Shown: in pieces, positions 1 to 64,000 of the stretch
Position numbering within the stretch: position 1 is the first letter of the stretch
How the letters are laid out: each line of letters starts with the position of its first letter
Assembly: GCA_947500775.1 (NCBI GenBank)
Contig: CANMTD010000002.1
Coordinates: 1-64,000, forward strand
DNA: 64,000 nucleotides
Source: an uncultured Paracoccaceae bacterium
Lineage (GTDB): Bacteria; Pseudomonadota; Alphaproteobacteria; Rhodobacterales; Rhodobacteraceae
Direction: 5' to 3'
Made by a program: the position numbers and the translations under genes
Notes under the pieces: model-generated
What the model was told of the DNA's origin: nothing
What the model saw: the letters and a program-made list of their open reading frames with translations, nothing else
Databases searched by the model: none

Positions 1-75
1 GGTTGTAGCTCAGTTGGTTAGAGTACCGGCCTGTCACGCCGGGGGTCGCGGGTTCGAGTCCCGTCAACCGCGCCA
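1..75 (+). tRNA. tRNA-Asp (GTC), first two bases cut off
   Basis: A cloverleaf can be read directly. The D-arm region is TAGCTCAGTTGGTTAGAG, the anticodon loop carries GTC in CTGTCAC, and the T-arm contains GGTTCGAGTCC. The 3' strand CAACCGC is followed by discriminator G and an encoded CCA at 73-75. That 3' strand needs a 5' partner GCGGTTG, but the window opens at GGTTG, so the first two bases lie outside. It decodes aspartate codons. Confidence 0.96.
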
Positions 76-201
76 CTATATCCCTTTTGATCCTCTGCGG
101 ACCTGGTTCCCTTGCGCCTTGCATCGGCGCGATGGTGCCCCGATTTGCAATGCCTTTACGACTAATGTCATACTCTTGCGACTTTGGAGCGTAAAAGGTG
201 A

Positions 202-801
202 GTGTTGAATTTGGACCCGTCCGAAAAATTCATCCGACAGTCGATGCGACATTTGGCGCGTTTGAACCAAACGGAAAGCCGGACGTCTTTGTCTTCGGCC
301 TCGTTCCCGAAAGGCTGGTTCGATCTGCCAGAGTCGGTGCTGGCGGATCTGGGGGCGTTTTTCTTTCTGGCCTCGCTGACGCCATTTCACCGCCCCCGAA
401 CGCTGGCCGTGGAATTCGCCAGCTTCGAACCGCCGCTGCGCCTGAAACAATACAAGATTTTCCGGTCCAACGGGTTTCCAAGGGCCTTTGTCACATGGGC
501 GGGGCTTGATCCCGCGGCGGAACGGCAATTCGCGGTTGACGGGGCGCCCCTGTCACCCGGGCAATGGAATTCCGGACCCTCAAAATGGGTGATCGATCTG
601 GTCGCCCCCTTTGGCCACCTTGAACAGATGATAAAGGCCTTTGCCCGAAACGAAAGGGAACTGCGCATCCGCACCCTGTGGCACAACCGCAAAGGCACGC
701 GCGCCCGCGTTATCGAATGGGCGCGCGCCTCGGGCGACACGCCGATAAAGGTGTCCTCCTACGGGCAGGCGCAATTCGCCCGCATTCTGGACGAGGCATA
801 G
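202..801 (+). CDS. HlyC-type toxin-activating lysine acyltransferase
   Basis: This 199-residue protein matches the HlyC/RtxC family, cytoplasmic enzymes that move a fatty acyl group from acyl-ACP to lysines of RTX toxins. The motif TPFHR (His63) and the segment SGPSKWVIDLVAPFG (Asp132) correspond to HlyC catalytic His23 and Asp92. The 69-residue spacing between them is the same as in HlyC. Start GTG 202 is chosen because GGAG at 186-189 precedes it; a TTG at 205 is possible. The stop is 3 nt before the next gene, a VCBS-Hint protein, so the two are probably co-translated. No RTX toxin gene or type I secretion gene is visible, so its natural substrate is unclear. Confidence 0.85.
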   Translation: MLNLDPSEKFIRQSMRHLARLNQTESRTSLSSASFPKGWFDLPESVLADLGAFFFLASLTPFHRPRTLAVEFASFEPPLRLKQYKIFRSNGFPRAFVTWAGLDPAAERQFAVDGAPLSPGQWNSGPSKWVIDLVAPFGHLEQMIKAFARNERELRIRTLWHNRKGTRARVIEWARASGDTPIKVSSYGQAQFARILDEA

Positions 802-804
802 GCG

Positions 805-1761
805 ATGGGTACCCCGGTAATCGGCGGCGATATAACCGGAGCCGTACTGGAGGATTCCGGCCTTGTCGTGACCGGCGATCTGGATGATGTCGGATTTCTG
901 TCGGGCACGGATGACGATATCTGGTCCATTACAGCCCTGCCACAATACGGCATTGCAACCATCGATGCGAACGGGACCTGGACCTATGATCTGGATGATA
1001 CAAATCCGGACGTGGATGGCTTGGACGATGGTGAAACCCTGACGGATACATTCACCGTTCTGATGGTCGACGCCGAAGGCGAATCGGATACGGTCGAGAT
1101 CGAAATAACGATCACCGGGGTACTTTGTCTGGCCGCCGAGACCCGGGTTGAAACGGCCAAAGGGCGGCAGCGGGTCAAGGATCTGAGGGTCGGGGATCGC
1201 GTGCTGACCCCGAACGGCTATAAGCCGCTTCGCTGGATCGGCCGCTATGACATGGACCCGGCGACGCTGGTGCAAAGCCCGAAGATGCGCCCGGTCCGGA
1301 TCACGGCGGGCGCCTTGGGCGACGGGTTGCCAGAGCGCGACCTGATCGTATCGCGCCAACACAGGATGCTGGTCGATACGACCATTGCAAAACGGATGTT
1401 CGGGGTTTCGCAGGTTCTGATTTCGGCCATTCGGCTGACCGCTTTGCCGGGTATTTCCGTGGATGAAACTCTGGATTCGGTGGCGTATTTCCATCTGTTG
1501 TTCGACCGGCACGAAGTTGTCTTTGCCGAAGGCGCGCCAACCGAAAGCCTGTATCCGGGGCCCGAAGCGTTTACGGAAATGAGCGCGCAGTCGCAGCAAG
1601 AAGTTCAGGCAGTTCTTTGTGATATCAATGTGTTGGAGGCCTCTGTTGAACCGGCGTATTTCATCCCGCCCACAAAGTTGCAAAAAGAGCTGATCATAAA
1701 ACACCTGCAACATGACGAACCGGTGATCCGGTCGGGCAGCACGGCCTTGGATACGGTCTAG
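805..1761 (+). CDS. VCBS-repeat and Hint-domain protein
   Basis: The protein has 318 residues. Residues about 10-105 are acidic and rich in Asp/Gly/Thr and resemble one VCBS/cadherin-like repeat, including GTWTYDLDD and DTFTVLMVDA. Residues about 107-290 form a Hedgehog/Intein-type (Hint) domain of the kind common in Roseobacter surface proteins. It has Cys108 in the first block, ETAKGRQRVKDLRVGDRVLT, the SRQHRMLV block with His186, and the LLFDRHEVVFAEGAPTESLYPG tail. Hint domains can cleave themselves at the N-terminal Cys through a thioester. The SD is probably ACGAGG inside the preceding gene. There is no signal peptide, so type I export is possible. Placement beside an HlyC-type acyltransferase suggests acylation, which is inference only. 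Confidence 0.85.
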   Translation: MGTPVIGGDITGAVLEDSGLVVTGDLDDVGFLSGTDDDIWSITALPQYGIATIDANGTWTYDLDDTNPDVDGLDDGETLTDTFTVLMVDAEGESDTVEIEITITGVLCLAAETRVETAKGRQRVKDLRVGDRVLTPNGYKPLRWIGRYDMDPATLVQSPKMRPVRITAGALGDGLPERDLIVSRQHRMLVDTTIAKRMFGVSQVLISAIRLTALPGISVDETLDSVAYFHLLFDRHEVVFAEGAPTESLYPGPEAFTEMSAQSQQEVQAVLCDINVLEASVEPAYFIPPTKLQKELIIKHLQHDEPVIRSGSTALDTV

Positions 1762-1771
1762 GCGGATATCC

Positions 1772-1805
1772 GACCCGGGGCGCCCGTTATACCAGGCGCC
1801 GGGTC
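1772..1805 (+). terminator. GC-rich hairpin after the Hint gene
   Basis: The arms are GACCC-(GG)-GGCGCC and GGCGCC-GGGTC around a loop of about 10 nt, with a 2-nt bulge. It lies 11 nt past the Hint stop codon. There is no clear T-run, so termination efficiency is uncertain. Confidence 0.45.
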
Positions 1806-1912
1806 GTTGCAGGCGTGTGGCCTGTTACACAGCTTTCATTGATTTGCCGCAGGAATGCAAAACAGGCTTGCTAGGCGTGGGACCTCACTCATTGATTTCC
1901 CGGAGATATTCC

Positions 1913-3469
1913 ATGCCCAGCATCAAGATTTCCCGTCGCCAGGCCCTTGCCGGTTCTGCGGCCCTGGCCTCAACCCTGGCGATGCCCGGCCTCAGCCGCG
2001 CCGCAAGCCGGCCGGTTCTGACCCACGGCGTTCAATCCGGCGACATGGCGCATGACGGGGCCGTGATCTGGGCCCGCGCCGACCGCGAATCCAAGATGCT
2101 GGTGGAATGGTCGACCACCGAAAGCTTTGCCAACGCGCATCAGGTGCAGGCGCTGAACATTGGCGCGCCGACCGATTTCACCGGCAAGCTGGCCCTGCAG
2201 GGGCTGCCATCGGATCAGGACATCTTTTACCGCGTCGCCATGGCCGATCTGGCCGATCAGAACGCGGTGTCCGAACCGGTCACCGGTCATTTCCGCACGG
2301 CGCCCGGTGCCATGCGTGACATTTCCTTTGTCTGGTCGGGGGACACAGCCGGGCAGGGCTGGGGCATCGATGAATCGCGCGGCGGCATGACCACCTATAA
2401 AACCATGCTGGGCCACACCCCCGATTTCATGATCCATTCGGGCGACACGGTCTATGCCGACGGTCCGATCCAGTCCGAGGTGGAACTGAAAGACGGCACC
2501 ACATGGAAAAACGTGACGCTGGAACAGAAATCCAAGGTTGCCGAAACCCAGGACGAGTTCCGCAAGCAGTATCTGTACAACATGATGGACGCCAATGTGC
2601 GCGCCTTCAACGCCGAGGTGCCGGTGCTGTACCAATGGGACGACCATGAGGTCACCAACAACTGGTATCCCGATGAAATGCTGATCTCGGACGACCGTTA
2701 CACCGAAAAATCGGTGGCCCTGCTGGCGGCGCGTGCGGCCCGCGCCTTCCACGAAATGACCCCAATCCGCCGCAACCCGGTCGAACCCGAACGGGTCTAT
2801 CGCAAGGTGTCCTATGGTCCGATGCTGGACATCTTCTTTCTGGATATGCGCAGCTATCGCGGCGACAATGGCGCCAATGACCAGCCCGAGGGCGCGCCGT
2901 TTCTGGGCGCCGCACAGCTGGCCTGGCTGAAACAGGAACTGACCGCGTCCAAGGCGACGTGGAAGGTGATCGCGTCGGACATGCCGATCGGCATGATCGT
3001 CTATGACAACTGGAAAGACAAAAGCACCTTTGAAAACGGCGCAAACGGCGACGGCCCGGTTCTGGGCCGCGAGATGGATATCGCCGAGCTGTTGTCCTTC
3101 ATCAAGCACGGCAAGATCGCCAATACCGTCTGGCTGACCGCCGATGTGCATTACACGGCTGCGCATCATTACAGCCCCGACCGCGCCCAGTTTCAGGATT
3201 TCGATCCGTTCTGGGAATTCGTCTCGGGCCCGCTGCATGCGGGGACCTTTGGCCCGAATGAATATGACAACACCTTTGGGGTCGAGGTGAAATATGCCAA
3301 GCACCCGACCGAAGAGATGGGGGTGAACCTGCCGCCGTCGATGGGATACCAGTTCTTCGGCAAGGTCGATATCGCCGCCGATACGCAGGTGATGACTGTG
3401 CGGCTGATGGACAGCGCCGATCAGGAGCTTTGGTCGGTCGATCTGGAACCCAGCCTCGTGCAGGGCTGA
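1913..3469 (+). CDS. phoD: PhoD-type alkaline phosphatase/phosphodiesterase
   Basis: This is a secreted metallophosphoesterase, 518 residues from ATG 1913 (GGAG at 1902-1905; the longer upstream frame has no SD). The N-terminus SRRQALAGSAALAST is a twin-arginine signal, so the folded enzyme is probably exported to the periplasm by Tat. PhoD hallmarks follow: THGVQSGD near the mature N-terminus, SGDTVYADGP, QWDDHEVTNNW, and the C-terminal TADVHYTAAHHY metal-binding block. PhoD enzymes release phosphate from phosphate mono- and diesters. No Pho box could be recognised upstream. A strong hairpin follows the stop. Confidence 0.9.
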   Translation: MPSIKISRRQALAGSAALASTLAMPGLSRAASRPVLTHGVQSGDMAHDGAVIWARADRESKMLVEWSTTESFANAHQVQALNIGAPTDFTGKLALQGLPSDQDIFYRVAMADLADQNAVSEPVTGHFRTAPGAMRDISFVWSGDTAGQGWGIDESRGGMTTYKTMLGHTPDFMIHSGDTVYADGPIQSEVELKDGTTWKNVTLEQKSKVAETQDEFRKQYLYNMMDANVRAFNAEVPVLYQWDDHEVTNNWYPDEMLISDDRYTEKSVALLAARAARAFHEMTPIRRNPVEPERVYRKVSYGPMLDIFFLDMRSYRGDNGANDQPEGAPFLGAAQLAWLKQELTASKATWKVIASDMPIGMIVYDNWKDKSTFENGANGDGPVLGREMDIAELLSFIKHGKIANTVWLTADVHYTAAHHYSPDRAQFQDFDPFWEFVSGPLHAGTFGPNEYDNTFGVEVKYAKHPTEEMGVNLPPSMGYQFFGKVDIAADTQVMTVRLMDSADQELWSVDLEPSLVQG

Positions 3470-3475
3470 TAGATC

Positions 3476-3507
3476 GGGCAGGGGGCCGCGGTGGCGGCCT
3501 TCTGCCC
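3476..3507. terminator. Bidirectional terminator between phoD and the M50 gene
   Basis: A near-perfect hairpin has arms GGGCAG..GGCCGC and GCGGCC..CTGCCC, a GGTG loop and one 2-nt internal mismatch. It sits 6 nt after the phoD stop and 2 nt before the end of the convergent peptidase gene, so it can serve both. Confidence 0.65.
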
Positions 3508-3509
3508 CT

Positions 3510-4223
3510 TTACTTGCGCCGTCTGGCCGGGGATTTGCGCCGGGCAGGGGCCGCGCGCAGGGCGATATTGCTGTTGGTCCCCAGCCCGTATCGCAGGCAC
3601 AGGCCGATCACGATCAGGGACAGCACCAGCCAAAGCCCGCCCCAGATGGCGGTGGTGCCGCCGAATTCTTGCGCCAGCATCCGCGCATCCGACAATTGCG
3701 AGGCATTCACCAGCGTGTCGCTGATCACGTCGAAGGGCACATAGATCATGCTGGTCAGGCCGATCAGCCGCAGCGCCAGATCGTTCCATTCGCTTTGCAG
3801 GAACCGCGCCATGGCCAACATGACCCCACCGGCCGCCAGACCAAAGGTCACCGGAAAGGGATCGCGCATATAGATCAGCGTGGCAATCAGGGTGACGGTG
3901 CCCAGACCGGCCAGAACCCAGTGATCCCAGCGGGTTTTCAGCGCCGCCAGCAACAGCCCCACCCCGAACAGCAGCGATCCCAGATACCCGGCGGTCAGGA
4001 TCACGAATGAGGCGCCGCCACGGATGAACGTATGCCCGCCCTCATGGGCCGACAGCCCGATCTCGATCACCTCGCCGCCGGTCAGCAGACCGGCCAGCGC
4101 GTGCGACAGTTCGTGCAGAAAGACGATCAGGAACTTGATCGGCAGCACCAGCGGCGTGGCCCACAAGGCGAACACCACAAAGCTTAGCAGGATCAACTGC
4201 CAGTGGCCTTTCAGAATGCGCAT
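3510..4223 (-). CDS. M50B-like membrane metalloprotease
   Basis: This 237-residue integral membrane protein has an HELSH zinc motif (HEXXH) near residue 38 inside an early membrane segment. AGLLTGGEVIEIGLSAHEGG follows, and several further hydrophobic segments run to residue about 220, then a basic tail (ARRKSPARRRK). This pattern fits the peptidase M50B-like family, whose members are site-2-type intramembrane proteases or inactive relatives. It starts 21 nt after the M20 peptidase gene on the same strand, so the two probably share a transcript. Its substrate cannot be inferred. Confidence 0.8.
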   Translation of the reverse strand: MRILKGHWQLILLSFVVFALWATPLVLPIKFLIVFLHELSHALAGLLTGGEVIEIGLSAHEGGHTFIRGGASFVILTAGYLGSLLFGVGLLLAALKTRWDHWVLAGLGTVTLIATLIYMRDPFPVTFGLAAGGVMLAMARFLQSEWNDLALRLIGLTSMIYVPFDVISDTLVNASQLSDARMLAQEFGGTTAIWGGLWLVLSLIVIGLCLRYGLGTNSNIALRAAPARRKSPARRRK

Positions 4224-4244
4224 ATGCGGCGGGTCCTTTATCGC

Positions 4245-5615
4245 TCAGGACAGGGCGTCCAGAATCCGGGCCCAACTGCGGATGCCCTTGTGAAAGCTTT
4301 CGACGTCGTATTTTTCGTTGGGCGAATGGATCTGGTCGTCATCCTTGCCGAACCCGATCAGCATCGCGTCGGTGCCCAGATAGGTCTTGAAATACCCGGC
4401 AATCGGGATCGACCCGCCGCAACCGACATAGGCCGCGGGGTTGGGCCATTCATCCGACAGCGCCGCGCGGGCCTTTTCAAACGCCGGATCGCCGATTTCC
4501 ATCTGCGACGCGGGCGAGGCGCCGTGCGCCTTGAAGTCGACCGTGCAATCGGGGGGCAGCATGGATTGCACATAGGCGCGAAAACTTTCGCGGATCTTAT
4601 GCGGGTCCTGCGTGCCGACCAGACGAAAGCTGATCTTGGCATGGGCCTGCGACGGCAGCACGGTCTTGAACCCTTCGCCGGTATAGCCGCCCCAGATGCC
4701 GTTCACCTCGCAGGTCGGGCGCGACCAGATCATTTCCAGCGCGCTGCGGTCCTGTTCGCCAGCCGGCTTGGCCAGCCCGACCTCGCCCAGAAAGGCGCTG
4801 TGATCGAAATCCAGCGCCTGCCACTGCGCCGCGATCTCGGGCGGCAGTTCGGGCACGCCGTCATAGAACCCCGGCACGGTGATCCGCCCGGTGTCGTCGT
4901 GCAGCGCGGCGATGATTTTCGACAGAACCCGGATCGGGTTCATCGCGGCGCCACCGTACATGCCCGAATGCAGGTCCTTGGCGGGGCCGGTGATGGTCAG
5001 CTCTTCGCCCAGCAGCCCGCGCAGCATGGTCACGATGGCCGGCGTGCTGTCGCCGAACAGGCCGGTGTCGCAGATCAGGGCGACATCGGATTTCAGCTCT
5101 TCCGCGTTTTCCTGCATGAAGGGCACCAGCGAGGGCGATCCGGATTCCTCTTCGCCTTCGAAGAAGAATGAGATTTTGGCGGGCAGGCTGCCGTTGACCG
5201 CTTTCCACGCGCGGCAGGCTTCGACAAAGGTCATCAACTGGCCCTTGTCATCGGACGACCCGCGCCCGCGAATGACCTTGCCCCTGGCGGTGTCTTCGAT
5301 CTGCGGGTCGAACGGATCACGATCCCAAAGATCAAGTGGATCAACGGGTTGCACGTCATAGTGGCCGTAAAACATCAAATGGATGCCCTCGCCATCGCCA
5401 TGCGCCACCACCATCGGATGGCCGGGCGTGGCGCGTTTCGACGCGTCGAACCCGATGGCCTGCAATTCGGCCACCAGCCAATCGGCGGCGCGGTCGCAAT
5501 CGGCGGCAAAGGCCGGATCGGTCGAAATCGACGGGATGCGCAGCAGGTGCAGCAACCGGTCTGTCGCTGCGGGCAGGTCGGCATCGATACGGGCAAGAAC
5601 GTCGGACAGGGGCAT
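4245..5615 (-). CDS. M20-family dipeptidase/metallopeptidase
   Basis: This cytosolic zinc peptidase has 456 residues when started at ATG 5615, which has GGAG six bases upstream; the longer open frame lacks an SD. Zinc and catalytic motifs of the M20 (ArgE/DapE/PepV) clan are visible: GHYDVQP, RGSSDDKGQL and EGEEESGS. Near the C-terminus come GGSIP and a His-containing IHSPNEKYDVESF. Family members hydrolyse dipeptides or deacylate amino acids, and this size is usual for the M20 dipeptidase group. The M50-like membrane protease follows after 21 nt. It is divergent from the secreted small protein at 5739. Confidence 0.88.
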   Translation of the reverse strand: MPLSDVLARIDADLPAATDRLLHLLRIPSISTDPAFAADCDRAADWLVAELQAIGFDASKRATPGHPMVVAHGDGEGIHLMFYGHYDVQPVDPLDLWDRDPFDPQIEDTARGKVIRGRGSSDDKGQLMTFVEACRAWKAVNGSLPAKISFFFEGEEESGSPSLVPFMQENAEELKSDVALICDTGLFGDSTPAIVTMLRGLLGEELTITGPAKDLHSGMYGGAAMNPIRVLSKIIAALHDDTGRITVPGFYDGVPELPPEIAAQWQALDFDHSAFLGEVGLAKPAGEQDRSALEMIWSRPTCEVNGIWGGYTGEGFKTVLPSQAHAKISFRLVGTQDPHKIRESFRAYVQSMLPPDCTVDFKAHGASPASQMEIGDPAFEKARAALSDEWPNPAAYVGCGGSIPIAGYFKTYLGTDAMLIGFGKDDDQIHSPNEKYDVESFHKGIRSWARILDALS

Positions 5616-5738
5616 GGTCGTCTCCGCAGAATGGCGCATTTTACGCGACCCTACCACCGGGGCGCGCACTGTCCAGAGGGGGTGGCCCACCGGCGCGCGA
5701 CAGGTTAGATTTTGCCGCAAACGAGTGGAGTGATCGTC

Positions 5739-6320
5739 ATGCGCCTGCAAACCGCAACCCTGATATTCGGCCTTTTGACCGCGGGCACAGCCTTTGCCGA
5801 GCCGCTGACCGGCAAGGCGGCGCAAAAGCTGATGTTCACCAAAAAAGGCGTGGATATCACCGTGATCGCCGCTGGCGGGCTAAGTGCGGCCGATCAGAAG
5901 GTCGTGGAACAGGTGGCGACGCAGCAAGCCTATTACGGGGCGGTCGCCATGTCGCCGGACGAAGGGCTGGTGTCGAAGGCCACATTGGCCGCCGCCAATT
6001 ACCACGATGTCGACAACGCGCGCACCGCAGCCCTGGCAGGTTGCAACGCGCAGCGGAAACCGGGGGCGGCGGATTGTGTGATCGTCGCCGAAATCCGGCC
6101 CAAAGGGTGGGAACTGCGGGCGCTGCAACTGAACGCCGATGCCTCTGCTGCCCTGCGCAAGGATTATCGCAAGGGGCGGGGCGCCAAGGCGCTGGCGATT
6201 TCACCGGCCACCGGCAAATGGGCCATCGTCAAGGATGACGGTGCTGCGGACAAAGCCATGGCATCCTGTGCGGCTGCGGCGGGAATCGATGACTGTTTGG
6301 TGGTCGTCGCCGACCAATAG
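5739..6320 (+). CDS. Secreted protein of unknown function upstream of hemA
   Basis: The protein has 193 residues from ATG 5739 (GTGGAG 8 nt upstream). A clear Sec signal peptide, MRLQTATLIFGLLTAGTAFA, ends at an AxA-type site. The mature part has four Cys arranged as two close pairs (GCNAQRKPGAADC and SCAAAAGIDDC), which may form disulfides in the periplasm. No enzymatic motif is recognised, and nothing resembles a PLP enzyme. It lies 266 nt before hemA in the same direction, but a hairpin between them (6387-6405) argues for separate transcription. Confidence 0.75.
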   Translation: MRLQTATLIFGLLTAGTAFAEPLTGKAAQKLMFTKKGVDITVIAAGGLSAADQKVVEQVATQQAYYGAVAMSPDEGLVSKATLAAANYHDVDNARTAALAGCNAQRKPGAADCVIVAEIRPKGWELRALQLNADASAALRKDYRKGRGAKALAISPATGKWAIVKDDGAADKAMASCAAAAGIDDCLVVVADQ

Positions 6321-6586
6321 GCCGTTGCGTAGCGCGCGAAGGCTTTGGACAAAGGTCGCGAGTTTTTCCTATCGGAAACGCGAACAGCCCTTTTTTGCAA
6401 AGGGCACAAAGTTTTGATCCGCCCCGCGACAAGATGTGCCAGATTAGATAGTTTCTAAAACGCAAAAGACATGTAAAAGGTAGTCGGATAATATTTGGGC
6501 AGTTTACGAAAACGGCCCCATCTACTGTAAAAGCCGGGACAAAACCCGCGATAACCGCCAAACGGGCGGACGTAAGGAGACCAAGG
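6321..6586. promoter_or_regulatory. Leader and promoter region of hemA
   Basis: A perfect 7-bp hairpin, GCCCTTT-TTTGC-AAAGGGC, lies at 6387-6405 and probably ends the upstream transcript. The next stretch is A/T-rich. The SD AAGGAG (6574-6579) precedes the GTG start of hemA. A single TTGAT half-site occurs near 6414 without its partner, so I do not call an FNR box. Confidence 0.4.
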
Positions 6587-7810
6587 GTGGATTATACTGC
6601 GGGACTGGATAAGGCGCTGAACCGGCTTCACGAAGAGGGCCGGTATCGCACGTTCATCGACATTGAGCGGCGCAAGGGTGCCTTTCCGAAAGCCGTCTGG
6701 ACCCGTCCGGACGGGTCCGAGCAGGATATCACCGTATGGTGCGGCAATGACTATCTTGGCATGGGCCAGCACCCGGTCGTTCTGAACGCCATGCACGAGG
6801 CGATCGATGCCACCGGCGCCGGCTCGGGCGGGACGCGCAACATTTCGGGCACCACGGTTTACCATAAGGCGCTGGAGGCAGAGCTTGCCGATCTGCACGG
6901 CAAAGAGGCGGCACTTTTGTTCACCTCGGCCTACATCGCCAATGACGCCACCCTGTCGACCCTGCCCAAGCTGTTTCCCGGGCTGATCATCTATTCGGAC
7001 GCGCTGAACCATGCCTCGATGATCGAAGGCGTGCGCCGCAATGGCGGGGCCAAGCGGATTTTCCGGCATAACGATGTGGCGCATCTGCGCGAACTGCTGG
7101 CCGCCGACGATCCCGCGGCACCCAAGCTGATCGCCTTTGAATCGATCTATTCGATGGATGGCGACATTGCCCCCATCGCCGAAATTCTGGATCTGGCCGA
7201 TGAATTCGGCGCGCTGAGCTATATCGACGAGGTGCACGCCGTCGGCATGTATGGCCCGCGCGGTGCCGGTGTGGCCGAACGCGACGGGTTGATGGGGCGG
7301 ATCGACATCATCAACGGCACATTGGCCAAGGCTTACGGCGTGATGGGCGGCTATATCGCCGCCAGCGCCAAAATGTGCGACGCGATCCGGTCCTATGCGC
7401 CGGGGTTCATCTTTACCACATCGCTGCCACCTGCGGTTGCGGCGGGGGCGGCGGCCTCGGTCCGGCATCTGAAGACCGATCAGGGGCTGCGCGACCAGCA
7501 ACAGACGCAGGCCAGCATCCTGAAACTGCGGCTGAAAGGTCTGGGCCTGCCGATCATCGACCATGGCACCCATATCGTGCCGGTGATGGTGGGCGATCCG
7601 GTGCACACCAAGAAACTGTCCGACATGTTGCTAGAAAATTACGGCATCTACGTCCAGCCGATCAATTTCCCGACCGTACCACGCGGCACCGAACGTCTGC
7701 GGTTCACACCGTCGCCGGTGCATGGCCCGGACGAAATGGACCGTTTGGTGCGCGCAATGGACGAATTATGGGCGCATTGCGCGTTAAACCGCGCGGAACT
7801 GTCCGCCTGA
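6587..7810 (+). CDS. hemA: 5-aminolevulinate synthase
   Basis: This PLP enzyme condenses glycine and succinyl-CoA to 5-aminolevulinate, the first step of tetrapyrrole synthesis in Alphaproteobacteria. It has 407 residues with GTG start 6587, set by AAGGAG seven bases upstream. Diagnostic features are [25 protein letters not shown], the PLP aspartate in [10 protein letters not shown], and the Schiff-base lysine Lys248 in [10 protein letters not shown]. Its length matches Rhodobacter HemA. It probably supplies haem for respiration and, if the organism is phototrophic, bacteriochlorophyll. A RodZ-like gene follows after 117 nt. Confidence 0.97.
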
Positions 7811-7927
7811 ACGGTTGGGCGGGTGCAATCCCGCTTGCTCTGTGATAAGAAAGCCTTAAGAGATCGGTGCTCTCAAGGGAATCGCTGATTCTTATTGGGG
7901 CATGAGGTACAAGTAGGGGCAGAGCAG

Positions 7928-9130
7928 ATGATCGGGCGCAAACAGCCGCCGGTCGCGGCTGAAAAAGAAGAACCTAGAGGGTTTGATGCGTTCGAATTGC
8001 GCCTTGGCGACGTCATGCGCGGCGAACGCGCGACGCTTGGCAAATCCCTTCTGGACGTTCAGCGCGAATTAAAGATTAAAGCCACCTATATTGCGGCCAT
8101 CGAAAACGCGGATCCGTCGGCGTTTGAAACGCCGGGTTTTGTCGCGGGCTATGTGCGGTCTTATGCGCGCTATCTGGGGATGGACCCGGAATGGGCCTAT
8201 GACCGGTTCTGCAAAGAGGGCAACTTCGCAACCGTACATGGTATGGCGGTTGGCGCCTCGGGCCATAAGGCGGCCGCGACGCAGGCCCAGAAACGATCCC
8301 GCAAGGAACCTTTGGCCGATCCCAAGGCGACCTTTGTTCCGCAGGGTCAGGCGCTTTTGGCGCAGATCGAACCGGGGGCCGTCGGCTCGGTGATGGTTCT
8401 GGTCGCGCTGATCGGCGCGCTTGGGTTTGGCGGCTGGACGGTTCTGCAGGAAATTCAGCGGGTGCGCCTTGCGCCCGTCGAACAGGCCCCCGGCGTCACC
8501 GCCGAGGTTGATCCGCTGATCGGTGCCACCGTGGTGGCCGATGCGGGCGCGACCGATACCGATAACGACATCACCGTTCCGACACCCGACCGGCTGGACC
8601 GGCTGTACCGCCCGCAGGCGCTGGATGTGCCGGTTCTGGTGGCCCGTGACGGGCCGATTTCCACATTGGTGCCCGGCTCTGTCGGGGCCTTGACCGAAGA
8701 GGCCGAAAAACGCCGTGTGGCGCAGGCCGAGCGGCTGGCACCGGTGGCGCCACCCACAGCCCTGGAAACCCCGCAGGTTGTGGTTGGCACAGCGCCCGAG
8801 GTGGTTCTGTTTGCCGTACGCCCGGCTTGGGTCAGGGTCCGGTCCGCCGATGGCACCGTGTTGTTCGAAAAGATTCTGGATGCTGGCGAACGCTACATCC
8901 TGCCCAAGACCGAAGAGCCGCCGGTGCTGCGCGCTGGCAACTCCGGGTCGGTCTATTTCGCGGTCAACGGTCAGACCTTCGGCCCGGCGGCCCCCGGTGC
9001 TTCGGTCGTCAAGGGCGTGGTTCTGTCGGCGGATGCGCTTAGCACCGCCTATGAACTGGCCGATCTGACGCAGGATCCCGATCTGGCCCGCGCCGTGGCC
9101 GTGGCCGAAGCGCCCGTTCCAAGCGAATAA
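7928..9130 (+). CDS. RodZ-like helix-turn-helix membrane protein
   Basis: The protein has 400 residues from ATG 7928; an in-frame TTG at 7895 is less likely. Residues about 25-95 form a Cro/C1-type HTH of the RodZ/HTH_25 class (SLLDVQRELKIKATYIAAIENAD, FETPGFVAGYVRSYARYLGMD). One transmembrane segment follows near residue 155 (VMVLVALIGALGFGGW), then a Pro/Ala-rich linker. A DUF4115-like C-terminal beta domain carries VRVRSADGTVLFEKILDAGE and GNSGSVYFAVNG. RodZ links MreB to the membrane and supports rod shape. The order RodZ-like then ispG on the same strand supports this reading. It ends 78 nt before ispG. Confidence 0.85.
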   Translation: MIGRKQPPVAAEKEEPRGFDAFELRLGDVMRGERATLGKSLLDVQRELKIKATYIAAIENADPSAFETPGFVAGYVRSYARYLGMDPEWAYDRFCKEGNFATVHGMAVGASGHKAAATQAQKRSRKEPLADPKATFVPQGQALLAQIEPGAVGSVMVLVALIGALGFGGWTVLQEIQRVRLAPVEQAPGVTAEVDPLIGATVVADAGATDTDNDITVPTPDRLDRLYRPQALDVPVLVARDGPISTLVPGSVGALTEEAEKRRVAQAERLAPVAPPTALETPQVVVGTAPEVVLFAVRPAWVRVRSADGTVLFEKILDAGERYILPKTEEPPVLRAGNSGSVYFAVNGQTFGPAAPGASVVKGVVLSADALSTAYELADLTQDPDLARAVAVAEAPVPSE

Positions 9131-9208
9131 CCATCCCCCGCCGCGTTGCCACGCGCGGCATGTTCCCCTATCTAAGATACGAAACCAGCCACTGCAGGAT
9201 GCAGACCC

Positions 9209-10336
9209 ATGTCGCTGAACCATGTGCGCCCGTGGCGCAATATCTATCGCAGAAAATCCCGTCAGATTTTTGTTGGCCCGGTTGCCGTCGGCGGGGATGC
9301 CCCGATTTCGGTGCAATCCATGACCAACACGCTGACGACCGATGTCAAAGCGACGATCGAACAGATACAGGCCTGCGCCGAGGTGGGCGCCGATATCGTT
9401 CGTGTCTCGGCACCTGATGAGGCCAGCGCCCGCGCGCTGAAAGAGATCGTGGCCGAAAGCCCGGTGCCGATCGTGGCCGATATCCACTTTCACTATAAAC
9501 GCGCGATCGAGGCCGCCGAAAGCGGGGCCGCCTGCCTGCGGATCAACCCCGGCAATATCGGTGACGAAACCCGCGTGCGCGAGGTGATCAAGGCCGCCCG
9601 CGATCACGGCTGTTCGATCCGCATCGGGGTGAACGCCGGGTCGCTGGAAAAGCACCTGCTGGATAAATACGGCGAACCATGCCCCGACGCGATGGTCGAA
9701 AGCGGGCTGGAGCATATCAAGATCCTGCAGGACAATGATTTTCACGAGTTCAAGATCAGCGTCAAAGCCAGCGATGTATTCATGGCCGCCGCCGCCTATC
9801 AGCAACTGGCCGAGGCGACGGATGCGCCGATCCATCTGGGCATCACCGAGGCGGGCGGTCTGATGTCGGGCACGATCAAATCCGCGATCGGTCTGGGCAA
9901 CCTGCTGTGGATGGGTATCGGCGATACCATCCGGGTGTCGCTGTCTGCCGATCCGGTCGAAGAGATCAAGGTCGGCTTTGACATCCTGAAATCGCTGGGC
10001 CTGCGCCACCGCGGCGTCAACATCATTTCCTGCCCGTCCTGCGCGCGTCAGGGGTTCGACGTGATCAAAACGGTTGAGGCGCTGGAAAAGCGGCTGGAAC
10101 ACATCAAAACGCCGATGAGCCTGAGCATCATCGGCTGCGTGGTCAACGGCCCGGGCGAGGCGCTGATGACCGATGTCGGGTTCACCGGCGGCGGGGCAGG
10201 GTCCGGCATGGTCTATCTGGCGGGCAAGCAAAGCCACAAGATGACCAACGACCAGATGGTCGATCACATCGTCGAACAGGTCGAAGCCCGCGCCGCGCTG
10301 ATCGAGGCCGAGGCCACCCCAAGCGCCGCGGAATAG
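9209..10336 (+). CDS. ispG: 4-hydroxy-3-methylbut-2-enyl diphosphate synthase (IspG)
   Basis: IspG (GcpE) is a 4Fe-4S enzyme that converts methylerythritol cyclodiphosphate to HMBPP in the MEP isoprenoid pathway. The 375-residue length fits the bacterial form. The N-terminal TIM-barrel motifs [15 protein letters not shown] and [13 protein letters not shown] are present. The cluster ligands are Cys275 and Cys278 (SCPSCARQ) and Cys310 (GCVVNGPGE). The ATG at 9209 follows AGGA. It is convergent with the DsbA-like gene, with only 15 nt between the stops. Confidence 0.97.
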
Positions 10337-10351
10337 TCGCGGCGATGCGCG

Positions 10352-11101
10352 CTATTCGGTGCGCACCTCTTTGACCACGCCGCGCATATCCTCCAGCGGC
10401 AGGTAACCGCGCAGAATCTGGTTCTGCACCACGAATGTGGGGGTGCCGCTGATCTGCATACGCTGTCCCAGCGCATGGTTTTCGCGGATGACGGCGGTCA
10501 CCTTTTCGCTGTTCATGCGGGTCATGATGTCTTTTGCATCCAGACCCAGCCGGCCAGCCAGTTTTTCAAGGTTCTTCAGGTTCACATTGCCCCGGAAACT
10601 GATCAACTCGTCATGGGCTTTTTTATAAGCCTCGGGCCCGGCGGCCTGAAGCGTGGCAATGGCAAAGCGCGAAGACAGGACCGAATCCTCGCCAAGGATC
10701 GGGAATTCCTTGACGATGAACCGGATGTTGCCATCGCTTTTGACCAGCTCGGCGACCTCGCTATGGGCGCGGCGGCAATAGGCGCAGCGGTAATCGGTGA
10801 ACTCCACCAGCGTGATATCGCCGTCGGGGTTGCCGCCGACCCAGGATTGCGCATCGTTGAACAGCGCATCCGCGTTGACCTGCAACAAGGTTGCGTCGGC
10901 GGCGGTCTGTTCGTTGGCCTGACGTTCTTCCAGAACGCCGATCGCCTCCATCAGCACCTCGGGGTTGTCCAGCAGATAGGCGCGGATTTCGGCGCGAAAG
11001 GCGTCGCGTTCGTCTTCGCTCAACATGTTGATGTCAAAGGCGCTTGCGCTGGTGGCAAGGGTGACGGCCACGCAGGCGGCGGGAAAGAGTCTTGTGATCA
11101 T
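10352..11101 (-). CDS. DsbA-family periplasmic thiol oxidoreductase
   Basis: The protein has 249 residues. A signal peptide (MITRLFPAACVAVTLATSASA) is followed by an N-terminal helical region containing DNPEVLMEAIGVLEERQ, typical of Com1-like DsbA proteins. The thioredoxin/DsbA domain has active site C106-A-Y-C109. The cis-Pro loop is SGTPTFVV, as expected. It probably forms or rearranges disulfides in exported proteins. The ATG overlaps the TGA of the upstream M48 protease gene (TGATG), indicating translational coupling. A joint role in envelope protein folding and quality control is an inference from the pairing. Confidence 0.88.
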   Translation of the reverse strand: MITRLFPAACVAVTLATSASAFDINMLSEDERDAFRAEIRAYLLDNPEVLMEAIGVLEERQANEQTAADATLLQVNADALFNDAQSWVGGNPDGDITLVEFTDYRCAYCRRAHSEVAELVKSDGNIRFIVKEFPILGEDSVLSSRFAIATLQAAGPEAYKKAHDELISFRGNVNLKNLEKLAGRLGLDAKDIMTRMNSEKVTAVIRENHALGQRMQISGTPTFVVQNQILRGYLPLEDMRGVVKEVRTE

Positions 11102-12459
11102 CAACGTTTACTCCGTTTTGCTGCGGCTTGCGCCGCTCTGAGTATGTCCTGGGCACGCTGCCAGCCGGACGACCCGCGTGGCAGCAAATCTGACGCCCGT
11201 TTGGCATGTACCTGCGCATCCCGCAGGCGCCCCGTCAAGGCATAGCGCTCGGCTGTGGATAGCGATGCCATGCCGTTATTGCCAGCGCGCGCATATGCCA
11301 CGCCCAGATCGCGCAGCATGCGCGGGGCAAAGGGATCGCGCGCCCGCGCCTGTTCCAGCACGCTCAGCGCTTTGCGGTTGCTGTCGCGGGTGTTCACCGC
11401 CAACAGGGCGCGGCCATAGCCCGCCAGGATTTGCGGTTCTTTCGGCGACAGGTTCACCGCCCGGGCATAGGACGCGACAGCGGCCGGAAACTGGCGGGAT
11501 TCCAGCAATATCTGCCCCTTCAATTCATGCACGAAGGGGTCGTTGCCGCGTTTGGCCACCAGCGCGTTGATCTCTTTCAGCGCCTTCGCGGGGTCGGGGC
11601 GTTTGTGATAGGCCACGGCGCGGCGCATCAGCGCCACATCGGATTTGTCGGATTTCTTGACCTTGCGCAGGGTGTAGGACGGGTTCTGCAGAAAAGCCCC
11701 CAGCTTGCCCCGCGCACGGGCGAACCAATAGTCGGCCTTGGCGTTGGGGGCGCCCGCATCGGTAAAGGCTGCGGCATAGCCTTTGACCCGGCGCAGCCGT
11801 TCCGACGACAGCGGGTGGGTGCGGACGTAGGGGTCCTGCCGGCCGGGGGTCAGCGCCTCTTGACCGCGAAAGATTTCCAGAACGTCGGCCATGGCCTGCG
11901 GCGAAATGCCAGCCCGCGCCATATAGCGCGCACCCGCCTGATCGGCCGAGGATTCCTCGCCCCTTGTGTGCACGAACAGCAGCCGTTGTGCCGATGACGA
12001 TGACCCAAGGGCCACACCTGCCGCGGCCTTCGGATTGCCGGTCGCCGCCACCGCCGCCGCCAGAACCAGACCCAGCTTTGCCGCCGATCCCGCGCCGCGG
12101 ATGTTGCTGAGCCGCCGGGTGATATGACCGTTGGCGATATGCGCCATTTCATGCGCCATCACGGCCTGCAGTTCCTCGGCCCGATCCAGTTTCAGGATCA
12201 GGCCGGAATGGATGAAGATCGTCCGGCTGTCGGCGACAAAGGCGTTCAGATTGCTGTCCCGCAGCACCAGAATCCGCAGGTTGGCGGCATTCAGCCCCGC
12301 CGCGCTGGCCAGGGGCCGCGCCAGTTCGCGCAGGGCGTATTCGATTTCGGCATCGCGGATGATGGTTTGCGCCCGTGCGGGCAACGCCAGAACGGCCATC
12401 AGGATCACCATCACCGCAGCCGTCAGCCGCACCCCGATCAGGGGCCGGGCGGCTGCCAT
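11101..12459 (-). CDS. M48-family metalloprotease with TPR region (BepA/YfgC-like)
   Basis: This is a periplasmic zinc protease of about 452 residues. The chosen ATG 12459 gives a normal signal peptide (VMVILMAVLALPARAQ); ATG 12495 would add 12 residues and neither has a good SD. The zinc site is HEMAH with a downstream EESSADQAG glutamate/aspartate motif. Gly/Ala-rich hydrophobic helices follow (LGLVLAAAVAATGNPKAAAG). The C-terminal half contains TPR-like helices (AVASYARAVNLSPKEPQILAGYGRALL). Relatives such as BepA degrade or assemble outer-membrane proteins. It is coupled to the DsbA-like gene and divergent from the aminotransferase at 12518. Confidence 0.88.
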   Translation of the reverse strand: MAAARPLIGVRLTAAVMVILMAVLALPARAQTIIRDAEIEYALRELARPLASAAGLNAANLRILVLRDSNLNAFVADSRTIFIHSGLILKLDRAEELQAVMAHEMAHIANGHITRRLSNIRGAGSAAKLGLVLAAAVAATGNPKAAAGVALGSSSSAQRLLFVHTRGEESSADQAGARYMARAGISPQAMADVLEIFRGQEALTPGRQDPYVRTHPLSSERLRRVKGYAAAFTDAGAPNAKADYWFARARGKLGAFLQNPSYTLRKVKKSDKSDVALMRRAVAYHKRPDPAKALKEINALVAKRGNDPFVHELKGQILLESRQFPAAVASYARAVNLSPKEPQILAGYGRALLAVNTRDSNRKALSVLEQARARDPFAPRMLRDLGVAYARAGNNGMASLSTAERYALTGRLRDAQVHAKRASDLLPRGSSGWQRAQDILRAAQAAAKRSKR

Positions 12460-12517
12460 TGACTGTTGGCCTGCGCGCTGGAACAAGACGTTCATTGGAA
12501 CATCTAAGGAGGGATCG

Positions 12518-13666
12518 GTGCGAAGTTCAAGGCGAAGCGAGGTTGATCCTTTTATTGTGATGGACGTGATGGAGGCCGCGCGCCGCGCCGAAGAGGCCGG
12601 GCGCCACATCATCCATATGGAGGTGGGTCAGCCCGGCACCCCGGCCCCCGCAGGGGCCCGCGCCGCATTGGCGCAGGAAATGACCCGCAACGCGCTGGGC
12701 TATACCGTATCGCTGGGGCTGCCCGCGCTGCGCGAACGCATCGCAAGGCTTTATAAGGATTGGTATAATGTCGATCTTGATCCCGAACGGGTGATCGTGA
12801 CCGCCGGGTCATCGGGCGCGTTTCTGCTGGCGTTCACGGCGCTGTTCGACACCGGCGACCGGGTCGGCATCGGCGCGCCGGGCTATCCGTCCTACCGGCA
12901 AATCCTCAAGGCGCTGGATATGACACCGGTCATGATCGAATGCGCGCTGGACAACCGGCTTCAGCCGGTTCCCGCCGATTTGCCCGGTGATCTGGCCGGT
13001 CTGATGGTGGCCTCGCCTGCGAATCCGTCGGGCACGATGCTGGACCGGGACGCGATGACCGCGCTGATCAGGGCCTGTGCCGCGCAGGATACGGCGTTCA
13101 TTTCGGACGAGATTTACCACGGCATCGAATATGACAAGAAAGCCGTCACCGCGCTGGAAATCAGCGACGACGTCTATGTCATCAACTCGTTTTCCAAGTA
13201 TTTCTCGATGACCGGCTGGCGCATCGGCTGGATGGTGGTGCCCCAGGATCATGTGCGCAAAATCGAACGGCTGGCCCAGAACATGTTCATCTGCGCCTCG
13301 CATGCGGCACAGGTCACGGCGCTGGCGGCGCTGGATTGCACGCCCGAGCTGGAACAGAACATGACCGTCTATCGCGCCAACCGGGCGCTGATGATGGACG
13401 GGCTGGTCGATGCGGGGTTCACCAGGATCGCGCCGCCTGACGGGGCGTTTTACGTCTATGCCGATGTGTCGGACCTGACCGATGACAGCCGGGCCTTTGC
13501 CGCCGAGATACTGGAACAGGCCGGTGTCGCCGTGACCCCGGGGCTGGATTTCGATCCGGCACGCGGGGCGGGCACGTTGCGGTTTTCCTATGCACGCGCG
13601 ACGGATGACATCCGCGAAGGGTTGTCGCGGCTGAAAACCTTCATGGCAAATCGACAAAGCCGGTGA
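12518..13666 (+). CDS. Class I/II pyridoxal-phosphate aminotransferase
   Basis: The protein has 382 residues from GTG 12518, placed by the strong SD AAGGAGGG at 12507-12513. Fold-type I aminotransferase motifs are present: MEVGQPGTPAP near the N-terminus, YTVSLGLPALRERIA, the ASPANPSGT substrate loop, FISDEIYHGIEY with the PLP-binding Asp and Tyr, and SFSKYFSMTGWRIGW with the Schiff-base Lys. The subfamily resembles the AspC/MalY-like aspartate or aromatic aminotransferases, but the exact substrate cannot be read. The N-terminus has no transporter or HTH fusion. It is divergent from the M48 gene and 39 nt upstream of the amidase gene. Confidence 0.9.
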   Translation: MRSSRRSEVDPFIVMDVMEAARRAEEAGRHIIHMEVGQPGTPAPAGARAALAQEMTRNALGYTVSLGLPALRERIARLYKDWYNVDLDPERVIVTAGSSGAFLLAFTALFDTGDRVGIGAPGYPSYRQILKALDMTPVMIECALDNRLQPVPADLPGDLAGLMVASPANPSGTMLDRDAMTALIRACAAQDTAFISDEIYHGIEYDKKAVTALEISDDVYVINSFSKYFSMTGWRIGWMVVPQDHVRKIERLAQNMFICASHAAQVTALAALDCTPELEQNMTVYRANRALMMDGLVDAGFTRIAPPDGAFYVYADVSDLTDDSRAFAAEILEQAGVAVTPGLDFDPARGAGTLRFSYARATDDIREGLSRLKTFMANRQSR

Positions 13667-13705
13667 TCGCGGGGTAGGCTGTGGCAAAAAAAGGCGGGCA
13701 GGCGT

Positions 13706-14926
13706 ATGATCAGGATTTTGAAAACCATCGCTTTGATGTTGTTGCTGGGCATTTGCCCCGCGCAGGCCGAGGAACTGACCGCGCTGGCCCGCGTCGATGC
13801 GGGCCAATCGCAGATCACCGAGGATCGCCACGGCGTCGAACTGCGCCTGACGCTCAGCCAGCCGGTGCCCTACAGCCTGCATATGCTGGCCGACCCGACC
13901 CGTCTGGTCGTGGATTTCCGCGAAGTGTCCTGGGGCGGGGTGACCGTCGCCGATCTGGTGCAGACCGCGCGGGTGACAACCGCCGCCGCCGGTCCGGTTC
14001 GCCCGGGATTGTCGCGTCTGGTGCTGGGGCTGGATGCCCCTTACGTGCTGCGCACCGGCGAGTTGCGCACGGATACGGCGCAGGGCCAGTCGGTGCTGAC
14101 CGTGCGGCTTGATCCGGCCAGCGCCGCGGACCTGGCCGCACAGGCCACAAGGCCCGAGGCGCTGATGGGCGGGCAGGTGCCATCCGAACCACAGGCCGCC
14201 GCGCAACGGCGTCAGGACGGATCGCGCCCCCTGCGGGTGGTGCTGGACCCCGGCCATGGCGGCGTCGATCCGGGCGCCGAACGCGACGGCGTGAACGAGG
14301 CCGACCTGATGCTGATCTTCGCCCGCGAAGCCAAAGAGGTTCTGCTGCGCGACGGGTTCGAGGTGGTTCTGACCCGCAACGACGACAGTTTCGTGCCGCT
14401 GGAAACCCGCATTTCCATCGCCCGCGCGGCCAAGGCGGATGTGTTCTTGTCGCTGCATGCCGATGCGCTGAGCGAAGGGCAGGCCTCGGGCGCGACGATC
14501 TATACATTGTCGGATACGGCGTCGGACAAGGCCTCGGCGCAACTGGCCGAACGGCACGACCGGGCCGATCTGCTGGCGGGTGTCGATCTAAGCGAGCAGG
14601 ACGATGTGATCGCCGGGGTTCTGATGGGGCTGGCGCGGGTGGAAACCACCCCGCGCGCCGGTCATCTGGCCGACGCTCTGGTGCTGGGTCTGCGCGATTC
14701 GATTGGCCGGATGCACAAACGCCCGCGCCTGTCGGCGGGGTTTTCGGTGCTGAAGGCGCCCGATATCCCCTCGGCCCTGATCGAACTTGGGTTCCTGTCC
14801 AGCCCGCAGGATCTGGACAATCTGCGCGATCCCGACTGGCGGAACAGGGCCGCCATGGGCATCAGCGCCGCCCTGCAAAGCTGGGCGCTGTCAGATGCGG
14901 CCGAGGCGCGGCTGCTTAGGCAATAG
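13706..14926 (+). CDS. Periplasmic N-acetylmuramoyl-L-alanine amidase (AmiC type)
   Basis: This 406-residue peptidoglycan hydrolase cleaves the bond between MurNAc and the stem peptide during cell separation. A signal peptide (LKTIALMLLLGICPAQA) precedes an AMIN domain (about residues 30-125). The Amidase_3 catalytic domain (about 175-395) carries the zinc ligands in LDPGHGGVDPGA (His), NEADL (Glu) and SLHADA (His), and the catalytic Glu in IELGFLSS. Its tail overlaps the convergent methyltransferase gene by 11 nt. The PBP1A gene lies just beyond, so the region is dedicated to the cell wall. Confidence 0.93.
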   Translation: MIRILKTIALMLLLGICPAQAEELTALARVDAGQSQITEDRHGVELRLTLSQPVPYSLHMLADPTRLVVDFREVSWGGVTVADLVQTARVTTAAAGPVRPGLSRLVLGLDAPYVLRTGELRTDTAQGQSVLTVRLDPASAADLAAQATRPEALMGGQVPSEPQAAAQRRQDGSRPLRVVLDPGHGGVDPGAERDGVNEADLMLIFAREAKEVLLRDGFEVVLTRNDDSFVPLETRISIARAAKADVFLSLHADALSEGQASGATIYTLSDTASDKASAQLAERHDRADLLAGVDLSEQDDVIAGVLMGLARVETTPRAGHLADALVLGLRDSIGRMHKRPRLSAGFSVLKAPDIPSALIELGFLSSPQDLDNLRDPDWRNRAAMGISAALQSWALSDAAEARLLRQ

Positions 14927-15521
14927 GCGGGGCATAGCGGGTCAGCCAGATGGTGTGCCCGCCACAGGTTTTATCCTCGCGCACGAAATCGATGACCTCG
15001 AACCCGTTTTCGGCCAACAGGCTGCGATATTCCGCAGGTTCCAGACTGGCGTGATAGACCGGTTTGCCTTCGACCTGCCCAACCGGTTCGCTGGCGCGGT
15101 GGCCCGAAGTGAACATCAGCACCGTGCCCGGATGGCAATGGGCGGCAAAGATGGGGAACATGGCGCGCTGATCATTCGGCGACAGGTGGAAAAAACTATC
15201 CCACGCCAGAATCGCATCGAAACTTTGGTTCAGCCGCAGCCCGCGCATATCGGCCAGATGCACCTCTGCCCCGGGCAGGGCCTGCGCAAACAGGCGGATC
15301 ATATTGGCCGAGGCATCGACCCCCGTCACCTGCGCCCGCCGGTCGTTCAGATATTGGGCGATGGGTTTGCCCGGACCACAGCCCAGATCCAGCACCCGGC
15401 GCCCGACCGCATGGGCCAGCATCCGGTCCAGCCAGCGGCGTTCAAACAGGGTTTTATCGCGATTCCGGGCGAAATCGGCGGCGACGGTGTCATAGGTGGC
15501 GATGATATCTTCGGGGCGCAT
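14916..15521 (-). CDS. Class I SAM-dependent methyltransferase
   Basis: The protein has about 201 residues. The Rossmann methyltransferase motif I is VLDLGCGPGKP, followed by VTGVDAS (motif II acidic residue), a short helix, and FDAILAWDSFFHLS (motif IV region). No motif identifies the acceptor substrate; the closest general type is the small-molecule Methyltransf_11/25 class. I prefer ATG 15521; a TTG at 15557 has GGAGG directly in front of it but too little spacing. The 3' end overlaps the convergent amidase gene. Confidence 0.8.
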   Translation of the reverse strand: MRPEDIIATYDTVAADFARNRDKTLFERRWLDRMLAHAVGRRVLDLGCGPGKPIAQYLNDRRAQVTGVDASANMIRLFAQALPGAEVHLADMRGLRLNQSFDAILAWDSFFHLSPNDQRAMFPIFAAHCHPGTVLMFTSGHRASEPVGQVEGKPVYHASLEPAEYRSLLAENGFEVIDFVREDKTCGGHTIWLTRYAPPIA

Positions 15522-15675
15522 GGCCAGAGCGCTATGCCCCCGCGCGGGTTTGCGCAAGCCTCCGCTACGTCACATTCGCGCCAGCGGCGCAAATTGGCCG
15601 ATCCGCCTGCCGCTTATTTTTGACGCTGGGCGACAGCGTCCCTATATAGGCAGGGTATGCAATCCGGGGGCGCAT

Positions 15676-18231
15676 GTGCTCAGGCTCATTTTTTCTTTCT
15701 TTGGCGCGATCTTCAGCTTTCTGACGATCGGTGCGGCCTTGGCCGCGCTGATGATCGGCGCGATCTTTTGGATGTATTCCCGTGATCTGCCCGATCACGA
15801 GGAACTGGCGAACTATGCCCCGAAAACCATCAGCCAGATTTATTCGGGCGAGGGGCGTCTGATCGACGAATTCGCCACCGAACGGCGGCTGTTCGCCCCG
15901 GCGGATGAGATCCCCGATCTGGTGAAACAGGCCTTCATCTCGGCCGAGGACAAGAATTTCTACAGCCACAGCGGGTTTGACGCCCGCGGGATGGTCGCTG
16001 CCCTGATCGACGCGGTGCGCAGCCGCGGCAAGAATGTGCGCGGCGCGTCGACCATCACCCAGCAGGTGATGAAGAACTTCCTGCTGGATGGGGGGCGTAA
16101 CGCCGAACGCAAGGTCAAGGAACTGATCCTGGCCACACGGATCGAAGAGACGCTGTCCAAGGATGAAATCCTTGAGCTTTATATGAACGAGATTTTTCTG
16201 GGCCAGAACTCTTACGGCGTGGCCGCCGCCGCCCAGACCTATTTCAACAAGACGCTGGCGGAACTGAACCCGGCCGAAGCCGCCTATCTGGCGGCCCTGC
16301 CGAAAGCGCCGTCAAACTATCACCCGGTCCGCGAAAAAGAACGCGCCACCCAGCGCCGGGACTTCGTCCTGCGCGAGATGCGTGAAAACGGATACATCAG
16401 CGAAGACAGCTATAAAGCTGCCCGCGCCGAACCGCTGAAGACCGTGCAGAACGGCGATTTCACCCCGTTCCGCGACAGCCTGCCGCCGCGCGACTATTTC
16501 ACCGATGAGATTCGCCGCCAGCTTAGCGATGATTTCGGCGAGGGCGAATTTTTCGGCGGCGGTCTGGCCGTCCGTGCCACCATCGACCCCGAGTTGCAGA
16601 CCGAGGCCGCCGCCGCCCTGCGCGCCGGGCTGGAAAAATACGACCGTGCACAGGGCGTCTGGACCGGGACGGGCAAGACCATCGCCGCCGATCTGCTGGG
16701 CAAGGAAGACGACTGGCGCGCCGCGCTGGCCGCTGTGGATGTGCCGCGCGACATTGCGGGCTGGTATCCGGCGGTGGTTCTGGAACTGGGCGACACCCAC
16801 GCCCGGATCGGGATCGAAGGCGTGCAGGACGATGAGGATGGTCACTGGATCGTTCCCAAGGATGTGACATGGGCCCGCAAACGGCTGGCCGACGGCAAGC
16901 TGGGCCCAAAGGCGCGCAGGGCCTCGGACCTGCTGGAGCTTGGCGATGTGGTGCATGTGCGCCAGATGACCCGCGACGACGACGGGTCGTTCATCCGCTG
17001 GACCCTGCGGCAGACGCCCGAGGTGCAGGGCGGATTCGTCGCGATGGACGTCAACACCGGCCGGGTTCTGGCCATGCAGGGCGGGTTTTCCTATCAGGAT
17101 TCGGTGTTCAACCGCGCCACACAAGCCACGCGGCAGCCCGGCTCCAGCTTCAAACCCTTTGTCTATGCGGCGGCATTGGACAGCGGGTTCACCCCGGCCA
17201 CGATCATCATCGACGCGCCGATCGAAGTTGAAACCGGCGCCGGTATCTGGCGGCCAAAGAACTCCAGCAACAAATTCTACGGGCCGACCCCGCTGCGGAC
17301 CGGGATCGAACGGTCGCGCAACCTGATGACCGTGCGTCTGGCGCAAGAGGTCGGGATGGACACGGTCGCGGGCTATGCCGAACGCTTTGGCGTCTATGAC
17401 CGGATGGGGCGGTTCCTGGCAAATTCGCTGGGGTCCGAGGAAACCACGCTGTACCGCATGGTCGCGGCCTATGCGATGTTTGCCAACGGTGGCGAACGGG
17501 TCGAACCGACGCTGGTCGACCGGGTGCAGGACCGGTGGGGGGCGACCGTGTATCGCCACGATCAGCGGCAATGCCCCGACTGCCAGCTTGCCTCGCTTGA
17601 ACCGGGGCAGGCGCCCACGATCGTCAGCGACCGCGACCGGGTGATGAATGCGATCACCGCCTATCAGCTGACCTCGATGATGCGCGGGGTTGTCGAACGG
17701 GGCACGGCGGCGGGACGGGTCAACCTGGGCGTTCCGACAGCCGGTAAAACCGGCACGACCAACGATGCCAAGGATGTCTGGTTCGTCGGCTTTACCTCGA
17801 ACATCGTGGCAGGCTGTTACATGGGGTTTGACCGCCCGCGCACCCTGGGGCGCGGCGCATATGGCGCGGGCATGTGCGGCCCGGTGTTCAACCAGTTCAT
17901 GAAGGTCGCGACCGCCAAATACGGCGGCGGCGAATTCGCCATCCCCGAAGGCGGGCATTTCATCAAGATCGACCGTTTCTCGGGCGCGCGCCTGTCAAAT
18001 GATGCGACCGGGGACCACGTGGTGGCCGAATATTTCCGCGACGGCGAAGAGCCGATCTTTGGCCTTGGCGCGCTGATCGACGGCGGCTTTGCCATGGGCG
18101 CCAACCTGCCGCTGTTTGAGCGCGACGAACTGTCGGGCGGCGGTCAGCAGGTCACGACCTCGACCGGGAAAAAGGCGACCGTTGGGCCCAAGGCCAGTTT
18201 CGGGTCGCTGTCGTCGGGCGGGCTGTACTAG
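15676..18231 (+). CDS. mrcA: Penicillin-binding protein 1A
   Basis: This bifunctional class A PBP has 851 residues from GTG 15676 (GGGGG upstream); it polymerises and cross-links peptidoglycan at the inner membrane. A cytoplasmic stub and one membrane helix ([17 protein letters not shown]) lead into the GT51 glycosyltransferase domain with the catalytic Glu in AEDKNFYSH and later ITQQVMKN and [12 protein letters not shown]. An OB-like insert of about 100 residues follows. The transpeptidase motifs are S490-S-F-K493, SRN in the IERSRNLM segment, and K691-T-G. A Gly/Ser-rich C-terminal tail is present. Gene symbol follows E. coli usage. Confidence 0.95.
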
Positions 18232-18298
18232 GCTTGCCCGTCAGGACGCGACCCGTTATCACCTCCATCTGAACATCCCGAACCCAAAGGTCTGCCCC

Positions 18299-19426
18299 AT
18301 GCGTGCTGAGACGCAAAATACTGTTGAGGATATCCGCAAGTCCCTGACCTTGCTGGCACAACGCATGGATTGGGAGACCGCCGAGCACCGGCTGGAAGAG
18401 TTCAACGCCATGTCCGAAGACCCCGATCTTTGGAACGATCCGGCCAAGGCCCAGAAACTGATGCGCGAGCGTCAGTCGCTGGTGGATGCGATCGACACCT
18501 ACAAGGGGATCCGCCAGGATCTGGACGACAATGTCGAACTGATCGAACTGGGCGAGATGGAAGAGGACGACAGCGTCGTTGCCGAGGCCGAGGAGGCGCT
18601 GAAGGCGCTGAAAGACCGCGCCGCCCAGAAAGAGCTGGAGGCCTTGCTGAACGGCGAGGCGGACGCCAATGACACCTTCCTTGAGATCAACTCGGGCGCG
18701 GGGGGCACTGAAAGCTGCGACTGGGCCTCGATGCTGGCGCGCATGTATGTGCGCTGGGCCGAAAAGAAGGGTTATAAGGTCGAACTGCAATCCGAAAGCG
18801 CGGGCGAAGAGGCGGGCATCAAATCCGCCTCGTATAAGATTTCCGGGCATAACGCCTATGGCTGGCTGAAATCCGAAAGCGGCGTGCACCGGCTGGTGCG
18901 GATATCGCCCTATGACAGTGCGGCGCGGCGGCATACTTCGTTCAGTTCGGTCTGGGTCTACCCGGTGGTCGACGACAATATCGAGATCGAGGTGAACCCG
19001 GCCGATATCCGGGTCGATACCTATCGGTCCTCGGGTGCGGGCGGTCAGCACGTGAACACCACGGATTCGGCGGTGCGGATCACCCACGCCCCCACCGGCA
19101 TCGTGGTGACCAGTTCGGAAAAATCCCAGCACCAGAACCGCGACATCGCGATGAAGGCCCTGAAATCAAGGCTGTACCAGATGGAGCTGGAAAAGCGCAC
19201 CGCCAGCATCCAGGAGGCGCATGAGGCCAAGGGCGATGCCGGCTGGGGCAACCAGATCCGGTCTTATGTCCTGCAGCCCTATCAGATGGTCAAAGACCTG
19301 CGTACCAATGTCGAAACATCGGACACCCAGGGCGTTCTGGATGGCGATCTGGACAAGTTCATGGCGGCCACCCTGGCGCTGGACATGACCGGAAAATCCC
19401 GTGGCGAAGCGCAGTCCGACGGTTAG
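18299..19426 (+). CDS. prfB: Peptide chain release factor 2
   Basis: RF2 recognises UGA and UAA and triggers peptide release. The protein is 375 residues from ATG 18299. The catalytic GGQ is at 248-250 ([10 protein letters not shown]). The stop-codon recognition tripeptide position reads SPY in [15 protein letters not shown], where enterobacterial RF2 has SPF. The frame is uninterrupted: the autoregulatory +1 frameshift at an early UGA known from E. coli prfB is absent. Upstream is PBP1A in the same direction (67 nt gap). Confidence 0.97.
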
Positions 19427-19498
19427 TTTTCGCTGACACGACCGGATTTCGGTGTAAGCTTTCCCCAGACGTGCTCAGACACGTAAAGGGAGGACTAC

Positions 19499-20278
19499 AT
19501 GACAGAAACGACTGCGCCTGAACGGTCGCCGACGCCGGACATTGCGAAACTTGGAATTTCCGATCTGAAAGCGGCCCTGCTTTTGGGGTGGCGCGATTTT
19601 CGCCGGGCCCCCGGATTTGGCCTGTTTTTCAGCGCGGTCTATGTGGTTGCCGGGATTTGTCTGGTGATCTTTGGCGCGGGCACGGTTGCCTGGACGCTTG
19701 TCGTTTCGCTGGGCTTTCCGCTGGTGGCACCCTTTGCCGCCGTGGGGCTGTATGAGGTCAGCCACCGCATGGACACCGGCCAGCCGCTGATCTGGCGCGA
19801 GATTCTGGGCGTGGTCATTTCCGAAAAAGACCGTCAAATCCCGTGGATGGGGGCGATCATCGTCATCTATTTCCTGTTCTGGACCTTTCTGGCGCATATG
19901 ATCTTTGCCCTGTTCATGGGGCTGTCGGCGATGACCAACATCAGCTCATCCTTCGAGGCATTTCTGACGACCAACGGGTTGACGATGATCGCGGTGGAAA
20001 TGGTGATTGGCGGCGTATTCGCCTTTCTGCTTTATTGCCTGACGGTGGTCAGCCTGCCGCTGTTGCTGGACAAGGAAATCGATTTCGTCAGCGCCATGTT
20101 GCTAAGCTTTGCCACGGTGCGCGCCAATTTCGTGGTGATGATGGTCTGGGCCTTCGTGATCGCCACGCTGGTATTCTGGGCGATGGTGCCGATGTTTCTG
20201 GGGCTGCTGGTGGTGCTGCCGGTTCTGGGACATGCGACATGGCACATCTATCGCCGGGTGCTGATCTCTGCCGATTAG
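19499..20278 (+). CDS. DUF2189-family integral membrane protein
   Basis: The protein has 259 residues with about six hydrophobic segments, for example GFGLFFSAVYVVAGICLVIF, VVSLGFPLVAPFAAVGLYE and IIVIYFLFWTFLAHMIFALF. The sequence DFRRAPGFGLFFSAVYVV and the SHRMDTGQPLIWREIL loop match DUF2189, a family of unknown function common in Alphaproteobacteria. The start is set by GGGAGGAC before ATG 19499. A small inverted repeat ACGTG-N6-CACGT (19469-19484) lies just before the SD. No partner gene suggests a role. Confidence 0.82.
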   Translation: MTETTAPERSPTPDIAKLGISDLKAALLLGWRDFRRAPGFGLFFSAVYVVAGICLVIFGAGTVAWTLVVSLGFPLVAPFAAVGLYEVSHRMDTGQPLIWREILGVVISEKDRQIPWMGAIIVIYFLFWTFLAHMIFALFMGLSAMTNISSSFEAFLTTNGLTMIAVEMVIGGVFAFLLYCLTVVSLPLLLDKEIDFVSAMLLSFATVRANFVVMMVWAFVIATLVFWAMVPMFLGLLVVLPVLGHATWHIYRRVLISAD

Positions 20279-20292
20279 GAAGTTTTATCTTG

Positions 20293-20306
20293 TTGATGTC
20301 GATCAA
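20293..20306. promoter_or_regulatory. FNR-type box
   Basis: TTGAT-GTCG-ATCAA is a perfect match to the FNR/FnrL consensus TTGAT-N4-ATCAA. Its centre is about 71 nt before the start of the small secreted protein. A TATTAT (20332-20337) placed about 33 nt beyond the centre fits the -10 of a class II activated promoter. NO-responsive Dnr/NnrR regulators recognise very similar sites, so the signal could be low oxygen or nitric oxide. Confidence 0.7.
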
Positions 20307-20336
20307 CTCCATTTTGGCCGGTTCTGTTAACTATTA

Positions 20337-20351
20337 TTAACGTAAGGTTAA
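20337..20351. promoter_or_regulatory. CtrA-like box
   Basis: TTAA-CGTAAGG-TTAA fits the TTAA-N7-TTAA form of the alphaproteobacterial CtrA site. It lies immediately downstream of the putative -10 and just before the SD of the 20371 gene. In such an A/T-rich stretch a chance match is possible. Confidence 0.35.
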
Positions 20352-20370
20352 TTATTTTTAGGAGCTTGAT

Positions 20371-20559
20371 ATGAAAAATGGGATTTTGGGGCTGATTGTG
20401 GCCGCAGCATTCGTTGCAAACCCGGTTTTTGCGGAAGCGACATCTGACATGCGGGACTCGGTTGTGACCACCGAAGTTGATCACGGCGGCGGGTGCCGAA
20501 AAGATTCCCCCCGGGGAAAATGTTGCCACGCTGGATCAAAGCCGTACCACTGCCACTAA
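20371..20559 (+). CDS. Small secreted Cys/His-rich protein
   Basis: The protein has 62 residues from ATG 20371 with SD AGGAG. The signal peptide GILGLIVAAAFVANPVFA leaves a mature peptide of about 40 residues ending HGGGCRKDSPRGKCCHAGSKPYHCH. Three Cys, then Cys-His, plus a YHCH ending resemble short YHYH-like metal or haem-binding motifs, but I cannot assign a family. An FNR-type box and a CtrA-like box lie in its promoter, which suggests production under low oxygen or NO. It stands alone between DUF2189 and the bactofilin operon. Confidence 0.7.
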   Translation: MKNGILGLIVAAAFVANPVFAEATSDMRDSVVTTEVDHGGGCRKDSPRGKCCHAGSKPYHCH

Positions 20560-20637
20560 ACACAGGGCCGGGTGAATTGTGATACAGCTCGCTGATCGGG
20601 GTAGGTGGCCGCCGTTCATTTGGAGCCAGAAATAGAT

Positions 20638-20665
20638 AAGGGCATCGCCTTTGGACGATGCCCTT
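20638..20665. terminator. Terminator between the small secreted gene and bactofilin
   Basis: A 10-bp perfect stem AAGGGCATCG/CGATGCCCTT with an 8-nt loop. It is 22 nt past the bactofilin stop on the minus strand, followed there by a T-rich run, and ends in TTTC on the plus strand. It can act in both directions. Confidence 0.75.
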
Positions 20666-20687
20666 TCAAGATAATCTGTGGTGTGGC

Positions 20688-21224
20688 TCAGGCCTTGGGC
20701 GTTGCCGGTGCGGTGGCCTGCGCTTTGGCGGCAGGGGCGGCGGATTGGGGCAGGGGTGCCCGCGGTTTGCCGTTGCTCAGCGGGTCGTCCTGACGCTGAA
20801 CCGAGCCTTCGAAATGCGCGCCGCTTTCGATTGCGATGGTCTTGTGGATGATGTCGCCTTCGACCCGCGCGGTCGAGGTCAGGCGGACCTTCAGGCCGCG
20901 CACCCGACCGATGACACGACCGTTGACCACCACATCGTCGGCCACAACTTCGCCCTTGATCGTGGCGCCTTCGCCGACGGTCAGAAGATGGGCGCGAATG
21001 TCACCTTCGACAACGCCTTCAACCTGAATATCGCCGGTGGTTTTCAGATTGCCGGTCACTGTCAGATCGGGGGACAATGTGGATGCGGGCGGTTTTGCTT
21101 TGGGTGTTGGTGTCGGCATGTCACTCATTGGTTTCGCCGCCGCAGAGGCGTCGGGCATTGCTGTTTTGTCGGCTTCGCCCGCTTGTTTCGGACCGGGCTC
21201 GTTGATCCTGCTTTTAGAAAACAT
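20688..21224 (-). CDS. Bactofilin (polymer-forming cytoskeletal protein)
   Basis: The protein has 178 residues. A Pro/Lys-rich disordered N-terminus leads into the bactofilin (DUF583) beta-helix core at about residues 50-145 (SPDLTVTGNLKTTGDIQVEG, VVADDVVVNGRVIGRVRG, TARVEGDIIHKTIAIESGAHFEG). A Pro/Ala-rich tail follows. Bactofilins self-assemble into membrane-linked filaments and recruit peptidoglycan enzymes. The start overlaps the end of the M23 peptidase gene by 11 nt, the usual bactofilin/M23 partnership, so both probably act on cell shape. Confidence 0.93.
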   Translation of the reverse strand: MFSKSRINEPGPKQAGEADKTAMPDASAAAKPMSDMPTPTPKAKPPASTLSPDLTVTGNLKTTGDIQVEGVVEGDIRAHLLTVGEGATIKGEVVADDVVVNGRVIGRVRGLKVRLTSTARVEGDIIHKTIAIESGAHFEGSVQRQDDPLSNGKPRAPLPQSAAPAAKAQATAPATPKA

Positions 21225-22536
21225 CTCTTGCTGCCTTGATGTATGTCATCGGGTTGACGGGTTTGCCCCCTACACGCACTTCATAGTGCAGATGCGTTCC
21301 GGTGGAACGGCCAGAATTCCCCATATCACCGATCCGCTCGCCGCGCGAGACCCTTTGCCCAACTTTCACGCGGATTTTAGACATATGGGCATATCGTGTC
21401 TCGATTCCGAACTGATGCTGGATTTTCACCAGCCGCCCATATCCCGACTGCCAGTCCGCATGGATCACCACGCCATCCGCCGTCGAAAAGATCGGCGTGC
21501 CATAAGAGGCCGCGAAATCGGTGCCGTTGTGCATCCGTCCCCAGCGCGGGCCAAAGCCGCTGGTATAACGGAACGAGGATTTGACCGGGATGCTGAACGG
21601 CGCCTTCTGTGCCGCGATCCGGTACAGGTTCATCCGGTCCAGCCCTTCAAGAATGCTGTTGGCGCGCATCTGATCGGCGCCGGGTTCGCGCCCCTTGGTC
21701 GAAAACGACAGCGGTGTCAGCGGGCCGCCCTGACCGGAATAGCCGCGGCGCACCTCGTCGATCAGCCGGTCCGGCGGCAGGCCCGCGGCGCGGAACATCT
21801 TGTCCAGCGGGGCGACGGACACGGTCAGCGCCTCTTCCAGCTGGGTGAAAATCTGATCGTTGCGGTCTTCGACCAGCTTGCGTTCGTAATCCAGCGCATT
21901 GGCCAGTTCAAAGGCGGCTGCGGCGTCTGAGGCGACCGTGTCGCGTTCGGTGGCGGTGGTGTTCAGTGCGGCCGACATGAAATCCAGCGTCGCGGCCAGG
22001 TCTTCGACACGGCCCGCTTCGGTATTCGTGCCACTGTCCGCTTCGGCCAGAGCGATTTCAAGCTGTCCGGCCTTGTCGGCGGCGGTATCGCGTTCCTTGA
22101 TGGTGCGGCGCAGGGTGGACTGGATCACGTCGATCCCGGTTTCCAACTCTTTGCGCCGATCCTCAGACGCCAGCAGCGACGACTGCATTTTCGAGATTTC
22201 GTCCAGCGCGAAGTTGAACCGTTCCTGCGCGGCCAGCGCTTCTTCGGCGCGCATGTCGCGTTGCTGGGCAAGATCGTTCAGCCGGGTTTCATACAGCGCC
22301 TGTTCGCGCCGGGCCTGATCACGCAGGCTGCCCGCGCCGATGTTGTCCATCAACAGGACGGCGGCGGCGACAATCGACCAGGCCACAACGGCCGCGCTGC
22401 CCACCAGTGCGGTCAGCTGGGTGGTTGAACTGAGCCGAATGAATCGGGTCTTATGTTCGGATCGAAGAAAAAGCCGTTGTTCTGGAAGATAGCGCTCAAG
22501 CGCCGTGTATAGTCTTTTCGCCAAACGCGCTGCCAC
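21214..22536 (-). CDS. Membrane-anchored M23 peptidase with coiled coil
   Basis: The frame is open to 22683, but no ATG fits. I place the start at a GTG (22536, or 22542) after ACGAGG, giving about 440 residues beginning near VAARLAKRLYTALERYLPEQ. One membrane helix (ALVGSAAVVAWSIVAAAVLLM) is followed by a long periplasmic coiled coil (about residues 80-230). The C-terminal LytM/M23 domain has metal ligands in HNGTDFA and HLHYEVR. Such enzymes cut peptidoglycan cross-links or activate amidases. It is co-transcribed with bactofilin through an 11-nt overlap. The start codon is the main uncertainty. Confidence 0.87.
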   Translation of the reverse strand: MAARLAKRLYTALERYLPEQRLFLRSEHKTRFIRLSSTTQLTALVGSAAVVAWSIVAAAVLLMDNIGAGSLRDQARREQALYETRLNDLAQQRDMRAEEALAAQERFNFALDEISKMQSSLLASEDRRKELETGIDVIQSTLRRTIKERDTAADKAGQLEIALAEADSGTNTEAGRVEDLAATLDFMSAALNTTATERDTVASDAAAAFELANALDYERKLVEDRNDQIFTQLEEALTVSVAPLDKMFRAAGLPPDRLIDEVRRGYSGQGGPLTPLSFSTKGREPGADQMRANSILEGLDRMNLYRIAAQKAPFSIPVKSSFRYTSGFGPRWGRMHNGTDFAASYGTPIFSTADGVVIHADWQSGYGRLVKIQHQFGIETRYAHMSKIRVKVGQRVSRGERIGDMGNSGRSTGTHLHYEVRVGGKPVNPMTYIKAARDVF

Positions 22537-22707
22537 TGCCACAAGCCTCGTTTCTTTCCCCAAGATGTGACCGGCGTTCCCCAACGAAACGGTCCTAGAT
22601 TGATTAACCAGACCGACGCCATGTCGCAAGTTTTTTGAGCAATTATCGAAGCTTGCCTTCTGGATTTCACATAAAACCGGCAAGAACCCGCCGATGGCGG
22701 GGGCGTT

Positions 22708-23538
22708 TCAGGGGGCGTTTTCGTCGTATTCCTCGGTCAGGGGCCAATAGAAATCAGGCGGCAGCCCGGCATCGGCGCGCTTTTCTTCGTTGAAGGGCGG
22801 TTTCAGCGTGCTGTGGAAATATTTGCGGACCAGCGCGTGGAACGTGTCCTTTGGGTCCTGTTCGTGCCGCCCGCACAGGAAGTTGAACCATTTCGACCCA
22901 TAGGCGACATGGCCGACCTCTTCGCCATAGATCACCTCCAGCGCCTCGACAGCGGCGGTATCCTTGGCCTTGCGAAACACCTCGATCATGCCCGGTGTCA
23001 CGTCCAGCCCGCGCGCCTCCAGCACCATCGGCACCACGGCAAGGCGCCCCATCAGATCGTCGGCGGTGTCTTCGGCGGCGCGCCACATGCCCGCATGGGC
23101 GGGCAGGGCGCCATAGTAGCTGTCCAGCCGTTCCAGACAGTCGCTGACCAGGTTGAAATGTTTCGATTCCTCATCGGCGGCCTTGACCCAATCGTCATGA
23201 AACCCGATCGGCATCGGCACATGGCCGAAGCGCGCAATGATGTCCCAATGCAGGTCGACGGCGTTCAGTTCGATATGCGCCACCGCATGCAGCAGGGCGA
23301 TGCGCCCCTCGGGCGATCCGGGGCGGCGGCGCGGCACGTCGCGGGGCGACAGTAGCGCGGGCTTGTCCGGGCGGGCGGGTTGCATCGGCGGGGTGGCGGT
23401 GCCGATGGTCAGCGGCGTGCCGGCCTTGCGGGCGGCGAACCACGCGGCGGCATGGCGCCGGGACAGGGCGGTCTTTTCGCGGCCATCGGCGGTGGTCAGC
23501 ACCTCGACCGCCATGTCGCACAGGGTCATTTCGGTCAC
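22708..23538 (-). CDS. DUF455 ferritin-like protein
   Basis: The protein has 276 residues. The core contains the di-iron-type spacing of the ferritin-like superfamily: HIELNAVDLHWD, DEESKHFNLV, GMIEVFRKAKD and IYGEEVGHVAYG. The DUF455 family has these motifs and no proven general role; hydroxylase-like activity is a guess. GTG 23538 is favoured because it overlaps the TGA of the peroxiredoxin gene by four bases (GTGA); ATG 23529 is an alternative. The pairing with a peroxidase suggests oxidative or iron metabolism. Confidence 0.82.
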   Translation of the reverse strand: MTEMTLCDMAVEVLTTADGREKTALSRRHAAAWFAARKAGTPLTIGTATPPMQPARPDKPALLSPRDVPRRRPGSPEGRIALLHAVAHIELNAVDLHWDIIARFGHVPMPIGFHDDWVKAADEESKHFNLVSDCLERLDSYYGALPAHAGMWRAAEDTADDLMGRLAVVPMVLEARGLDVTPGMIEVFRKAKDTAAVEALEVIYGEEVGHVAYGSKWFNFLCGRHEQDPKDTFHALVRKYFHSTLKPPFNEEKRADAGLPPDFYWPLTEEYDENAP

Positions 23539-23996
23539 AGCGCGCGCACCGCGTCCAGCACCTCTTCGGCGTGGCCGGGCACTTTGACCTTGCGCCAGAC
23601 GCGGGCCAGCGTGCCGTCCGCGGCGATCAGAAACGTGGCCCGTTCGATCCCCATGTATTTCCGGCCGTACATGTTCTTTTCGACCCAGACGCCATAGCGT
23701 TCGCAGACATCGCCGTTTTCATCCGACAACAGCGGTACCGCCAGATCGTGCTTGGTGCGGAATTTCGCATGTTTCGCGACCGGGTCTTTCGAAATGCCGA
23801 AAACCTTTGCCCCGGCGGCGGTGAATGCGGCAAGCTGCTGGGTAAAGGCGATGGCTTCTTTCGTGCAGCCGGGCGTGTCATCCTTGGGATAGAAATACAG
23901 GACAACCGGCGCGGGGCGCAGGTCTGACAGGGTGATGTCGCAGCCCCCGTCCTGAGGCAAAGTGAAGTCTGGGGCGGGCTGTCCGGCATCGGTCAT
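23535..23996 (-). CDS. bcp: Thioredoxin-dependent peroxiredoxin, Bcp/PrxQ family
   Basis: The protein has 153 residues from ATG 23996 (AAGGAT upstream). It reduces hydroperoxides with electrons from thioredoxin. The peroxidatic Cys44 lies in DDTPGCTKEA. The second cysteine found five residues later in many PrxQ proteins is replaced by Ile49. Another Cys in NGDVCERYGVW may serve as resolving residue, or the enzyme may work as a one-Cys form. Its stop overlaps the DUF455 start. It is divergent from the large AsmA-like gene. Confidence 0.92.
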   Translation of the reverse strand: MTDAGQPAPDFTLPQDGGCDITLSDLRPAPVVLYFYPKDDTPGCTKEAIAFTQQLAAFTAAGAKVFGISKDPVAKHAKFRTKHDLAVPLLSDENGDVCERYGVWVEKNMYGRKYMGIERATFLIAADGTLARVWRKVKVPGHAEEVLDAVRAL

Positions 23997-24106
23997 CTGG
24001 TTGTGATCCTTGCATCGCGCTACACTGGGTATACATGGGTTCGTGTGTCGGGCGAAAGATAACGCCGCGCACGACAGAGGCAAGAGGACGCCGGAACCGG
24101 CGCGAT

Positions 24107-27100
24107 ATGAGCGACAACAACACACCAACCCCACGCCGCAGGCGTTTTGGTCTTTGGCTTTTGCTCAGCCTGGCTTTTATGGCCGGGGCGATGGCGATTG
24201 CGGTTCTGGTGTTCACCGGCCGGCTGGTCACCATGCCCGATTGGGTGACCGACCGGGTCGAGGCGCGGTTGAACAAGACCATCGCCCCGGTGGCGATCGA
24301 TCTGGGCGGCATGGACGTCTATTTTTCCCGCAGCGGGGTGCCGCAGGTCCATCTGCGCGACGTATCGCTGACAGACGGCCAGGGGCGCCCGGTGGCGCAG
24401 CTGCCCGAACTGGATGCGGTTCTGGCAGGCGACGTGTTGCTGCAGGGGCAGATCCATTTCCGCCATGTGGCGTTGACGGGCGCGCGGATCAACATGCGCC
24501 GGTCGGCCGATGGCGCGCTGGATCTGGCGCTTGGCGATGCCACGGTGCCGGTGGGCACGGCGGAAACGCTGATCGAGGTGCTGGAACAGATCGACACCGC
24601 CTTTGCCACGCCGGTTCTGGCCGCCGTCGAAAGCGTGTCGATCGAACAGATGGCGCTGACCTATGAAGACGCCCGCGCGGGCCGGGTCTGGCAGGTGGAA
24701 AACGGGCTGCTGACGCTGGATCAGACCCCGCAGGATGTCTCGCTTCAGGTGTTTTTCTCGCTGCGCAACGATGCGGGCACACCGTCCGAAGTGGCGCTGA
24801 ACTTTGGCACCCGCAAAGGCACGCCCGAGGCGCGGATGTCCGCCAATTTCAGCGATATGCCAGCGGCTGACATTGCCACGCAATCCCCGGCGCTGGCTTT
24901 TCTGACGGTGATCGACGCGCCGATTTCGGGGGCGGTGCGCACCGGTGTGACCGCGGATGGCGGGCTGGCGCCGCTGAGTGCCTCGCTTGAAATCGGGGCG
25001 GGCGCCCTGAAACCGGTGGCCGAGGCGAAACCGATCCGCTTTGACCGCGGCAAATCCTATTTCAAATACGATCCGGTGGCCCGCAAGCTGACCTTTGACG
25101 CGATTTCCGTGGATACCGAAGGTCTGCGCCTGCGCGCCGATGGCCACGCCTATCTGCGCGATGACGTGGCAGGCTGGCCGACCAGCCTGATCAGCCAGAT
25201 GCAGTTCCGCCGGGTCGAGTTGGACCCCGAAGGCATGTTTCAGGAACCGGCCATCTTTACCGAAGGCGCGCTGGATCTGAAGGTCAAGCTGGACCCGTTC
25301 ACCGCCACCATCGGGCAGGTCGTGTTGATCGATCCCGCACAGGTGGCCTATCGGGGCAAGGGCCGGGTTCTGGCCCGCCCCGAAGGCTGGCAGGTCGATC
25401 TGGATATCAATCTGGATCAGGTCAAAACCCCGGATCTGTTGAAAATCTGGCCGGTCAGCGTGGCCCCGCCGACCCGTCGCTGGGTTTCGGAAAACGTGCT
25501 GTCGGGCGAGCTGTTTGATGTGAAGGCCGCCCTGCGCCTTGCCCCCGGCGCGCCCGCGCGGGTGTCGCTGAACCACGAATTCCGGGACGCCACCGTCCGT
25601 TTCATGAAGAAGATGCCGCCCATCGAACAGGGCTATGGCTATGCCTCGATCTCGGACAACGCGTTCACGCTGGTGGTCGAAAAGGGGGCCATCACCGCGC
25701 CGCAGGGCGGGCAGGTCGATGTGGCAGGGTCGGTCATGCAGGTGCCCGATATCTCGATCCGCAATCCGGCGGGTGATTTCCACCTGCGCACCGACAGCCA
25801 GATCGCCCCGTTGCTGTCGGTTCTGGACCAGCCGCCGCTGCGGGTGATGTCCAAGGCGGGGCGGCCCATCGATCTGGCGCAGGGCCGCGCCCGCGCCGAG
25901 GCCCGGATCAAGCTTGTGCTGAAGAAAGACATCAAGATCGAGGATGTCGAGTTTTCGGTCGATGGCACCTTGCTGGGGGTCAGTTCCGACCAACTGGTGC
26001 CCGGGCGCAGCCTGACCGCCGATACGCTGAACCTGCGGGTGAACAACGATGAAATGGCGATCAGCGGCAGCGCCCAGTTGGACGGGGTGCCGTTTCAGGG
26101 CGCCTGGAGCCAGAAAATGGGGCGCGAACATGCGGGCGTCAGCCGGGTGGATGGCACGATCGAGCTGTCTCAGCGGTTCCTTGATGCGTTTAATATCGGC
26201 CTGCCCGCGGGCAGCGTCAGCGGCGCCGGGGCGGGTGCCATCGTTGTCGATCTGGTACGCGATCAGGCGCCGACCTTCCGCCTGACCTCGGATCTGAAAC
26301 GGATGGGGCTGCGCCTGCCGGGGCTGAACTGGTCGAAATCCAAAAACAGCGGCGGCAAGCTGACGGTGGCGGGCGCGCTGGGATCGCCCGCCCGGATCGA
26401 TCAGCTTGACCTGTCGGCGCCCGGCCTGTCGGCCAATGGATCGGTGCAACTGTCCGCCGATGGCGCGTTGCAAGAGGCCCGGTTCGACCGGGTCCGCCTG
26501 GACGGCTGGCTGGACGCGCCGGTCGTGCTGCGCGGGCGCGGCAAGGGGCGGGCGCCTGCGGTGGCCCTGCTGGGCGGCACCGCCGATCTGCGCAACAACA
26601 AGGCGACCGGGGCGGGCGGGGGCGGCACGGGATCGGACACGCCGATCGAGGTCGCGCTTGATAGGTTGATCATTTCCAAGACCCTTGCGCTGACCCGTGT
26701 GCGCGGAACCCTGTCGCAAAAGGGCGGGCTGAATGGCCGGATCACCGGCCGTGTCAACGGCGGAGCCCGGATCGAGGCCACGCTTGCCCCGGCGCGCAAC
26801 GGCACCGCCGTCCGGGTGCGGTCTGACGATGCGGGCGGCGTTCTGAAATCTGCGGGAATTTTCCAGAAATCCCGGGGCGGCGAACTGGATATGATCCTGC
26901 AGCCGCGCGGACCTGCGGGCGACTATGACGGCACGATGAACATCAAACGCACCCGCGTCAAAGGCGCGCCGGTGCTGGCCGAGATGCTGACCGCGATCAG
27001 CGTCGTGGGCATTCTGGAACTGCTGGACGGCGACGGGCTGGTGTTTTCCGAGGTTTCGGCCGACTTTCGCTTGACCCCCGCCGCCATGCAAATCAAGAGA

Positions 27101-27376
27101 GGCAGCGCCATCGGCCCGTCGCTGGGTATCTCGATGGCGGGGCTTTATGGGTTTGAGAGTAACCGGATGGACATGCGCGGCGTGATTTCCCCGATCTATC
27201 TGTTGAACGGTATCGGCAGTGTCCTGACCCGCAAGGGTGAGGGGCTGTTTGGCTTCAACTACCGGATGTCCGGCGATGCGAAACAGCCGAAGGTGGGGGT
27301 TAACCCGCTGTCGATCCTGACGCCCGGCATGTTCCGCGAAATCTTTCGCCGCGCGCCGCCGGAGATCCCGAATTGA
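24107..27376 (+). CDS. YhdP-like AsmA-family envelope protein (DUF3971)
   Basis: The protein has 1089 residues from ATG 24107. A basic N-terminus and one membrane helix ([21 protein letters not shown]) are followed by a very long, repetitive beta-rich periplasmic region. The C-terminal part ([44 protein letters not shown]) is typical of YhdP/AsmA-like C-domains. Members of this bridge-like family are thought to move phospholipids between inner and outer membranes. The next gene, queA, starts within its stop codon (TTGA overlap). Confidence 0.85.
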
Positions 27377-28428
27377 AGCTGTCGGATTTTGATTTTGACC
27401 TGCCCGAAGACCTGATCGCCACCCGCCCGGCCAATCCGCGCCCCTCGGCCCGGATGCTGGTGGCCCAGGGCGGCGCGCTGCGCGATCTGCATGTCTATGA
27501 CCTGCCCGATCTGCTGGGGCCGGGGGACCGGCTGGTGCTGAACAACACCAAGGTCATTCCCGCGCGCCTGTTCGGTCACAGATTACGCGACACGCCCGAA
27601 GGCCGGGTGTCGGCCAAGGTCGAAATCACCCTGCTGGAACCGCGCCCCGGCGGGGCATGGCGGGCGCTGGCCAAACCCCTGCGCAAGCTGAAGCAGGGCG
27701 AAACGGTGGTCTTTTCCGACGCGCTGAGCGCGCAGGTGGCCGAGCGGGCCGAAGATGGCGTAACGCTGGAGTTCAACTTGTCGGGGGATGATTTCGACGC
27801 GGCACTTGCGCAGGCCGGGGCGATGCCGCTGCCACCCTATATCGCGGCCAAACGCCCGGCAGATGACCGCGACAAGACCGATTACCAAACGGTCTTTGCC
27901 CGCCACGCGGGCGCTGTGGCCGCGCCCACCGCATCGCTGCATTTCGACCGCGATCTGCTGGAAAAACTGGCCGCGCGCGGGGTCGCATTCACCGAGGTCA
28001 CGCTGCATGTGGGCGCGGGGACCTTTCTGCCGGTCAAGGTGGACGATGTCAGCCAGCACAAGATGCACGCCGAATGGGGGCAGGTGACGGAAACGGCGGC
28101 CGCCGAAATCAACGCCACCCGTGCCGCGGGCGGGCGGATCATCCCGGTGGGCACCACCGCCCTGCGCCTGATCGAAAGTGCGGCCGATGACACCGGCCGG
28201 ATGGCGGCCTGGCAGGGCGAAACCGATATCTTCATCCGGCCCGGATACCAGTTCCGCGTTACCGACGGGCTGATGACCAATTTCCACCTGCCGAAATCCA
28301 CATTGATGATGCTGGTCTCGGCGCTGATCGGGGTGCCGCCTATCCGCGATCTCTACGCCCATGCCGTTGCCGAAGGGTACAGATTTTTCAGCTATGGCGA
28401 TGCGTCATTGTTGTTTCCCGAAAACTAG
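27373..28428 (+). CDS. queA: tRNA preQ1(34) S-adenosylmethionine ribosyltransferase-isomerase
   Basis: QueA transfers and isomerises the ribose of SAM onto 7-aminomethyl-7-deazaguanine at the tRNA wobble position, giving epoxyqueuosine. The 351-residue length is normal. Family blocks seen are [20 protein letters not shown] near the N-terminus, [35 protein letters not shown], and [11 protein letters not shown]. The C-terminal part has [20 protein letters not shown]. The TTG start overlaps the upstream stop by four bases, with GGAG eight bases before it, so translation is coupled to the YhdP-like gene. Confidence 0.96.
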
Positions 28429-28564
28429 GGCATCGCGGCGCGGATGCTACGCCTTGCCACCGAATCGCCAGACGCGCCGTCCCGCAGGGGGTGAATGTCG
28501 TTTTCAGAAGTTTCGCGCCGGCGGCAAACACGTAGGGTCGATTTGAAATGATGCGGTGTGCGAC

Positions 28565-29842
28565 ATGATCCCTGTTCTGAAACATTCCTGGGCCCTGCTG
28601 CTGGGCATGATGCTGTTGATGGTCGGCAACGGGCTGCAAGGCACCCTGCTGGGCGTGCGCGGCGGCATCGAAGGGTTTTCCACATTCGAGATGTCGCTGG
28701 TGATGTCGGCCTATTTCGCGGGGTTTCTGGGCGGGTCGCGCATGGCGCCCGAACTGATCCGCCGGGTCGGCCATGTGCGGGTCTTCGCCGCATTGGGGTC
28801 TTTCATCTCGGCCGTGCTGATCCTGTTCCCATCGATCACCGATCCCTGGGCCTGGGTCGGGCTGCGCATTCTGATCGGGTTCTGTTTTTCGGGTGTCTAT
28901 GTCACCGCCGAAAGCTGGCTGAACAACGCCTCGTCCAACGAAAACCGCGGTCAGGCCCTGTCGGCCTATATGATCGTGCAGATGATCGGCATCATCGCGG
29001 CGCAGGGGCTGCTTGTCCTGGGCGATCCTTCGGGGTTCATCCTGTTCATCGTGCCGTCGGTTCTGGTGTCCATCGCCTTTGCCCCGATCCTGTTGTCGGT
29101 GGCGCCGACGCCGGCCTTTCAGACCACCAAACCGATGAGCCTGAAGGACCTGTTCAGATATTCGCCGCTGGGCTGTGTCGGCACGCTGTTGCTGGGCGGG
29201 GTGTTTTCGGCGCAGTTCGGCATGGCCTCGGTCTATGCCACGCAACTGGGGCTGGGCGTGGGCGAGCTGTCGATCTTTATCGCCACGATTTATATCGGGG
29301 CGCTGATCCTGCAATATCCGATTGGCTGGTTGTCGGACCGGATGGATCGCCGCCTGCTGATCCTGTTCGTTGCTGCAATCGGCGCGGTCGCCGCGGCGGG
29401 CGGGGCGATGTTTGATTCGAACTACACGATCCTGCTGGCGGTGGGGTTCGTGGTGGGGGGCATGTCGAACCCGCTGTATGCGTTGCTGATTGCCCATACC
29501 AACGATTTTCTGGAACAGGACGATATGGCCGCGGCCTCGGGCGGGCTGATCTTCATCAACGGGATGGGCGCGATTGCCGGTCCGGTCGTCACCGGCTGGA
29601 TCATGGGAACCGTGGGGCCATCGGGGTTTTGGTTGTTCATCGGGGTGCTGATGGCCGTTTTGGCGGGCTATGCGACCTACCGGATGACCCAGCGCCCGGC
29701 CCCCGCCATCAGCGAAACCGGGTCTTATGCGCCGGTTCTGCAATCGGCAACGCCGGTCGCGATCGAGGTCGCGCAGGAATACTTCATCGAAGGGCTTGAG
29801 GACGAGGATGCAACAGAGGCGTTGGGGGCAACAGGCAGTTGA
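28565..29842 (+). CDS. MFS transporter (YcaD-like)
   Basis: The protein has 425 residues from ATG 28565; a GTG three codons upstream is possible. Twelve hydrophobic segments are spread over about 400 residues, with the MFS loop motif in PIGWLSDRMDRRLLI between helices 8 and 9 and a related GSRMAPELIRRVGHVR in the first half. The sequence SGVYVTAESWLNNASSNENRGQ is characteristic of the YcaD-type subgroup. The substrate is unknown. An acidic soluble tail (EYFIEGLEDEDATEALG) follows. It is separated from queA by a 136-nt gap with no clear site. Confidence 0.87.
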   Translation: MIPVLKHSWALLLGMMLLMVGNGLQGTLLGVRGGIEGFSTFEMSLVMSAYFAGFLGGSRMAPELIRRVGHVRVFAALGSFISAVLILFPSITDPWAWVGLRILIGFCFSGVYVTAESWLNNASSNENRGQALSAYMIVQMIGIIAAQGLLVLGDPSGFILFIVPSVLVSIAFAPILLSVAPTPAFQTTKPMSLKDLFRYSPLGCVGTLLLGGVFSAQFGMASVYATQLGLGVGELSIFIATIYIGALILQYPIGWLSDRMDRRLLILFVAAIGAVAAAGGAMFDSNYTILLAVGFVVGGMSNPLYALLIAHTNDFLEQDDMAAASGGLIFINGMGAIAGPVVTGWIMGTVGPSGFWLFIGVLMAVLAGYATYRMTQRPAPAISETGSYAPVLQSATPVAIEVAQEYFIEGLEDEDATEALGATGS

Positions 29843-29923
29843 CCATCAACATCTTGCGCCTTGTTCATAAATCTGTAACGATTCTTTTATTGGGGGGTGC
29901 GAACCGAAAGGGAGAGAGTACCC

Positions 29924-30496
29924 ATGACGAACCCGGACGTTGTTAACGCGTTTTGGCTTGAGGAAATCGGTCCCTCGGGCTGGTACAAGGGAGGGGCAGA
30001 CCTGGACGATGCCATTCGTCTTCGGTTTTCCGATCTTTGGCAGGAGGCCCACGACGGTGGCCTGCGCGAGTGGCTGACAAAGCCGCAGTCGACCCTGGCC
30101 TATCTGATCCTTACCGATCAGTTTCCGCGCAACATGTTTCGCGGCACCTCGCAGGCCTATGCCACGGACGCCCTGGCACGCGCCGCCGCCAAACAGGCAA
30201 TCCATCACAAATGCGACATGCGGGTCGGCGAACCCGAGCGCCAGTTCTTTTACCTGCCGCTGATGCATTCGGAATGCCTGACCGATCAGGACCGCTGTGT
30301 GCGGCTGATGCTGACACGGATGCCGGAAACCGGCGCTGAAAACCTGTTGCATGCCAAGGCCCATCGCGAAGTGATCCGCCAGTTCGGCCGGTTCCCGTTT
30401 CGCAATGATGCGCTGGCGCGGGATTTCAGCAGCGAAGAGCGGGATTTCATCACCGAAGGCGGCTATGGCCGGACGGTCGAGGCGCTGCGCGCCTAG
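29924..30496 (+). CDS. DUF924 family protein
   Basis: The protein has 190 residues from ATG 29924, with GGGAGAGAG upstream. DUF924 signatures are VVNAFWLEEIGPSGWYKGG, AYLILTDQFPRNMFRGTSQAYATD and FFYLPLMHSE. The all-helical fold resembles a TPR-like protein. No enzymatic role is established for the family. It stands alone before lpdA. A longer upstream start (29897) lacks an SD. Confidence 0.88.
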   Translation: MTNPDVVNAFWLEEIGPSGWYKGGADLDDAIRLRFSDLWQEAHDGGLREWLTKPQSTLAYLILTDQFPRNMFRGTSQAYATDALARAAAKQAIHHKCDMRVGEPERQFFYLPLMHSECLTDQDRCVRLMLTRMPETGAENLLHAKAHREVIRQFGRFPFRNDALARDFSSEERDFITEGGYGRTVEALRA

Positions 30497-30542
30497 GTGC
30501 CGCCATGCAAGAATTGCAAAACGGCATTTCGCAGGAAATACC

Positions 30543-30598
30543 GTTCAGTGCTGAACCATGCGTTGATGCGCTTTGGAAGATAGTTTAATGTCAAACTA
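30543..30598. promoter_or_regulatory. Two small palindromes in the lpdA promoter region
   Basis: GTTCAG-TG-CTGAAC lies at 30543-30556, and TAGTTT-AATGTC-AAACTA, a perfect 6-bp inverted repeat, lies at 30581-30598. The second ends only a few bases before the lpdA SD, where a bound repressor would block initiation. No regulator is identified. Confidence 0.4.
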
Positions 30599-30620
30599 AT
30601 TTCCAGGCGGAGGATATGAC

Positions 30621-32015
30621 ATGGCTGCCAAAGCATTTGACATGATCGTAATCGGGGCGGGCCCCGGCGGCTATGTGGCCGCGATCCGGGGGGCGCAACT
30701 TGGCCTGAAGGTGGCCGTTGTCGAACGGGAACATCTGGGCGGCATCTGCCTGAACTGGGGCTGTATTCCGACCAAGGCGCTGTTGCGCAGTTCCGAAGTC
30801 TTTCACCTGATGGAACGCGCCAAGGAATTCGGTCTGAAGGCCGAAAAGATCGGCTATGATCTGGACGCCGTGGTGAAACGGTCGCGCGGGGTTGCGGGGC
30901 AATTGTCCGGCGGCATCGGTCATCTGCTGAAAAAGAACAAGGTGACCGTGGTCATGGGCGAGGCGACGCTGCCCGCCAAGGGCAAGGTCAGCGTCAAGAC
31001 CGACAAGGGCACCGAGGAGCTGACCGCCAAGAACATCATTCTGGCCACCGGCGCCCGCGCCCGCGAATTGCCGGGGCTGGAGGCGGACGGCGATCTGGTC
31101 TGGACCTATAAACACGCGCTGCAACCGCCGCGGATGCCGAAAAAACTGCTGGTGATCGGATCGGGCGCCATCGGCATCGAATTCGCCAGCTTCTACAACA
31201 CGCTGGGCGCCGATACGACCGTGGTCGAGGTGATGGACCGTGTGCTGCCCATCGAAGACGCGGAAATCAGCGCCTTTGCCAAGAAGCAATTCGTCAAGCA
31301 GGGCATGAAGATCATGGAAAAATCCATGGTCAAGCAGTTGGACCGCGCCAAGGGTAAGGTGACCGCCCATATCGAAACCGGCGGCAAGGTGGAAAAACAC
31401 GACTTTGACACGGTGATTTCCGCCGTGGGCATCGTCGGCAATGTCGAAGGTCTGGGGCTGGAGGCGCTGGGCGTCAAGATCGACCGCACCCATGTCGTGA
31501 CCGATGAATTCTGCCGCACCGGGGTTGATGGCCTTTATGCCATCGGCGATATCGCAGGCGCGCCGTGGTTGGCGCATAAGGCCAGCCACGAAGGCGTCAT
31601 GGTCGCCGATCTGATCGCCGGTAAACACGCCCATCCGGTCAAACCCGAAAGCATCGCTGGCTGCACCTATTGCCACCCGCAGGTCGCATCGGTCGGCTAT
31701 ACCGAGGCCAAGGCCAAGGAGTTGGGCTATGACATCAAGGTCGGCAAATTCCCTTTCATCGGCAACGGCAAGGCGATCGCCCTGGGTGAACCCGAAGGGA
31801 TGATCAAAACCATCTTTGACGCCAAAACCGGCGAATTGCTGGGCGCGCATATGGTGGGCGCCGAAGTGACCGAATTGATTCAGGGCTATGTGGTCGGTCG
31901 CCAGTTGGAAACCACCGAAGAGGACCTGATGAACACGGTCTTCCCGCATCCGACCCTGTCCGAGATGATGCACGAAAGCGTGCTGGACGCCTATGACCGC
32001 GTCATACACATGTAA
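30621..32015 (+). CDS. lpdA: Dihydrolipoyl dehydrogenase
   Basis: This 464-residue FAD enzyme reoxidises dihydrolipoamide (E3) for 2-oxoacid dehydrogenase complexes or the glycine cleavage system. It shows the FAD motif VIGAGPGGYVAAIRGAQLG, the redox disulfide CLNWGC in GGICLNWGCIPTKA, and the NAD motif VIGSGAIGIEFASFY. The second FAD motif is GLYAIGDIAGAPWLAHKA, and the catalytic His-Glu pair is in HPTLSEMMHESVLDAY. The SD is GGCGGAGGA. It stands alone, so it is probably a shared E3 rather than tied to one complex. Confidence 0.95.
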   Translation: MAAKAFDMIVIGAGPGGYVAAIRGAQLGLKVAVVEREHLGGICLNWGCIPTKALLRSSEVFHLMERAKEFGLKAEKIGYDLDAVVKRSRGVAGQLSGGIGHLLKKNKVTVVMGEATLPAKGKVSVKTDKGTEELTAKNIILATGARARELPGLEADGDLVWTYKHALQPPRMPKKLLVIGSGAIGIEFASFYNTLGADTTVVEVMDRVLPIEDAEISAFAKKQFVKQGMKIMEKSMVKQLDRAKGKVTAHIETGGKVEKHDFDTVISAVGIVGNVEGLGLEALGVKIDRTHVVTDEFCRTGVDGLYAIGDIAGAPWLAHKASHEGVMVADLIAGKHAHPVKPESIAGCTYCHPQVASVGYTEAKAKELGYDIKVGKFPFIGNGKAIALGEPEGMIKTIFDAKTGELLGAHMVGAEVTELIQGYVVGRQLETTEEDLMNTVFPHPTLSEMMHESVLDAYDRVIHM

Positions 32016-32064
32016 CTGTGCGTAAATCGCCGGTTACAGCCGGGGCTGAAACCCGTTAGCAACG

Positions 32065-32097
32065 CTCCCGCAGGCCCTGCCGGTCTGTGGGAGTTTT
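32065..32097 (+). terminator. lpdA terminator that contains the next gene's SD
   Basis: The stem CTCCCGCAG/CTGTGGGAG (nine pairs, one G-U) with an 11-nt loop is followed by TTTTC. The 3' arm GGGAG is also the only good SD for the MFS gene starting at 32099. Confidence 0.65.
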
Positions 32098-32098
32098 C

Positions 32099-33289
32099 AT
32101 GTCCGCCACCCGCCACAGCAATATCCCGTTGATCCTGACCCTTTGGCTGGCTGGCCTTGGGGCGGCGGCGCAGTTCGGCAAGATCGCCGTCGCCATGCCA
32201 GAGCTGCGCGATACCTATGCCGTGTCCGAGGTGGCGCTGGGGTTTCTGATGTCCTCGCTTGGGGTGGTCGGGTTGATGTTTGGCGTGGCCGCCGGGGTGA
32301 TCGTCGACCGGATCGGATTGCGAAAAATGTTGCTGGGCGCGCTGATCGCGGGCGGCGTGCTGTCGCTGATCGAAGGGGCCTTGCCCGCCTATCCGGTGAT
32401 GATCGCGCTGCGGTTCGCCGAAGGGGCGGCGCATCTGGTGATCGTGATCGCGGCGCCGGTTCTGGTGGCCGGGGCGGCGTCGGACCGGCTGCGCCCCGCC
32501 GCGATGGCGCTGTGGAGCAGTTTTTTCGGCGTGGCCTATATGGTGATGGCCTTGGTCGCGCCGCCCCTGATCGCCGGAGTCGGCGTGGGCGGGCTGATCC
32601 GGGCGCATGGGCTGTATCTGATCGCAATGGCGGGGATATTGGCGGTGATGCTGCCAAAGGGGCCGCGTGACCGGCCCCGGTCCCCGGCGCTGTCGCTGGC
32701 CGATTGGGTGGCGGTGCACCGGCGCATCTATCGGTCGCCCTATCTGTCGGCCTCGGGGCTGGGGTTTGTCTGGTATGCGATGATGTATATCGCCCTGCTG
32801 ACCTATCTGCCCGATTTCGTGGCCCAGACGCAGCGGTCGTGGATGTCGGCGGTGATGCCGCTGAGTTCGATCGCGGTTTCCCTGAGCTTCGGCATCTTCC
32901 TGTTGCAACGGGTGTCATCCATCCGGGTGGTGCAGCTTGGGTTTCTGCTGTCGGGCCTGACCGTGCTGGGGCTGGTCGTGACCGCGGGCCGGGACGGGCC
33001 GTTCATCGCCTCGGCGGTCGTGATGATGGCGCTGGCCGGGATCATCGCCAGCGGCAGTTTCGCGTCGCTGGCCGAGCTGAACACCCAGCCGCAGGATCGC
33101 GCCTATGCCACCGGGACGCTGGCGCAACTGGGCAATGTCGGCACCACCACCGGCGCGCCGATGCTGGCCGCGCTGATCGGCTGGTTCGGCCTTGGCGGGC
33201 TGGTGGGGTTTGTCGTTGTCCTGTCCCTGCTGGGGATCGGCGTGCATGCGGTATTGGCAGCGCGGCGGCGAAAACAGGCACCAACCTGA
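32099..33289 (+). CDS. MFS transporter
   Basis: The protein has 396 residues from ATG 32099, with SD GGGAG. About twelve hydrophobic segments are present. The first-half MFS motif reads GVAAGVIVDRIGLRKMLLG (the canonical GxxxDRxGRR-type loop). LWSSFFGVAYMVMALVAPPLIAG and a basic end (AARRRKQ) are also seen. It resembles small-molecule/proton antiporters of the cyanate or sugar-efflux type, but no substrate can be assigned. Translation may depend on opening the terminator hairpin that holds its SD. The stop lies directly before the LexA box of uvrA. Confidence 0.87.
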   Translation: MSATRHSNIPLILTLWLAGLGAAAQFGKIAVAMPELRDTYAVSEVALGFLMSSLGVVGLMFGVAAGVIVDRIGLRKMLLGALIAGGVLSLIEGALPAYPVMIALRFAEGAAHLVIVIAAPVLVAGAASDRLRPAAMALWSSFFGVAYMVMALVAPPLIAGVGVGGLIRAHGLYLIAMAGILAVMLPKGPRDRPRSPALSLADWVAVHRRIYRSPYLSASGLGFVWYAMMYIALLTYLPDFVAQTQRSWMSAVMPLSSIAVSLSFGIFLLQRVSSIRVVQLGFLLSGLTVLGLVVTAGRDGPFIASAVVMMALAGIIASGSFASLAELNTQPQDRAYATGTLAQLGNVGTTTGAPMLAALIGWFGLGGLVGFVVVLSLLGIGVHAVLAARRRKQAPT

Positions 33290-33291
33290 AT

Positions 33292-33306
33292 GTTCCTGCC
33301 TTGTTC
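33292..33306. promoter_or_regulatory. LexA (SOS) box of uvrA
   Basis: GTTC-CTGCCTT-GTTC is an exact GTTC-N7-GTTC direct repeat, the alphaproteobacterial LexA operator. It is 66 nt before the uvrA start. uvrA is a standard SOS gene in this class. Confidence 0.85.
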
Positions 33307-33371
33307 TCATTTTTTGGTTGGAGACTCGGCGCCCGTCAACTATCTGTTAGGAATTCGTTCAAAGGTGGGTC

Positions 33372-36233
33372 ATGGCCGAGCTTAAGAAGATCGAGGTGCG
33401 CGGCGCGCGCGAACATAACCTCAAGAACATCGATGTGGATATTCCGCGCGATCAGCTGGTCGTCATCACCGGCCTGTCGGGGTCGGGCAAATCCAGCCTG
33501 GCCTTCGACACGATCTATGCCGAAGGGCAGCGGCGTTATGTCGAAAGCCTGTCGGCCTATGCCCGCCAGTTTCTGGACATGATGGAAAAGCCCGATGTCG
33601 ATCACATCAGCGGCCTGTCGCCCGCGATTTCCATCGAACAGAAAACCACCAGCAAGAACCCTCGGTCGACCGTCGGCACGGTGACCGAGATTTACGACTA
33701 TATGCGGCTGCTGTTCGCCCGTGTCGGCACGCCTTATTCGCCCGCCACCGGCCTGCCGATCGAGGCGCAGCAGGTGCAGGATATGGTCGACCGGGTGATG
33801 GCGATGGAGCAGGGCACGCGCGCCTATCTGCTGGCCCCCATCGTGCGCGACCGCAAAGGCGAATACCGCAAGGAATTTCTGGAACTGCGCAAACAGGGGT
33901 TCCAGCGGGTCAAGGTGGACGGCGCATTCTATGAACTGGATGAACCGCCCACGCTGGACAAGAAATTCCGCCATGACATCGACGTTGTCGTGGACCGGAT
34001 CGTGGTGCGCGAGGGCCTGGAAACCCGGCTGGCCGACAGTTTCCGCACAGCGCTTGATCTGGCCGATGGCATCGCCATTCTGGAAACGGCCCCGACCGAA
34101 GGCGACCCCGACCGCCTGACCTTCAGCGAAAAATTCGCCTGTCCGGTCAGCGGTTTCACCATCCCCGAGATCGAACCGCGCCTGTTTTCCTTCAACGCCC
34201 CCTTCGGCGCCTGCCCGGAATGTGACGGGCTGGGGGTGGAGCTGTTTTTCGACGAACGGCTGGTGGTGCCCGATGCGGCCCTGACCGTCTATGACGGGGC
34301 GCTGGCCCCCTGGCGCAAGGGCAAATCCCCTTATTTCCGCCAGACGATCGAGGCGATTGCCCGCCATTATGAATTCGACAAGAACACCCAGTGGAAAGAC
34401 CTGCCAGCCCATGTGCGGCAGGTGTTCCTGTATGGTTCGGGCGACGAGGAAATCCAGTTCCGCTATGACGAAGGCGGGCGCGTCTATCAGGTCAGCCGGG
34501 TGTTCGAAGGCGTGATCCCGAATATGGAACGCCGCTACCGCGAAACCGACAGCAACTGGATCCGCGAAGAGTTTGAACGCTATCAGAACAACCGCCGCTG
34601 CGGCGCCTGTGGCGGGTATCGCCTGCGGGACGAGGCGCTGGCGGTCAAGATCGCCGGGCTGCATGTGGGGCAGGTGGTCGAAATGTCGATCCGCGAGGCG
34701 TTTGACTGGTGCAAAACGGTGCCCGAGCACCTGACCAACCAGAAAAACGAAATCGCCAAGGCCATTCTGAAGGAAATCCGCGAACGGCTGGGGTTTCTGA
34801 ACAACGTCGGGCTGGAATATCTGACCCTGTCGCGCGCGGCGGGCACGCTGTCGGGCGGTGAAAGTCAGCGTATCCGGCTGGCCAGCCAGATCGGATCGGG
34901 GCTGACCGGGGTGCTGTATGTGCTGGATGAACCTTCCATCGGGTTGCACCAGCGCGACAACGGGCGGCTGCTGACCACCCTGAAAAACCTGCGTGATCAG
35001 GGCAATACGGTGATCGTGGTCGAACATGACGAAGAGGCGATCCGCGAAGCGGATTACGTTTTCGACATCGGGCCGGGGGCCGGGGTGCATGGCGGGCAGA
35101 TCGTGGCCAAGGGCACGCCTGCGGAAATTGCCGCCGATGCGGCCTCGATCACCGGGCAATATCTGACCGGCACCCGCGAAATTTCGGTGCCCGCCAAACG
35201 GCGCAAGGGCAACAAGAAAAAGCTGAAGGTGGTCAAGGCGACCGGCAACAACCTGAAGAACGTGACCGCCGAATTTCCGCTGGGCAAATTCGTCTGTGTG
35301 ACCGGCGTATCGGGGGGGGGCAAATCGACGCTGACCATCGAAACGCTGTTCAAGACCGCCTCGATGCGGTTGAACGGCGCACGCCAGACGCCCGCGCCCT
35401 GCGAAACCATCAAGGGGCTGGAGCATCTGGACAAGGTGATCGACATCGACCAGCGCCCCATCGGCCGCACGCCCCGGTCGAACCCGGCCACCTATACCGG
35501 CGCCTTCACCCCGATCCGCGACTGGTTCGCCGGTCTGCCCGAGGCGCAGGCGCGCGGCTATAAACCCGGGCGGTTCAGTTTCAACGTCAAGGGCGGGCGG
35601 TGCGAGGCCTGTCAGGGCGATGGTGTCATCAAGATCGAGATGCATTTCCTGCCCGATGTCTATGTCACCTGCGAAACCTGCAAGGGCGCGCGCTATAACC
35701 GCGAAACGCTGGAAATAAAGTTCAAAGGCAAAAGCATCGCTGACGTTCTTGATATGACGGTCGAGGATGCGCAGGGCTTTTTTCAGGCCGTGCCGTCGAT
35801 CCGCAACAAGATGGATGCGCTGATGCGGGTGGGCCTTGGCTATATCAAGGTTGGGCAGCAGGCCACCACCCTGTCAGGGGGCGAGGCGCAGCGGGTGAAG
35901 CTGTCAAAGGAACTGTCGAAACAGGCGACGGGCCGGACGCTGTATATTCTGGACGAACCGACAACAGGCCTGCATTTCGAAGATGTGCGCAAACTGTTGG
36001 AGGTGCTGCACGAACTGGTCGATCAGGGCAATTCGGTGGTGGTGATCGAACATAATCTGGATGTGATCAAGACCGCCGACTGGATCGTCGACATCGGCCC
36101 CGAAGGTGGCGATGGCGGGGGCGAGATCGTGGCCGTGGGCACCCCCGAAGCGGTGGCCAAGGTCGAACGCAGCTATACCGGCCAATATCTGAAAGACATG
36201 CTGGAACCGCGCAAAAGCGTGGCCGCCGAATAG
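33372..36233 (+). CDS. uvrA: Excinuclease ABC subunit A
   Basis: This damage-recognition ATPase of nucleotide excision repair has 953 residues. Two ABC modules are visible: Walker [10 protein letters not shown] and GVSGGGKST, signatures [16 protein letters not shown] and [15 protein letters not shown], and Walker [14 protein letters not shown] and [13 protein letters not shown]. The second zinc finger CEACQGDG...[12 protein letters not shown] is complete. In the first finger one ligand is lost: Cys257 is followed by Ser260 instead of Cys, with Cys281 and Cys284 retained. ATG 33372 follows AGGTGG. A LexA box upstream implies SOS induction, and a clean terminator follows. Confidence 0.97.
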
Positions 36234-36252
36234 CTGGCAGGCGTGGGTCATC

Positions 36253-36279
36253 GCCCCCGGTACGGATACCGGGGGCTTT
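36253..36279 (+). terminator. uvrA terminator
   Basis: The perfect 10-bp stem GCCCCCGGTA/TACCGGGGGC with CGGA loop and trailing TTTG begins 20 nt after the uvrA stop. Confidence 0.85.
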
Positions 36280-36282
36280 GGA

Positions 36283-37158
36283 TCATTCGGGCCGGTGGCG
36301 TTTTTCGAACCGCGGCAGCATCGCCGAGAAATCGGTGCCGGCGCCGTCCTCAGCCTCGACAAACGCGGTATAAAGCTCTGTCGCCCGCGCCCCCATCGGG
36401 GTATCGGCATCAGCCGCCTCGGCCGCCTGCTGGCTAAGGCGCAGGTCCTTCAGCATCAGCTCGGAGGCAAAGCCCGGTTTGTAATCGTTGTCGGCGGGCG
36501 ATTGGGGGCCGACGCCGGGGGCGGGGCAATAGGCGTTCATGCTCCAGCTATACCCGGACGAGGTGCTGACCACATCGAACATCTTGGCCCGGTCCAGCCC
36601 CAGTTTGTCGGCCAGGGCAAACGCCTCGCATGTGGCGATCATGGTGACGCCCAGGATCATGTTGTTGCAGATTTTGGCGGCCTGACCGGCGCCTGCGGCG
36701 CCGCAATGCACGGCCTTCTGCCCCATGATGTCAAACAGCGGGTTGACCTTGGCAAAGCCTGCATCGCTGCCGCCCGCCATGAAGGTCAGGGTACCCGCCG
36801 ATGCGCCGCCGATGCCGCCCGAAACCGGCGCGTCCACCGCCATCAGCCCGGCGGCTTCGGCCTGTTCGGCCACCGCGCGCGCGCTTTCGACATCGACGGT
36901 CGAACAATCCAGCAGCACCGCGCCGGGCTGAATCGCCGGGATCACCTGATCGGCCACGCTGCGCAGGATCGCGCCATTGGGCAGCATGGTGATGACCACG
37001 TCCTGACCGGTCGCCGCCGCGACGGCGGTGTCGGCCTTGGTCACACCGTCGGGGCAGGGGGCGGCCAGATCGAAACCCGTCACCTGATGGCCCGCCGCGA
37101 CCAGATTAGCCGCCATCGGCGCGCCCATGTTGCCCAGACCGATAAAGCCGATTTTCAT
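36283..37158 (-). CDS. mmsB: 3-hydroxyisobutyrate dehydrogenase
   Basis: This enzyme oxidises 3-hydroxyisobutyrate to methylmalonate semialdehyde in valine catabolism. The 291-residue length is typical. The N-terminal Rossmann motif is IGFIGLGNMGAPMA, substrate binding is DAPVSGGIGGASAGTL, and the catalytic Lys is in GAGQAAKICNNMILG. The C-terminal KDLRLSQQAAE block is present. The start overlaps the end of the hydrolase gene by four bases (ATGA), so the three genes to 39346 form one operon in pathway order. Confidence 0.95.
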   Translation of the reverse strand: MKIGFIGLGNMGAPMAANLVAAGHQVTGFDLAAPCPDGVTKADTAVAAATGQDVVITMLPNGAILRSVADQVIPAIQPGAVLLDCSTVDVESARAVAEQAEAAGLMAVDAPVSGGIGGASAGTLTFMAGGSDAGFAKVNPLFDIMGQKAVHCGAAGAGQAAKICNNMILGVTMIATCEAFALADKLGLDRAKMFDVVSTSSGYSWSMNAYCPAPGVGPQSPADNDYKPGFASELMLKDLRLSQQAAEAADADTPMGARATELYTAFVEAEDGAGTDFSAMLPRFEKRHRPE

Positions 37159-38204
37159 TGTGCCGTCTCCTTGAGGTTAAGTTCGTCTGCGCCCAGCGGC
37201 ATCAGGATAGTGCTGACATCCATCGCCGTCACCTGCAGCATGTCGGCATGGCGCCATTTGGGGGTGCGATCCTTGTCGATGATCGCGGCGCGGATGCCTT
37301 CCAGAAAATCCGCCTGTTCCATGGCGCGGTGGGTGAACCGGTATTCCAGCGCCAGCGCCGCATCGATGCTGTCGCTGCCGCGCAGGCGGTGGATCATTTC
37401 CACGGTGCAGGCCATCGACAGCGGCGCATTGCGCGCCAGCGCCTTCAGCGCGGCGGTGGCAAAGGGCGTGCCGCTGTGGGTCAGGGCGCGCACGATATCG
37501 CCCAGGGTTTCACCCGCAAAATGCGCGTCGATTTCGCCCCGTTGCTGGGCAAGCGTGCCGTCCGGGGCGGGTTGCGCGGCGCGGTCGATCGCGGTCCAGT
37601 CGCCGGTTTCGATCAGTTCGGCGGTCAGCGCGGGCCAGTGGTCCTGCGGCACAAAGTAATCGGCAAACCCGGCCAATATGGCATCGGCCGGTCCCATGCG
37701 CCCGCCGGTGGTGCCCAGATATTCGCCCAGCCGCCCCGGCGCGCGCGCCAGGATCAGCGATCCGCCCACATCGGGCACCAGCCCGACGCCGCATTCGGGC
37801 ATGGCGATCTGGCTGGATTCGCCCACCACCCGGTGCGACCCGTGACAGCCCACGCCAACCCCGCCGCCCATGGTAAAGCCCTGCATCAGGCTGGCCACCG
37901 GTTTGGGAAAGTTGAACAGTTTGGCGTTCATCCGGTATTCGTCGCGCCAGAACGTGCGGCCATAGCTGTAATCGCCCGCGGTGCCGGTATCGTACATCTG
38001 CTGAATATCGCCGCCCGCACAGAAGGCCCGGTCGCCGATGGCGTCAATCAGGATCATCGCCACGCCGTCATCGTCGCGCCAGTCGTCCAGCGCCTGTTCG
38101 ATGGCCAGACACATCTCATAGCTCAGCGCGTTCAGCGCCTTGGGCCGGGTCAGCGTGATGCGCCCGATCCGGCCTTCGGTGCGTATATCGATATCGGCGC
38201 TCAT
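37155..38204 (-). CDS. 3-hydroxyisobutyryl-CoA hydrolase (enoyl-CoA hydratase family)
   Basis: This 349-residue crotonase-fold enzyme is assigned to hydrolysis of 3-hydroxyisobutyryl-CoA, the valine-pathway step that releases free acid. It shows LTRPKALNALSYEM, FCAGGDIQQMY (oxyanion loop), GFTMGGGVGVGCHGSHRVV and MPECGVGLVPDVGGS. A C-terminal extension longer than a simple crotonase (RAAIIDKDRTPKWRH) is characteristic of the HIBCH group. It overlaps both neighbours by four bases. A separate enoyl-CoA hydratase for the preceding step is not in the window. Confidence 0.9.
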   Translation of the reverse strand: MSADIDIRTEGRIGRITLTRPKALNALSYEMCLAIEQALDDWRDDDGVAMILIDAIGDRAFCAGGDIQQMYDTGTAGDYSYGRTFWRDEYRMNAKLFNFPKPVASLMQGFTMGGGVGVGCHGSHRVVGESSQIAMPECGVGLVPDVGGSLILARAPGRLGEYLGTTGGRMGPADAILAGFADYFVPQDHWPALTAELIETGDWTAIDRAAQPAPDGTLAQQRGEIDAHFAGETLGDIVRALTHSGTPFATAALKALARNAPLSMACTVEMIHRLRGSDSIDAALALEYRFTHRAMEQADFLEGIRAAIIDKDRTPKWRHADMLQVTAMDVSTILMPLGADELNLKETAQ

Positions 38205-39346
38205 GCCCGCGCGTCCAGCAACTGGCGGGCGACGATCAGGCGCATGATTTCATTGGTGCCTTCCAATATCTGGTGGACGCGCAGATCGCGCACCAGTTTT
38301 TCGACGCCGTAATCCGCCAGATAGCCATAGCCGCCGTGCAGTTGCAGGCATTGATCGGCCACTTTCGATCCGGCCTCGGTCACGAATTTCTTGGCCATCG
38401 CGCAGAATTTGCTGGCATCGGGCGCGCCATTGTCCAGCTTCCACGCCGCCTGCCGCAGAAAGACGCGCGCGGCCTGCAGTTCGATCTCCATATCGGCCAG
38501 ACGGAATTGCAGCGCCTGAAACTGGTCGATGGGTTTGCCAAAGGCCTTGCGCTCGCCCATATAGGCCAGCGTGGCGTCCAGCGCGGCCTGCGCGGCCCCC
38601 AGCGAACAGGCCGAGATATTCAGCCGCCCGCCGTCCAGCCCCATCATCGCATAGCGGAACCCCTGACCCTCTTCGCCCAGCAGGTTTCCGGCGGGGATCT
38701 TGCAATCGTCCATCTGGACCTGCCGCGTGGGCTGGCTGCGCCATCCCATCTTGTCCTCAAGCCCGCCAAAGCTCAGCCCGTCGGTGCCATCCTCGATGAT
38801 CAGGGCGGAAATGCCGCGCGGGCCGGCGTCGCCGGTGCGGGCCATCACCACATAGGCGTCGGAATAGCCGCCGCCGGAAATGAACGCCTTGGTGCCGTTC
38901 AGCGTATAGCCGTCGTTGGTGCGATCCGCGCGGGTTTTCAGCGCGGCGGCATCCGATCCCGATCCCGGTTCGGTCAGGCAGTAGGACAGGATTGTCTCCA
39001 TCGACAGGGCGCCTGGCAACAGCCGCGCCTTCAGATCGTCACCGCCGAACTTGTCCAGCATGGCGGCGCACATGTTGTGGATCGACAGAAACGCCGCGAC
39101 CGAGGGGCAGGCCATGCTCAGCGCTTCGAACACCAGCGTCGCATCCAGCCGGGTCAGCCCCGACCCGCCGCTGTCTTCGCTGACATAGAGCCCGCCGAAC
39201 CCAAGGGCCGCCAGTTCGGGCCACAGTTCTTTCGGGATGGTGCCCGCCTGTTCCCAGGCCCGGGCGTGGGGCGCTATCTTTTCGGCGGCGAAATCCCGCG
39301 CCATGTCAAAAATCGCGACCTGTTCTTCGCTCAGCGAGAAATCCAT
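38201..39346 (-). CDS. Acyl-CoA dehydrogenase, probably isobutyryl-CoA dehydrogenase
   Basis: This 381-residue flavoprotein probably oxidises isobutyryl-CoA to methacrylyl-CoA. Family motifs are YCLTEPGSGSDAAAL (FAD binding), KAFISGGGYSDAYVVMART, and the C-terminal LHGGYGYLADYGVEKLVRDLRVHQILEGTNEIMR split across the FAD and substrate sites. Operon position with the HIBCH-type hydrolase and mmsB points to valine rather than fatty acids. AGGAG precedes the ATG. Electrons would pass to ETF. The region upstream contains TTAATTAA but no clear operator. Confidence 0.9.
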   Translation of the reverse strand: MDFSLSEEQVAIFDMARDFAAEKIAPHARAWEQAGTIPKELWPELAALGFGGLYVSEDSGGSGLTRLDATLVFEALSMACPSVAAFLSIHNMCAAMLDKFGGDDLKARLLPGALSMETILSYCLTEPGSGSDAAALKTRADRTNDGYTLNGTKAFISGGGYSDAYVVMARTGDAGPRGISALIIEDGTDGLSFGGLEDKMGWRSQPTRQVQMDDCKIPAGNLLGEEGQGFRYAMMGLDGGRLNISACSLGAAQAALDATLAYMGERKAFGKPIDQFQALQFRLADMEIELQAARVFLRQAAWKLDNGAPDASKFCAMAKKFVTEAGSKVADQCLQLHGGYGYLADYGVEKLVRDLRVHQILEGTNEIMRLIVARQLLDARA

Positions 39347-39594
39347 CCGAATGCTCCTGTTCCGTCATAAATTGAACGTGTGTTTAATTAACGAATGTTA
39401 CAGGAGTTTTGCAAGGGGTGCCGCAGGTCAAAAAGCGGGTCAAATCGGGGGCGGTTTTATGTATCTTGAAGATATGGTGCGGGTCGTGGAATAAGCGCGT
39501 GCCCGCCTGTTCCTGTGCGGCCCCGAGTTGCGCTTGATGCTGGATCAACGCATTATCGAAATGAACTTGTAGTGGTTTCTGTGGAGTTGGCGTT
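39347..39594. other. Intergenic region between the valine operon and a glycosyltransferase
   Basis: This divergent promoter space of 248 nt is A/T-rich near 39365-39400 (contains TTAATTAA) on the valine operon side. I saw no convincing palindrome or small gene. The GGAG at 39584-39587 serves the downstream TTG start. Confidence 0.4.
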
Positions 39595-40590
39595 TTGAAT
39601 AAAAGATACAAAATCGGTATCGGTGCGGTCACCCGCAGACGCCCCCAGATGTTTGCGGCCCTTCTGGACACCTTCAAGACGATGGATTTGCCCGAGGACT
39701 GCGATATTGTCTTTCTGTTTGCCGAAAATGACGATGCGCTTACGGTTGGTCCGATCACCCAGGAATTGGCGGCTGCAACCGGTCTGCCGGTGCGTCTGGA
39801 AAAAGAAACCCGCAAGGGGATTCCCTTTGGCCGGAACAAGGTTCTGGACATGGCCTTTGCCGAAGGCTGCGATTACCTGACCTTTGTGGATGACGATGAA
39901 CTTGTCACAAAAACCTGGCTGGTGACCCTGTTCCAGACTGCGCTAAAGCGGGGTCTTGATCTGGCGGGGGGGCCGATTGTACCGGTGGCGCCCCCCGGCA
40001 AGATGAGCGGCATGAACAAGGGCGTGCTGCGTCACCTTCAATATGTGATGAAACGCCGGGCGTTCCGCCGCACCAGACACGTGAAGCTGGGAACCGACGA
40101 CACGCTGAACGTCTATACAAACAACTGGTGCGCGCGGCTGGCCGCCGTGTCGCAATTCAAGGTGCGGTTCAATGAAACCATGGTTGAAACGGGCGGCTCG
40201 GATACCCGGTTCAGTCTGGACATGAAAGCGGCCGGGGCGCGGATCGGCTGGGTGCCTGACGCGATTGTCGAAGAGCCGACACCCCAGAAAAGGCTGCAAT
40301 ACGGGTATCACTATCGCCGGGCACGCGATCAGTCGCTGAATACCGTCATCCTGAATGAACGCCCCCCGTGGGCCAGCGCGGGCAAAAAGGTGTTCAGCCT
40401 TCTGGATGCGCTGGCGCTGGTGCTGGCGTTTCCGATCTATGGCCACTTCGGGCTTGCCAAGGCCACCTATAAATTCGGGGTGTTCATGGGGCGGTTAAGT
40501 GCGGCGCTTGGCGGCAAAAGCCGGCATTATTCCGCAAAAACCCAAAAATACCATACCGAGGTTGCCGATCCCGAGGGCACGGAAACCTGA
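39595..40590 (+). CDS. Family 2 glycosyltransferase
   Basis: The protein has 331 residues from TTG 39595 (GGAG seven bases upstream). The GT-A fold is recognised by the start IGIGAVTRRRPQMFAALL, the metal/nucleotide-sugar motif LTFVDDDELVTKTWL (DDD), and a later ETGGSDTRFSLDMKAAGARIGW block with the general-base region. A hydrophobic stretch near the C-terminus (LLDALALVLAFPIYGHFGLA) may bind the membrane. It probably adds a sugar to a surface polysaccharide or lipid. The donor and acceptor are unknown, and no polysaccharide cluster surrounds it. Confidence 0.85.
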   Translation: MNKRYKIGIGAVTRRRPQMFAALLDTFKTMDLPEDCDIVFLFAENDDALTVGPITQELAAATGLPVRLEKETRKGIPFGRNKVLDMAFAEGCDYLTFVDDDELVTKTWLVTLFQTALKRGLDLAGGPIVPVAPPGKMSGMNKGVLRHLQYVMKRRAFRRTRHVKLGTDDTLNVYTNNWCARLAAVSQFKVRFNETMVETGGSDTRFSLDMKAAGARIGWVPDAIVEEPTPQKRLQYGYHYRRARDQSLNTVILNERPPWASAGKKVFSLLDALALVLAFPIYGHFGLAKATYKFGVFMGRLSAALGGKSRHYSAKTQKYHTEVADPEGTET

Positions 40591-40610
40591 ACCGCAAGGC
40601 TTTGGCCAGA

Positions 40611-41744
40611 TCAAAGGTCCTGATGGAATTCCGCAATCAGATGCCGGACAACGCCTTGTAGCGCGTCGCTTTGATCCAGACCGGCATCGCGCGCGGCGGT
40701 ATAGGTTTTGCGCTGGCGGTCGGCGCTGGTGCCCGAGGTCAATATGGTCCGGGTCGCCTCGACCTCGGCCCGGCAGTTCAGCGCATCGGCATCCTCGCCG
40801 ACCAGATCGATCACCTCGTCCAGCAGTTGGTCCATCGGTTTGATCGTGCGGTCGCCGAAATCGATCAGCCCTTCGGAGATGCCGTATCTTTGCGCGCGCC
40901 AGCGGTTTTCGTTGATCAGAAACGTGTCGTACAGGCGCCACCGCTGATTTCTGAGCGATAGCCGGTACAGCATGCGCGTCAGGCATTGCACCAGCGCCGC
41001 CAGCGACAGCGCGTGTTCCAGCCGCGGCTGCACATCGCAAATCCGCGTCTCGATGGTGGGGAACCGGGCCGAGGGGCGCAGGTCCCACCAGATTTTCGAA
41101 CTGTCCTCGATCAACCCCAAATCGATTAACGCCTCGACCGTGCGTTCATATTCGCTCCAGCTGTTGGGGCGGGGGGGCAGGCCGGTGCGGGGCAGATTGT
41201 CGAACACCGTCAGCCGATAGGCGCTTAGCCCCGTGTCTTCGCCCTGCCAGAACGGTGAAGAGGTCGACAGCGCCAGAAGATGCGGCAGGAAATAGGTCAG
41301 CTGGTTCATCACGTCGATCCGCGTGTTGGGATCGTCGATGCCGACATGCACATGCATGCCGCAGATCAGCATGCGCCGCGCGACACCGGCCAGATCCTTG
41401 CGCAGATTGTTATAGCGATCCTTGTCGGTGTGATGCTGCTTTTTCCAGTCCGCGAACGGGTGGCACGAGGCGGCAATCGGGGCCAGACCGAAGTCACCCG
41501 CAATCCCCGATACGGTTTTGCGCAGGTTGCGCAGATCCTCGCGGGCCTGGCCGATATCGGTGCAGACCCTTGTGCCGACCTCGGCCTGGCATTGCAGGAA
41601 CTCGGGGCTGAACTGACCTTGCAAGGCCTTCGCGCAGGCGGCCATCATCGCGTCGGGTGCCTTTGCCAGGGCACAGCTATCGCGATCCACCAGAAGATAT
41701 TCCTCTTCGATGCCCATGGTAAAGCTGGGATCTGATCTTGCCAT
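40611..41744 (-). CDS. YbdK-type carboxylate-amine ligase (GCS2 family)
   Basis: This 377-residue ATP-dependent ligase is of the glutamate-cysteine ligase 2 family. The motifs [56 protein letters not shown] and [10 protein letters not shown] are diagnostic. Family members show weak glutamate-cysteine ligase activity, and the physiological product is uncertain. AGGGGG precedes the ATG. It is convergent with the glycosyltransferase (20 nt between stops) and divergent from the VPLPA-CTERM genes. Confidence 0.92.
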
Positions 41745-41930
41745 CTGGCCCCCTTATGTCCTTCCGCCACATCCGCAGGAAGGTGGCCGCAAGAAAGGTA
41801 TGATAACAGCCTAGAATTCCTAATAAAGTTACGCAAGTTTGTCGTTTTGAAATCAACGGCCGATGGTGCGGGCCTTGCTGATTTTGTAATTGCGGCAGAA
41901 ATGTGTCCGTGATAGTTCCAACGGGGTAGT

Positions 41931-41989
41931 CTGATTGTGAGCCCTTATTCATTCATGCGCGAAGGCGGTATGAGCGTACTCACAATTAG
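41931..41989. promoter_or_regulatory. Widely spaced inverted repeat before the VPLPA-CTERM genes
   Basis: CTGATTGTGAG (41931-41941) and CTCACAATTAG (41979-41989) are inverted copies matching at 10 of 11 positions, 37 nt apart, ending 50 nt before the first VPLPA-CTERM gene. The arrangement suggests two half-operators joined by a looping or extended dimeric regulator. The rest of the 41745-42039 gap holds nothing recognised. Confidence 0.5.
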
Positions 41990-42039
41990 GTAGTTTGGGG
42001 CAGAAATACTTCGTTGGTATTGGTGTCGGGGGTGTTCAG

Positions 42040-42705
42040 GTGCTGAAAATACGATTTGCATGTGCAATTCTGGTTGCAGGGCTGGCGTCAGCTGCGTCTG
42101 CGGCAACCTATACATTCGATCTTACCGAAAATCCGTCCGGTCGCTGGAAGAAATCGCTGTCTTATACCCAGGATGGGTTGGGTCTGACTGTTCGTGCTGC
42201 CGCTCACTATGTCCCAAGTAATGGTCGTATCATTGGGACCGCTAAGGTTAGCACGCTGGGCGATATCGGTCTTGGTGTTTGCGGCCGCTCCGAACACGAT
42301 GGCTGTGCCCGCCGGGGGGCAGAGGCACAGATCGATGGCAAAGGGGCAAACGATCTGGCCATTTTCAAGTTTGGACGCTCTGTCACCCTGGACAGCATCA
42401 CCTTTGCCGGTGGAACCGTGTCGGGCAGCGATCAATTCGATCTGTTTGCCGATTTCGGGGCAGGCCTTGATAAAGTGCTGCGCCAAAATGCGTCGGTCGG
42501 GTCCGTCTCCACCGGTCTGGCAAGGACCTTCGGTATCGGCGCCGCACAGGATAATGACAGGTTCCGTATTCTAAGCATTACGGTTTCGGATGTGTCGGCG
42601 CCCCTCCGCCAAGCCGCAGCAGCCGAAGTTCCGCTGCCCGCGACAGGTCTGGCGCTGATTGGCGCTTTGGGTGCGGTAAGCATGGTGCGCCGTCGGCGCA
42701 GCTAA
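42040..42705 (+). CDS. VPLPA-CTERM sorted surface protein 1
   Basis: The protein has 221 residues from GTG 42040. A signal peptide (LKIRFACAILVAGLASAASA) leads to a beta-rich, weakly conserved ectodomain with one Cys pair (GVCGRSEHDGC). The C-terminal sorting signal is VPLPATGLALIGALG followed by a short helix and an Arg-rich end (VRRRRS). This tripartite tail is the VPLPA-CTERM signal of Rhodobacteraceae, processed by an exosortase-type protease at the inner membrane. No exosortase gene is in the window. A terminator follows at 42727-42752. Confidence 0.85.
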   Translation: MLKIRFACAILVAGLASAASAATYTFDLTENPSGRWKKSLSYTQDGLGLTVRAAAHYVPSNGRIIGTAKVSTLGDIGLGVCGRSEHDGCARRGAEAQIDGKGANDLAIFKFGRSVTLDSITFAGGTVSGSDQFDLFADFGAGLDKVLRQNASVGSVSTGLARTFGIGAAQDNDRFRILSITVSDVSAPLRQAAAAEVPLPATGLALIGALGAVSMVRRRRS

Positions 42706-42726
42706 GATGGCTTGAATTGGTGGTCT

Positions 42727-42752
42727 AAAAAGCGGGTTTTGCTCGCTTTTTT
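42727..42752 (+). terminator. Terminator after VPLPA-CTERM gene 1
   Basis: Stem AAAAAGCGGG/CTCGCTTTTT (one G-U pair) with a 5-nt loop, running into TTTTTT. It separates the two VPLPA-CTERM genes into different transcripts. Confidence 0.8.
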
Positions 42753-42975
42753 GTTTCAAAAGAATCATCTGATCAAAGGGCAGGGCAAAACCGGCTGGGA
42801 ACCACAGCCGATTTGCGGGGCTGCCACACGTTTTGCGCGAAAATTTTGATGGCTTGCCGGAATGGCGCAACCCTTAGGCGAAGTCGGCCAAATTTTCTTT
42901 AAGGCGAAAATGTGGCGTGATAATGGTGGAATTATTGCAGTGGGTACTGCCGTTATACTCTTAAGGGGTGAAATA

Positions 42976-43641
42976 ATGAATTTTTTAAAGGCACTTACAT
43001 TGGTGGCCGGTACCGCATTTGCCGGAGTTTCCGCAAACGCGACGGTCGTTGAGTTCAGCCAGCCGGATTGGGTCGATGAAGGCGGCGCTGCGATTTCCTC
43101 TGACTGGCGCGTGGCCATTGATGACAGCCCGACCGATGGCTATCGCTTCAGTGTGTCGATTGACGCAGGCAGCACGGATGTCGGCGATCTGCTGCTGTTC
43201 GGGCTGAACACGACGCTGGATCTTGCGCTGGCGACAATCGATTTGGTGTCGTCCTCGACGGGGGATCCGATCACCGGTGTCTGTTTCGAATCCAAATCCT
43301 GCGGGACCGGGGGCGGTTCGTTCACCGGCGGGCTGTTCAACGGATTGCCGAATTTCGATGCGGTCATCCGCCTTGGCGATCAGGGCAGCAGCTCGGGGCT
43401 GAACGTGAGTTTCGTTTTTGACCTGTTCATGTCGACCCCGGCCGAGGAACTGACCACATCGCTGTTTTCGGCGGTCGCGATCCGGGCCCAGACAATCGGG
43501 TCCGCGCCCAATGGTGGGAATGACAGCCTGAAGGCCTATAACGACGTTCCGACCATTTCCACCGTGCCGGTTCCGGCCGCAGGGTTCCTGTTGATCGGCG
43601 CACTTGGTGGGCTTGCCGCCCTGCGGCGCAAGACCACCTGA
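42976..43641 (+). CDS. VPLPA-CTERM sorted surface protein 2
   Basis: The protein has 221 residues from ATG 42976 with AAGGGGTG upstream. A signal peptide (LKALTLVAGTAFAGVSANA) is followed by a beta-rich ectodomain with one Cys pair (GVCFESKSCGTGGG), then a sorting tail VPVPAAGFLLIGALGGLAALRRKT. It is not a close sequence copy of the preceding protein apart from the tail, yet has exactly the same length. It lies between two terminators, so it has its own promoter, probably within 42753-42960. Confidence 0.85.
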   Translation: MNFLKALTLVAGTAFAGVSANATVVEFSQPDWVDEGGAAISSDWRVAIDDSPTDGYRFSVSIDAGSTDVGDLLLFGLNTTLDLALATIDLVSSSTGDPITGVCFESKSCGTGGGSFTGGLFNGLPNFDAVIRLGDQGSSSGLNVSFVFDLFMSTPAEELTTSLFSAVAIRAQTIGSAPNGGNDSLKAYNDVPTISTVPVPAAGFLLIGALGGLAALRRKTT

Positions 43642-43659
43642 ACCGGATGAGTTCGAATT

Positions 43660-43690
43660 AAAAAAGGCGGCTTGTTCAGCCGCCTTTTTT
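43660..43690. terminator. Bidirectional terminator between VPLPA-CTERM gene 2 and mmsA
   Basis: The perfect 12-bp stem AAAAAAGGCGGC/GCCGCCTTTTTT with a TTGTTCA loop gives A- and T-runs on both sides. It serves both convergent genes. Confidence 0.93.
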
Positions 43691-43736
43691 AATGCCGGAT
43701 GACCAGACGCCCGGGGGTCCCGGGCGCCGGGATCAA

Positions 43737-45236
43737 TCAATCCATCTGTTTGAAGTGGAATTCGCCGCCTTCTTTCAGGCCCGAGGGCCAGCGCGCGGTC
43801 ACGGTCTTGGTGCGGGTGTAGAACCGGAAGGCGTCCGGCCCGTGCTGGTTCAGATCGCCAAAGCCCGATTTTTTCCAGCCGCCGAAGGTGTGATAGGCCA
43901 GCGGCACGGGGATCGGCACGTTGACGCCGACCATGCCGATGTTGATGCGGGATGCGAAATCGCGCGCGGTGTCGCCGTCGCGGGTAAAGATCGCGGTGCC
44001 GTTGCCATATTCGTGGTCCATGGCATAGCCAAGCGCCTCTTCATAGGTTTCGGCGCGCACCTGCGACAGGACGGGGCCGAAAATCTCGGTCTTGTAGATG
44101 TCCATGTCGGTGGTCACGCGGTCGAACAGATGCGGGCCGACAAAGAACCCGTCTTCGTATCCTTGCAGGTTGAAGTTGCGGCCATCGACGACCAGTTCCG
44201 CGCCCTGATCGACACCGGTCTGCACCAGACGTTCGATGTTGGCCTTGGCGGCGGCGGTGACGACGGGGCCATAATCCACGTCATTTCCTGCCGTATAGGG
44301 GCCGACCTTCAGCTTTTCGATGCGGGGCACCAGTTTTTCGATCAGCTTGTCGGCGGTTTCCTCGCCCACCGGCACCGCCACCGAAATCGCCATGCAGCGT
44401 TCGCCAGCGGCCCCGAACCCGGCGCCCACCAGCGCGTCGGCGGCCTGATCCATATCGGCGTCGGGCATGATGATCATGTGGTTCTTGGCGCCGCCGAAAC
44501 ACTGGCAGCGTTTGCCGTTCGCAGTCGAGCGGCTGTAGATATACTGCGCAATCGGGGTCGATCCGACAAAGCCCACGGCCTGAATGGTGTCATTGTCCAG
44601 GATCGCGTCCACGGCTTCCTTGTCGCCATTCACGACCTGCAGGATGCCATCGGGCAGGCCCGCCTCTGTCATCAGCTCGGCCAGCATCAGCGGCACGGAT
44701 GGGTCGCGTTCCGACGGTTTCAGGATAAAGGCGTTGCCGCAGGCGATCGCGGGGGCGAATTTCCACATCGGGATCATGGCGGGAAAGTTGAAGGGCGTGA
44801 TGCCGGCCACGACGCCCAGGGCCTGACGCATGGAATACATGTCGATGCCCGGACCCGCGCCGTCGGTATAGTCGCCTTTCAGCAGATGCGGCGCGCCGAT
44901 GCAGAATTCGACCACTTCCAGCCCGCGCTGCACGTCGCCCTTGGCATCGGGAAGGGTCTTGCCGTGTTCGCGGGACAGCGCCTCGGCCAGTTTGTCCATG
45001 TCGCGGTTGATCAGGCGGACCATCTCCATCAGAACGCGGCCGCGTTTCTGCGGGTTGGTGGCGGCCCATGCGGGCTGTGCGGCGGCGGCCTTGGCGATGG
45101 CATCGTCCATCTCGGCGGTGCTGGCCAGCGGCGCGCGCGCCTGCACTTCGCCGGTGGCGGGGTTGAAGACATCGGCAAATCGGCCAGACGTGCCTTTGAC
45201 GTGCGCGCCGTTGATATAGTGGGTCAGCTCTTGCAT
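43737..45236 (-). CDS. mmsA: CoA-acylating methylmalonate-semialdehyde dehydrogenase
   Basis: The protein has 499 residues from ATG 45236, with GGAGG upstream. It converts methylmalonate semialdehyde to propionyl-CoA using NAD+ and CoA, the last step of valine and thymine breakdown. It is an aldehyde dehydrogenase superfamily member with GITPFNFPAMIPMW and AFILKPSERDPS (cofactor) and catalytic Cys281 in AAGERCMAIS. The MmsA-specific GKRCQCFGGAKNHMIIMPDAD is also seen. It completes the pathway begun by the operon at 36283-39346, although the two loci are 4.4 kb apart. A divergent LysR gene starts 94 nt away. Confidence 0.96.
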   Translation of the reverse strand: MQELTHYINGAHVKGTSGRFADVFNPATGEVQARAPLASTAEMDDAIAKAAAAQPAWAATNPQKRGRVLMEMVRLINRDMDKLAEALSREHGKTLPDAKGDVQRGLEVVEFCIGAPHLLKGDYTDGAGPGIDMYSMRQALGVVAGITPFNFPAMIPMWKFAPAIACGNAFILKPSERDPSVPLMLAELMTEAGLPDGILQVVNGDKEAVDAILDNDTIQAVGFVGSTPIAQYIYSRSTANGKRCQCFGGAKNHMIIMPDADMDQAADALVGAGFGAAGERCMAISVAVPVGEETADKLIEKLVPRIEKLKVGPYTAGNDVDYGPVVTAAAKANIERLVQTGVDQGAELVVDGRNFNLQGYEDGFFVGPHLFDRVTTDMDIYKTEIFGPVLSQVRAETYEEALGYAMDHEYGNGTAIFTRDGDTARDFASRINIGMVGVNVPIPVPLAYHTFGGWKKSGFGDLNQHGPDAFRFYTRTKTVTARWPSGLKEGGEFHFKQMD

Positions 45237-45303
45237 GGGGTCCTCCGGTTTTTGGTTGGCTGGACAATAGCCTTGCAAATCTGGGGTGAAAACAGAAAGA
45301 TTG

Positions 45304-45318
45304 GCAAAAGCGTTTTGC
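45304..45318. promoter_or_regulatory. Palindrome between mmsA and its divergent LysR
   Basis: GCAAAA-GCG-TTTTGC is a perfect 6-bp inverted repeat with 3-nt spacer, 12 nt before the LysR start and about 70 nt before mmsA. It is the natural candidate for the autoregulatory LysR site. Confidence 0.55.
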
Positions 45319-45330
45319 ATTTTTGGGGGT

Positions 45331-46233
45331 ATGATGGCGGCGAACTGGGATGACATGCGGATATTTCTGGCGGTGGCCCGGGCCGAAAGCATCAGCGGGG
45401 CGGGGCGCGATCTGAAGATGGACGCCGCCACCGTCGGCCGCCGGATCGCCCGGCTGGAGGATGCGCTGGCCGCGCCGCTGTTCGCGAAATCCCCGCAAGG
45501 TTATGCGCTGACCGAAAGCGGCCAGCGGCTGATGGGCTATGCGATCCGCGCCGAACAATCACTGGGCGAAGCGGTGGGCGAGGTGCAGGGTGCCGCCGAC
45601 GGCCAGCTGACCGGCGTCATCCGCATCGGCGCCCCCGATGGCAGCGCCAATTACCTGTTGCCGCAGGTCTGCGCCGCGATCTGCGATCAGCATCCGGGGC
45701 TGGAGGTTCAGATCGTGGCCCTGCCGCGCGTGTTCAACCTGTCCAAGCGCGAGGCGGATATGGCGATCACCGTGTCCCGCCCCACGGCCGGGCGGCTGAC
45801 GGTGCAGCGGCTGACCGATTACCAGCTGCATCTGGCCGCCTCAGAGGCTTATCTGGCCGCGCATCCGCCGATCACTTCGGTCGCGGATTTGGCGCAGCAC
45901 CGGGTCATCGGCTATATCCACGACATGATTTTCGACAAGGAACTGGATTATCTGGACGCGCTGAACGTGGACCGGGTGCCGCTGTCGTCGAATTCATTCT
46001 CGGTACAGTTGAACTTTGTCCGGCAGGGGGCCGGGGTGGCCATCGTGCATGATTTCGCGATCCCGGCGGTGGGGGGCTTGCGCAAGATTCTGACCGATCA
46101 GGTGTCGCTGACCCGCAGCTTTTATCTGGTGCGCCACGCCAATGACCGCAAGGTCGAACGGCTGAACCGTTTCGCCCGGATGCTGTCGGATGGAATACGG
46201 CGCGAAGTGAGCAATTTGGAAGCGCTGACTTGA
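45331..46233 (+). CDS. LysR-family transcriptional regulator (probable mmsA regulator)
   Basis: The protein has 300 residues. The N-terminal winged HTH is unusual for the family in wording but clear: WDDMRIFLAVARAESISGAGRDLKMDAATVGRRIARLEDALAAPLF. The rest is the periplasmic-binding-protein-like effector domain (GVIRIGAPDGSANYLLPQVC). It is divergent from mmsA with a palindrome between, so it probably senses a valine-pathway intermediate. ATG 45331 or 45334 may be used. A CBS-domain gene follows after 51 nt. Confidence 0.9.
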   Translation: MMAANWDDMRIFLAVARAESISGAGRDLKMDAATVGRRIARLEDALAAPLFAKSPQGYALTESGQRLMGYAIRAEQSLGEAVGEVQGAADGQLTGVIRIGAPDGSANYLLPQVCAAICDQHPGLEVQIVALPRVFNLSKREADMAITVSRPTAGRLTVQRLTDYQLHLAASEAYLAAHPPITSVADLAQHRVIGYIHDMIFDKELDYLDALNVDRVPLSSNSFSVQLNFVRQGAGVAIVHDFAIPAVGGLRKILTDQVSLTRSFYLVRHANDRKVERLNRFARMLSDGIRREVSNLEALT

Positions 46234-46284
46234 CAGGGCAATCCTTCTTGGGGGACGCTTGATCACGTAAATGGGAGGAACGTC

Positions 46285-46719
46285 ATGCGTGTGCATCAGA
46301 TTCTGAAGTCGAAACCCGAAGGCGGCGTGATCACAATTGCGCCGGATGCCACTGTCGCGGATGCCGCCAGTCTGTTGTCCAGTCGCAGGATCGGGTCGAT
46401 TGTCGTGTCTCTGGATGGCAGCGCGCTGGCCGGGATTCTGTCGGAACGCGATATCGTCCGCGAATTGGGCCGGCGGGGGACCGGCTGTATGTCGGATAAG
46501 GTCAGCGACCTGATGACATCGGAAATCGTGACCTGCCGCGCCGATGACGAAGGCACCGACGTTCTGACCAAGATGACCGATGGCCGGTTCCGCCACATGC
46601 CGGTGATGGATGGCGACACGGTGATCGGGCTGATTTCGATCGGCGACGTGGTCAAGGCGCGTCTGGCCGAACTTGCGATGGAAAAAGATGCGCTTGAAGG
46701 CATGATCATGGGCCACTAG
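46285..46719 (+). CDS. Tandem CBS-domain protein
   Basis: The protein has 144 residues and consists almost only of a Bateman pair of CBS domains: residues about 8-65 (GGVITIAPDATVADAASLLSS, SLDGSALAGILSERDIVREL) and about 75-135 (MTSEIVTCRADDEGTDVLTKM, PVMDGDTVIGLISIGDVVKARL). Such pairs bind adenine nucleotides or SAM and regulate partners. No catalytic domain is attached. GGGAGGAAC precedes the ATG. The partner protein is unknown. Confidence 0.92.
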   Translation: MRVHQILKSKPEGGVITIAPDATVADAASLLSSRRIGSIVVSLDGSALAGILSERDIVRELGRRGTGCMSDKVSDLMTSEIVTCRADDEGTDVLTKMTDGRFRHMPVMDGDTVIGLISIGDVVKARLAELAMEKDALEGMIMGH

Positions 46720-46787
46720 GGGCAATCTGCTCTTGTCATTCCGTGCGCAATAATGTTGCGTGACCCAAAGTTTCAAGGGGGGTGCGC

Positions 46788-47282
46788 ATGCGCATTGGTT
46801 TGTATCCTGGCACGTTCGATCCGGTCACGCTGGGTCATCTGGATATCATTCAACGGGCCTCGGCGCTGGTTGATCGGCTGGTGATCGGGGTTGCGGTCAA
46901 TCGCGACAAGGGGCCGTTGTTTTCACTGGAAGAACGCGTCGCGATGATCGAGGCGGAATGCGCTGTCCTGTCCGAACAGACCGGCACTGAAATCATCGCC
47001 CATCCGTTCGAAAACCTGCTGATCGATTGCGCCCGCGATGTGGGCGCGCAGATGATCATCCGGGGTCTGCGGGCGGTGGCCGATTTCGAATATGAATTCC
47101 AGATGGTCGGGATGAACCGGGCGCTGGACGCCAGCATCGAAACCGTGTTCCTGATGGCCGATGCCCGCCGTCAGGCGATCGCGTCAAAGCTGGTCAAGGA
47201 AATCGCGCGGCTGGGCGGGGATGTGTCGAAGTTCGTGACGCCTGCGGTGAATGACGCGCTGATCGCCCGGCTGAGGGACTAA
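46788..47282 (+). CDS. coaD: Pantetheine-phosphate adenylyltransferase
   Basis: CoaD transfers AMP from ATP to 4'-phosphopantetheine, the penultimate step of coenzyme A synthesis. The protein has 164 residues from ATG 46788 (AAGGGGGG six bases before; GTG 46782 is less well placed). The nucleotidyltransferase motif is GLYPGTFDPVTLGHLDII (HxGH-like). The second motif is IRGLRAVADFEYEFQM, and SSKLVKE-type residues appear as IASKLVKEIARLGGDVSKFV. It overlaps the convergent MOSC gene by four bases. Confidence 0.96.
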   Translation: MRIGLYPGTFDPVTLGHLDIIQRASALVDRLVIGVAVNRDKGPLFSLEERVAMIEAECAVLSEQTGTEIIAHPFENLLIDCARDVGAQMIIRGLRAVADFEYEFQMVGMNRALDASIETVFLMADARRQAIASKLVKEIARLGGDVSKFVTPAVNDALIARLRD

Positions 47283-47815
47283 ATCCGCCGCAGCCGGTCG
47301 CCCAGGGTGATCGTTCCACCCGATATGATCCGGCAGAACAGGCCGCGCCGCCGTTCGGGCAGTTCTGCACGGGCCCAGTCATAGGCGGCGCGCCCATAGC
47401 GTGCCTTCCATTTCACGCAGCCGTCGTTGTAGACGTCCGAAACCTCCAGCATCGCCGTGCCTGCCTGCAACCGGGTGCCGGCGGGCAAGTGTTCTTCGGA
47501 CAGCGCCATATTGGCCACCAGCGTATCGCCGGGGTAGGGCGCGTTTTCGCGGTCCTGCCAGACCGCATCCAGAACCCGCTGATTGATAAGCGCCACCTGA
47601 ATGCGCGGATCGGGCGCGCCGTCGGGCGTCCGCAGCCAGGCGTGTTCGGCCCAGCGATCCCCCAGCACGCCGCGCGTGGGGCAGAGGTCAAGCATTTCGG
47701 GAAAGACGCGTTGCCCAAAGGCGGGGCGATAGCACAGCAGGCTGATCGCTGCGTCGTCGCGCGGCGCGGCGTGCAGGCTGCGCGACAGCGCCTCAAGGTT
47801 TTCGGTGGTGATCAT
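47279..47815 (-). CDS. MOSC-domain protein
   Basis: The protein has 178 residues from ATG 47815. The central and C-terminal region matches MOSC (molybdenum cofactor sulfurase C-terminal) domains: TRGVLGDRWAEHAW, INQRVLDAV, PGDTLVANMALSEEHLPAGT, and the Cys-containing VYNDGCVKWKARYG near the molybdenum-binding position. The length suits a stand-alone MOSC protein rather than MoaC or YiiM, but a role in molybdopterin chemistry is only inferred. It ends inside the coaD stop region. Confidence 0.85.
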   Translation of the reverse strand: MITTENLEALSRSLHAAPRDDAAISLLCYRPAFGQRVFPEMLDLCPTRGVLGDRWAEHAWLRTPDGAPDPRIQVALINQRVLDAVWQDRENAPYPGDTLVANMALSEEHLPAGTRLQAGTAMLEVSDVYNDGCVKWKARYGRAAYDWARAELPERRRGLFCRIISGGTITLGDRLRRI

Positions 47816-47849
47816 GGGCGGCCCAATCTGGTCAGACCGCCCGAGTATC

Positions 47850-48851
47850 TTACAGGTATTTGCCCATCTCAACCGCCGTATCGGCCATGCGGTTCGAGAA
47901 ACCCCATTCATTGTCGTACCACGTCAGGATGCGGACCATATTGCCGCCCATCACCTTGGTCTGGTCGGTGGCGAAGATCGACGAATGCGGGTCGTGGTTG
48001 AAATCCATCGACACCAGCTTGTCATCGGTGACCGCAAGAATGCCTTTCAGCGGGCCGCTGGCGGCGGCGGCGCGGATCGCGTCGTTGACCTCTTCGACCG
48101 AAGTGTCACGCCCGGCCTCGAACACCAGATCGACGACCGAGACATTGGGGGTGGGGACCCGGATCGACACGCCGTCCAGCTTGCCGTTCAACTCGGGCAG
48201 CACCAGACCCACGGCCTTGGCCGCGCCGGTCGAGGTGGGGATCATGCTCATCGCGGCCGCGCGGGCGCGGTACAGGTCCTTGTGCATCGTGTCCAGCGTC
48301 GGCTGATCGCCGGTATAGCTGTGAACCGTTGTCATCATGCCCTTGTTGATGCCGATCGTGTCGTTCAGCACCTTGGCCACGGGGCTCAGGCAGTTGGTGG
48401 TGCAGGACGCGTTCGACACATGCAGGTCGGCGGCGCCAAGCGTGTCGTGGTTCACGCCGTAAACGATGGTCTTATCCGCACCCGCCGAAGGGGCCGAGAC
48501 AAGCACGCGGCTGGCGCCGTTTTCCAGATGCACCTTGGCCTTGTCGCCGGTAAAGATGCCGGTGCATTCCATCACGATATCGACATCGCCCCAGGGCAGT
48601 TCGGCAGGGTTGCGAATGGCCGTGACCGCGATCGGGCCATAGCCGACGTCGATGCTGGTTTCGGTGGTGGTGACAGTGGCGGGAAAGCGGCCATGCACGC
48701 TGTCATAGCGCAGCAGATGCGCGTTGGTATCGACAGGGCCCAGATCGTTGATCGCGATGACCTGAATATCGGTGCGGCCCGATTCAACGATGGCACGCAG
48801 GATGTTACGGCCAATCCGGCCGAAACCGTTGATGGCTACTTTGACTGTCAT
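47850..48851 (-). CDS. gap: Glyceraldehyde-3-phosphate dehydrogenase (first copy)
   Basis: This 333-residue GAPDH has NAD-binding [10 protein letters not shown], catalytic Cys150 in [15 protein letters not shown], and the phosphate-binding TSTGAAKAV. Residue 36 is Asp ([10 protein letters not shown]), the usual NAD-specific position. GAGGAG precedes the ATG. Upstream lie a LacI-type palindrome and then a 47-residue membrane protein, with the second gap gene beyond. Together with transketolase at 51845-53860 it marks a central carbon locus. Confidence 0.96.
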
Positions 48852-48857
48852 GATGTG

Positions 48858-48873
48858 CTCTCCTCAGGCGCGG
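48858..48873. repeat. 16-bp repeat copy 1 (includes the gap SD)
   Basis: CTCTCCTCAGGCGCGG is identical at 50404-50419 in the same orientation. On the minus strand it carries GAGGAG, the SD of the first gap gene. Confidence 0.6.
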
Positions 48874-48878
48874 CAATT

Positions 48879-48893
48879 GCGTTATCGCTAACA
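48879..48893. promoter_or_regulatory. LacI-type palindrome before the first gap gene
   Basis: GCGTTATCGCTAACA, centred on CG, is an imperfect palindrome of the GTTAxCGxTAAC type recognised by LacI-family regulators. It shares the half-site CGCTAAC with two sites upstream of the second gap gene (50216-50262). Confidence 0.5.
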
Positions 48894-48925
48894 TGTGCAT
48901 TTCACTGCAAAGGTCAACTGTGCAG

Positions 48926-49069
48926 TTACCGCCAGAATGCGATATATTCCGTCAGCTCGGCCAGCTTTTTCGCAAGGAACAGCGCATAGGCCATATCGGC
49001 CAGGAAATAGTCGCACAAAAGTGCTGCCAGAATGGCCGCGCCCAGATAAAGCGCCAGAGAATTTGTCAT
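48926..49069 (-). CDS. Small membrane protein between the two gap genes (47 residues)
   Basis: Reading the minus strand from ATG 49069 to TAA 48926 gives 47 residues: MTNSLALYLGAAILAALLCD, then YFLADMAYALFLAKKLAELT, then EYIAFWR. Residues about 5-30 form one membrane helix, followed by a short amphipathic helix. It lies 33 nt downstream of the second gap stop region and 74 nt upstream of the first gap start, in the same direction, so it is probably part of the same transcript. Function is unknown. The clean hydrophobic pattern and intergenic position support a real gene. Confidence 0.7.
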   Translation of the reverse strand: MTNSLALYLGAAILAALLCDYFLADMAYALFLAKKLAELTEYIAFWR

Positions 49070-49102
49070 GTGTCGGGCAGGGGGCCAGGCCCCCCGATCT
49101 CC

Positions 49103-50107
49103 TTAATGCAGGAGCCGCCCCATCGCCGCGGCCACATCGGCCATCCGGCAGGAAAAACCCCATTCGTTATCATACCATGCCAGCACACGGACGGTGCGGC
49201 CACCCACGACCTTGGTCTGGTCCGGGGCGAAGATAGACGAATGCGGGGTATGGTTGAAGTCGATAGAGACCTTGGGCGCGTCATCATAGGACAGGACCGC
49301 GCCCATATGGCCTGCGGCGGCTTCGGCGACCACGGCGTTCACGTCTTCGACGGTCACATCCTTTGCCGCCTCGAAGGTCAGATCGACAGCCGAAACATTC
49401 GGGGTGGGCACGCGCATGGCGGTGCCGTCCAGTTTGCCGCTGAGTTCGGGCAGAACCTCGCCCAATGCCTTGGCCGCCCCGGTCGAGGTGGGGATCATCG
49501 CCATGGCGGCGGCGCGGGCGCGGTACAGATCGCTGTGGCGCCGGTCCAGCGTCGGCTGGTCGCCGGTATAGCTGTGGATCGTGGTCATGATGCCGCGTTC
49601 GATGCCGATCGCGTCGTTCAGAACCTTGGCCAGCGGCGCCAGGCAATTGGTGGTGCAGGACCCGTTCGAAATCATCCGATCCTCGGCCTCAAGCGCGCGG
49701 TGGTTGACGCCGTAGACGATGGTCTTGTCGACATTGCTGGCCGGGGCCGAGATCAGCACCTTGCGCGCACCGCGTTCCAGATGCACCGCCGATTTGTTGC
49801 CGTCGTTGAATTTGCCGGTGCATTCCAGCACCACGTCGCAGCCCGACCAGTCCAGTTCATTCGGGTCATAGGTCGAAAACACCTGCATCGGGCCACGGCC
49901 CAGATCCAGCGTGTTGCCTTCGACCCGGACGTCGTCGCCAAAGCGGCCGTGCACACTGTCATAGCGCAGCAGATGCGCGTTGGTTTCAATCGGGCCGGTG
50001 GCGTTGATCTTGACGACCTGCACGTCATTGCGCGCGGCCTCGGCGATATGTGCCAATGTGCAGCGGCCGATCCGGCCAAATCCGTTGATACCAAGTGTGA
50101 CGGTCAT
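49103..50107 (-). CDS. gap: Glyceraldehyde-3-phosphate dehydrogenase (second copy)
   Basis: This 334-residue GAPDH paralogue has catalytic Cys151 in GSCTTNCLAPLAKVL and the phosphate site TSTGAAKAL. Position 36 is Ala (KINATGPIET) where the first copy has Asp. Loss of this acidic residue in the cofactor loop often accompanies relaxed or NADP-linked use, so this copy may serve a biosynthetic direction; that is inference. GGAG precedes the ATG. Two LacI-type palindromes lie 109-155 nt upstream. Confidence 0.95.
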   Translation of the reverse strand: MTVTLGINGFGRIGRCTLAHIAEAARNDVQVVKINATGPIETNAHLLRYDSVHGRFGDDVRVEGNTLDLGRGPMQVFSTYDPNELDWSGCDVVLECTGKFNDGNKSAVHLERGARKVLISAPASNVDKTIVYGVNHRALEAEDRMISNGSCTTNCLAPLAKVLNDAIGIERGIMTTIHSYTGDQPTLDRRHSDLYRARAAAMAMIPTSTGAAKALGEVLPELSGKLDGTAMRVPTPNVSAVDLTFEAAKDVTVEDVNAVVAEAAAGHMGAVLSYDDAPKVSIDFNHTPHSSIFAPDQTKVVGGRTVRVLAWYDNEWGFSCRMADVAAAMGRLLH

Positions 50108-50440
50108 CTTTATGCTCCGCTTCCGTTTGGGGGTTGCCCACCTGTCGCGCTATTTTGGCGCCTCTATAGCGACGCAACCCCTGTGGCGAAACCCGAAAAA
50201 TGAAGCAGAGACAGAGTGTTAGCGCAAACGTATACGATTGTATGCGGTGCTAGCGCTAACGACGGCAAGGGTCGCGGACAGGTTGCAAAATTGTTTCCGA
50301 TCCCGGGACGTCACATGGCTTTGACTTTCACGTCGCCTGCCGTTTCGGATTCATTTTGACGAAGGCTGCGCAATGCCCAACGGCTGCCCATGCCAAATTG
50401 CGCCTCTCCTCAGGCGCGGGCCACATATGTTTCGACCTGA
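50108..50440. promoter_or_regulatory. Promoter region of the second gap gene with two LacI-type operators
   Basis: Two related palindromes are present: GTGTTAGCGCAAACG (50216-50230) and TGCTAGCGCTAACGA (50248-50262), 32 nt apart. The 16-bp repeat copy 2 lies at 50404-50419. The hairpin GCGCCT-CTCCTC-AGGCGC (50400-50417) is about 24 nt past the MarR stop on the minus strand and could terminate it. A 26-codon minus-strand frame near 50310-50393 follows a GAGGAG but with 14-nt spacing; I do not call it a gene. Confidence 0.55.
50404..50419. repeat. 16-bp repeat copy 2
   Basis: Identical to 48858-48873 (CTCTCCTCAGGCGCGG), same orientation. Here no good start codon follows the SD-like GAGGAG, so it may be a relic of the gap duplication. 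Confidence 0.6.
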
Positions 50441-50890
50441 CTATGCAAGCGCCTCGGCCACCCTTGTAAGCATCTCGACGGCATCCGGCGTCGACGCCTC
50501 GCGCGCCAGCCGTTCCGATGTCTGCGCGGCCAGATGGGCCTTCGCCAGCGACGCCCGGCCCTTTGCCGTCAGCTCGGTGCGCTGAATGCGCCCGTGTTCC
50601 GCGTCGGGGTGGCGCGCGATCAGGCCTGACTGTTCCAGTTTCACCAGCATGGCCTGCATTGTCTGCGGGGTCACGAACGCCCGCCGCGCAAGCCTTGCGT
50701 TTGACGCGCCCGGTTCGGCTTCGATGTTCGCCAGCACCGAATATTGTGGCGCGTTCAATCCGATTTCCTTCAACTGCCGGTCCATGTGCAGGCGCATCGC
50801 ATGCTGCGCACGTTTCAGCGCATAGCCAAGCGTTTCATAGGGCGCGAAGGGCTGGTCTTCGGTGTTTGGTGGGGTCTTGGGGCTTGTCAT
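50441..50890 (-). CDS. MarR-family transcriptional regulator
   Basis: The protein has 149 residues. A winged HTH of the MarR type is seen: LNAPQYSVLANIEAEPGASNARLARRAFVTPQTMQAMLVKLEQSGLIARHPDAEHGR, flanked by dimerisation helices. The divergent VOC gene starts 66 nt away, and an inverted repeat (50889-50925) covers the MarR start codon, a standard autoregulatory layout. The ligand is unknown, possibly a toxic small molecule handled by the VOC protein. Confidence 0.92.
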   Translation of the reverse strand: MTSPKTPPNTEDQPFAPYETLGYALKRAQHAMRLHMDRQLKEIGLNAPQYSVLANIEAEPGASNARLARRAFVTPQTMQAMLVKLEQSGLIARHPDAEHGRIQRTELTAKGRASLAKAHLAAQTSERLAREASTPDAVEMLTRVAEALA

Positions 50891-50925
50891 ATCAGGTGGC
50901 TTATATTATGTCAGTCGCCTGATAT
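50889..50925. promoter_or_regulatory. Probable MarR operator
   Basis: ATATCAGGTGGC (50889-50900) and GTCGCCTGATAT (50914-50925) form an inverted repeat matching at 10 of 12 positions with a 13-nt spacer. It overlaps the MarR start codon and lies 30 nt before the VOC gene, so one bound dimer pair could repress both. Confidence 0.65.
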
Positions 50926-50955
50926 TAATCGCTCCCGTCTGAAAGGACAACCAGA

Positions 50956-51330
50956 ATGCCACATCTCATTGGACCCGACTTTATCGGTATCCAGGTTGCC
51001 GACCTGGATGCAGCCCGCGCGTTCTATACAAAGATCGTCGGCCTGACCGCCGCCCCGCACGCACCGCCCGGCGCCGTGGTTTTCGACACAAAGCCGATCG
51101 CCTTTGCCGTGCGCACGCCCGTGGTCGATCTTGATGCCGTTGATATTCTGGGCCATGGTATCGCCCTCTGGTTCGGTTGCGACGACGCCGACGCCCTGCA
51201 CGATCATCTTGTCGCACAGGGCGTGGCGATTGCCTTTGCCCCCAAGGACGGGCCGTTCGGGCGCTATTTCGCGTTTCGGGACCCGTTCGGTTACACGATC
51301 ACCGCGCATACCGTGCAGGAAACGGCCTGA
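50956..51330 (+). CDS. VOC-family (glyoxalase/bleomycin resistance) protein
   Basis: The protein has 124 residues. The single vicinal-oxygen-chelate domain shows paired beta-alpha-beta-beta-beta units: DFIGIQVADLDAARAFYTKIVGL and FRDPFGYTITAHTV. Metal ligands could be residues near the first strand and the C-terminal Glu or His, but a His at the usual first position is not evident. Members include antibiotic-binding proteins and small lyases. It is divergent from MarR and 5 nt upstream of the EVE gene. Confidence 0.88.
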   Translation: MPHLIGPDFIGIQVADLDAARAFYTKIVGLTAAPHAPPGAVVFDTKPIAFAVRTPVVDLDAVDILGHGIALWFGCDDADALHDHLVAQGVAIAFAPKDGPFGRYFAFRDPFGYTITAHTVQETA

Positions 51331-51335
51331 GCCTC

Positions 51336-51782
51336 ATGGCGTTCTGGATGGGTGTCGCATCGGCGGAACACGCCCGCGGCGGGCGCGATGGTGGCTTTGC
51401 CCAGCTTGGCCACGGCAGGCATATCGCGGTAAAACCGCTGAAGAAGGGCGACTGGATCGTCTATTATTCGCCACGCGAAGGCATGGGGGAAGGGAAAGCG
51501 GTGCAGGCGTTCACGACAATCGGGCGGGTAACGTCAGAGGCGCCTTACCGGGCCGCACAGGCGATGGATTTCAACCCCTATCGCGTCGATGTGGACTATC
51601 TGACGGATGCCAGGCCTGCCCTGATCAGACCGCTTCTGAACACGCTGCACCTGACCCGCGATCACGTCGCCAGTTGGGGCATGGTGATGCGTGGGCCGAA
51701 GCGCAGGATCGAAGAAGAAGATATGCGGCGCATTGCAGAGGCGATGGGCGTTCTGGCGGAATTTGAAAATGCGCAGAACTGA
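51336..51782 (+). CDS. EVE-domain protein
   Basis: The protein has 148 residues from ATG 51336, 5 nt after the VOC stop, so both are probably translated from one mRNA. It starts MAFWMGVASAEHARGG and contains KPLKKGDWIVYYSPREGMG, FTTIGRVTSEAPYRA and the basic C-terminal segment, a pattern of the EVE/PUA-like fold. EVE domains bind modified bases in nucleic acids. A role in RNA or DNA base recognition is inferred from the family, and the reason for its link to MarR and VOC is not known. Confidence 0.82.
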   Translation: MAFWMGVASAEHARGGRDGGFAQLGHGRHIAVKPLKKGDWIVYYSPREGMGEGKAVQAFTTIGRVTSEAPYRAAQAMDFNPYRVDVDYLTDARPALIRPLLNTLHLTRDHVASWGMVMRGPKRRIEEEDMRRIAEAMGVLAEFENAQN

Positions 51783-51808
51783 CATCACGCCGCCATCGGG
51801 CGGATGCT

Positions 51809-51836
51809 GGGGGCGCCCCCGCAAGGCGGCGCCCCC
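51809..51836. terminator. Hairpin between the EVE and transketolase genes
   Basis: The 9-bp perfect stem GGGGGCGCC/GGCGCCCCC with a 10-nt loop lies between the convergent stops, 8 nt before the end of tkt. There is no T-run, so efficiency is uncertain. Confidence 0.55.
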
Positions 51837-51844
51837 CTGAATGA

Positions 51845-53860
51845 TCACAGCAGGGATTTCGCCTTTTCGGCGATGGCCTCGGCGGTGATGCCGAAATGTG
51901 CGTACAGCTCATCTGCCGGGGCAGAGGCGCCAAAGCCCTCCATGCCGACAAAGCCTGCCTTGGCCTCGCGGCCGCGTTCGCCGCACAGCCACTGATCCCA
52001 GCCGAACTGCACGCCCGCCTCGACCGCGACGCGGACGGGGCCACCGGGCAGCACCCGTTTGCGATAGGCGGCGTCCTGCTGGGCGAACAGCTCCCAGCAC
52101 GGCATGGACACGACGCGGGTGCCGATGCCTTCGGCCTCCAGCAACGCGCGGGCCTGCAGGGCGATGGCGACTTCAGAGCCGGTGGCCATCAGGAGGACCT
52201 GACGTTTGCCGGTGGCATCGGCCAGAACATAGCCGCCCTGTGCGGTCAGGTTCTTGGTCTTGTGGTCGGTGCGCACGGTCGGCAGCCCCTGACGGCTGAG
52301 CGCCAGAACCGAAGGCGTGGTTTTCGACGTGATCGCGATTTCCCAGGCCTCGGCGGTTTCGATGGTATCGGCGGGGCGGAACACCATCATGTTGGGCGTG
52401 GCGCGCAGCATGGCCAGATGTTCCACCGGCTGGTGGGTGGGGCCGTCTTCGCCCAGACCGATGCTGTCATGGGTCATGACATAGGTCACCGGTGCGCCCA
52501 TCAGCGCCGACAGGCGCATCGCGCCACGGGCATAATCGGTAAAGCACATGAAGGTGCCGCCATAGGCGCGGATGCCGCCATGCAGGGCCAGACCGTTCAT
52601 CGCCGCGGCCATACCGTGTTCGCGGATGCCATAGTGGATATAACGCCCGCCCCGGTTTTCCGGATCGAAAATGCCCAGATCGCCGGTCTTGGTGTTGTTC
52701 GATCCGGTCAGATCGGCGGACCCGCCCACGGTTTCCTGCATGATCGGGTTGATCACCTCCAGCACCATTTCGCTGGATTTGCGGGTGGCGACCTTGGGCG
52801 CCTCATCCGAAATCTGCTTTTTCAGTGCCTTGATGGTGGCCGACAGTTTCTTATGCGGATCGCCCGCGATGCCACGGTCGAATTCGGCCTGTTTATTGCC
52901 GGGCAGGGTGGCCAGACGGGTTTCCCATTCCGCGCGCGCGGCGGCGCCGCGTTCGCCGATCGCCTGCCATGCGGCGGCGACATTGGCGGGAATTTCGAAC
53001 GGGCCATAGGTCCAGCCATAGGCCTCTTTGGTGTCGGCGATCAGCTTTGCATCGGTCAGCGCGCCGTGGCCCTTGGAGGTATCCTGCGCCGAGGATCCCA
53101 GCGCGATATGCGTCTTGCAGGCGATCATCGACGGTTTCTTGGATTTCTTCGCGGCCAGAATGGCGGTGTCGATCGCTTCGGGATCGTGGCCGTCGCATTC
53201 CACCACATGCCAGCCCGAGGCCTTGAACCGCATGACCTGATCGGTCTTGTCGGCGATATCGACGGTGCCGTCGATAGTGATGTTGTTGTTGTCCCAGAAC
53301 ACGATCAGCTTGCCCAGCTCGTGCTTGCCGGCCAGGCCGATGGCTTCCTGGCTGACGCCTTCCATCAGGCAGCCGTCACCGGCGATGACATAGGTGTGGT
53401 GATCGACCACCTTCTTGCCAAAACGGGCGCGCAGGATTTCCTCGGCCATGGCAAAGCCGACGGCATTGGAAATGCCCTGACCCAGCGGCCCGGTGGTGGT
53501 TTCGACGCCCTTGGCGTGGCCATATTCCGGATGACCCGCCGTGATCGCGCCCATCTGGCGGAAATTGCGGATCTGTTCCATCGTCATGTCTTCGTATCCG
53601 GTCAGATGCAGCAGGGAATACAGCAGCATCGACCCATGGCCCGCCGACAGGATGAACCGGTCGCGGTCGGGCCAGTCGGGCGCCTTGGCGTCGAATTTCA
53701 TGTGCTTTTCAAACAGCACGGTCGCCACATCGGCCATCCCCATCGGCATGCCGGAATGCCCGGAATTGGCAGCGGCGATAGCGTCAAGAGTGAGGGCACG
53801 AATGGCACAGGCTTTCATCCAGTGATCCGGATGGGCGTCACGCAGGGCTTTGATATCCAC
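51845..53860 (-). CDS. tkt: Transketolase
   Basis: This ThDP enzyme of the pentose phosphate pathway and Calvin cycle has 671 residues from GTG 53860, chosen because AAAGGA lies ten bases upstream; TTG 53881 is less likely. It shows [38 protein letters not shown], the ThDP motif GDGCLMEG...DNNNITIDG, and [16 protein letters not shown]. The C-terminal [10 protein letters not shown] block is present. It lies near the two gap genes but beyond the MarR cluster, suggesting a central carbon region with an inserted regulatory unit. Confidence 0.95.
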
Positions 53861-54077
53861 GGGGCAGGCGTCCTTTATCAATCACGCAGGTCAGGGTTCC
53901 GCTGGTGATAGCAGTCACAGCCGCAAGATCAAGCAGGCCGGTAACATATTGACCGGAAAGGGGGCGCATTTCCGAAATCCTTTGGGTAAGATCAAGAACG
54001 TTTTCGAAGGTTCCGATTCGTGTCACCGTCCCACCGGGCGCGCGGAACCAGCCAAAAGCAATAAGGGGACAGGCAGA

Positions 54078-54566
54078 ATGAGCGATATCAGCGATTTCGA
54101 AGCCCGGATAAACGCGGCGCTGGAACGGATCGGACGGGGCATGGAGGCGCTGGTTTCAGAGCCGCCCGCACCGGTGCCCGACCCCGAGGCCGAGGCCGCC
54201 CTGCACGAGGCGCTGGCAGCCGAGAAAGCCGCCAATGCCCAGCTAGAGGAACGCGTGCGCGCGATCCGCGACAAACAGGAAAGCCAGGTCGCCCAGCTGG
54301 AGGCCCGCGTTGCCAAGCTGAGCGCGCGCTCCGAGGCCGCCGAAAACGAAGTGAACCGCATCAAACAGATCAATGCCCAGTTGCGGCAGACCAATACCGC
54401 ATTGCGCGAGGCGAATGCCGCAGGGGTGGGCGACGCCGATCTGATCAACAGCGCCTTGCGGACCGAACTGGCCGCGCTATCGGCCCTGCGCGACGGGGAC
54501 CGCGCCGAACTGGATGACATCATCGGCGAACTTGCGCCGCTGACGGGGGAGACCGCAAATGCCTGA
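54078..54566 (+). CDS. Coiled-coil protein upstream of zapA
   Basis: The protein has 162 residues from ATG 54078. After a short start (SDISDFEARINAALERIGRG) it has a long heptad-rich coiled coil at about residues 38-125 (LEERVRAIRDKQESQ, LEARVAKLSARSEAAE), then an acidic end. No membrane segment is present. It overlaps zapA by eight bases, so it is likely a co-expressed divisome-linked partner. It is not recognised as a named protein. Confidence 0.8.
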   Translation: MSDISDFEARINAALERIGRGMEALVSEPPAPVPDPEAEAALHEALAAEKAANAQLEERVRAIRDKQESQVAQLEARVAKLSARSEAAENEVNRIKQINAQLRQTNTALREANAAGVGDADLINSALRTELAALSALRDGDRAELDDIIGELAPLTGETANA

Positions 54567-54933
54567 AGCACAGATCACAATCGGGGGCCGCACGTTCGAA
54601 GTGGCCTGTCAGGCGGGCGAAGAACCCTATCTGCGCTCGGCCGCGGGCCTGCTGGATGTCGAAGCCTCGGCGCTGGTCAGCCAGATCGGCCGGATGCCCG
54701 AGGCGCGGATGCTGCTGATGGCCGGGCTGATGCTGGCCGACAAAACCGCCGGGCTGGAAGAACGGCTGCGCGCCGCCAACGCCGAGCTGGAGGAATTGCG
54801 CGGCGCACCCATCGCCCCGCCCGAACGGATCGAGGTGCCGGTGATCCCGCCGCAAGTGACCGACACGCTGGCCGAACTGGCCGCACGCGCCGAAGCGCTG
54901 GCAGGGGCCATCGAAGAAAAAGCCGCCGGTTGA
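54559..54933 (+). CDS. zapA: Cell division protein ZapA
   Basis: The protein has 124 residues. The N-terminal ZapA head is ITIGGRTFEVACQAGEEPYLRSAAGLLD, followed by helices typical of the tetramer coiled coil (EERLRAANAELEELRG). ZapA stabilises FtsZ bundles. Its last codons form the left arm of an intrinsic terminator, with its TGA stop in the loop; a foreign cassette now begins three bases after the stop, at 54937. No 6S RNA gene was recognisable downstream. Confidence 0.93.
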   Translation: MPEAQITIGGRTFEVACQAGEEPYLRSAAGLLDVEASALVSQIGRMPEARMLLMAGLMLADKTAGLEERLRAANAELEELRGAPIAPPERIEVPVIPPQVTDTLAELAARAEALAGAIEEKAAG

Positions 54934-54936
54934 TCC
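54918..54936 (+). other. Left half of a split terminator (attL-like)
   Basis: AAAAGCCGCCGG (54918-54929) followed by the loop TTGAT and CC. Its perfect complement CCGGCGGCTTTT lies at 56336-56347. Joined, the two would form a 12-bp stem with a 5-nt loop containing the zapA stop codon. Confidence 0.8.
54925..54936 (+). repeat. 12-bp direct repeat, left copy
   Basis: GCCGGTTGATCC, identical to 56326-56337. The pair bounds the foreign cassette. Confidence 0.85.
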
Positions 54937-55080
54937 TGTCCTTCACTGGGAATGTTGCATGCACAGCGTCGCTTTGCTGATATCCTCAGAAAACCCAGAT
55001 AGGGCGACCAAAATCTCCAACCTCATACCCTACGTGCAGCGTGTGAGGTGATCGATTTGGCAACACTTTATCCACAAATT

Positions 55081-55111
55081 TGGGGAACAACTTGTTTCAA
55101 GTGTGGGGAAC
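55081..55111. promoter_or_regulatory. Probable operator of the Panacea-toxin pair
   Basis: The direct repeat TGGGGAAC occurs at 55081-55088 and 55104-55111 and flanks a perfect inverted repeat, ACTTG-TTT-CAAGT (55090-55102). It sits 35 nt before the first gene, where autoregulatory antitoxins usually bind. Confidence 0.5.
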
Positions 55112-55145
55112 CCCCATATTTAGCGCAAGAGGATAGCTGCTAAAA

Positions 55146-55697
55146 ATGCCATACGATCCACGAAAAGCTGCACAGACTATCGCCTTTTTCGCATTGAAAG
55201 AGGGCGGGTCTATAAATGTGCTTAAAGTGGTGAAGCTGGTGTATCTGGCCGACCGAGAAAGTCTACGCCAACGCGGGCACCCTATACAGTACGAGGCTCG
55301 CTTTTCCATGCCACATGGCCCGGTCAACTCGACCACGCTGGACTATCTCAACGGGTTTTATCGTGACGATGGCGGGTGGTCAGATTTCCTGCGCGACCGC
55401 GCAAACAATGACGTTGGCTTGGCAAACCAAAACATGACCCTCGAAGCTCTGGACGAGTTGAGCAAACGAGAAATCGGTGTTCTGGAAAGCGTCTGGTTAG
55501 AATTCGGACATATGGATCGCTTTGATTTGGCAGAATGGACCCACGATCATATTCCAGAATGGGAAGACCCTAACGGATCATCGCGTCGCATTCCTCTGGA
55601 TAGAATGATGGCAGCGGTGGGCTTGGAACGGTCGGTCGAACGTGCCCGCGAGCTGGAAAGCCTAGAACAAGCGTCAGCGTTTCTGGGTTCCCTGTAA
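55146..55697 (+). CDS. Panacea-domain (DUF4065) protein, putative antitoxin
   Basis: The protein has 183 residues. The Panacea/SocA-like domain is recognised by AAQTIAFFALKEGGSINVLKVVKLVYLADRES split around a short loop, HPIQYEARFSMPHGPVNST, and a C-terminal helical part. Panacea proteins act as antitoxins against several unrelated toxin families, and in Caulobacter SocA is a protease adaptor for its toxin. Here it precedes a 125-residue partner by three bases, the standard antitoxin-toxin order. GC content is lower than that of neighbours. It is part of the cassette. Confidence 0.85.
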   Translation: MPYDPRKAAQTIAFFALKEGGSINVLKVVKLVYLADRESLRQRGHPIQYEARFSMPHGPVNSTTLDYLNGFYRDDGGWSDFLRDRANNDVGLANQNMTLEALDELSKREIGVLESVWLEFGHMDRFDLAEWTHDHIPEWEDPNGSSRRIPLDRMMAAVGLERSVERARELESLEQASAFLGSL

Positions 55698-55700
55698 AGT

Positions 55701-56078
55701 ATGGCGGCATACCAGCGCGGAACGTTTCTTTTACAATCCGGGACGCGGGGCCAGCCAAACATGAAACACTTGCATATCGTTTGCAGTGACACCTGCCCAT
55801 TGGGCGGTAACCTAATCGTACCGGTTTCCAGCTTTTACGACGGTTGCGACAATACATGCGAATTGGATGTCGGCGACCATGAGTTCATACGGCATCTATC
55901 ATTTGTGTTCTATGCCAGATCAAAGGTTGCAATGGCGGCGCGAATTGATGAGTTGGTGGCACAAAATCAGATCGTACCGAAACCTGATGTTTCCGAGGCC
56001 GTGTTTCAACGGGTTCTACGCGGCATTTGCCTATCGCCAGACACCCCGCCGAAGGTGAGAGCATATCACGGCTGTTAA
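55701..56078 (+). CDS. Small protein, putative toxin partner of the Panacea protein
   Basis: The protein has 125 residues starting three bases after the Panacea stop. It begins MAAYQRGTFLLQSG and continues with KHLHIVCSDTC, LIVPVSSFYDGCDNTCELDVGDHEFIRH and SFVFYARSK. The pattern of short beta strands, a conserved Ser-Ser and a GDH box loosely recalls small beta-barrel toxins of the PemK/MazF kind, but I cannot assign the family with confidence. Four Cys occur in the first half plus one at the end. Role as toxin is inferred from gene order. Confidence 0.6.
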   Translation: MAAYQRGTFLLQSGTRGQPNMKHLHIVCSDTCPLGGNLIVPVSSFYDGCDNTCELDVGDHEFIRHLSFVFYARSKVAMAARIDELVAQNQIVPKPDVSEAVFQRVLRGICLSPDTPPKVRAYHGC

Positions 56079-56210
56079 ACCCCAAGCGCATCCTTGGGCG
56101 TTCATGGCTGGTAAGTGTAAGACCAGTTTGGATTGCGAGCGGTCATTTTAAACGGAGAGCAAACAGTCGCTTCGCCCGCATAGCTGCCGTCGGCGGCTCT
56201 TGGCAGTGAT
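56079..56210. other. Non-coding tail of the cassette, first part
   Basis: No convincing open frame is present. The stretch includes CCCCAAGCGCATCCTTGGGC, a weak hairpin, and then mixed sequence leading to the long hairpin at 56211. Confidence 0.35.
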
Positions 56211-56259
56211 CTGGCCGCCTGATGGCTCCCGAATTTTTCAAGAGCCATGAGGTGGCCAG
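56211..56259. repeat. Long imperfect hairpin in the cassette tail
   Basis: The arms CTGGCCGCCTGATGGCTC (56211-56228) and GAGCCATGAGGTGGCCAG (56242-56259) pair at 16 to 17 of 18 positions, counting one G-U, around a 13-nt loop. It could be a recombination site, an RNA element or a terminator of the toxin gene; no T-run follows. Confidence 0.6.
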
Positions 56260-56280
56260 CGGAAAGGACTGTCGTGACTA

Positions 56281-56303
56281 CGGCCCAGCTTTGCTTTGGG
56301 CCG
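56281..56303. terminator. Second hairpin in the cassette tail
   Basis: CGGCCCA/TGGGCCG, seven perfect pairs with a 9-nt loop rich in T (GCTTTGCTT). Its role is unclear; it may end cassette transcripts. Confidence 0.4.
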
Positions 56304-56316
56304 AGCCGTTCACGGC

Positions 56317-56347
56317 AAAAGGCTGGCCGGTTGATCCGGCGGCTTTT
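56317..56347. terminator. Rebuilt grxD terminator at the right junction
   Basis: AAAAGGCTGGCCGG (56317-56330), loop TTGAT, CCGGCGGCTTTT (56336-56347). The stem has ten to twelve pairs with two single-base bulges. The right arm is the native one; the left arm is supplied by the cassette. On the minus strand it ends grxD. Confidence 0.72.
56326..56337 (+). repeat. 12-bp direct repeat, right copy
   Basis: GCCGGTTGATCC, identical to 54925-54936. Confidence 0.85.
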
Positions 56348-56367
56348 ATCGCCTGACAGAAATCAGC

Positions 56368-56730
56368 CTAGGCGTTGGCTTCGCGGATCTTGTCGGCGGC
56401 GGCCTTGTCATAGGTCACGCCCTTGTCGTCGAACAGCTGATCCAGCTCGCCCGACAGGGTCATTTCGGTGATGATGTCGCATCCGCCGACAAATTCGCCT
56501 TTGACATACAGCTGTGGCACGGTGGGCCAGTCGCTGAAATCCTTGATCCCCTGGCGGATGTCTTCGTCCGCCAGCACGTTCACGTCGGCAAAATCGACCC
56601 CCATGAAATTCAGCACGCCCGCCACACGGGACGAAAACCCGCATTGCGGCATTTCCTTGGTGCCTTTCATGTAAAGCACCACGTCATTGGCGGTGATGGT
56701 GTCGTTGATCTGGGTTGCTGTGTCAGTCAT
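56368..56730 (-). CDS. grxD: Monothiol glutaredoxin (Grx4/GrxD type)
   Basis: The protein has 120 residues with the monothiol active site C30-G-F-S in MPQCGFSSRVAG, glutathione-binding WPTVPQLYVKGEFVGGCD, and the expected C-terminal helix. Such proteins bind a 2Fe-2S cluster with glutathione and BolA partners and take part in iron sensing and cluster delivery. The gene order bolA, small membrane protein, grxD with overlapping frames fits this partnership. The downstream terminator has been rebuilt by an inserted cassette. Confidence 0.96.
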   Translation of the reverse strand: MTDTATQINDTITANDVVLYMKGTKEMPQCGFSSRVAGVLNFMGVDFADVNVLADEDIRQGIKDFSDWPTVPQLYVKGEFVGGCDIITEMTLSGELDQLFDDKGVTYDKAAADKIREANA

Positions 56731-56986
56731 GTCTTGGTGTCCTGCTATTTTTCCTGTGGCGCGCTTCGATGTTCTGGTTCTTGGCGTGGGCCTTTTCCAC
56801 CAAAGTGTAGTCGATGCCCAGTCGTTTCAATGCCCGGGCCCGTGCGCTGAGTTTCGGCGGCGCGGCGGGCTGCGGCTGCGAGGATGACAGCGGGCGTCGT
56901 TTGCCCCGCTTGATCCAGGCTTCGGCACCTATGGCCGCGGCGATCAAAAGGGCGATCCCGCAGACGGTCCAGGCAAATCCGCTCAA
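56723..56986 (-). CDS. Small membrane protein in the bolA-grxD operon
   Basis: The protein has 87 residues from TTG 56986, which overlaps the bolA TGA by four bases; its own end overlaps the grxD start by eight. One N-terminal membrane helix (FAWTVCGIALLIAAAIGAEAWI) is followed by a basic, Pro/Ser-rich cytoplasmic tail (KRGKRRPL, ARARALKRLGIDYTLVEKAH). No family is recognised. The double overlap makes it a real coupled gene. It may tether the BolA-glutaredoxin module, but that is speculation. Confidence 0.7.
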   Translation of the reverse strand: MSGFAWTVCGIALLIAAAIGAEAWIKRGKRRPLSSSQPQPAAPPKLSARARALKRLGIDYTLVEKAHAKNQNIEARHRKNSRTPRHD

Positions 56987-57219
56987 TCGGGGGCCTTGGT
57001 CGTCAGCGCCAGCGCGTGCAGTTCGCCATTAGAGCCATCCATCTTGCCCTTCAGCGCCGCATAGACGGCGCGTTGTTGCTGGACCCGGTTGATGCCGCGA
57101 AAGCTTTCGTCGACCACCATAGCCGACATATGCACGCCGTCATCTCCTTCGACCACGATCTTGGCATCGGGAAAGGTTTCGCGGATCAGCGTTTCGATTT
57201 CATGCGCGTTCATGGGCAT
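56983..57219 (-). CDS. bolA: BolA-family protein
   Basis: The protein has 78 residues from ATG 57219, AAGGA upstream. The BolA fold is shown by IETLIRETFPDAKIVVEGDDGVHMSAMVVDESF split over the first strands, the RVQQQRAVYAALKGKM helix-turn-helix-like segment, and HALALTTKAP at the end. The His in GELHALAL is the conserved cluster ligand shared with a monothiol glutaredoxin. It is first gene of the operon that ends with grxD, a direct functional link. The short length matches the YrbA/BolA2 subgroup. Confidence 0.92.
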   Translation of the reverse strand: MPMNAHEIETLIRETFPDAKIVVEGDDGVHMSAMVVDESFRGINRVQQQRAVYAALKGKMDGSNGELHALALTTKAPD

Positions 57220-57327
57220 GGGCGGGTATCCTTTGTGTTTTTCTAAACGTAATGCGCGCCGGTTTACGCTTCAAGCGTATCCTTGCGCTGGTATCGGGTA
57301 GGCGTGCATGCCGATAGCAGGTTACAG

Positions 57328-57807
57328 CTATTGTGCCCATTCGTGACGCAGAATTGCAAAAATCATCAGGTCGGCGATGTCGCCAGCCGGGCGCTTCCAG
57401 TGACTGCGCAACGTGCCTTCATGTACGAACCCGGCCCTGCGATAGGTTTTCTGGGCCCTGAGGTTGTCGCCCGCCACATCCAGCCAAAGCCGGTTTATGT
57501 TCAGGACGGTGAAGGCATAGGTTTTCAGATCCTCCAGCAGAACCCGCCCCAACCCGGTACCGGTCTGCGCCAGCGCCAGACGGCGCAGTTCGGTCCGGTT
57601 GGCTGGATTGTCCAATTCGCAGAACAGCGCAAAGCCCGCCGCCGCGCCGTCATGGTCCCAGATCACAAGGTCGCGATCCGGGGCATCGATATGGCCCTGC
57701 AAGGCCGCGTCATCTTCGTCGACGATGAACGGTGCGTTCTCGGGTCGGCCCGCGAGCGCGCGCAGGAATGCGAAATCCGCAGGTGTTGCTGGTCGCAGCG
57801 TGCCCAT
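57328..57807 (-). CDS. GNAT-family N-acetyltransferase
   Basis: The protein has 159 residues. The GNAT fold is recognised by LRPATPADFAFLRALAG at the start, LRRLALAQTGTGLGRVLLEDL (acetyl-CoA binding, Q/RxxGxG/A as QTGTGLG), and LNINRLWLDVAGDNLRAQKTYRRAGFVHEGTLR near the C-terminus, the usual AxxxYxxxGF-type ending. The acceptor is unknown, possibly a ribosomal protein or small amine. It starts three bases after purL, so it is co-transcribed with a purine gene without an obvious link. Confidence 0.88.
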   Translation of the reverse strand: MGTLRPATPADFAFLRALAGRPENAPFIVDEDDAALQGHIDAPDRDLVIWDHDGAAAGFALFCELDNPANRTELRRLALAQTGTGLGRVLLEDLKTYAFTVLNINRLWLDVAGDNLRAQKTYRRAGFVHEGTLRSHWKRPAGDIADLMIFAILRHEWAQ

Positions 57808-57810
57808 GAC

Positions 57811-59970
57811 CTAGCCCAGCGTATCGGCAAAGCTGCTGCGATAGATTGTTTTCAGTTCGTCCAGCGGCGCCTCGGCCCCGCCAAAGCGTACCGTATCGCC
57901 GCCGAATCGGCCCACGGTTTCCACCGGCACGCCCGCCTGACCGGCGGCAACCATCAGCGCCTCGGCCGCATCGAAGGAACAGGCCAGCAGATAGCGCGCC
58001 TGATCCTCGCCGAACAGGGTCGGGGTGTCGTCGCTGTTCAGGTGCACGCCAATTCCGGCGGCTTCGGCCATTTCAAAGGCGGCCAGTGCCAGCCCGCCAT
58101 CCGACAGATCGGTGGCGGCGCGCACCCATGTGCGGTTGTCGCGCAGGAAATCGCCGTGGCGGTGCTCGGCCTGCAGATCGACATGCGGGGCGTCGCCGTC
58201 TTCGCGGTGGAACACCTCGGCCAGCAGGGCGGACTGGCCCAGATGACCGGCGGTTTCGCCGATCACGATGGCCACGTCGCCTTCTTGCGCCTGACCGGCG
58301 ATCAGATCGTCCAGATGGGTCAACAGGCCAACGGCCCCGATGGTCGGCGTGGGCAGAATGCCCTGGCCGTCGGTTTCATTGTAAAGCGACACGTTGCCCG
58401 ACACGATCGGCATATCCAGCGCCGAGACCGCCGCGCCGATGCCTTTGATGGCGCCGACGAACTGGCCCATGATCTCGGGCTTTTCGGGGTTGCCGAAGTT
58501 CATGTTGTCGGTGGTGGCCAGCGGTTTGGCGCCGACGGCGGTCAGGTTGCGATAGGCCTCGGCCACCGCCTGTTTGCCGCCCTCGAAGGGGTTCGCCTTG
58601 ACATAGCGCGGGGTCACGTCGCTGGTGAAGGCCAGCGCCTTGTCGGTGCCATGCACCCGGATCACCCCGGCGCCAAGCCCCGGCGTGCGCACCGTATCGG
58701 CCATGACCTGACTGTCGTATTGTTCATAGACCCAGTTCTTGGCGGCATAGTTGGGCGAGGCCAGCAGCGCGCGCAGCCCGTCGATGGGATCGATGCCCGG
58801 CACCTCGTCCATTTCAGGCGCGGCGGGGGTTTCGACCCAGGGGCGGTCGTATTCGGGGGCGGTGCCGGACAGCGCCTTCAGCGGCAGATCGGCTTTGACC
58901 ACGCCATTGTGCATGATCAGGAAACGATCCTCATCAATCGTTTCGCCGACAATCGCGAAATCAAGGTCCCATTTGTCGAAGACGGCCTTGGCCTCGGCCT
59001 CTTTTTCCGGTCGCAGCACCATCAGCATCCGTTCCTGGGATTCCGACAGCATCATTTCATAGGCGGTCATGTTCTCTTCGCGCACGGGCACGCATTCCAG
59101 ATCAAGCCGCACGCCCAGATCGCCCTTGTCGCCCATTTCCACCGCCGAACAGGTCAGCCCCGCGGCCCCCATGTCCTGAATGGAAATCACCGCGCCGGTC
59201 TGCATCAGCTCCAGCGTTGCCTCCATCAGCCGTTTTTCGGTGAAGGGGTCGCCGACCTGCACCGTGGGGCGCTTTTCTTCGATCGTGTCGTCGAATTCGG
59301 CGCTGGCCATGGTCGCCCCGCCAACCCCGTCGCGCCCGGTTTTAGCCCCTAGATAGACCACCGGCATGCCGACGCCCGAGGCGGCGGAATAGAAAATCTT
59401 ATCCGCATCGGCCAGCCCGGCGGCAAAGGCGTTCACAAGGCAGTTGCCGTTATAGGCGGGGTGAAACCGGACCTCGCCGCCCACGGTGGGCACGCCGAAA
59501 CAGTTGCCATATCCGCCGACACCTTCGACCACGCCATTGACCAATTGCCGGGTCTTGGGATGCGCGACCTCGCCAAAGGACAGCGAATTCATCGCGGCCA
59601 CGGGCCGCGCGCCCATGGTAAAGACATCGCGCAAGATGCCGCCGACACCGGTCGCCGCGCCCTGATAGGGTTCGATGTAGGACGGGTGGTTGTGGCTTTC
59701 CATCTTGAAGACCACGGCCTGACCGTCGCCGATATCGACCACGCCCGCGTTTTCGCCGGGGCCGCAGATCACCTGCGGGCCGGTGGTGGGCAGGGTGCGC
59801 AGCCATTTCTTGGACGATTTGTAGGAACAGTGTTCATTCCACATCGCCGAAAAGATGCCCAGTTCGGTGAAGGTCGGGTCGCGGTTCAGAAGCCGCAGGA
59901 TTTCGGCGTATTCATCCGGTTTCAGCCCATGCGCTGCGATAATCTCTTCGGTCAGTTCCGGTTCCTGCAC
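57811..59970 (-). CDS. purL: Phosphoribosylformylglycinamidine synthase subunit II
   Basis: PurL converts FGAR to FGAM with glutamine-derived ammonia and ATP in purine synthesis. The 719-residue length indicates the small PurL that works with PurQ and PurS, neither of which is in the window. Motifs are [64 protein letters not shown] and a second half-domain ending [13 protein letters not shown] 59970 follows AGGGGATG. GNAT follows after three bases. Confidence 0.96.
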
Positions 59971-60122
59971 GATTACATCCCCTGCGTTATCGATTTACGC
60001 CTGTTTATGTCAGAGCGCGGCAGGGGGAAAGGGACGTTTTTGAAGACTTGGGCGGCAGATTTATGCTAATCGCTATGCATTGCACGACCAAACTTATTTA
60101 GATTTCAATTACGGACAGACAG

Positions 60123-61316
60123 ATGCCCAATACAGAGAAGATTATTGAGACCAAAGTCAAAGCTTTCGCCAAGGATATTTCCAAGTTTCTAAGCGACAAA
60201 CGCGCAGCCAAAATCGCCACACTGACAAAGGCCGGCGATGCCGAGGCCGACAAGAAACTGGTCAAGGTCCGGTTCAAATACAGTTCGGGCAAGGGCAGCA
60301 TCCTGCGCAGCCCCGAACAACAGGCGATCTATGTTTCGGACGGCACCAGTTGGACCTGCGCCGGGTCGCATATGGTCGACAAGGCCCGCCATGTTCTGAT
60401 GATGTACGCCCCGGCGGGCAAAAAGGAAAAAGCGTCGTGGAAGCTGAGCGAGGCATTCGGCAGCAAGGACCATCACTTCGTCACGCTGTCCGATCTGAAA
60501 AAGAAATGGAAAACCCTGATGTCCACCCACGGGCTGAAAAACCACAAGGGTGGTGACGGCATGGGCGGCGGGGACGAATTTCATTTCGAACTGCCCGACA
60601 GCAAGGTGCCCCATTCCGACAAGCGCGTGCAGGCCTGTCTGGTGCATTACGCCAAGATCACCCGGCTGGAAGGGCGCAAGAAAAACTCCAAGTTCGAAGG
60701 CGGAAGCTGGAAAACCTCGCTCAAGCCGCATCTGCAGGCGGCCGAAAAGGAAAAGCAGAAGCTTGACGATGCCGAACGGATCGCCGAGCTGAAAAAACTG
60801 CAATTCGACGGCAGCGCGGTGGGCAAGCAGACCCTGATGAGCGGGGCGTCGAAATCCGGCACCTCTGTGGGCAAGCCGTTTCCCGACATCGATGTGCCCG
60901 GCCCCTATGACACCGGCGCCGCCAAGACCAAGAAAGTCACCAGCGGCAACGCCTTTGTCTGGGATTCACTGGCGCGCAGCATTTTCGAAAAGCTTGGGCT
61001 GGCGGAAACCAAAGGGTTCGACGTCAAACTGTCCTGCGGGATCGACTATAATATCGTGACCTATGAAAACCTCAGCCAGACATTCCTGACCGGGCTGACC
61101 CCGAAATGCGTGCTGGTGTATAACACGCCCGTCGCCAGGGCGATGGGGATGAGCGTTTCGGTCGCCTCGAACGTCAAACTGGCGAAATCGGGCAGCGAGC
61201 CTGCGGGAACCGTGGTTTTCACATTCGAGATGAAAAGCCCCACGGATACCGAAAAAGGGACGATCACCTTCGATATCAAAGGCGCGACCGTCAAAGCCAC
61301 CACCAAGGTGAAGTGA
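60123..61316 (+). CDS. Unrecognised Lys-rich soluble protein
   Basis: The protein has 397 residues. I do not recognise the family. There is no signal peptide or membrane segment. It is rich in Lys and Ser/Thr/Gly and starts NTEKIIETKVKAFAKDISKF. A central part has KDHHFVTLSDLKKKWKTL and a Gly-rich loop (GGDGMGGGDEFHFELPDS). A charged helix lies at about residues 205-230 (LQAAEKEKQKLDDAERIAELKKL). The last third is beta-rich (KLSCGIDYNIVTYENLSQTF). Codon usage matches its neighbours. No neighbour suggests a role. The hairpin at 61354-61377 may end the transcript. Confidence 0.65.
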   Translation: MPNTEKIIETKVKAFAKDISKFLSDKRAAKIATLTKAGDAEADKKLVKVRFKYSSGKGSILRSPEQQAIYVSDGTSWTCAGSHMVDKARHVLMMYAPAGKKEKASWKLSEAFGSKDHHFVTLSDLKKKWKTLMSTHGLKNHKGGDGMGGGDEFHFELPDSKVPHSDKRVQACLVHYAKITRLEGRKKNSKFEGGSWKTSLKPHLQAAEKEKQKLDDAERIAELKKLQFDGSAVGKQTLMSGASKSGTSVGKPFPDIDVPGPYDTGAAKTKKVTSGNAFVWDSLARSIFEKLGLAETKGFDVKLSCGIDYNIVTYENLSQTFLTGLTPKCVLVYNTPVARAMGMSVSVASNVKLAKSGSEPAGTVVFTFEMKSPTDTEKGTITFDIKGATVKATTKVK

Positions 61317-61589
61317 TTTTTCCGGCCGCTGTTGGCGCGGAAACATGCAACTACGCTGGCCCTTTACCGGGCCAGCGAAACACGCCCTGATCATTTTTGC
61401 GGCAATCGCCCCGGAATTCGCTGAGGATCGGACCAATTTCAGGTCTGCGAGGGCGGCGGCTGTGCGGTTGGGCTTGGCCTCTGCTGCGTCGCAGCATAGC
61501 AAGGGGCCGTAGCGTTTTCGGACGCTGCAGCGGAAAAGGTATTCCTGACGGGCGTCTTGCGCCAGCTTTGTCGCACCTGACGATCGGCC

Positions 61590-61617
61590 AAAAAAAAGGC
61601 CGAGACAAAGCTCGGCC
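61590..61617 (-). terminator. Intrinsic terminator on the minus strand
   Basis: Read on the minus strand, GGCCGAG-CTTTGT-CTCGGCC is followed by eight T. It lies 172 nt past the LysR stop and most likely ends that transcript. Confidence 0.82.
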
Positions 61618-61641
61618 GAAGTCCAACAGGGAGGTGAAGAG

Positions 61642-61728
61642 ATGGCCTAGACCATCGCCTTCACGAGCGATCTATGGTTCGCAGGCCGTCCGTTCAAGGA
61701 AAAAATGCACAACCGGCGTCATGTCTGA
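61642..61728 (+). pseudogene. Possible remnant of a small gene with an early stop
   Basis: An almost ideal SD (AGGGAGGTGA, 61628-61637) precedes ATG 61642, but codon 3 is TAG. Beyond it the frame reads TIAFTSDLWFAGRPFKEKMH then NRRHV and TGA. The first part faintly resembles the beginning of calcineurin-like phosphoesterases. It could be a decayed gene, or a two-codon leader. Confidence 0.3.
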
Positions 61729-61788
61729 TATGCGCTGGCTGCATGGCTTTGCCGTGGGTGTCGCAATCGCCTGACGTAAGGGCAGGGC

Positions 61789-62688
61789 TTACAGCGCCTC
61801 TTTCTGGCGTTTGCGATAGGCAAAAATCTCTTCGACCACAAAATCCCGAAACGCGCCTATCCGCTTGGAATGACGCAATTCTTCGGGGTAGGCCAGAAAG
61901 ACGGGAACCTCGTTGCTTTCGACATCGGGCAGTACGCGGATGATCTCGGGGAAATCTTCGGTCAGGTAATCGGGCAGAACGCCGATGCCCAGATTGTTCA
62001 GCACCGCCTGCAGCACGCCAAAATAATTGTTCACCGTCAGCGTGGACCGGACATCATGGGTCAACAGCTCTTGCACCAGCCGGGATCCGGCGCTGACCTG
62101 TGCCGCATCGGTGTTCTGGCAGATCAGCCTGTGATTGCTCAGATCCTCCAAACTGGCGGGCGTGCCGTTTTGTTCAAGATAGGTCGGCGAGGCATACATC
62201 CGCATCTTGACCGTCATCAATCGCTTGCGGATCAGATCGGCCTGGCTGGGTTCTTTCATGCGGATGGCAACGTCGGCCTCGCGCATTGGCAGGTCCAGCA
62301 CCCGTTCCTCCAGCATCAGATCGATCTTGAGGTCGGGGTATTTTTCATAAAGCGCGGGCAGGCGCGGGGCCAGCCACAGGGTGCCGAAGGCGGTTGTGGT
62401 GGTGACCCGCAATTCGCCGAACACCTCTTCCTCGCTGTCGCGAATGCGCGCGGCGGCCGTGTCCAGCCGCCGGATCATGGCCGAGGTGGCGTCAAACAGC
62501 AATTCGCCCTGTTCGGTCAGAATCAGCCCCCGGGCATGGCGGTGGAACAGGGTGGTATCCAGGCTTTCTTCCAGCGCGCGGATCTGTCGGCTGACCGCGG
62601 ATTGGGACAGATGCAGCGTCTCGCCCGCGTGGGTAAGGCTGCCGGCATCCGCCACCGCGTGAAATATTCTTAGCTTGTCCCAGTCCAT
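61789..62688 (-). CDS. LysR-family transcriptional regulator
   Basis: The protein has 299 residues. The N-terminal winged HTH is typical: WDKLRIFHAVADAGSLTHAGETLHLSQSAVSRQIRALEESLDTTLFHRHARGLILTEQGE. The remainder is the effector-binding domain (ELRVTTTTAFGTLWLAPRLPAL, NNYFGVLQAVLNNLGIGVLPDYL). It is divergent from the indolepyruvate ferredoxin oxidoreductase gene (157 nt between starts) and may control it, although the strong inverted repeat between them could also belong to a different repressor. Confidence 0.93.
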   Translation of the reverse strand: MDWDKLRIFHAVADAGSLTHAGETLHLSQSAVSRQIRALEESLDTTLFHRHARGLILTEQGELLFDATSAMIRRLDTAAARIRDSEEEVFGELRVTTTTAFGTLWLAPRLPALYEKYPDLKIDLMLEERVLDLPMREADVAIRMKEPSQADLIRKRLMTVKMRMYASPTYLEQNGTPASLEDLSNHRLICQNTDAAQVSAGSRLVQELLTHDVRSTLTVNNYFGVLQAVLNNLGIGVLPDYLTEDFPEIIRVLPDVESNEVPVFLAYPEELRHSKRIGAFRDFVVEEIFAYRKRQKEAL

Positions 62689-62785
62689 CTTGTATCACTC
62701 GTTATAACAAATACCGCTTTTTTGAAACGCCTAACTAGTTCGACTGTCTCATAGTTTGCAAACGGGAATTTAACAGTTTTTGACT

Positions 62786-62812
62786 TTATAGGTCAAGATT
62801 TATGACCTATAA
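62786..62812. promoter_or_regulatory. Perfect 10-bp inverted repeat before the oxidoreductase gene
   Basis: TTATAGGTCA (62786-62795), spacer AGATTTA, TGACCTATAA (62803-62812). The right arm contains the likely -10 hexamer TATAAT (62808-62813), so a bound protein would block RNA polymerase. It is 33 nt before the start codon of the downstream gene. Confidence 0.7.
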
Positions 62813-62845
62813 TCGTGCTACACTGAAAGCCCATGGAGGTGCGGG

Positions 62846-64000
62846 ATGAGTAGGCAGGACGTTTCATTGAATGACCGGTACGATCTGGGGAAATCTCCGG
62901 TCCTGATGAACGGCACGCAGGCGCTGGTGCGGCTGATGCTGACGCAGGTCTGGCGCGACAGGCAGGCCGGGCTGAACACCGCAGGCTATGTCACCGGATA
63001 TCGCGGATCGCCGCTGGGGGCGGTGGATTCCCAGATGGCGCGCGCCGGAAAACTGCTTGGGGCATCGAACATCACCTTTCAGCCGGGCCTGAACGAAGAT
63101 CTGGCCGCCACCGCGATCTGGGGCACGCAACAGGCCGAAATGCGGGGCGAGGGCAAATATGATGGCGTTTTTTCGCTGTGGTACGGCAAGGGCCCCGGTG
63201 TGGACCGGTCCGGCGATGTGATGCGCCACGCCAATATGGCGGGCACCTCGCCCCATGGCGGCGTGTTGATGGCGATGGGCGACGATCACACCGGCGAAAG
63301 CTCGACCGTGCTGCACCAGTCCGACTGGGCGATGGTGGATGCCTATATGCCGGTGATTTCGCCCGCCGGGGTGCAGGAGATTCTGGATTACGGCCTGTAT
63401 GGCTTTGCCCTGTCGCGGTTTGCCGGGGTCTGGGCCGGGTTGAAAACCATGAAAGACACGGTCGAGGCGACCTCGGTCGTCGACGGCAATCCCGACCGGA
63501 TGAAATTTGTCCTGCCCGAGTTCGACATGCCCGAAGGCGGGCTGAACATTCGCGCCAACGATCACTGGGTCCCGCAAGAGGCGCGGATGATCGATTACAA
63601 ACGCTACGCGGCCGAGGCGTTTTCGCGCGCCAACCGCATGGACAACCGCATCTGGGGCAAACCCGGCGCCAAGATCGGCTTTGTCGCCGCTGGCAAGAAC
63701 TGGCTGGACCTGACCCATGCGCTGAACCTGCTGGGGATTGACGCGACCGAGGCTGAACGGCTGGGCCTGACCACCTATAAGATCGGGCAGACCTTTCCGC
63801 TGGACATGACCTCGTTCCACGACTGGGCCGAAGGGCTGGACCTGATCGTGGTGGTCGAAGAGAAACGCAAACTGATCGAGGTGCAGGTCAAGGAAGCGAT
63901 CTTTGACGACCGGCGCGGCCGCCGGGTTTACGGCTGGCACAAGGGCGGCAGCATGGAAGAGCTGTTTCCGACCCGCTTTGCGCTGGACCCGATCATGATC
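62846..64000 (+). CDS. Indolepyruvate ferredoxin oxidoreductase, 5' part only
   Basis: The frame is open from ATG 62846 (GGAGGTG upstream) to the window end, 385 codons, so the C-terminal two thirds are missing. The N-terminal region reads SPVLMNGTQALVRLMLTQVW, then GYVTGYRGSPLGAVDSQM and SLWYGKGPGVDRSGDVMRHA, all typical of the large fused ThDP-dependent enzyme that oxidises indolepyruvate and related 2-oxoacids to acyl-CoA in aromatic amino acid breakdown. The full-length family protein is about 1100 to 1170 residues. LysR is divergent. A strong palindrome overlaps the likely promoter. Confidence 0.88.
   Translation, partial: MSRQDVSLNDRYDLGKSPVLMNGTQALVRLMLTQVWRDRQAGLNTAGYVTGYRGSPLGAVDSQMARAGKLLGASNITFQPGLNEDLAATAIWGTQQAEMRGEGKYDGVFSLWYGKGPGVDRSGDVMRHANMAGTSPHGGVLMAMGDDHTGESSTVLHQSDWAMVDAYMPVISPAGVQEILDYGLYGFALSRFAGVWAGLKTMKDTVEATSVVDGNPDRMKFVLPEFDMPEGGLNIRANDHWVPQEARMIDYKRYAAEAFSRANRMDNRIWGKPGAKIGFVAAGKNWLDLTHALNLLGIDATEAERLGLTTYKIGQTFPLDMTSFHDWAEGLDLIVVVEEKRKLIEVQVKEAIFDDRRGRRVYGWHKGGSMEELFPTRFALDPIMI

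Follow-up and report, generated by a model that had tools for sequence, protein, structure and literature searches.

CtrA of D. shibae binds the motif 5'-TTAAC-N5-GTTAAC-3', and in this group of bacteria it controls genes for motility, gene transfer agents (GTAs), quorum sensing and c-di-GMP; cross-talk between the CtrA and FnrL (Crp/Fnr) regulons of D. shibae is documented as well (PMC7232146, in the sections drawn on here). CtrA sites with a 6-base spacing are functional in the fla2 flagellar promoters of R. sphaeroides, where transcripts begin just 12 to 33 bases ahead of the start codon. The same source, in the part used here, places CtrA full sites that activate near −35 and states that repressing CtrA half-sites in Caulobacter overlap the −10 element (PMC6180460). 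FnrL of R. capsulatus directly controls ccoN, uspA, ccpA, PPK2 and fnrL, according to the relevant section of PMC4634722.

Here we analyze a window of DNA (the whole stretch of 64,000 nucleotides) from a Rhodobacteraceae-type genome (3.97 Mb, 99% complete, 11 contigs), in which an FNR box and a CtrA-type box stand ahead of one short ORF. Sequence comparisons point to a small, Sec-exported peptide of a real, previously undescribed family with relatives in marine bacteria and a promoter of its own. Across this family, no promoter feature is more common than the CtrA-type box. An FNR box substitutes for it in a minority of relatives and joins it in the window. The types of box and both regulons are already known; new is the exported peptide family, absent from the libraries searched, that is tied to them.

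Materials and Methods

The promoter counts refer to 105 distinct promoters, 72 in a first set and 33 in a second. One of the 72 (L032) has a single upstream base, leaving 71 informative. The second set derives from 41 loci found by an alignment query, solely in genomes absent from the single-protein query set. Dropped before the counts were a false hit (L007), loci with no usable ORF (L069, L072, L075, L084, L222 and L224), a copy with an in-frame stop (L012) and 12 loci with a repeated protein (six in the first set, including L053, which repeats L012, and six in the second). Box positions are counted from the start codon; because start codons were picked by a scoring rule, the positions may be wrong for some relatives.

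Results

The original prediction for this locus described an FNR box, a TTAA-N7-TTAA box and an exported, Cys/His-rich product of 62 residues, and all of these were recovered in place (Table 1). The FNR box is the sole exact match within the window. The TTAA-N7-TTAA site is exact as well (one in the window vs. 0.06 expected) and corresponds to the CtrA motif minus its final C; a third TTAA extends it to a three-copy array at 20327–20351, in which an N6 pair overlaps the N7 pair. The ORF is preceded by a Shine-Dalgarno sequence and has relatives in many genomes. The claim that the FNR box stands at the distance for class II activation holds only approximately: the TATTAT hexamer sets the center of the box near −44.5, not −41.5. 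A sigma-70 scan at the window promoter found no promoter scoring 9/12 or better.

Table 1. Features of the peptide locus, in window coordinates
Feature	Position	Strand	Basis
FNR/FnrL box TTGATGTCGATCAA (palindrome, TTGAT-N4-ATCAA)	20293..20306	.	Exact match; FnrL encoded; same place in 6 relatives
TTAA-N6-TTAA, first two half-sites of the three-TTAA array, variant CtrA spacing	20327..20340	.	N6 in 19/105 family promoters
TATTAT, weak −10-like hexamer	20332..20337	+	Read from the letters; no support from promoter scan
CtrA-type full site TTAACGTAAGGTTAA (TTAAC-N5-GTTAA = TTAA-N7-TTAA), over the predicted transcription start	20337..20351	.	N7 in 28/105 family promoters
Shine-Dalgarno AGGAG	20360..20364	+	Read from the letters
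62-aa ORF: Sec-type signal peptide, linker of ~16 residues, core HGGGCRKDSPRGKCCHAGSKPYHCH	20371..20559	+	ORF and family alignment
Terminator-like hairpin between the peptide gene and the convergent bactofilin gene	20638..20665	−	12 pairs; shuffles average 1.3 such sites, weak alone
Bactofilin gene beside M23 peptidase with DUF5930 domain	20688..22683	−	

The neighbors of the peptide gene in the window are DUF2189 and bactofilin genes, the latter convergent with it and located beside an M23 peptidase with a DUF5930 domain. No gene adjoining the window copy recurs beside the relatives, and the most recurrent neighbor gene of the first set was found at no more than 9 of 72 loci. Neighbors resembling the spc operon (L18, L6 and S5 ribosomal proteins and SecY, as read by eye) occur in groups of three to nine relatives (L002, L017, L019, L024, L028, L029, L036, L037, L045, L059, L064, L070 and L076); they are uninformative on the function of the peptide.

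Of 394 genomes of the family, 46 had a match to the single protein used as query (E ≤ 0.001); of 390 genomes of the order, 64 in 41 of 140 genera had a match to the alignment (E ≤ 1e-6). Both counts include the genome of origin. A phylum-wide draw gave matches in 9 of 398 genomes, of which two were weak and interrupted by stops. The 37 loci from a contig collection belong mostly to Rhodobacteraceae, Stappia and Roseibium, and two are from the gammaproteobacterium Porticoccus. Further copies lie on a Sinorhizobium and a Pseudomonas plasmid with no listed gene at either, which is weak evidence because the plasmid gene table is incomplete. The presence of the peptide in Porticoccus (L066, L067) and on the Pseudomonas frederiksbergensis plasmid (L227) suggests transfer of its gene into gammaproteobacteria; these copies have no N6/N7 TTAA pair upstream. 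In Carideicomes alvinocaridis (L012/L053), an in-frame stop lies between signal peptide and core, and this copy may therefore be a decaying gene.

The exported, Cys/His-rich character holds across the whole family. Ten residues are invariant in 64 aligned sequences (H38, G40, G41, C42, C51, C52, H53, H60, C61 and H62), among them four Cys and four His, and the core H-x-G-G-C-x8-C-C-H-x(n)-H-C-H is invariant. In the shortest relatives, the signal peptide is followed directly by HGGGC...HCH. The mature peptide is predicted to comprise about 41 residues in the window and about 25 in these shortest forms.

The peptide was without a match in Pfam and had 0 matches in PHROGs and, by sequence, in the PDB; a literature search by motif words returned nothing relevant to it among the matches listed. 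Membership in DUF2946 (Pfam), the CutF-like group, was rejected, as the domain was not matched at E up to 1. The one NCBIfam match, NF045877 CopZ_Nterm_CU over residues 15–54 (E 7e-4), reached 19.5 bits, far under the curated cut-off of 190; it is probably driven by Cys composition, and a CopZ-like domain was rejected. The predicted structure was poor (pTM 0.28) and uninformative on the fold.

Judging from residue conservation, binding of a transition metal by the Cys and His residues is a plausible use of the peptide and the most likely one. Neither the window protein nor the family core contains CXXCH, which makes heme binding, originally proposed along with metal binding, unlikely and led us to reject a c-type heme protein. 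The four invariant Cys, an even number in the order C-x8-CC-x8-C within an exported peptide, would fit a disulfide-stabilized secreted signal or antimicrobial that does not bind metal, and the patchy distribution with its gammaproteobacterial copies would agree with such a role. However, the four His are as invariant as the four Cys, and the few recurrent neighbors look like ribosomal-protein and SecY genes, not like immunity or transport genes. We regard the disulfide-stabilized signal or antimicrobial as possible, though doubtful, and retain metal binding as the preferred use.

The original prediction expected both boxes to be conserved upstream of relatives, and for the TTAA box this is clearly the case. 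A TTAA pair with N6 or N7 spacing is present in 39 of the 105 promoters, leaving 66 without either. The N7 spacing occurs in 28 promoters with the consensus GTTAAC-N5-GTTAAC, which matches the D. shibae CtrA motif as given in PMC7232146. The N6 spacing occurs in 19, including two sites at −15 (L041 and L042) that straddle the Shine-Dalgarno sequence and may be accidental; in 8 of the 19, an N7 box sharing one TTAA is also present. Within the first set (100 bases per promoter), 16 of the 72 promoters contain an N6 pair and 17 an N7 pair, vs. 0.54 and 0.58, respectively, in dinucleotide shuffles of the same promoters. All other spacings from 0 to 25 were seen in zero to four promoters each, except for nine at N17, which is the end-to-end spacing of the three-copy N6+N7 array. 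Among the 33 promoters of the second set, 11 contain N7 and 3 contain N6, and no other spacing exceeds two promoters.

In terms of density, the first-set promoters hold 17 N6 and 17 N7 sites in 7,101 bases, compared to 0 and 2 in 297,836 bases of all flanks and 0 and 1 in 36,062 bases of non-coding flanks; these flanks are GC-richer than the promoters (AT 0.45 vs. 0.54), a difference in composition that the shuffles correct for. The box-bearing promoters are mostly unlike each other, with five pairs showing a similarity ratio above 0.6. Among nine relatives assigned to other families by record title, none has a TTAA box.

The N7 box starts anywhere from −26 to −80. In 20 of 28 cases, the start lies at −26 to −46, which suits repression; in eight relatives it lies at −50 to −80, and a few N7 boxes could be activating −35 sites. 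If the array in the window also activated as a −35-type CtrA site, CtrA and FnrL would both switch the gene on, from a start very near or at the start codon. The position of activating full sites and the short fla2 leaders of R. sphaeroides, both from the part of PMC6180460 cited above, speak for such an arrangement, and the boxes starting at −50 to −80 would fit it. The majority of N7 boxes start closer to the ORF, however, and a box at −35 puts the start of the transcript near or inside the ORF, which leaves the Shine-Dalgarno sequence without room. We consider an activating array unlikely and proceed with repression by CtrA as the preferred reading.

For the FNR box, conservation is narrow. 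Allowing one mismatch within 150 bases of the start codon, it was detected in 7 of 105 promoters (4 of 72 and 3 of 33) and is absent from 98; two of the seven are exact. The perfect FNR box was accordingly rejected as the main conserved feature, the conserved one being the TTAA box. All seven boxes begin at −73 to −79 (chance of four random positions within 6 bases, P about 0.0003), with the qualification that the promoters of L197 and L207 closely resemble each other and do not count as independent cases. The density in the first set was 0.38 per kb vs. 0.11 in non-coding flanks. Of the 105 promoters, only that of the window combines FNR and N6/N7 boxes; N6/N7 is lacking in the remaining six that have an FNR box. 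Two Sulfitobacter records differ in this respect, L063 having an exact FNR box and L064 a TTAA array.

The small number of exact and near-exact boxes, together with the likeness of the L197 and L207 promoters, would be compatible with a chance or recent gain of the FNR box in the window that has little effect, the gene being just a CtrA-type target. Such a gain seems improbable to us: the seven starts fall within 7 bases of each other, a closeness that four random positions would rarely reach, and the exact pattern occurs at 22 distinct positions in the 3.97-Mb genome, compared to 0 for the pattern read backwards. An FNR box that acts on the peptide gene remains our preferred reading.

Both regulators are encoded in the host genome: FnrL matches the NCBIfam equivalog NF045989 (461.8 bits, cut-off 300) and CtrA the equivalog NF045991 (432.9 bits, cut-off 350). 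An exact FNR box lies between fnrL and the adjoining hemN gene. Further exact boxes stand at ccoN/uspA (two) and at the genes for a bd oxidase, a di-heme peroxidase, a multiheme cytochrome, PPK2 and rpoD, while others lie within ORFs or ahead of genes without a family. The sites at ccoN/uspA, fnrL/hemN, the bd oxidase, the di-heme peroxidase and PPK2 match the R. capsulatus FnrL targets ccoN, uspA, fnrL, ccpA and PPK2, as given in the section of PMC4634722 used here. The proposed oxygen response is thereby supported as a prediction of FnrL control, given the encoded FnrL, the boxes at its classic targets and the equal distance at which a minority of relatives have the box. The proposed NO response was not borne out, the strong Crp/Fnr matches in the genome being FnrL and one unclassified regulator.

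TTAA-N7-TTAA occurs at 12 sites genome-wide vs. 20 in the backward control. The N6 and N7 sites listed number 20 (8 N6 and 12 N7), with backward controls of 28 and 20; by count alone there is no genome-wide enrichment, because these counts are below the controls. The window array is the only overlapping N6/N7 pair among the genome sites listed. An N6 box is present in the ctrA promoter, and N6/N7 boxes stand ahead of a cckA-like kinase gene (861 aa; the best NCBIfam matches are CckA models, under their cut-offs), an MshEN glycosyltransferase gene and a GTA-like head cluster comprising genes for terminase, portal, protease, capsid and adaptor. At the latter (L225, C2:697892-706406), TTAAC-N5-GTTAA lies about 145 bases before the first ORF, with a trigger-factor-like gene upstream. 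Other sites are inside ORFs or by genes without a known CtrA link. The ccoN-uspA intergenic region (L113, C4:134310-134385) has a TTAA-N6-TTAA alongside its two exact FNR boxes, which makes it a second locus of the host genome that combines FNR with CtrA-type boxes.

The N6 boxes (TTAAC-N4-GTTAA) could instead be targets of Dnr/NnrR-type Crp/Fnr proteins, which would make part of the family NO-responsive. The Fnr/Dnr sites of D. shibae include TTAAC-N4-GTCAA and TTGAC-N4-GTTAA, according to the part of PMC5398030 used here, and a second Crp/Fnr protein is encoded in the host genome. This protein has no match to any NCBIfam model at E up to 1e-10, however, and the N7 boxes that share a TTAA with N6 boxes, the N6 box of ctrA itself and the functional N6 CtrA sites of R. 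sphaeroides (PMC6180460, same section) all argue for CtrA. We judge Dnr/NnrR targets to be very unlikely and treat both spacings as CtrA-type. With CtrA encoded and the box fitting its motif, the cell-cycle timing originally proposed stands in part; CtrA controls motility, GTA, quorum sensing and c-di-GMP genes in this group (PMC7232146, sections as above), and "CtrA-responsive" is therefore the safer description.

Discussion

We think it reasonably probable, from the arrangement of the sequence elements, that the gene encodes an exported metal-binding or disulfide peptide and is activated by FnrL and repressed or timed by CtrA. At low oxygen, FnrL would bind its box at 20293–20306 and activate transcription from a start near 20341–20344. 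Phosphorylated CtrA (CtrA~P) would bind the TTAA array and would repress the gene or confine its expression to those cells or phases in which CtrA~P is low, as we infer from the array covering the predicted −10 and start. Cleavage of the peptide would follow ...NPVFA. In the periplasm, the mature form would use its four Cys and four His to bind a transition metal (Cu or Zn), or two disulfides would serve to position the histidines. Both the place where transcription begins and whether CtrA represses or activates are guesses, because the spacing between FNR box and TATTAT is about 3 bases off class II and no good sigma-70 promoter was found.

A more far-reaching reading, which we put forward tentatively and hold to be rather unlikely, is that of a metallo-micropeptide family within the CtrA program, whose promoter would be a site where CtrA and FnrL swap, the window being an intermediate with both boxes. 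Under this swap-site reading, the two boxes of the window promoter would mean that peptide output signals low oxygen solely where CtrA~P is scarce in the cell.

Small enough to evade annotation, the family is nevertheless conserved, and its promoter signature suffices to place it in a regulon. If this is true, an abundant group of marine bacteria gains an exported effector within its CtrA regulon, and the family would offer a compact system to watch a promoter pass between developmental and oxygen regulators.

Of the closest known systems, NF045877 CopZ_Nterm_CU shows a partial likeness to the peptide. The CutF and DUF2946 exported Cys peptides of R. capsulatus, as far as their description was used here, are alike in being small exported Cys proteins of related bacteria. 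The CutF motif is CXXXC. The motif of the window peptide differs, and its gene has the DUF2189 and bactofilin genes for neighbors and no multicopper oxidase. The FnrL regulon of Rhodobacter and Dinoroseobacter is alike in that exact TTGAT-N4-ATCAA boxes accompany FnrL and its classic targets in the genome, whereas only a small minority of the peptide's relatives have the box and FnrL control in the window is predicted from sequence. With the CtrA regulon promoters of Rhodobacterales in their published outline (TTAAC-N5-GTTAAC in D. shibae, N6 in fla2 of R. sphaeroides), box and spacing agree; the host genome likewise has boxes before ctrA, the cckA-like gene and the GTA-like head cluster. In contrast to that regulon, the target here is an undescribed exported peptide, and the usual place of the box is over the predicted start, not at −35.
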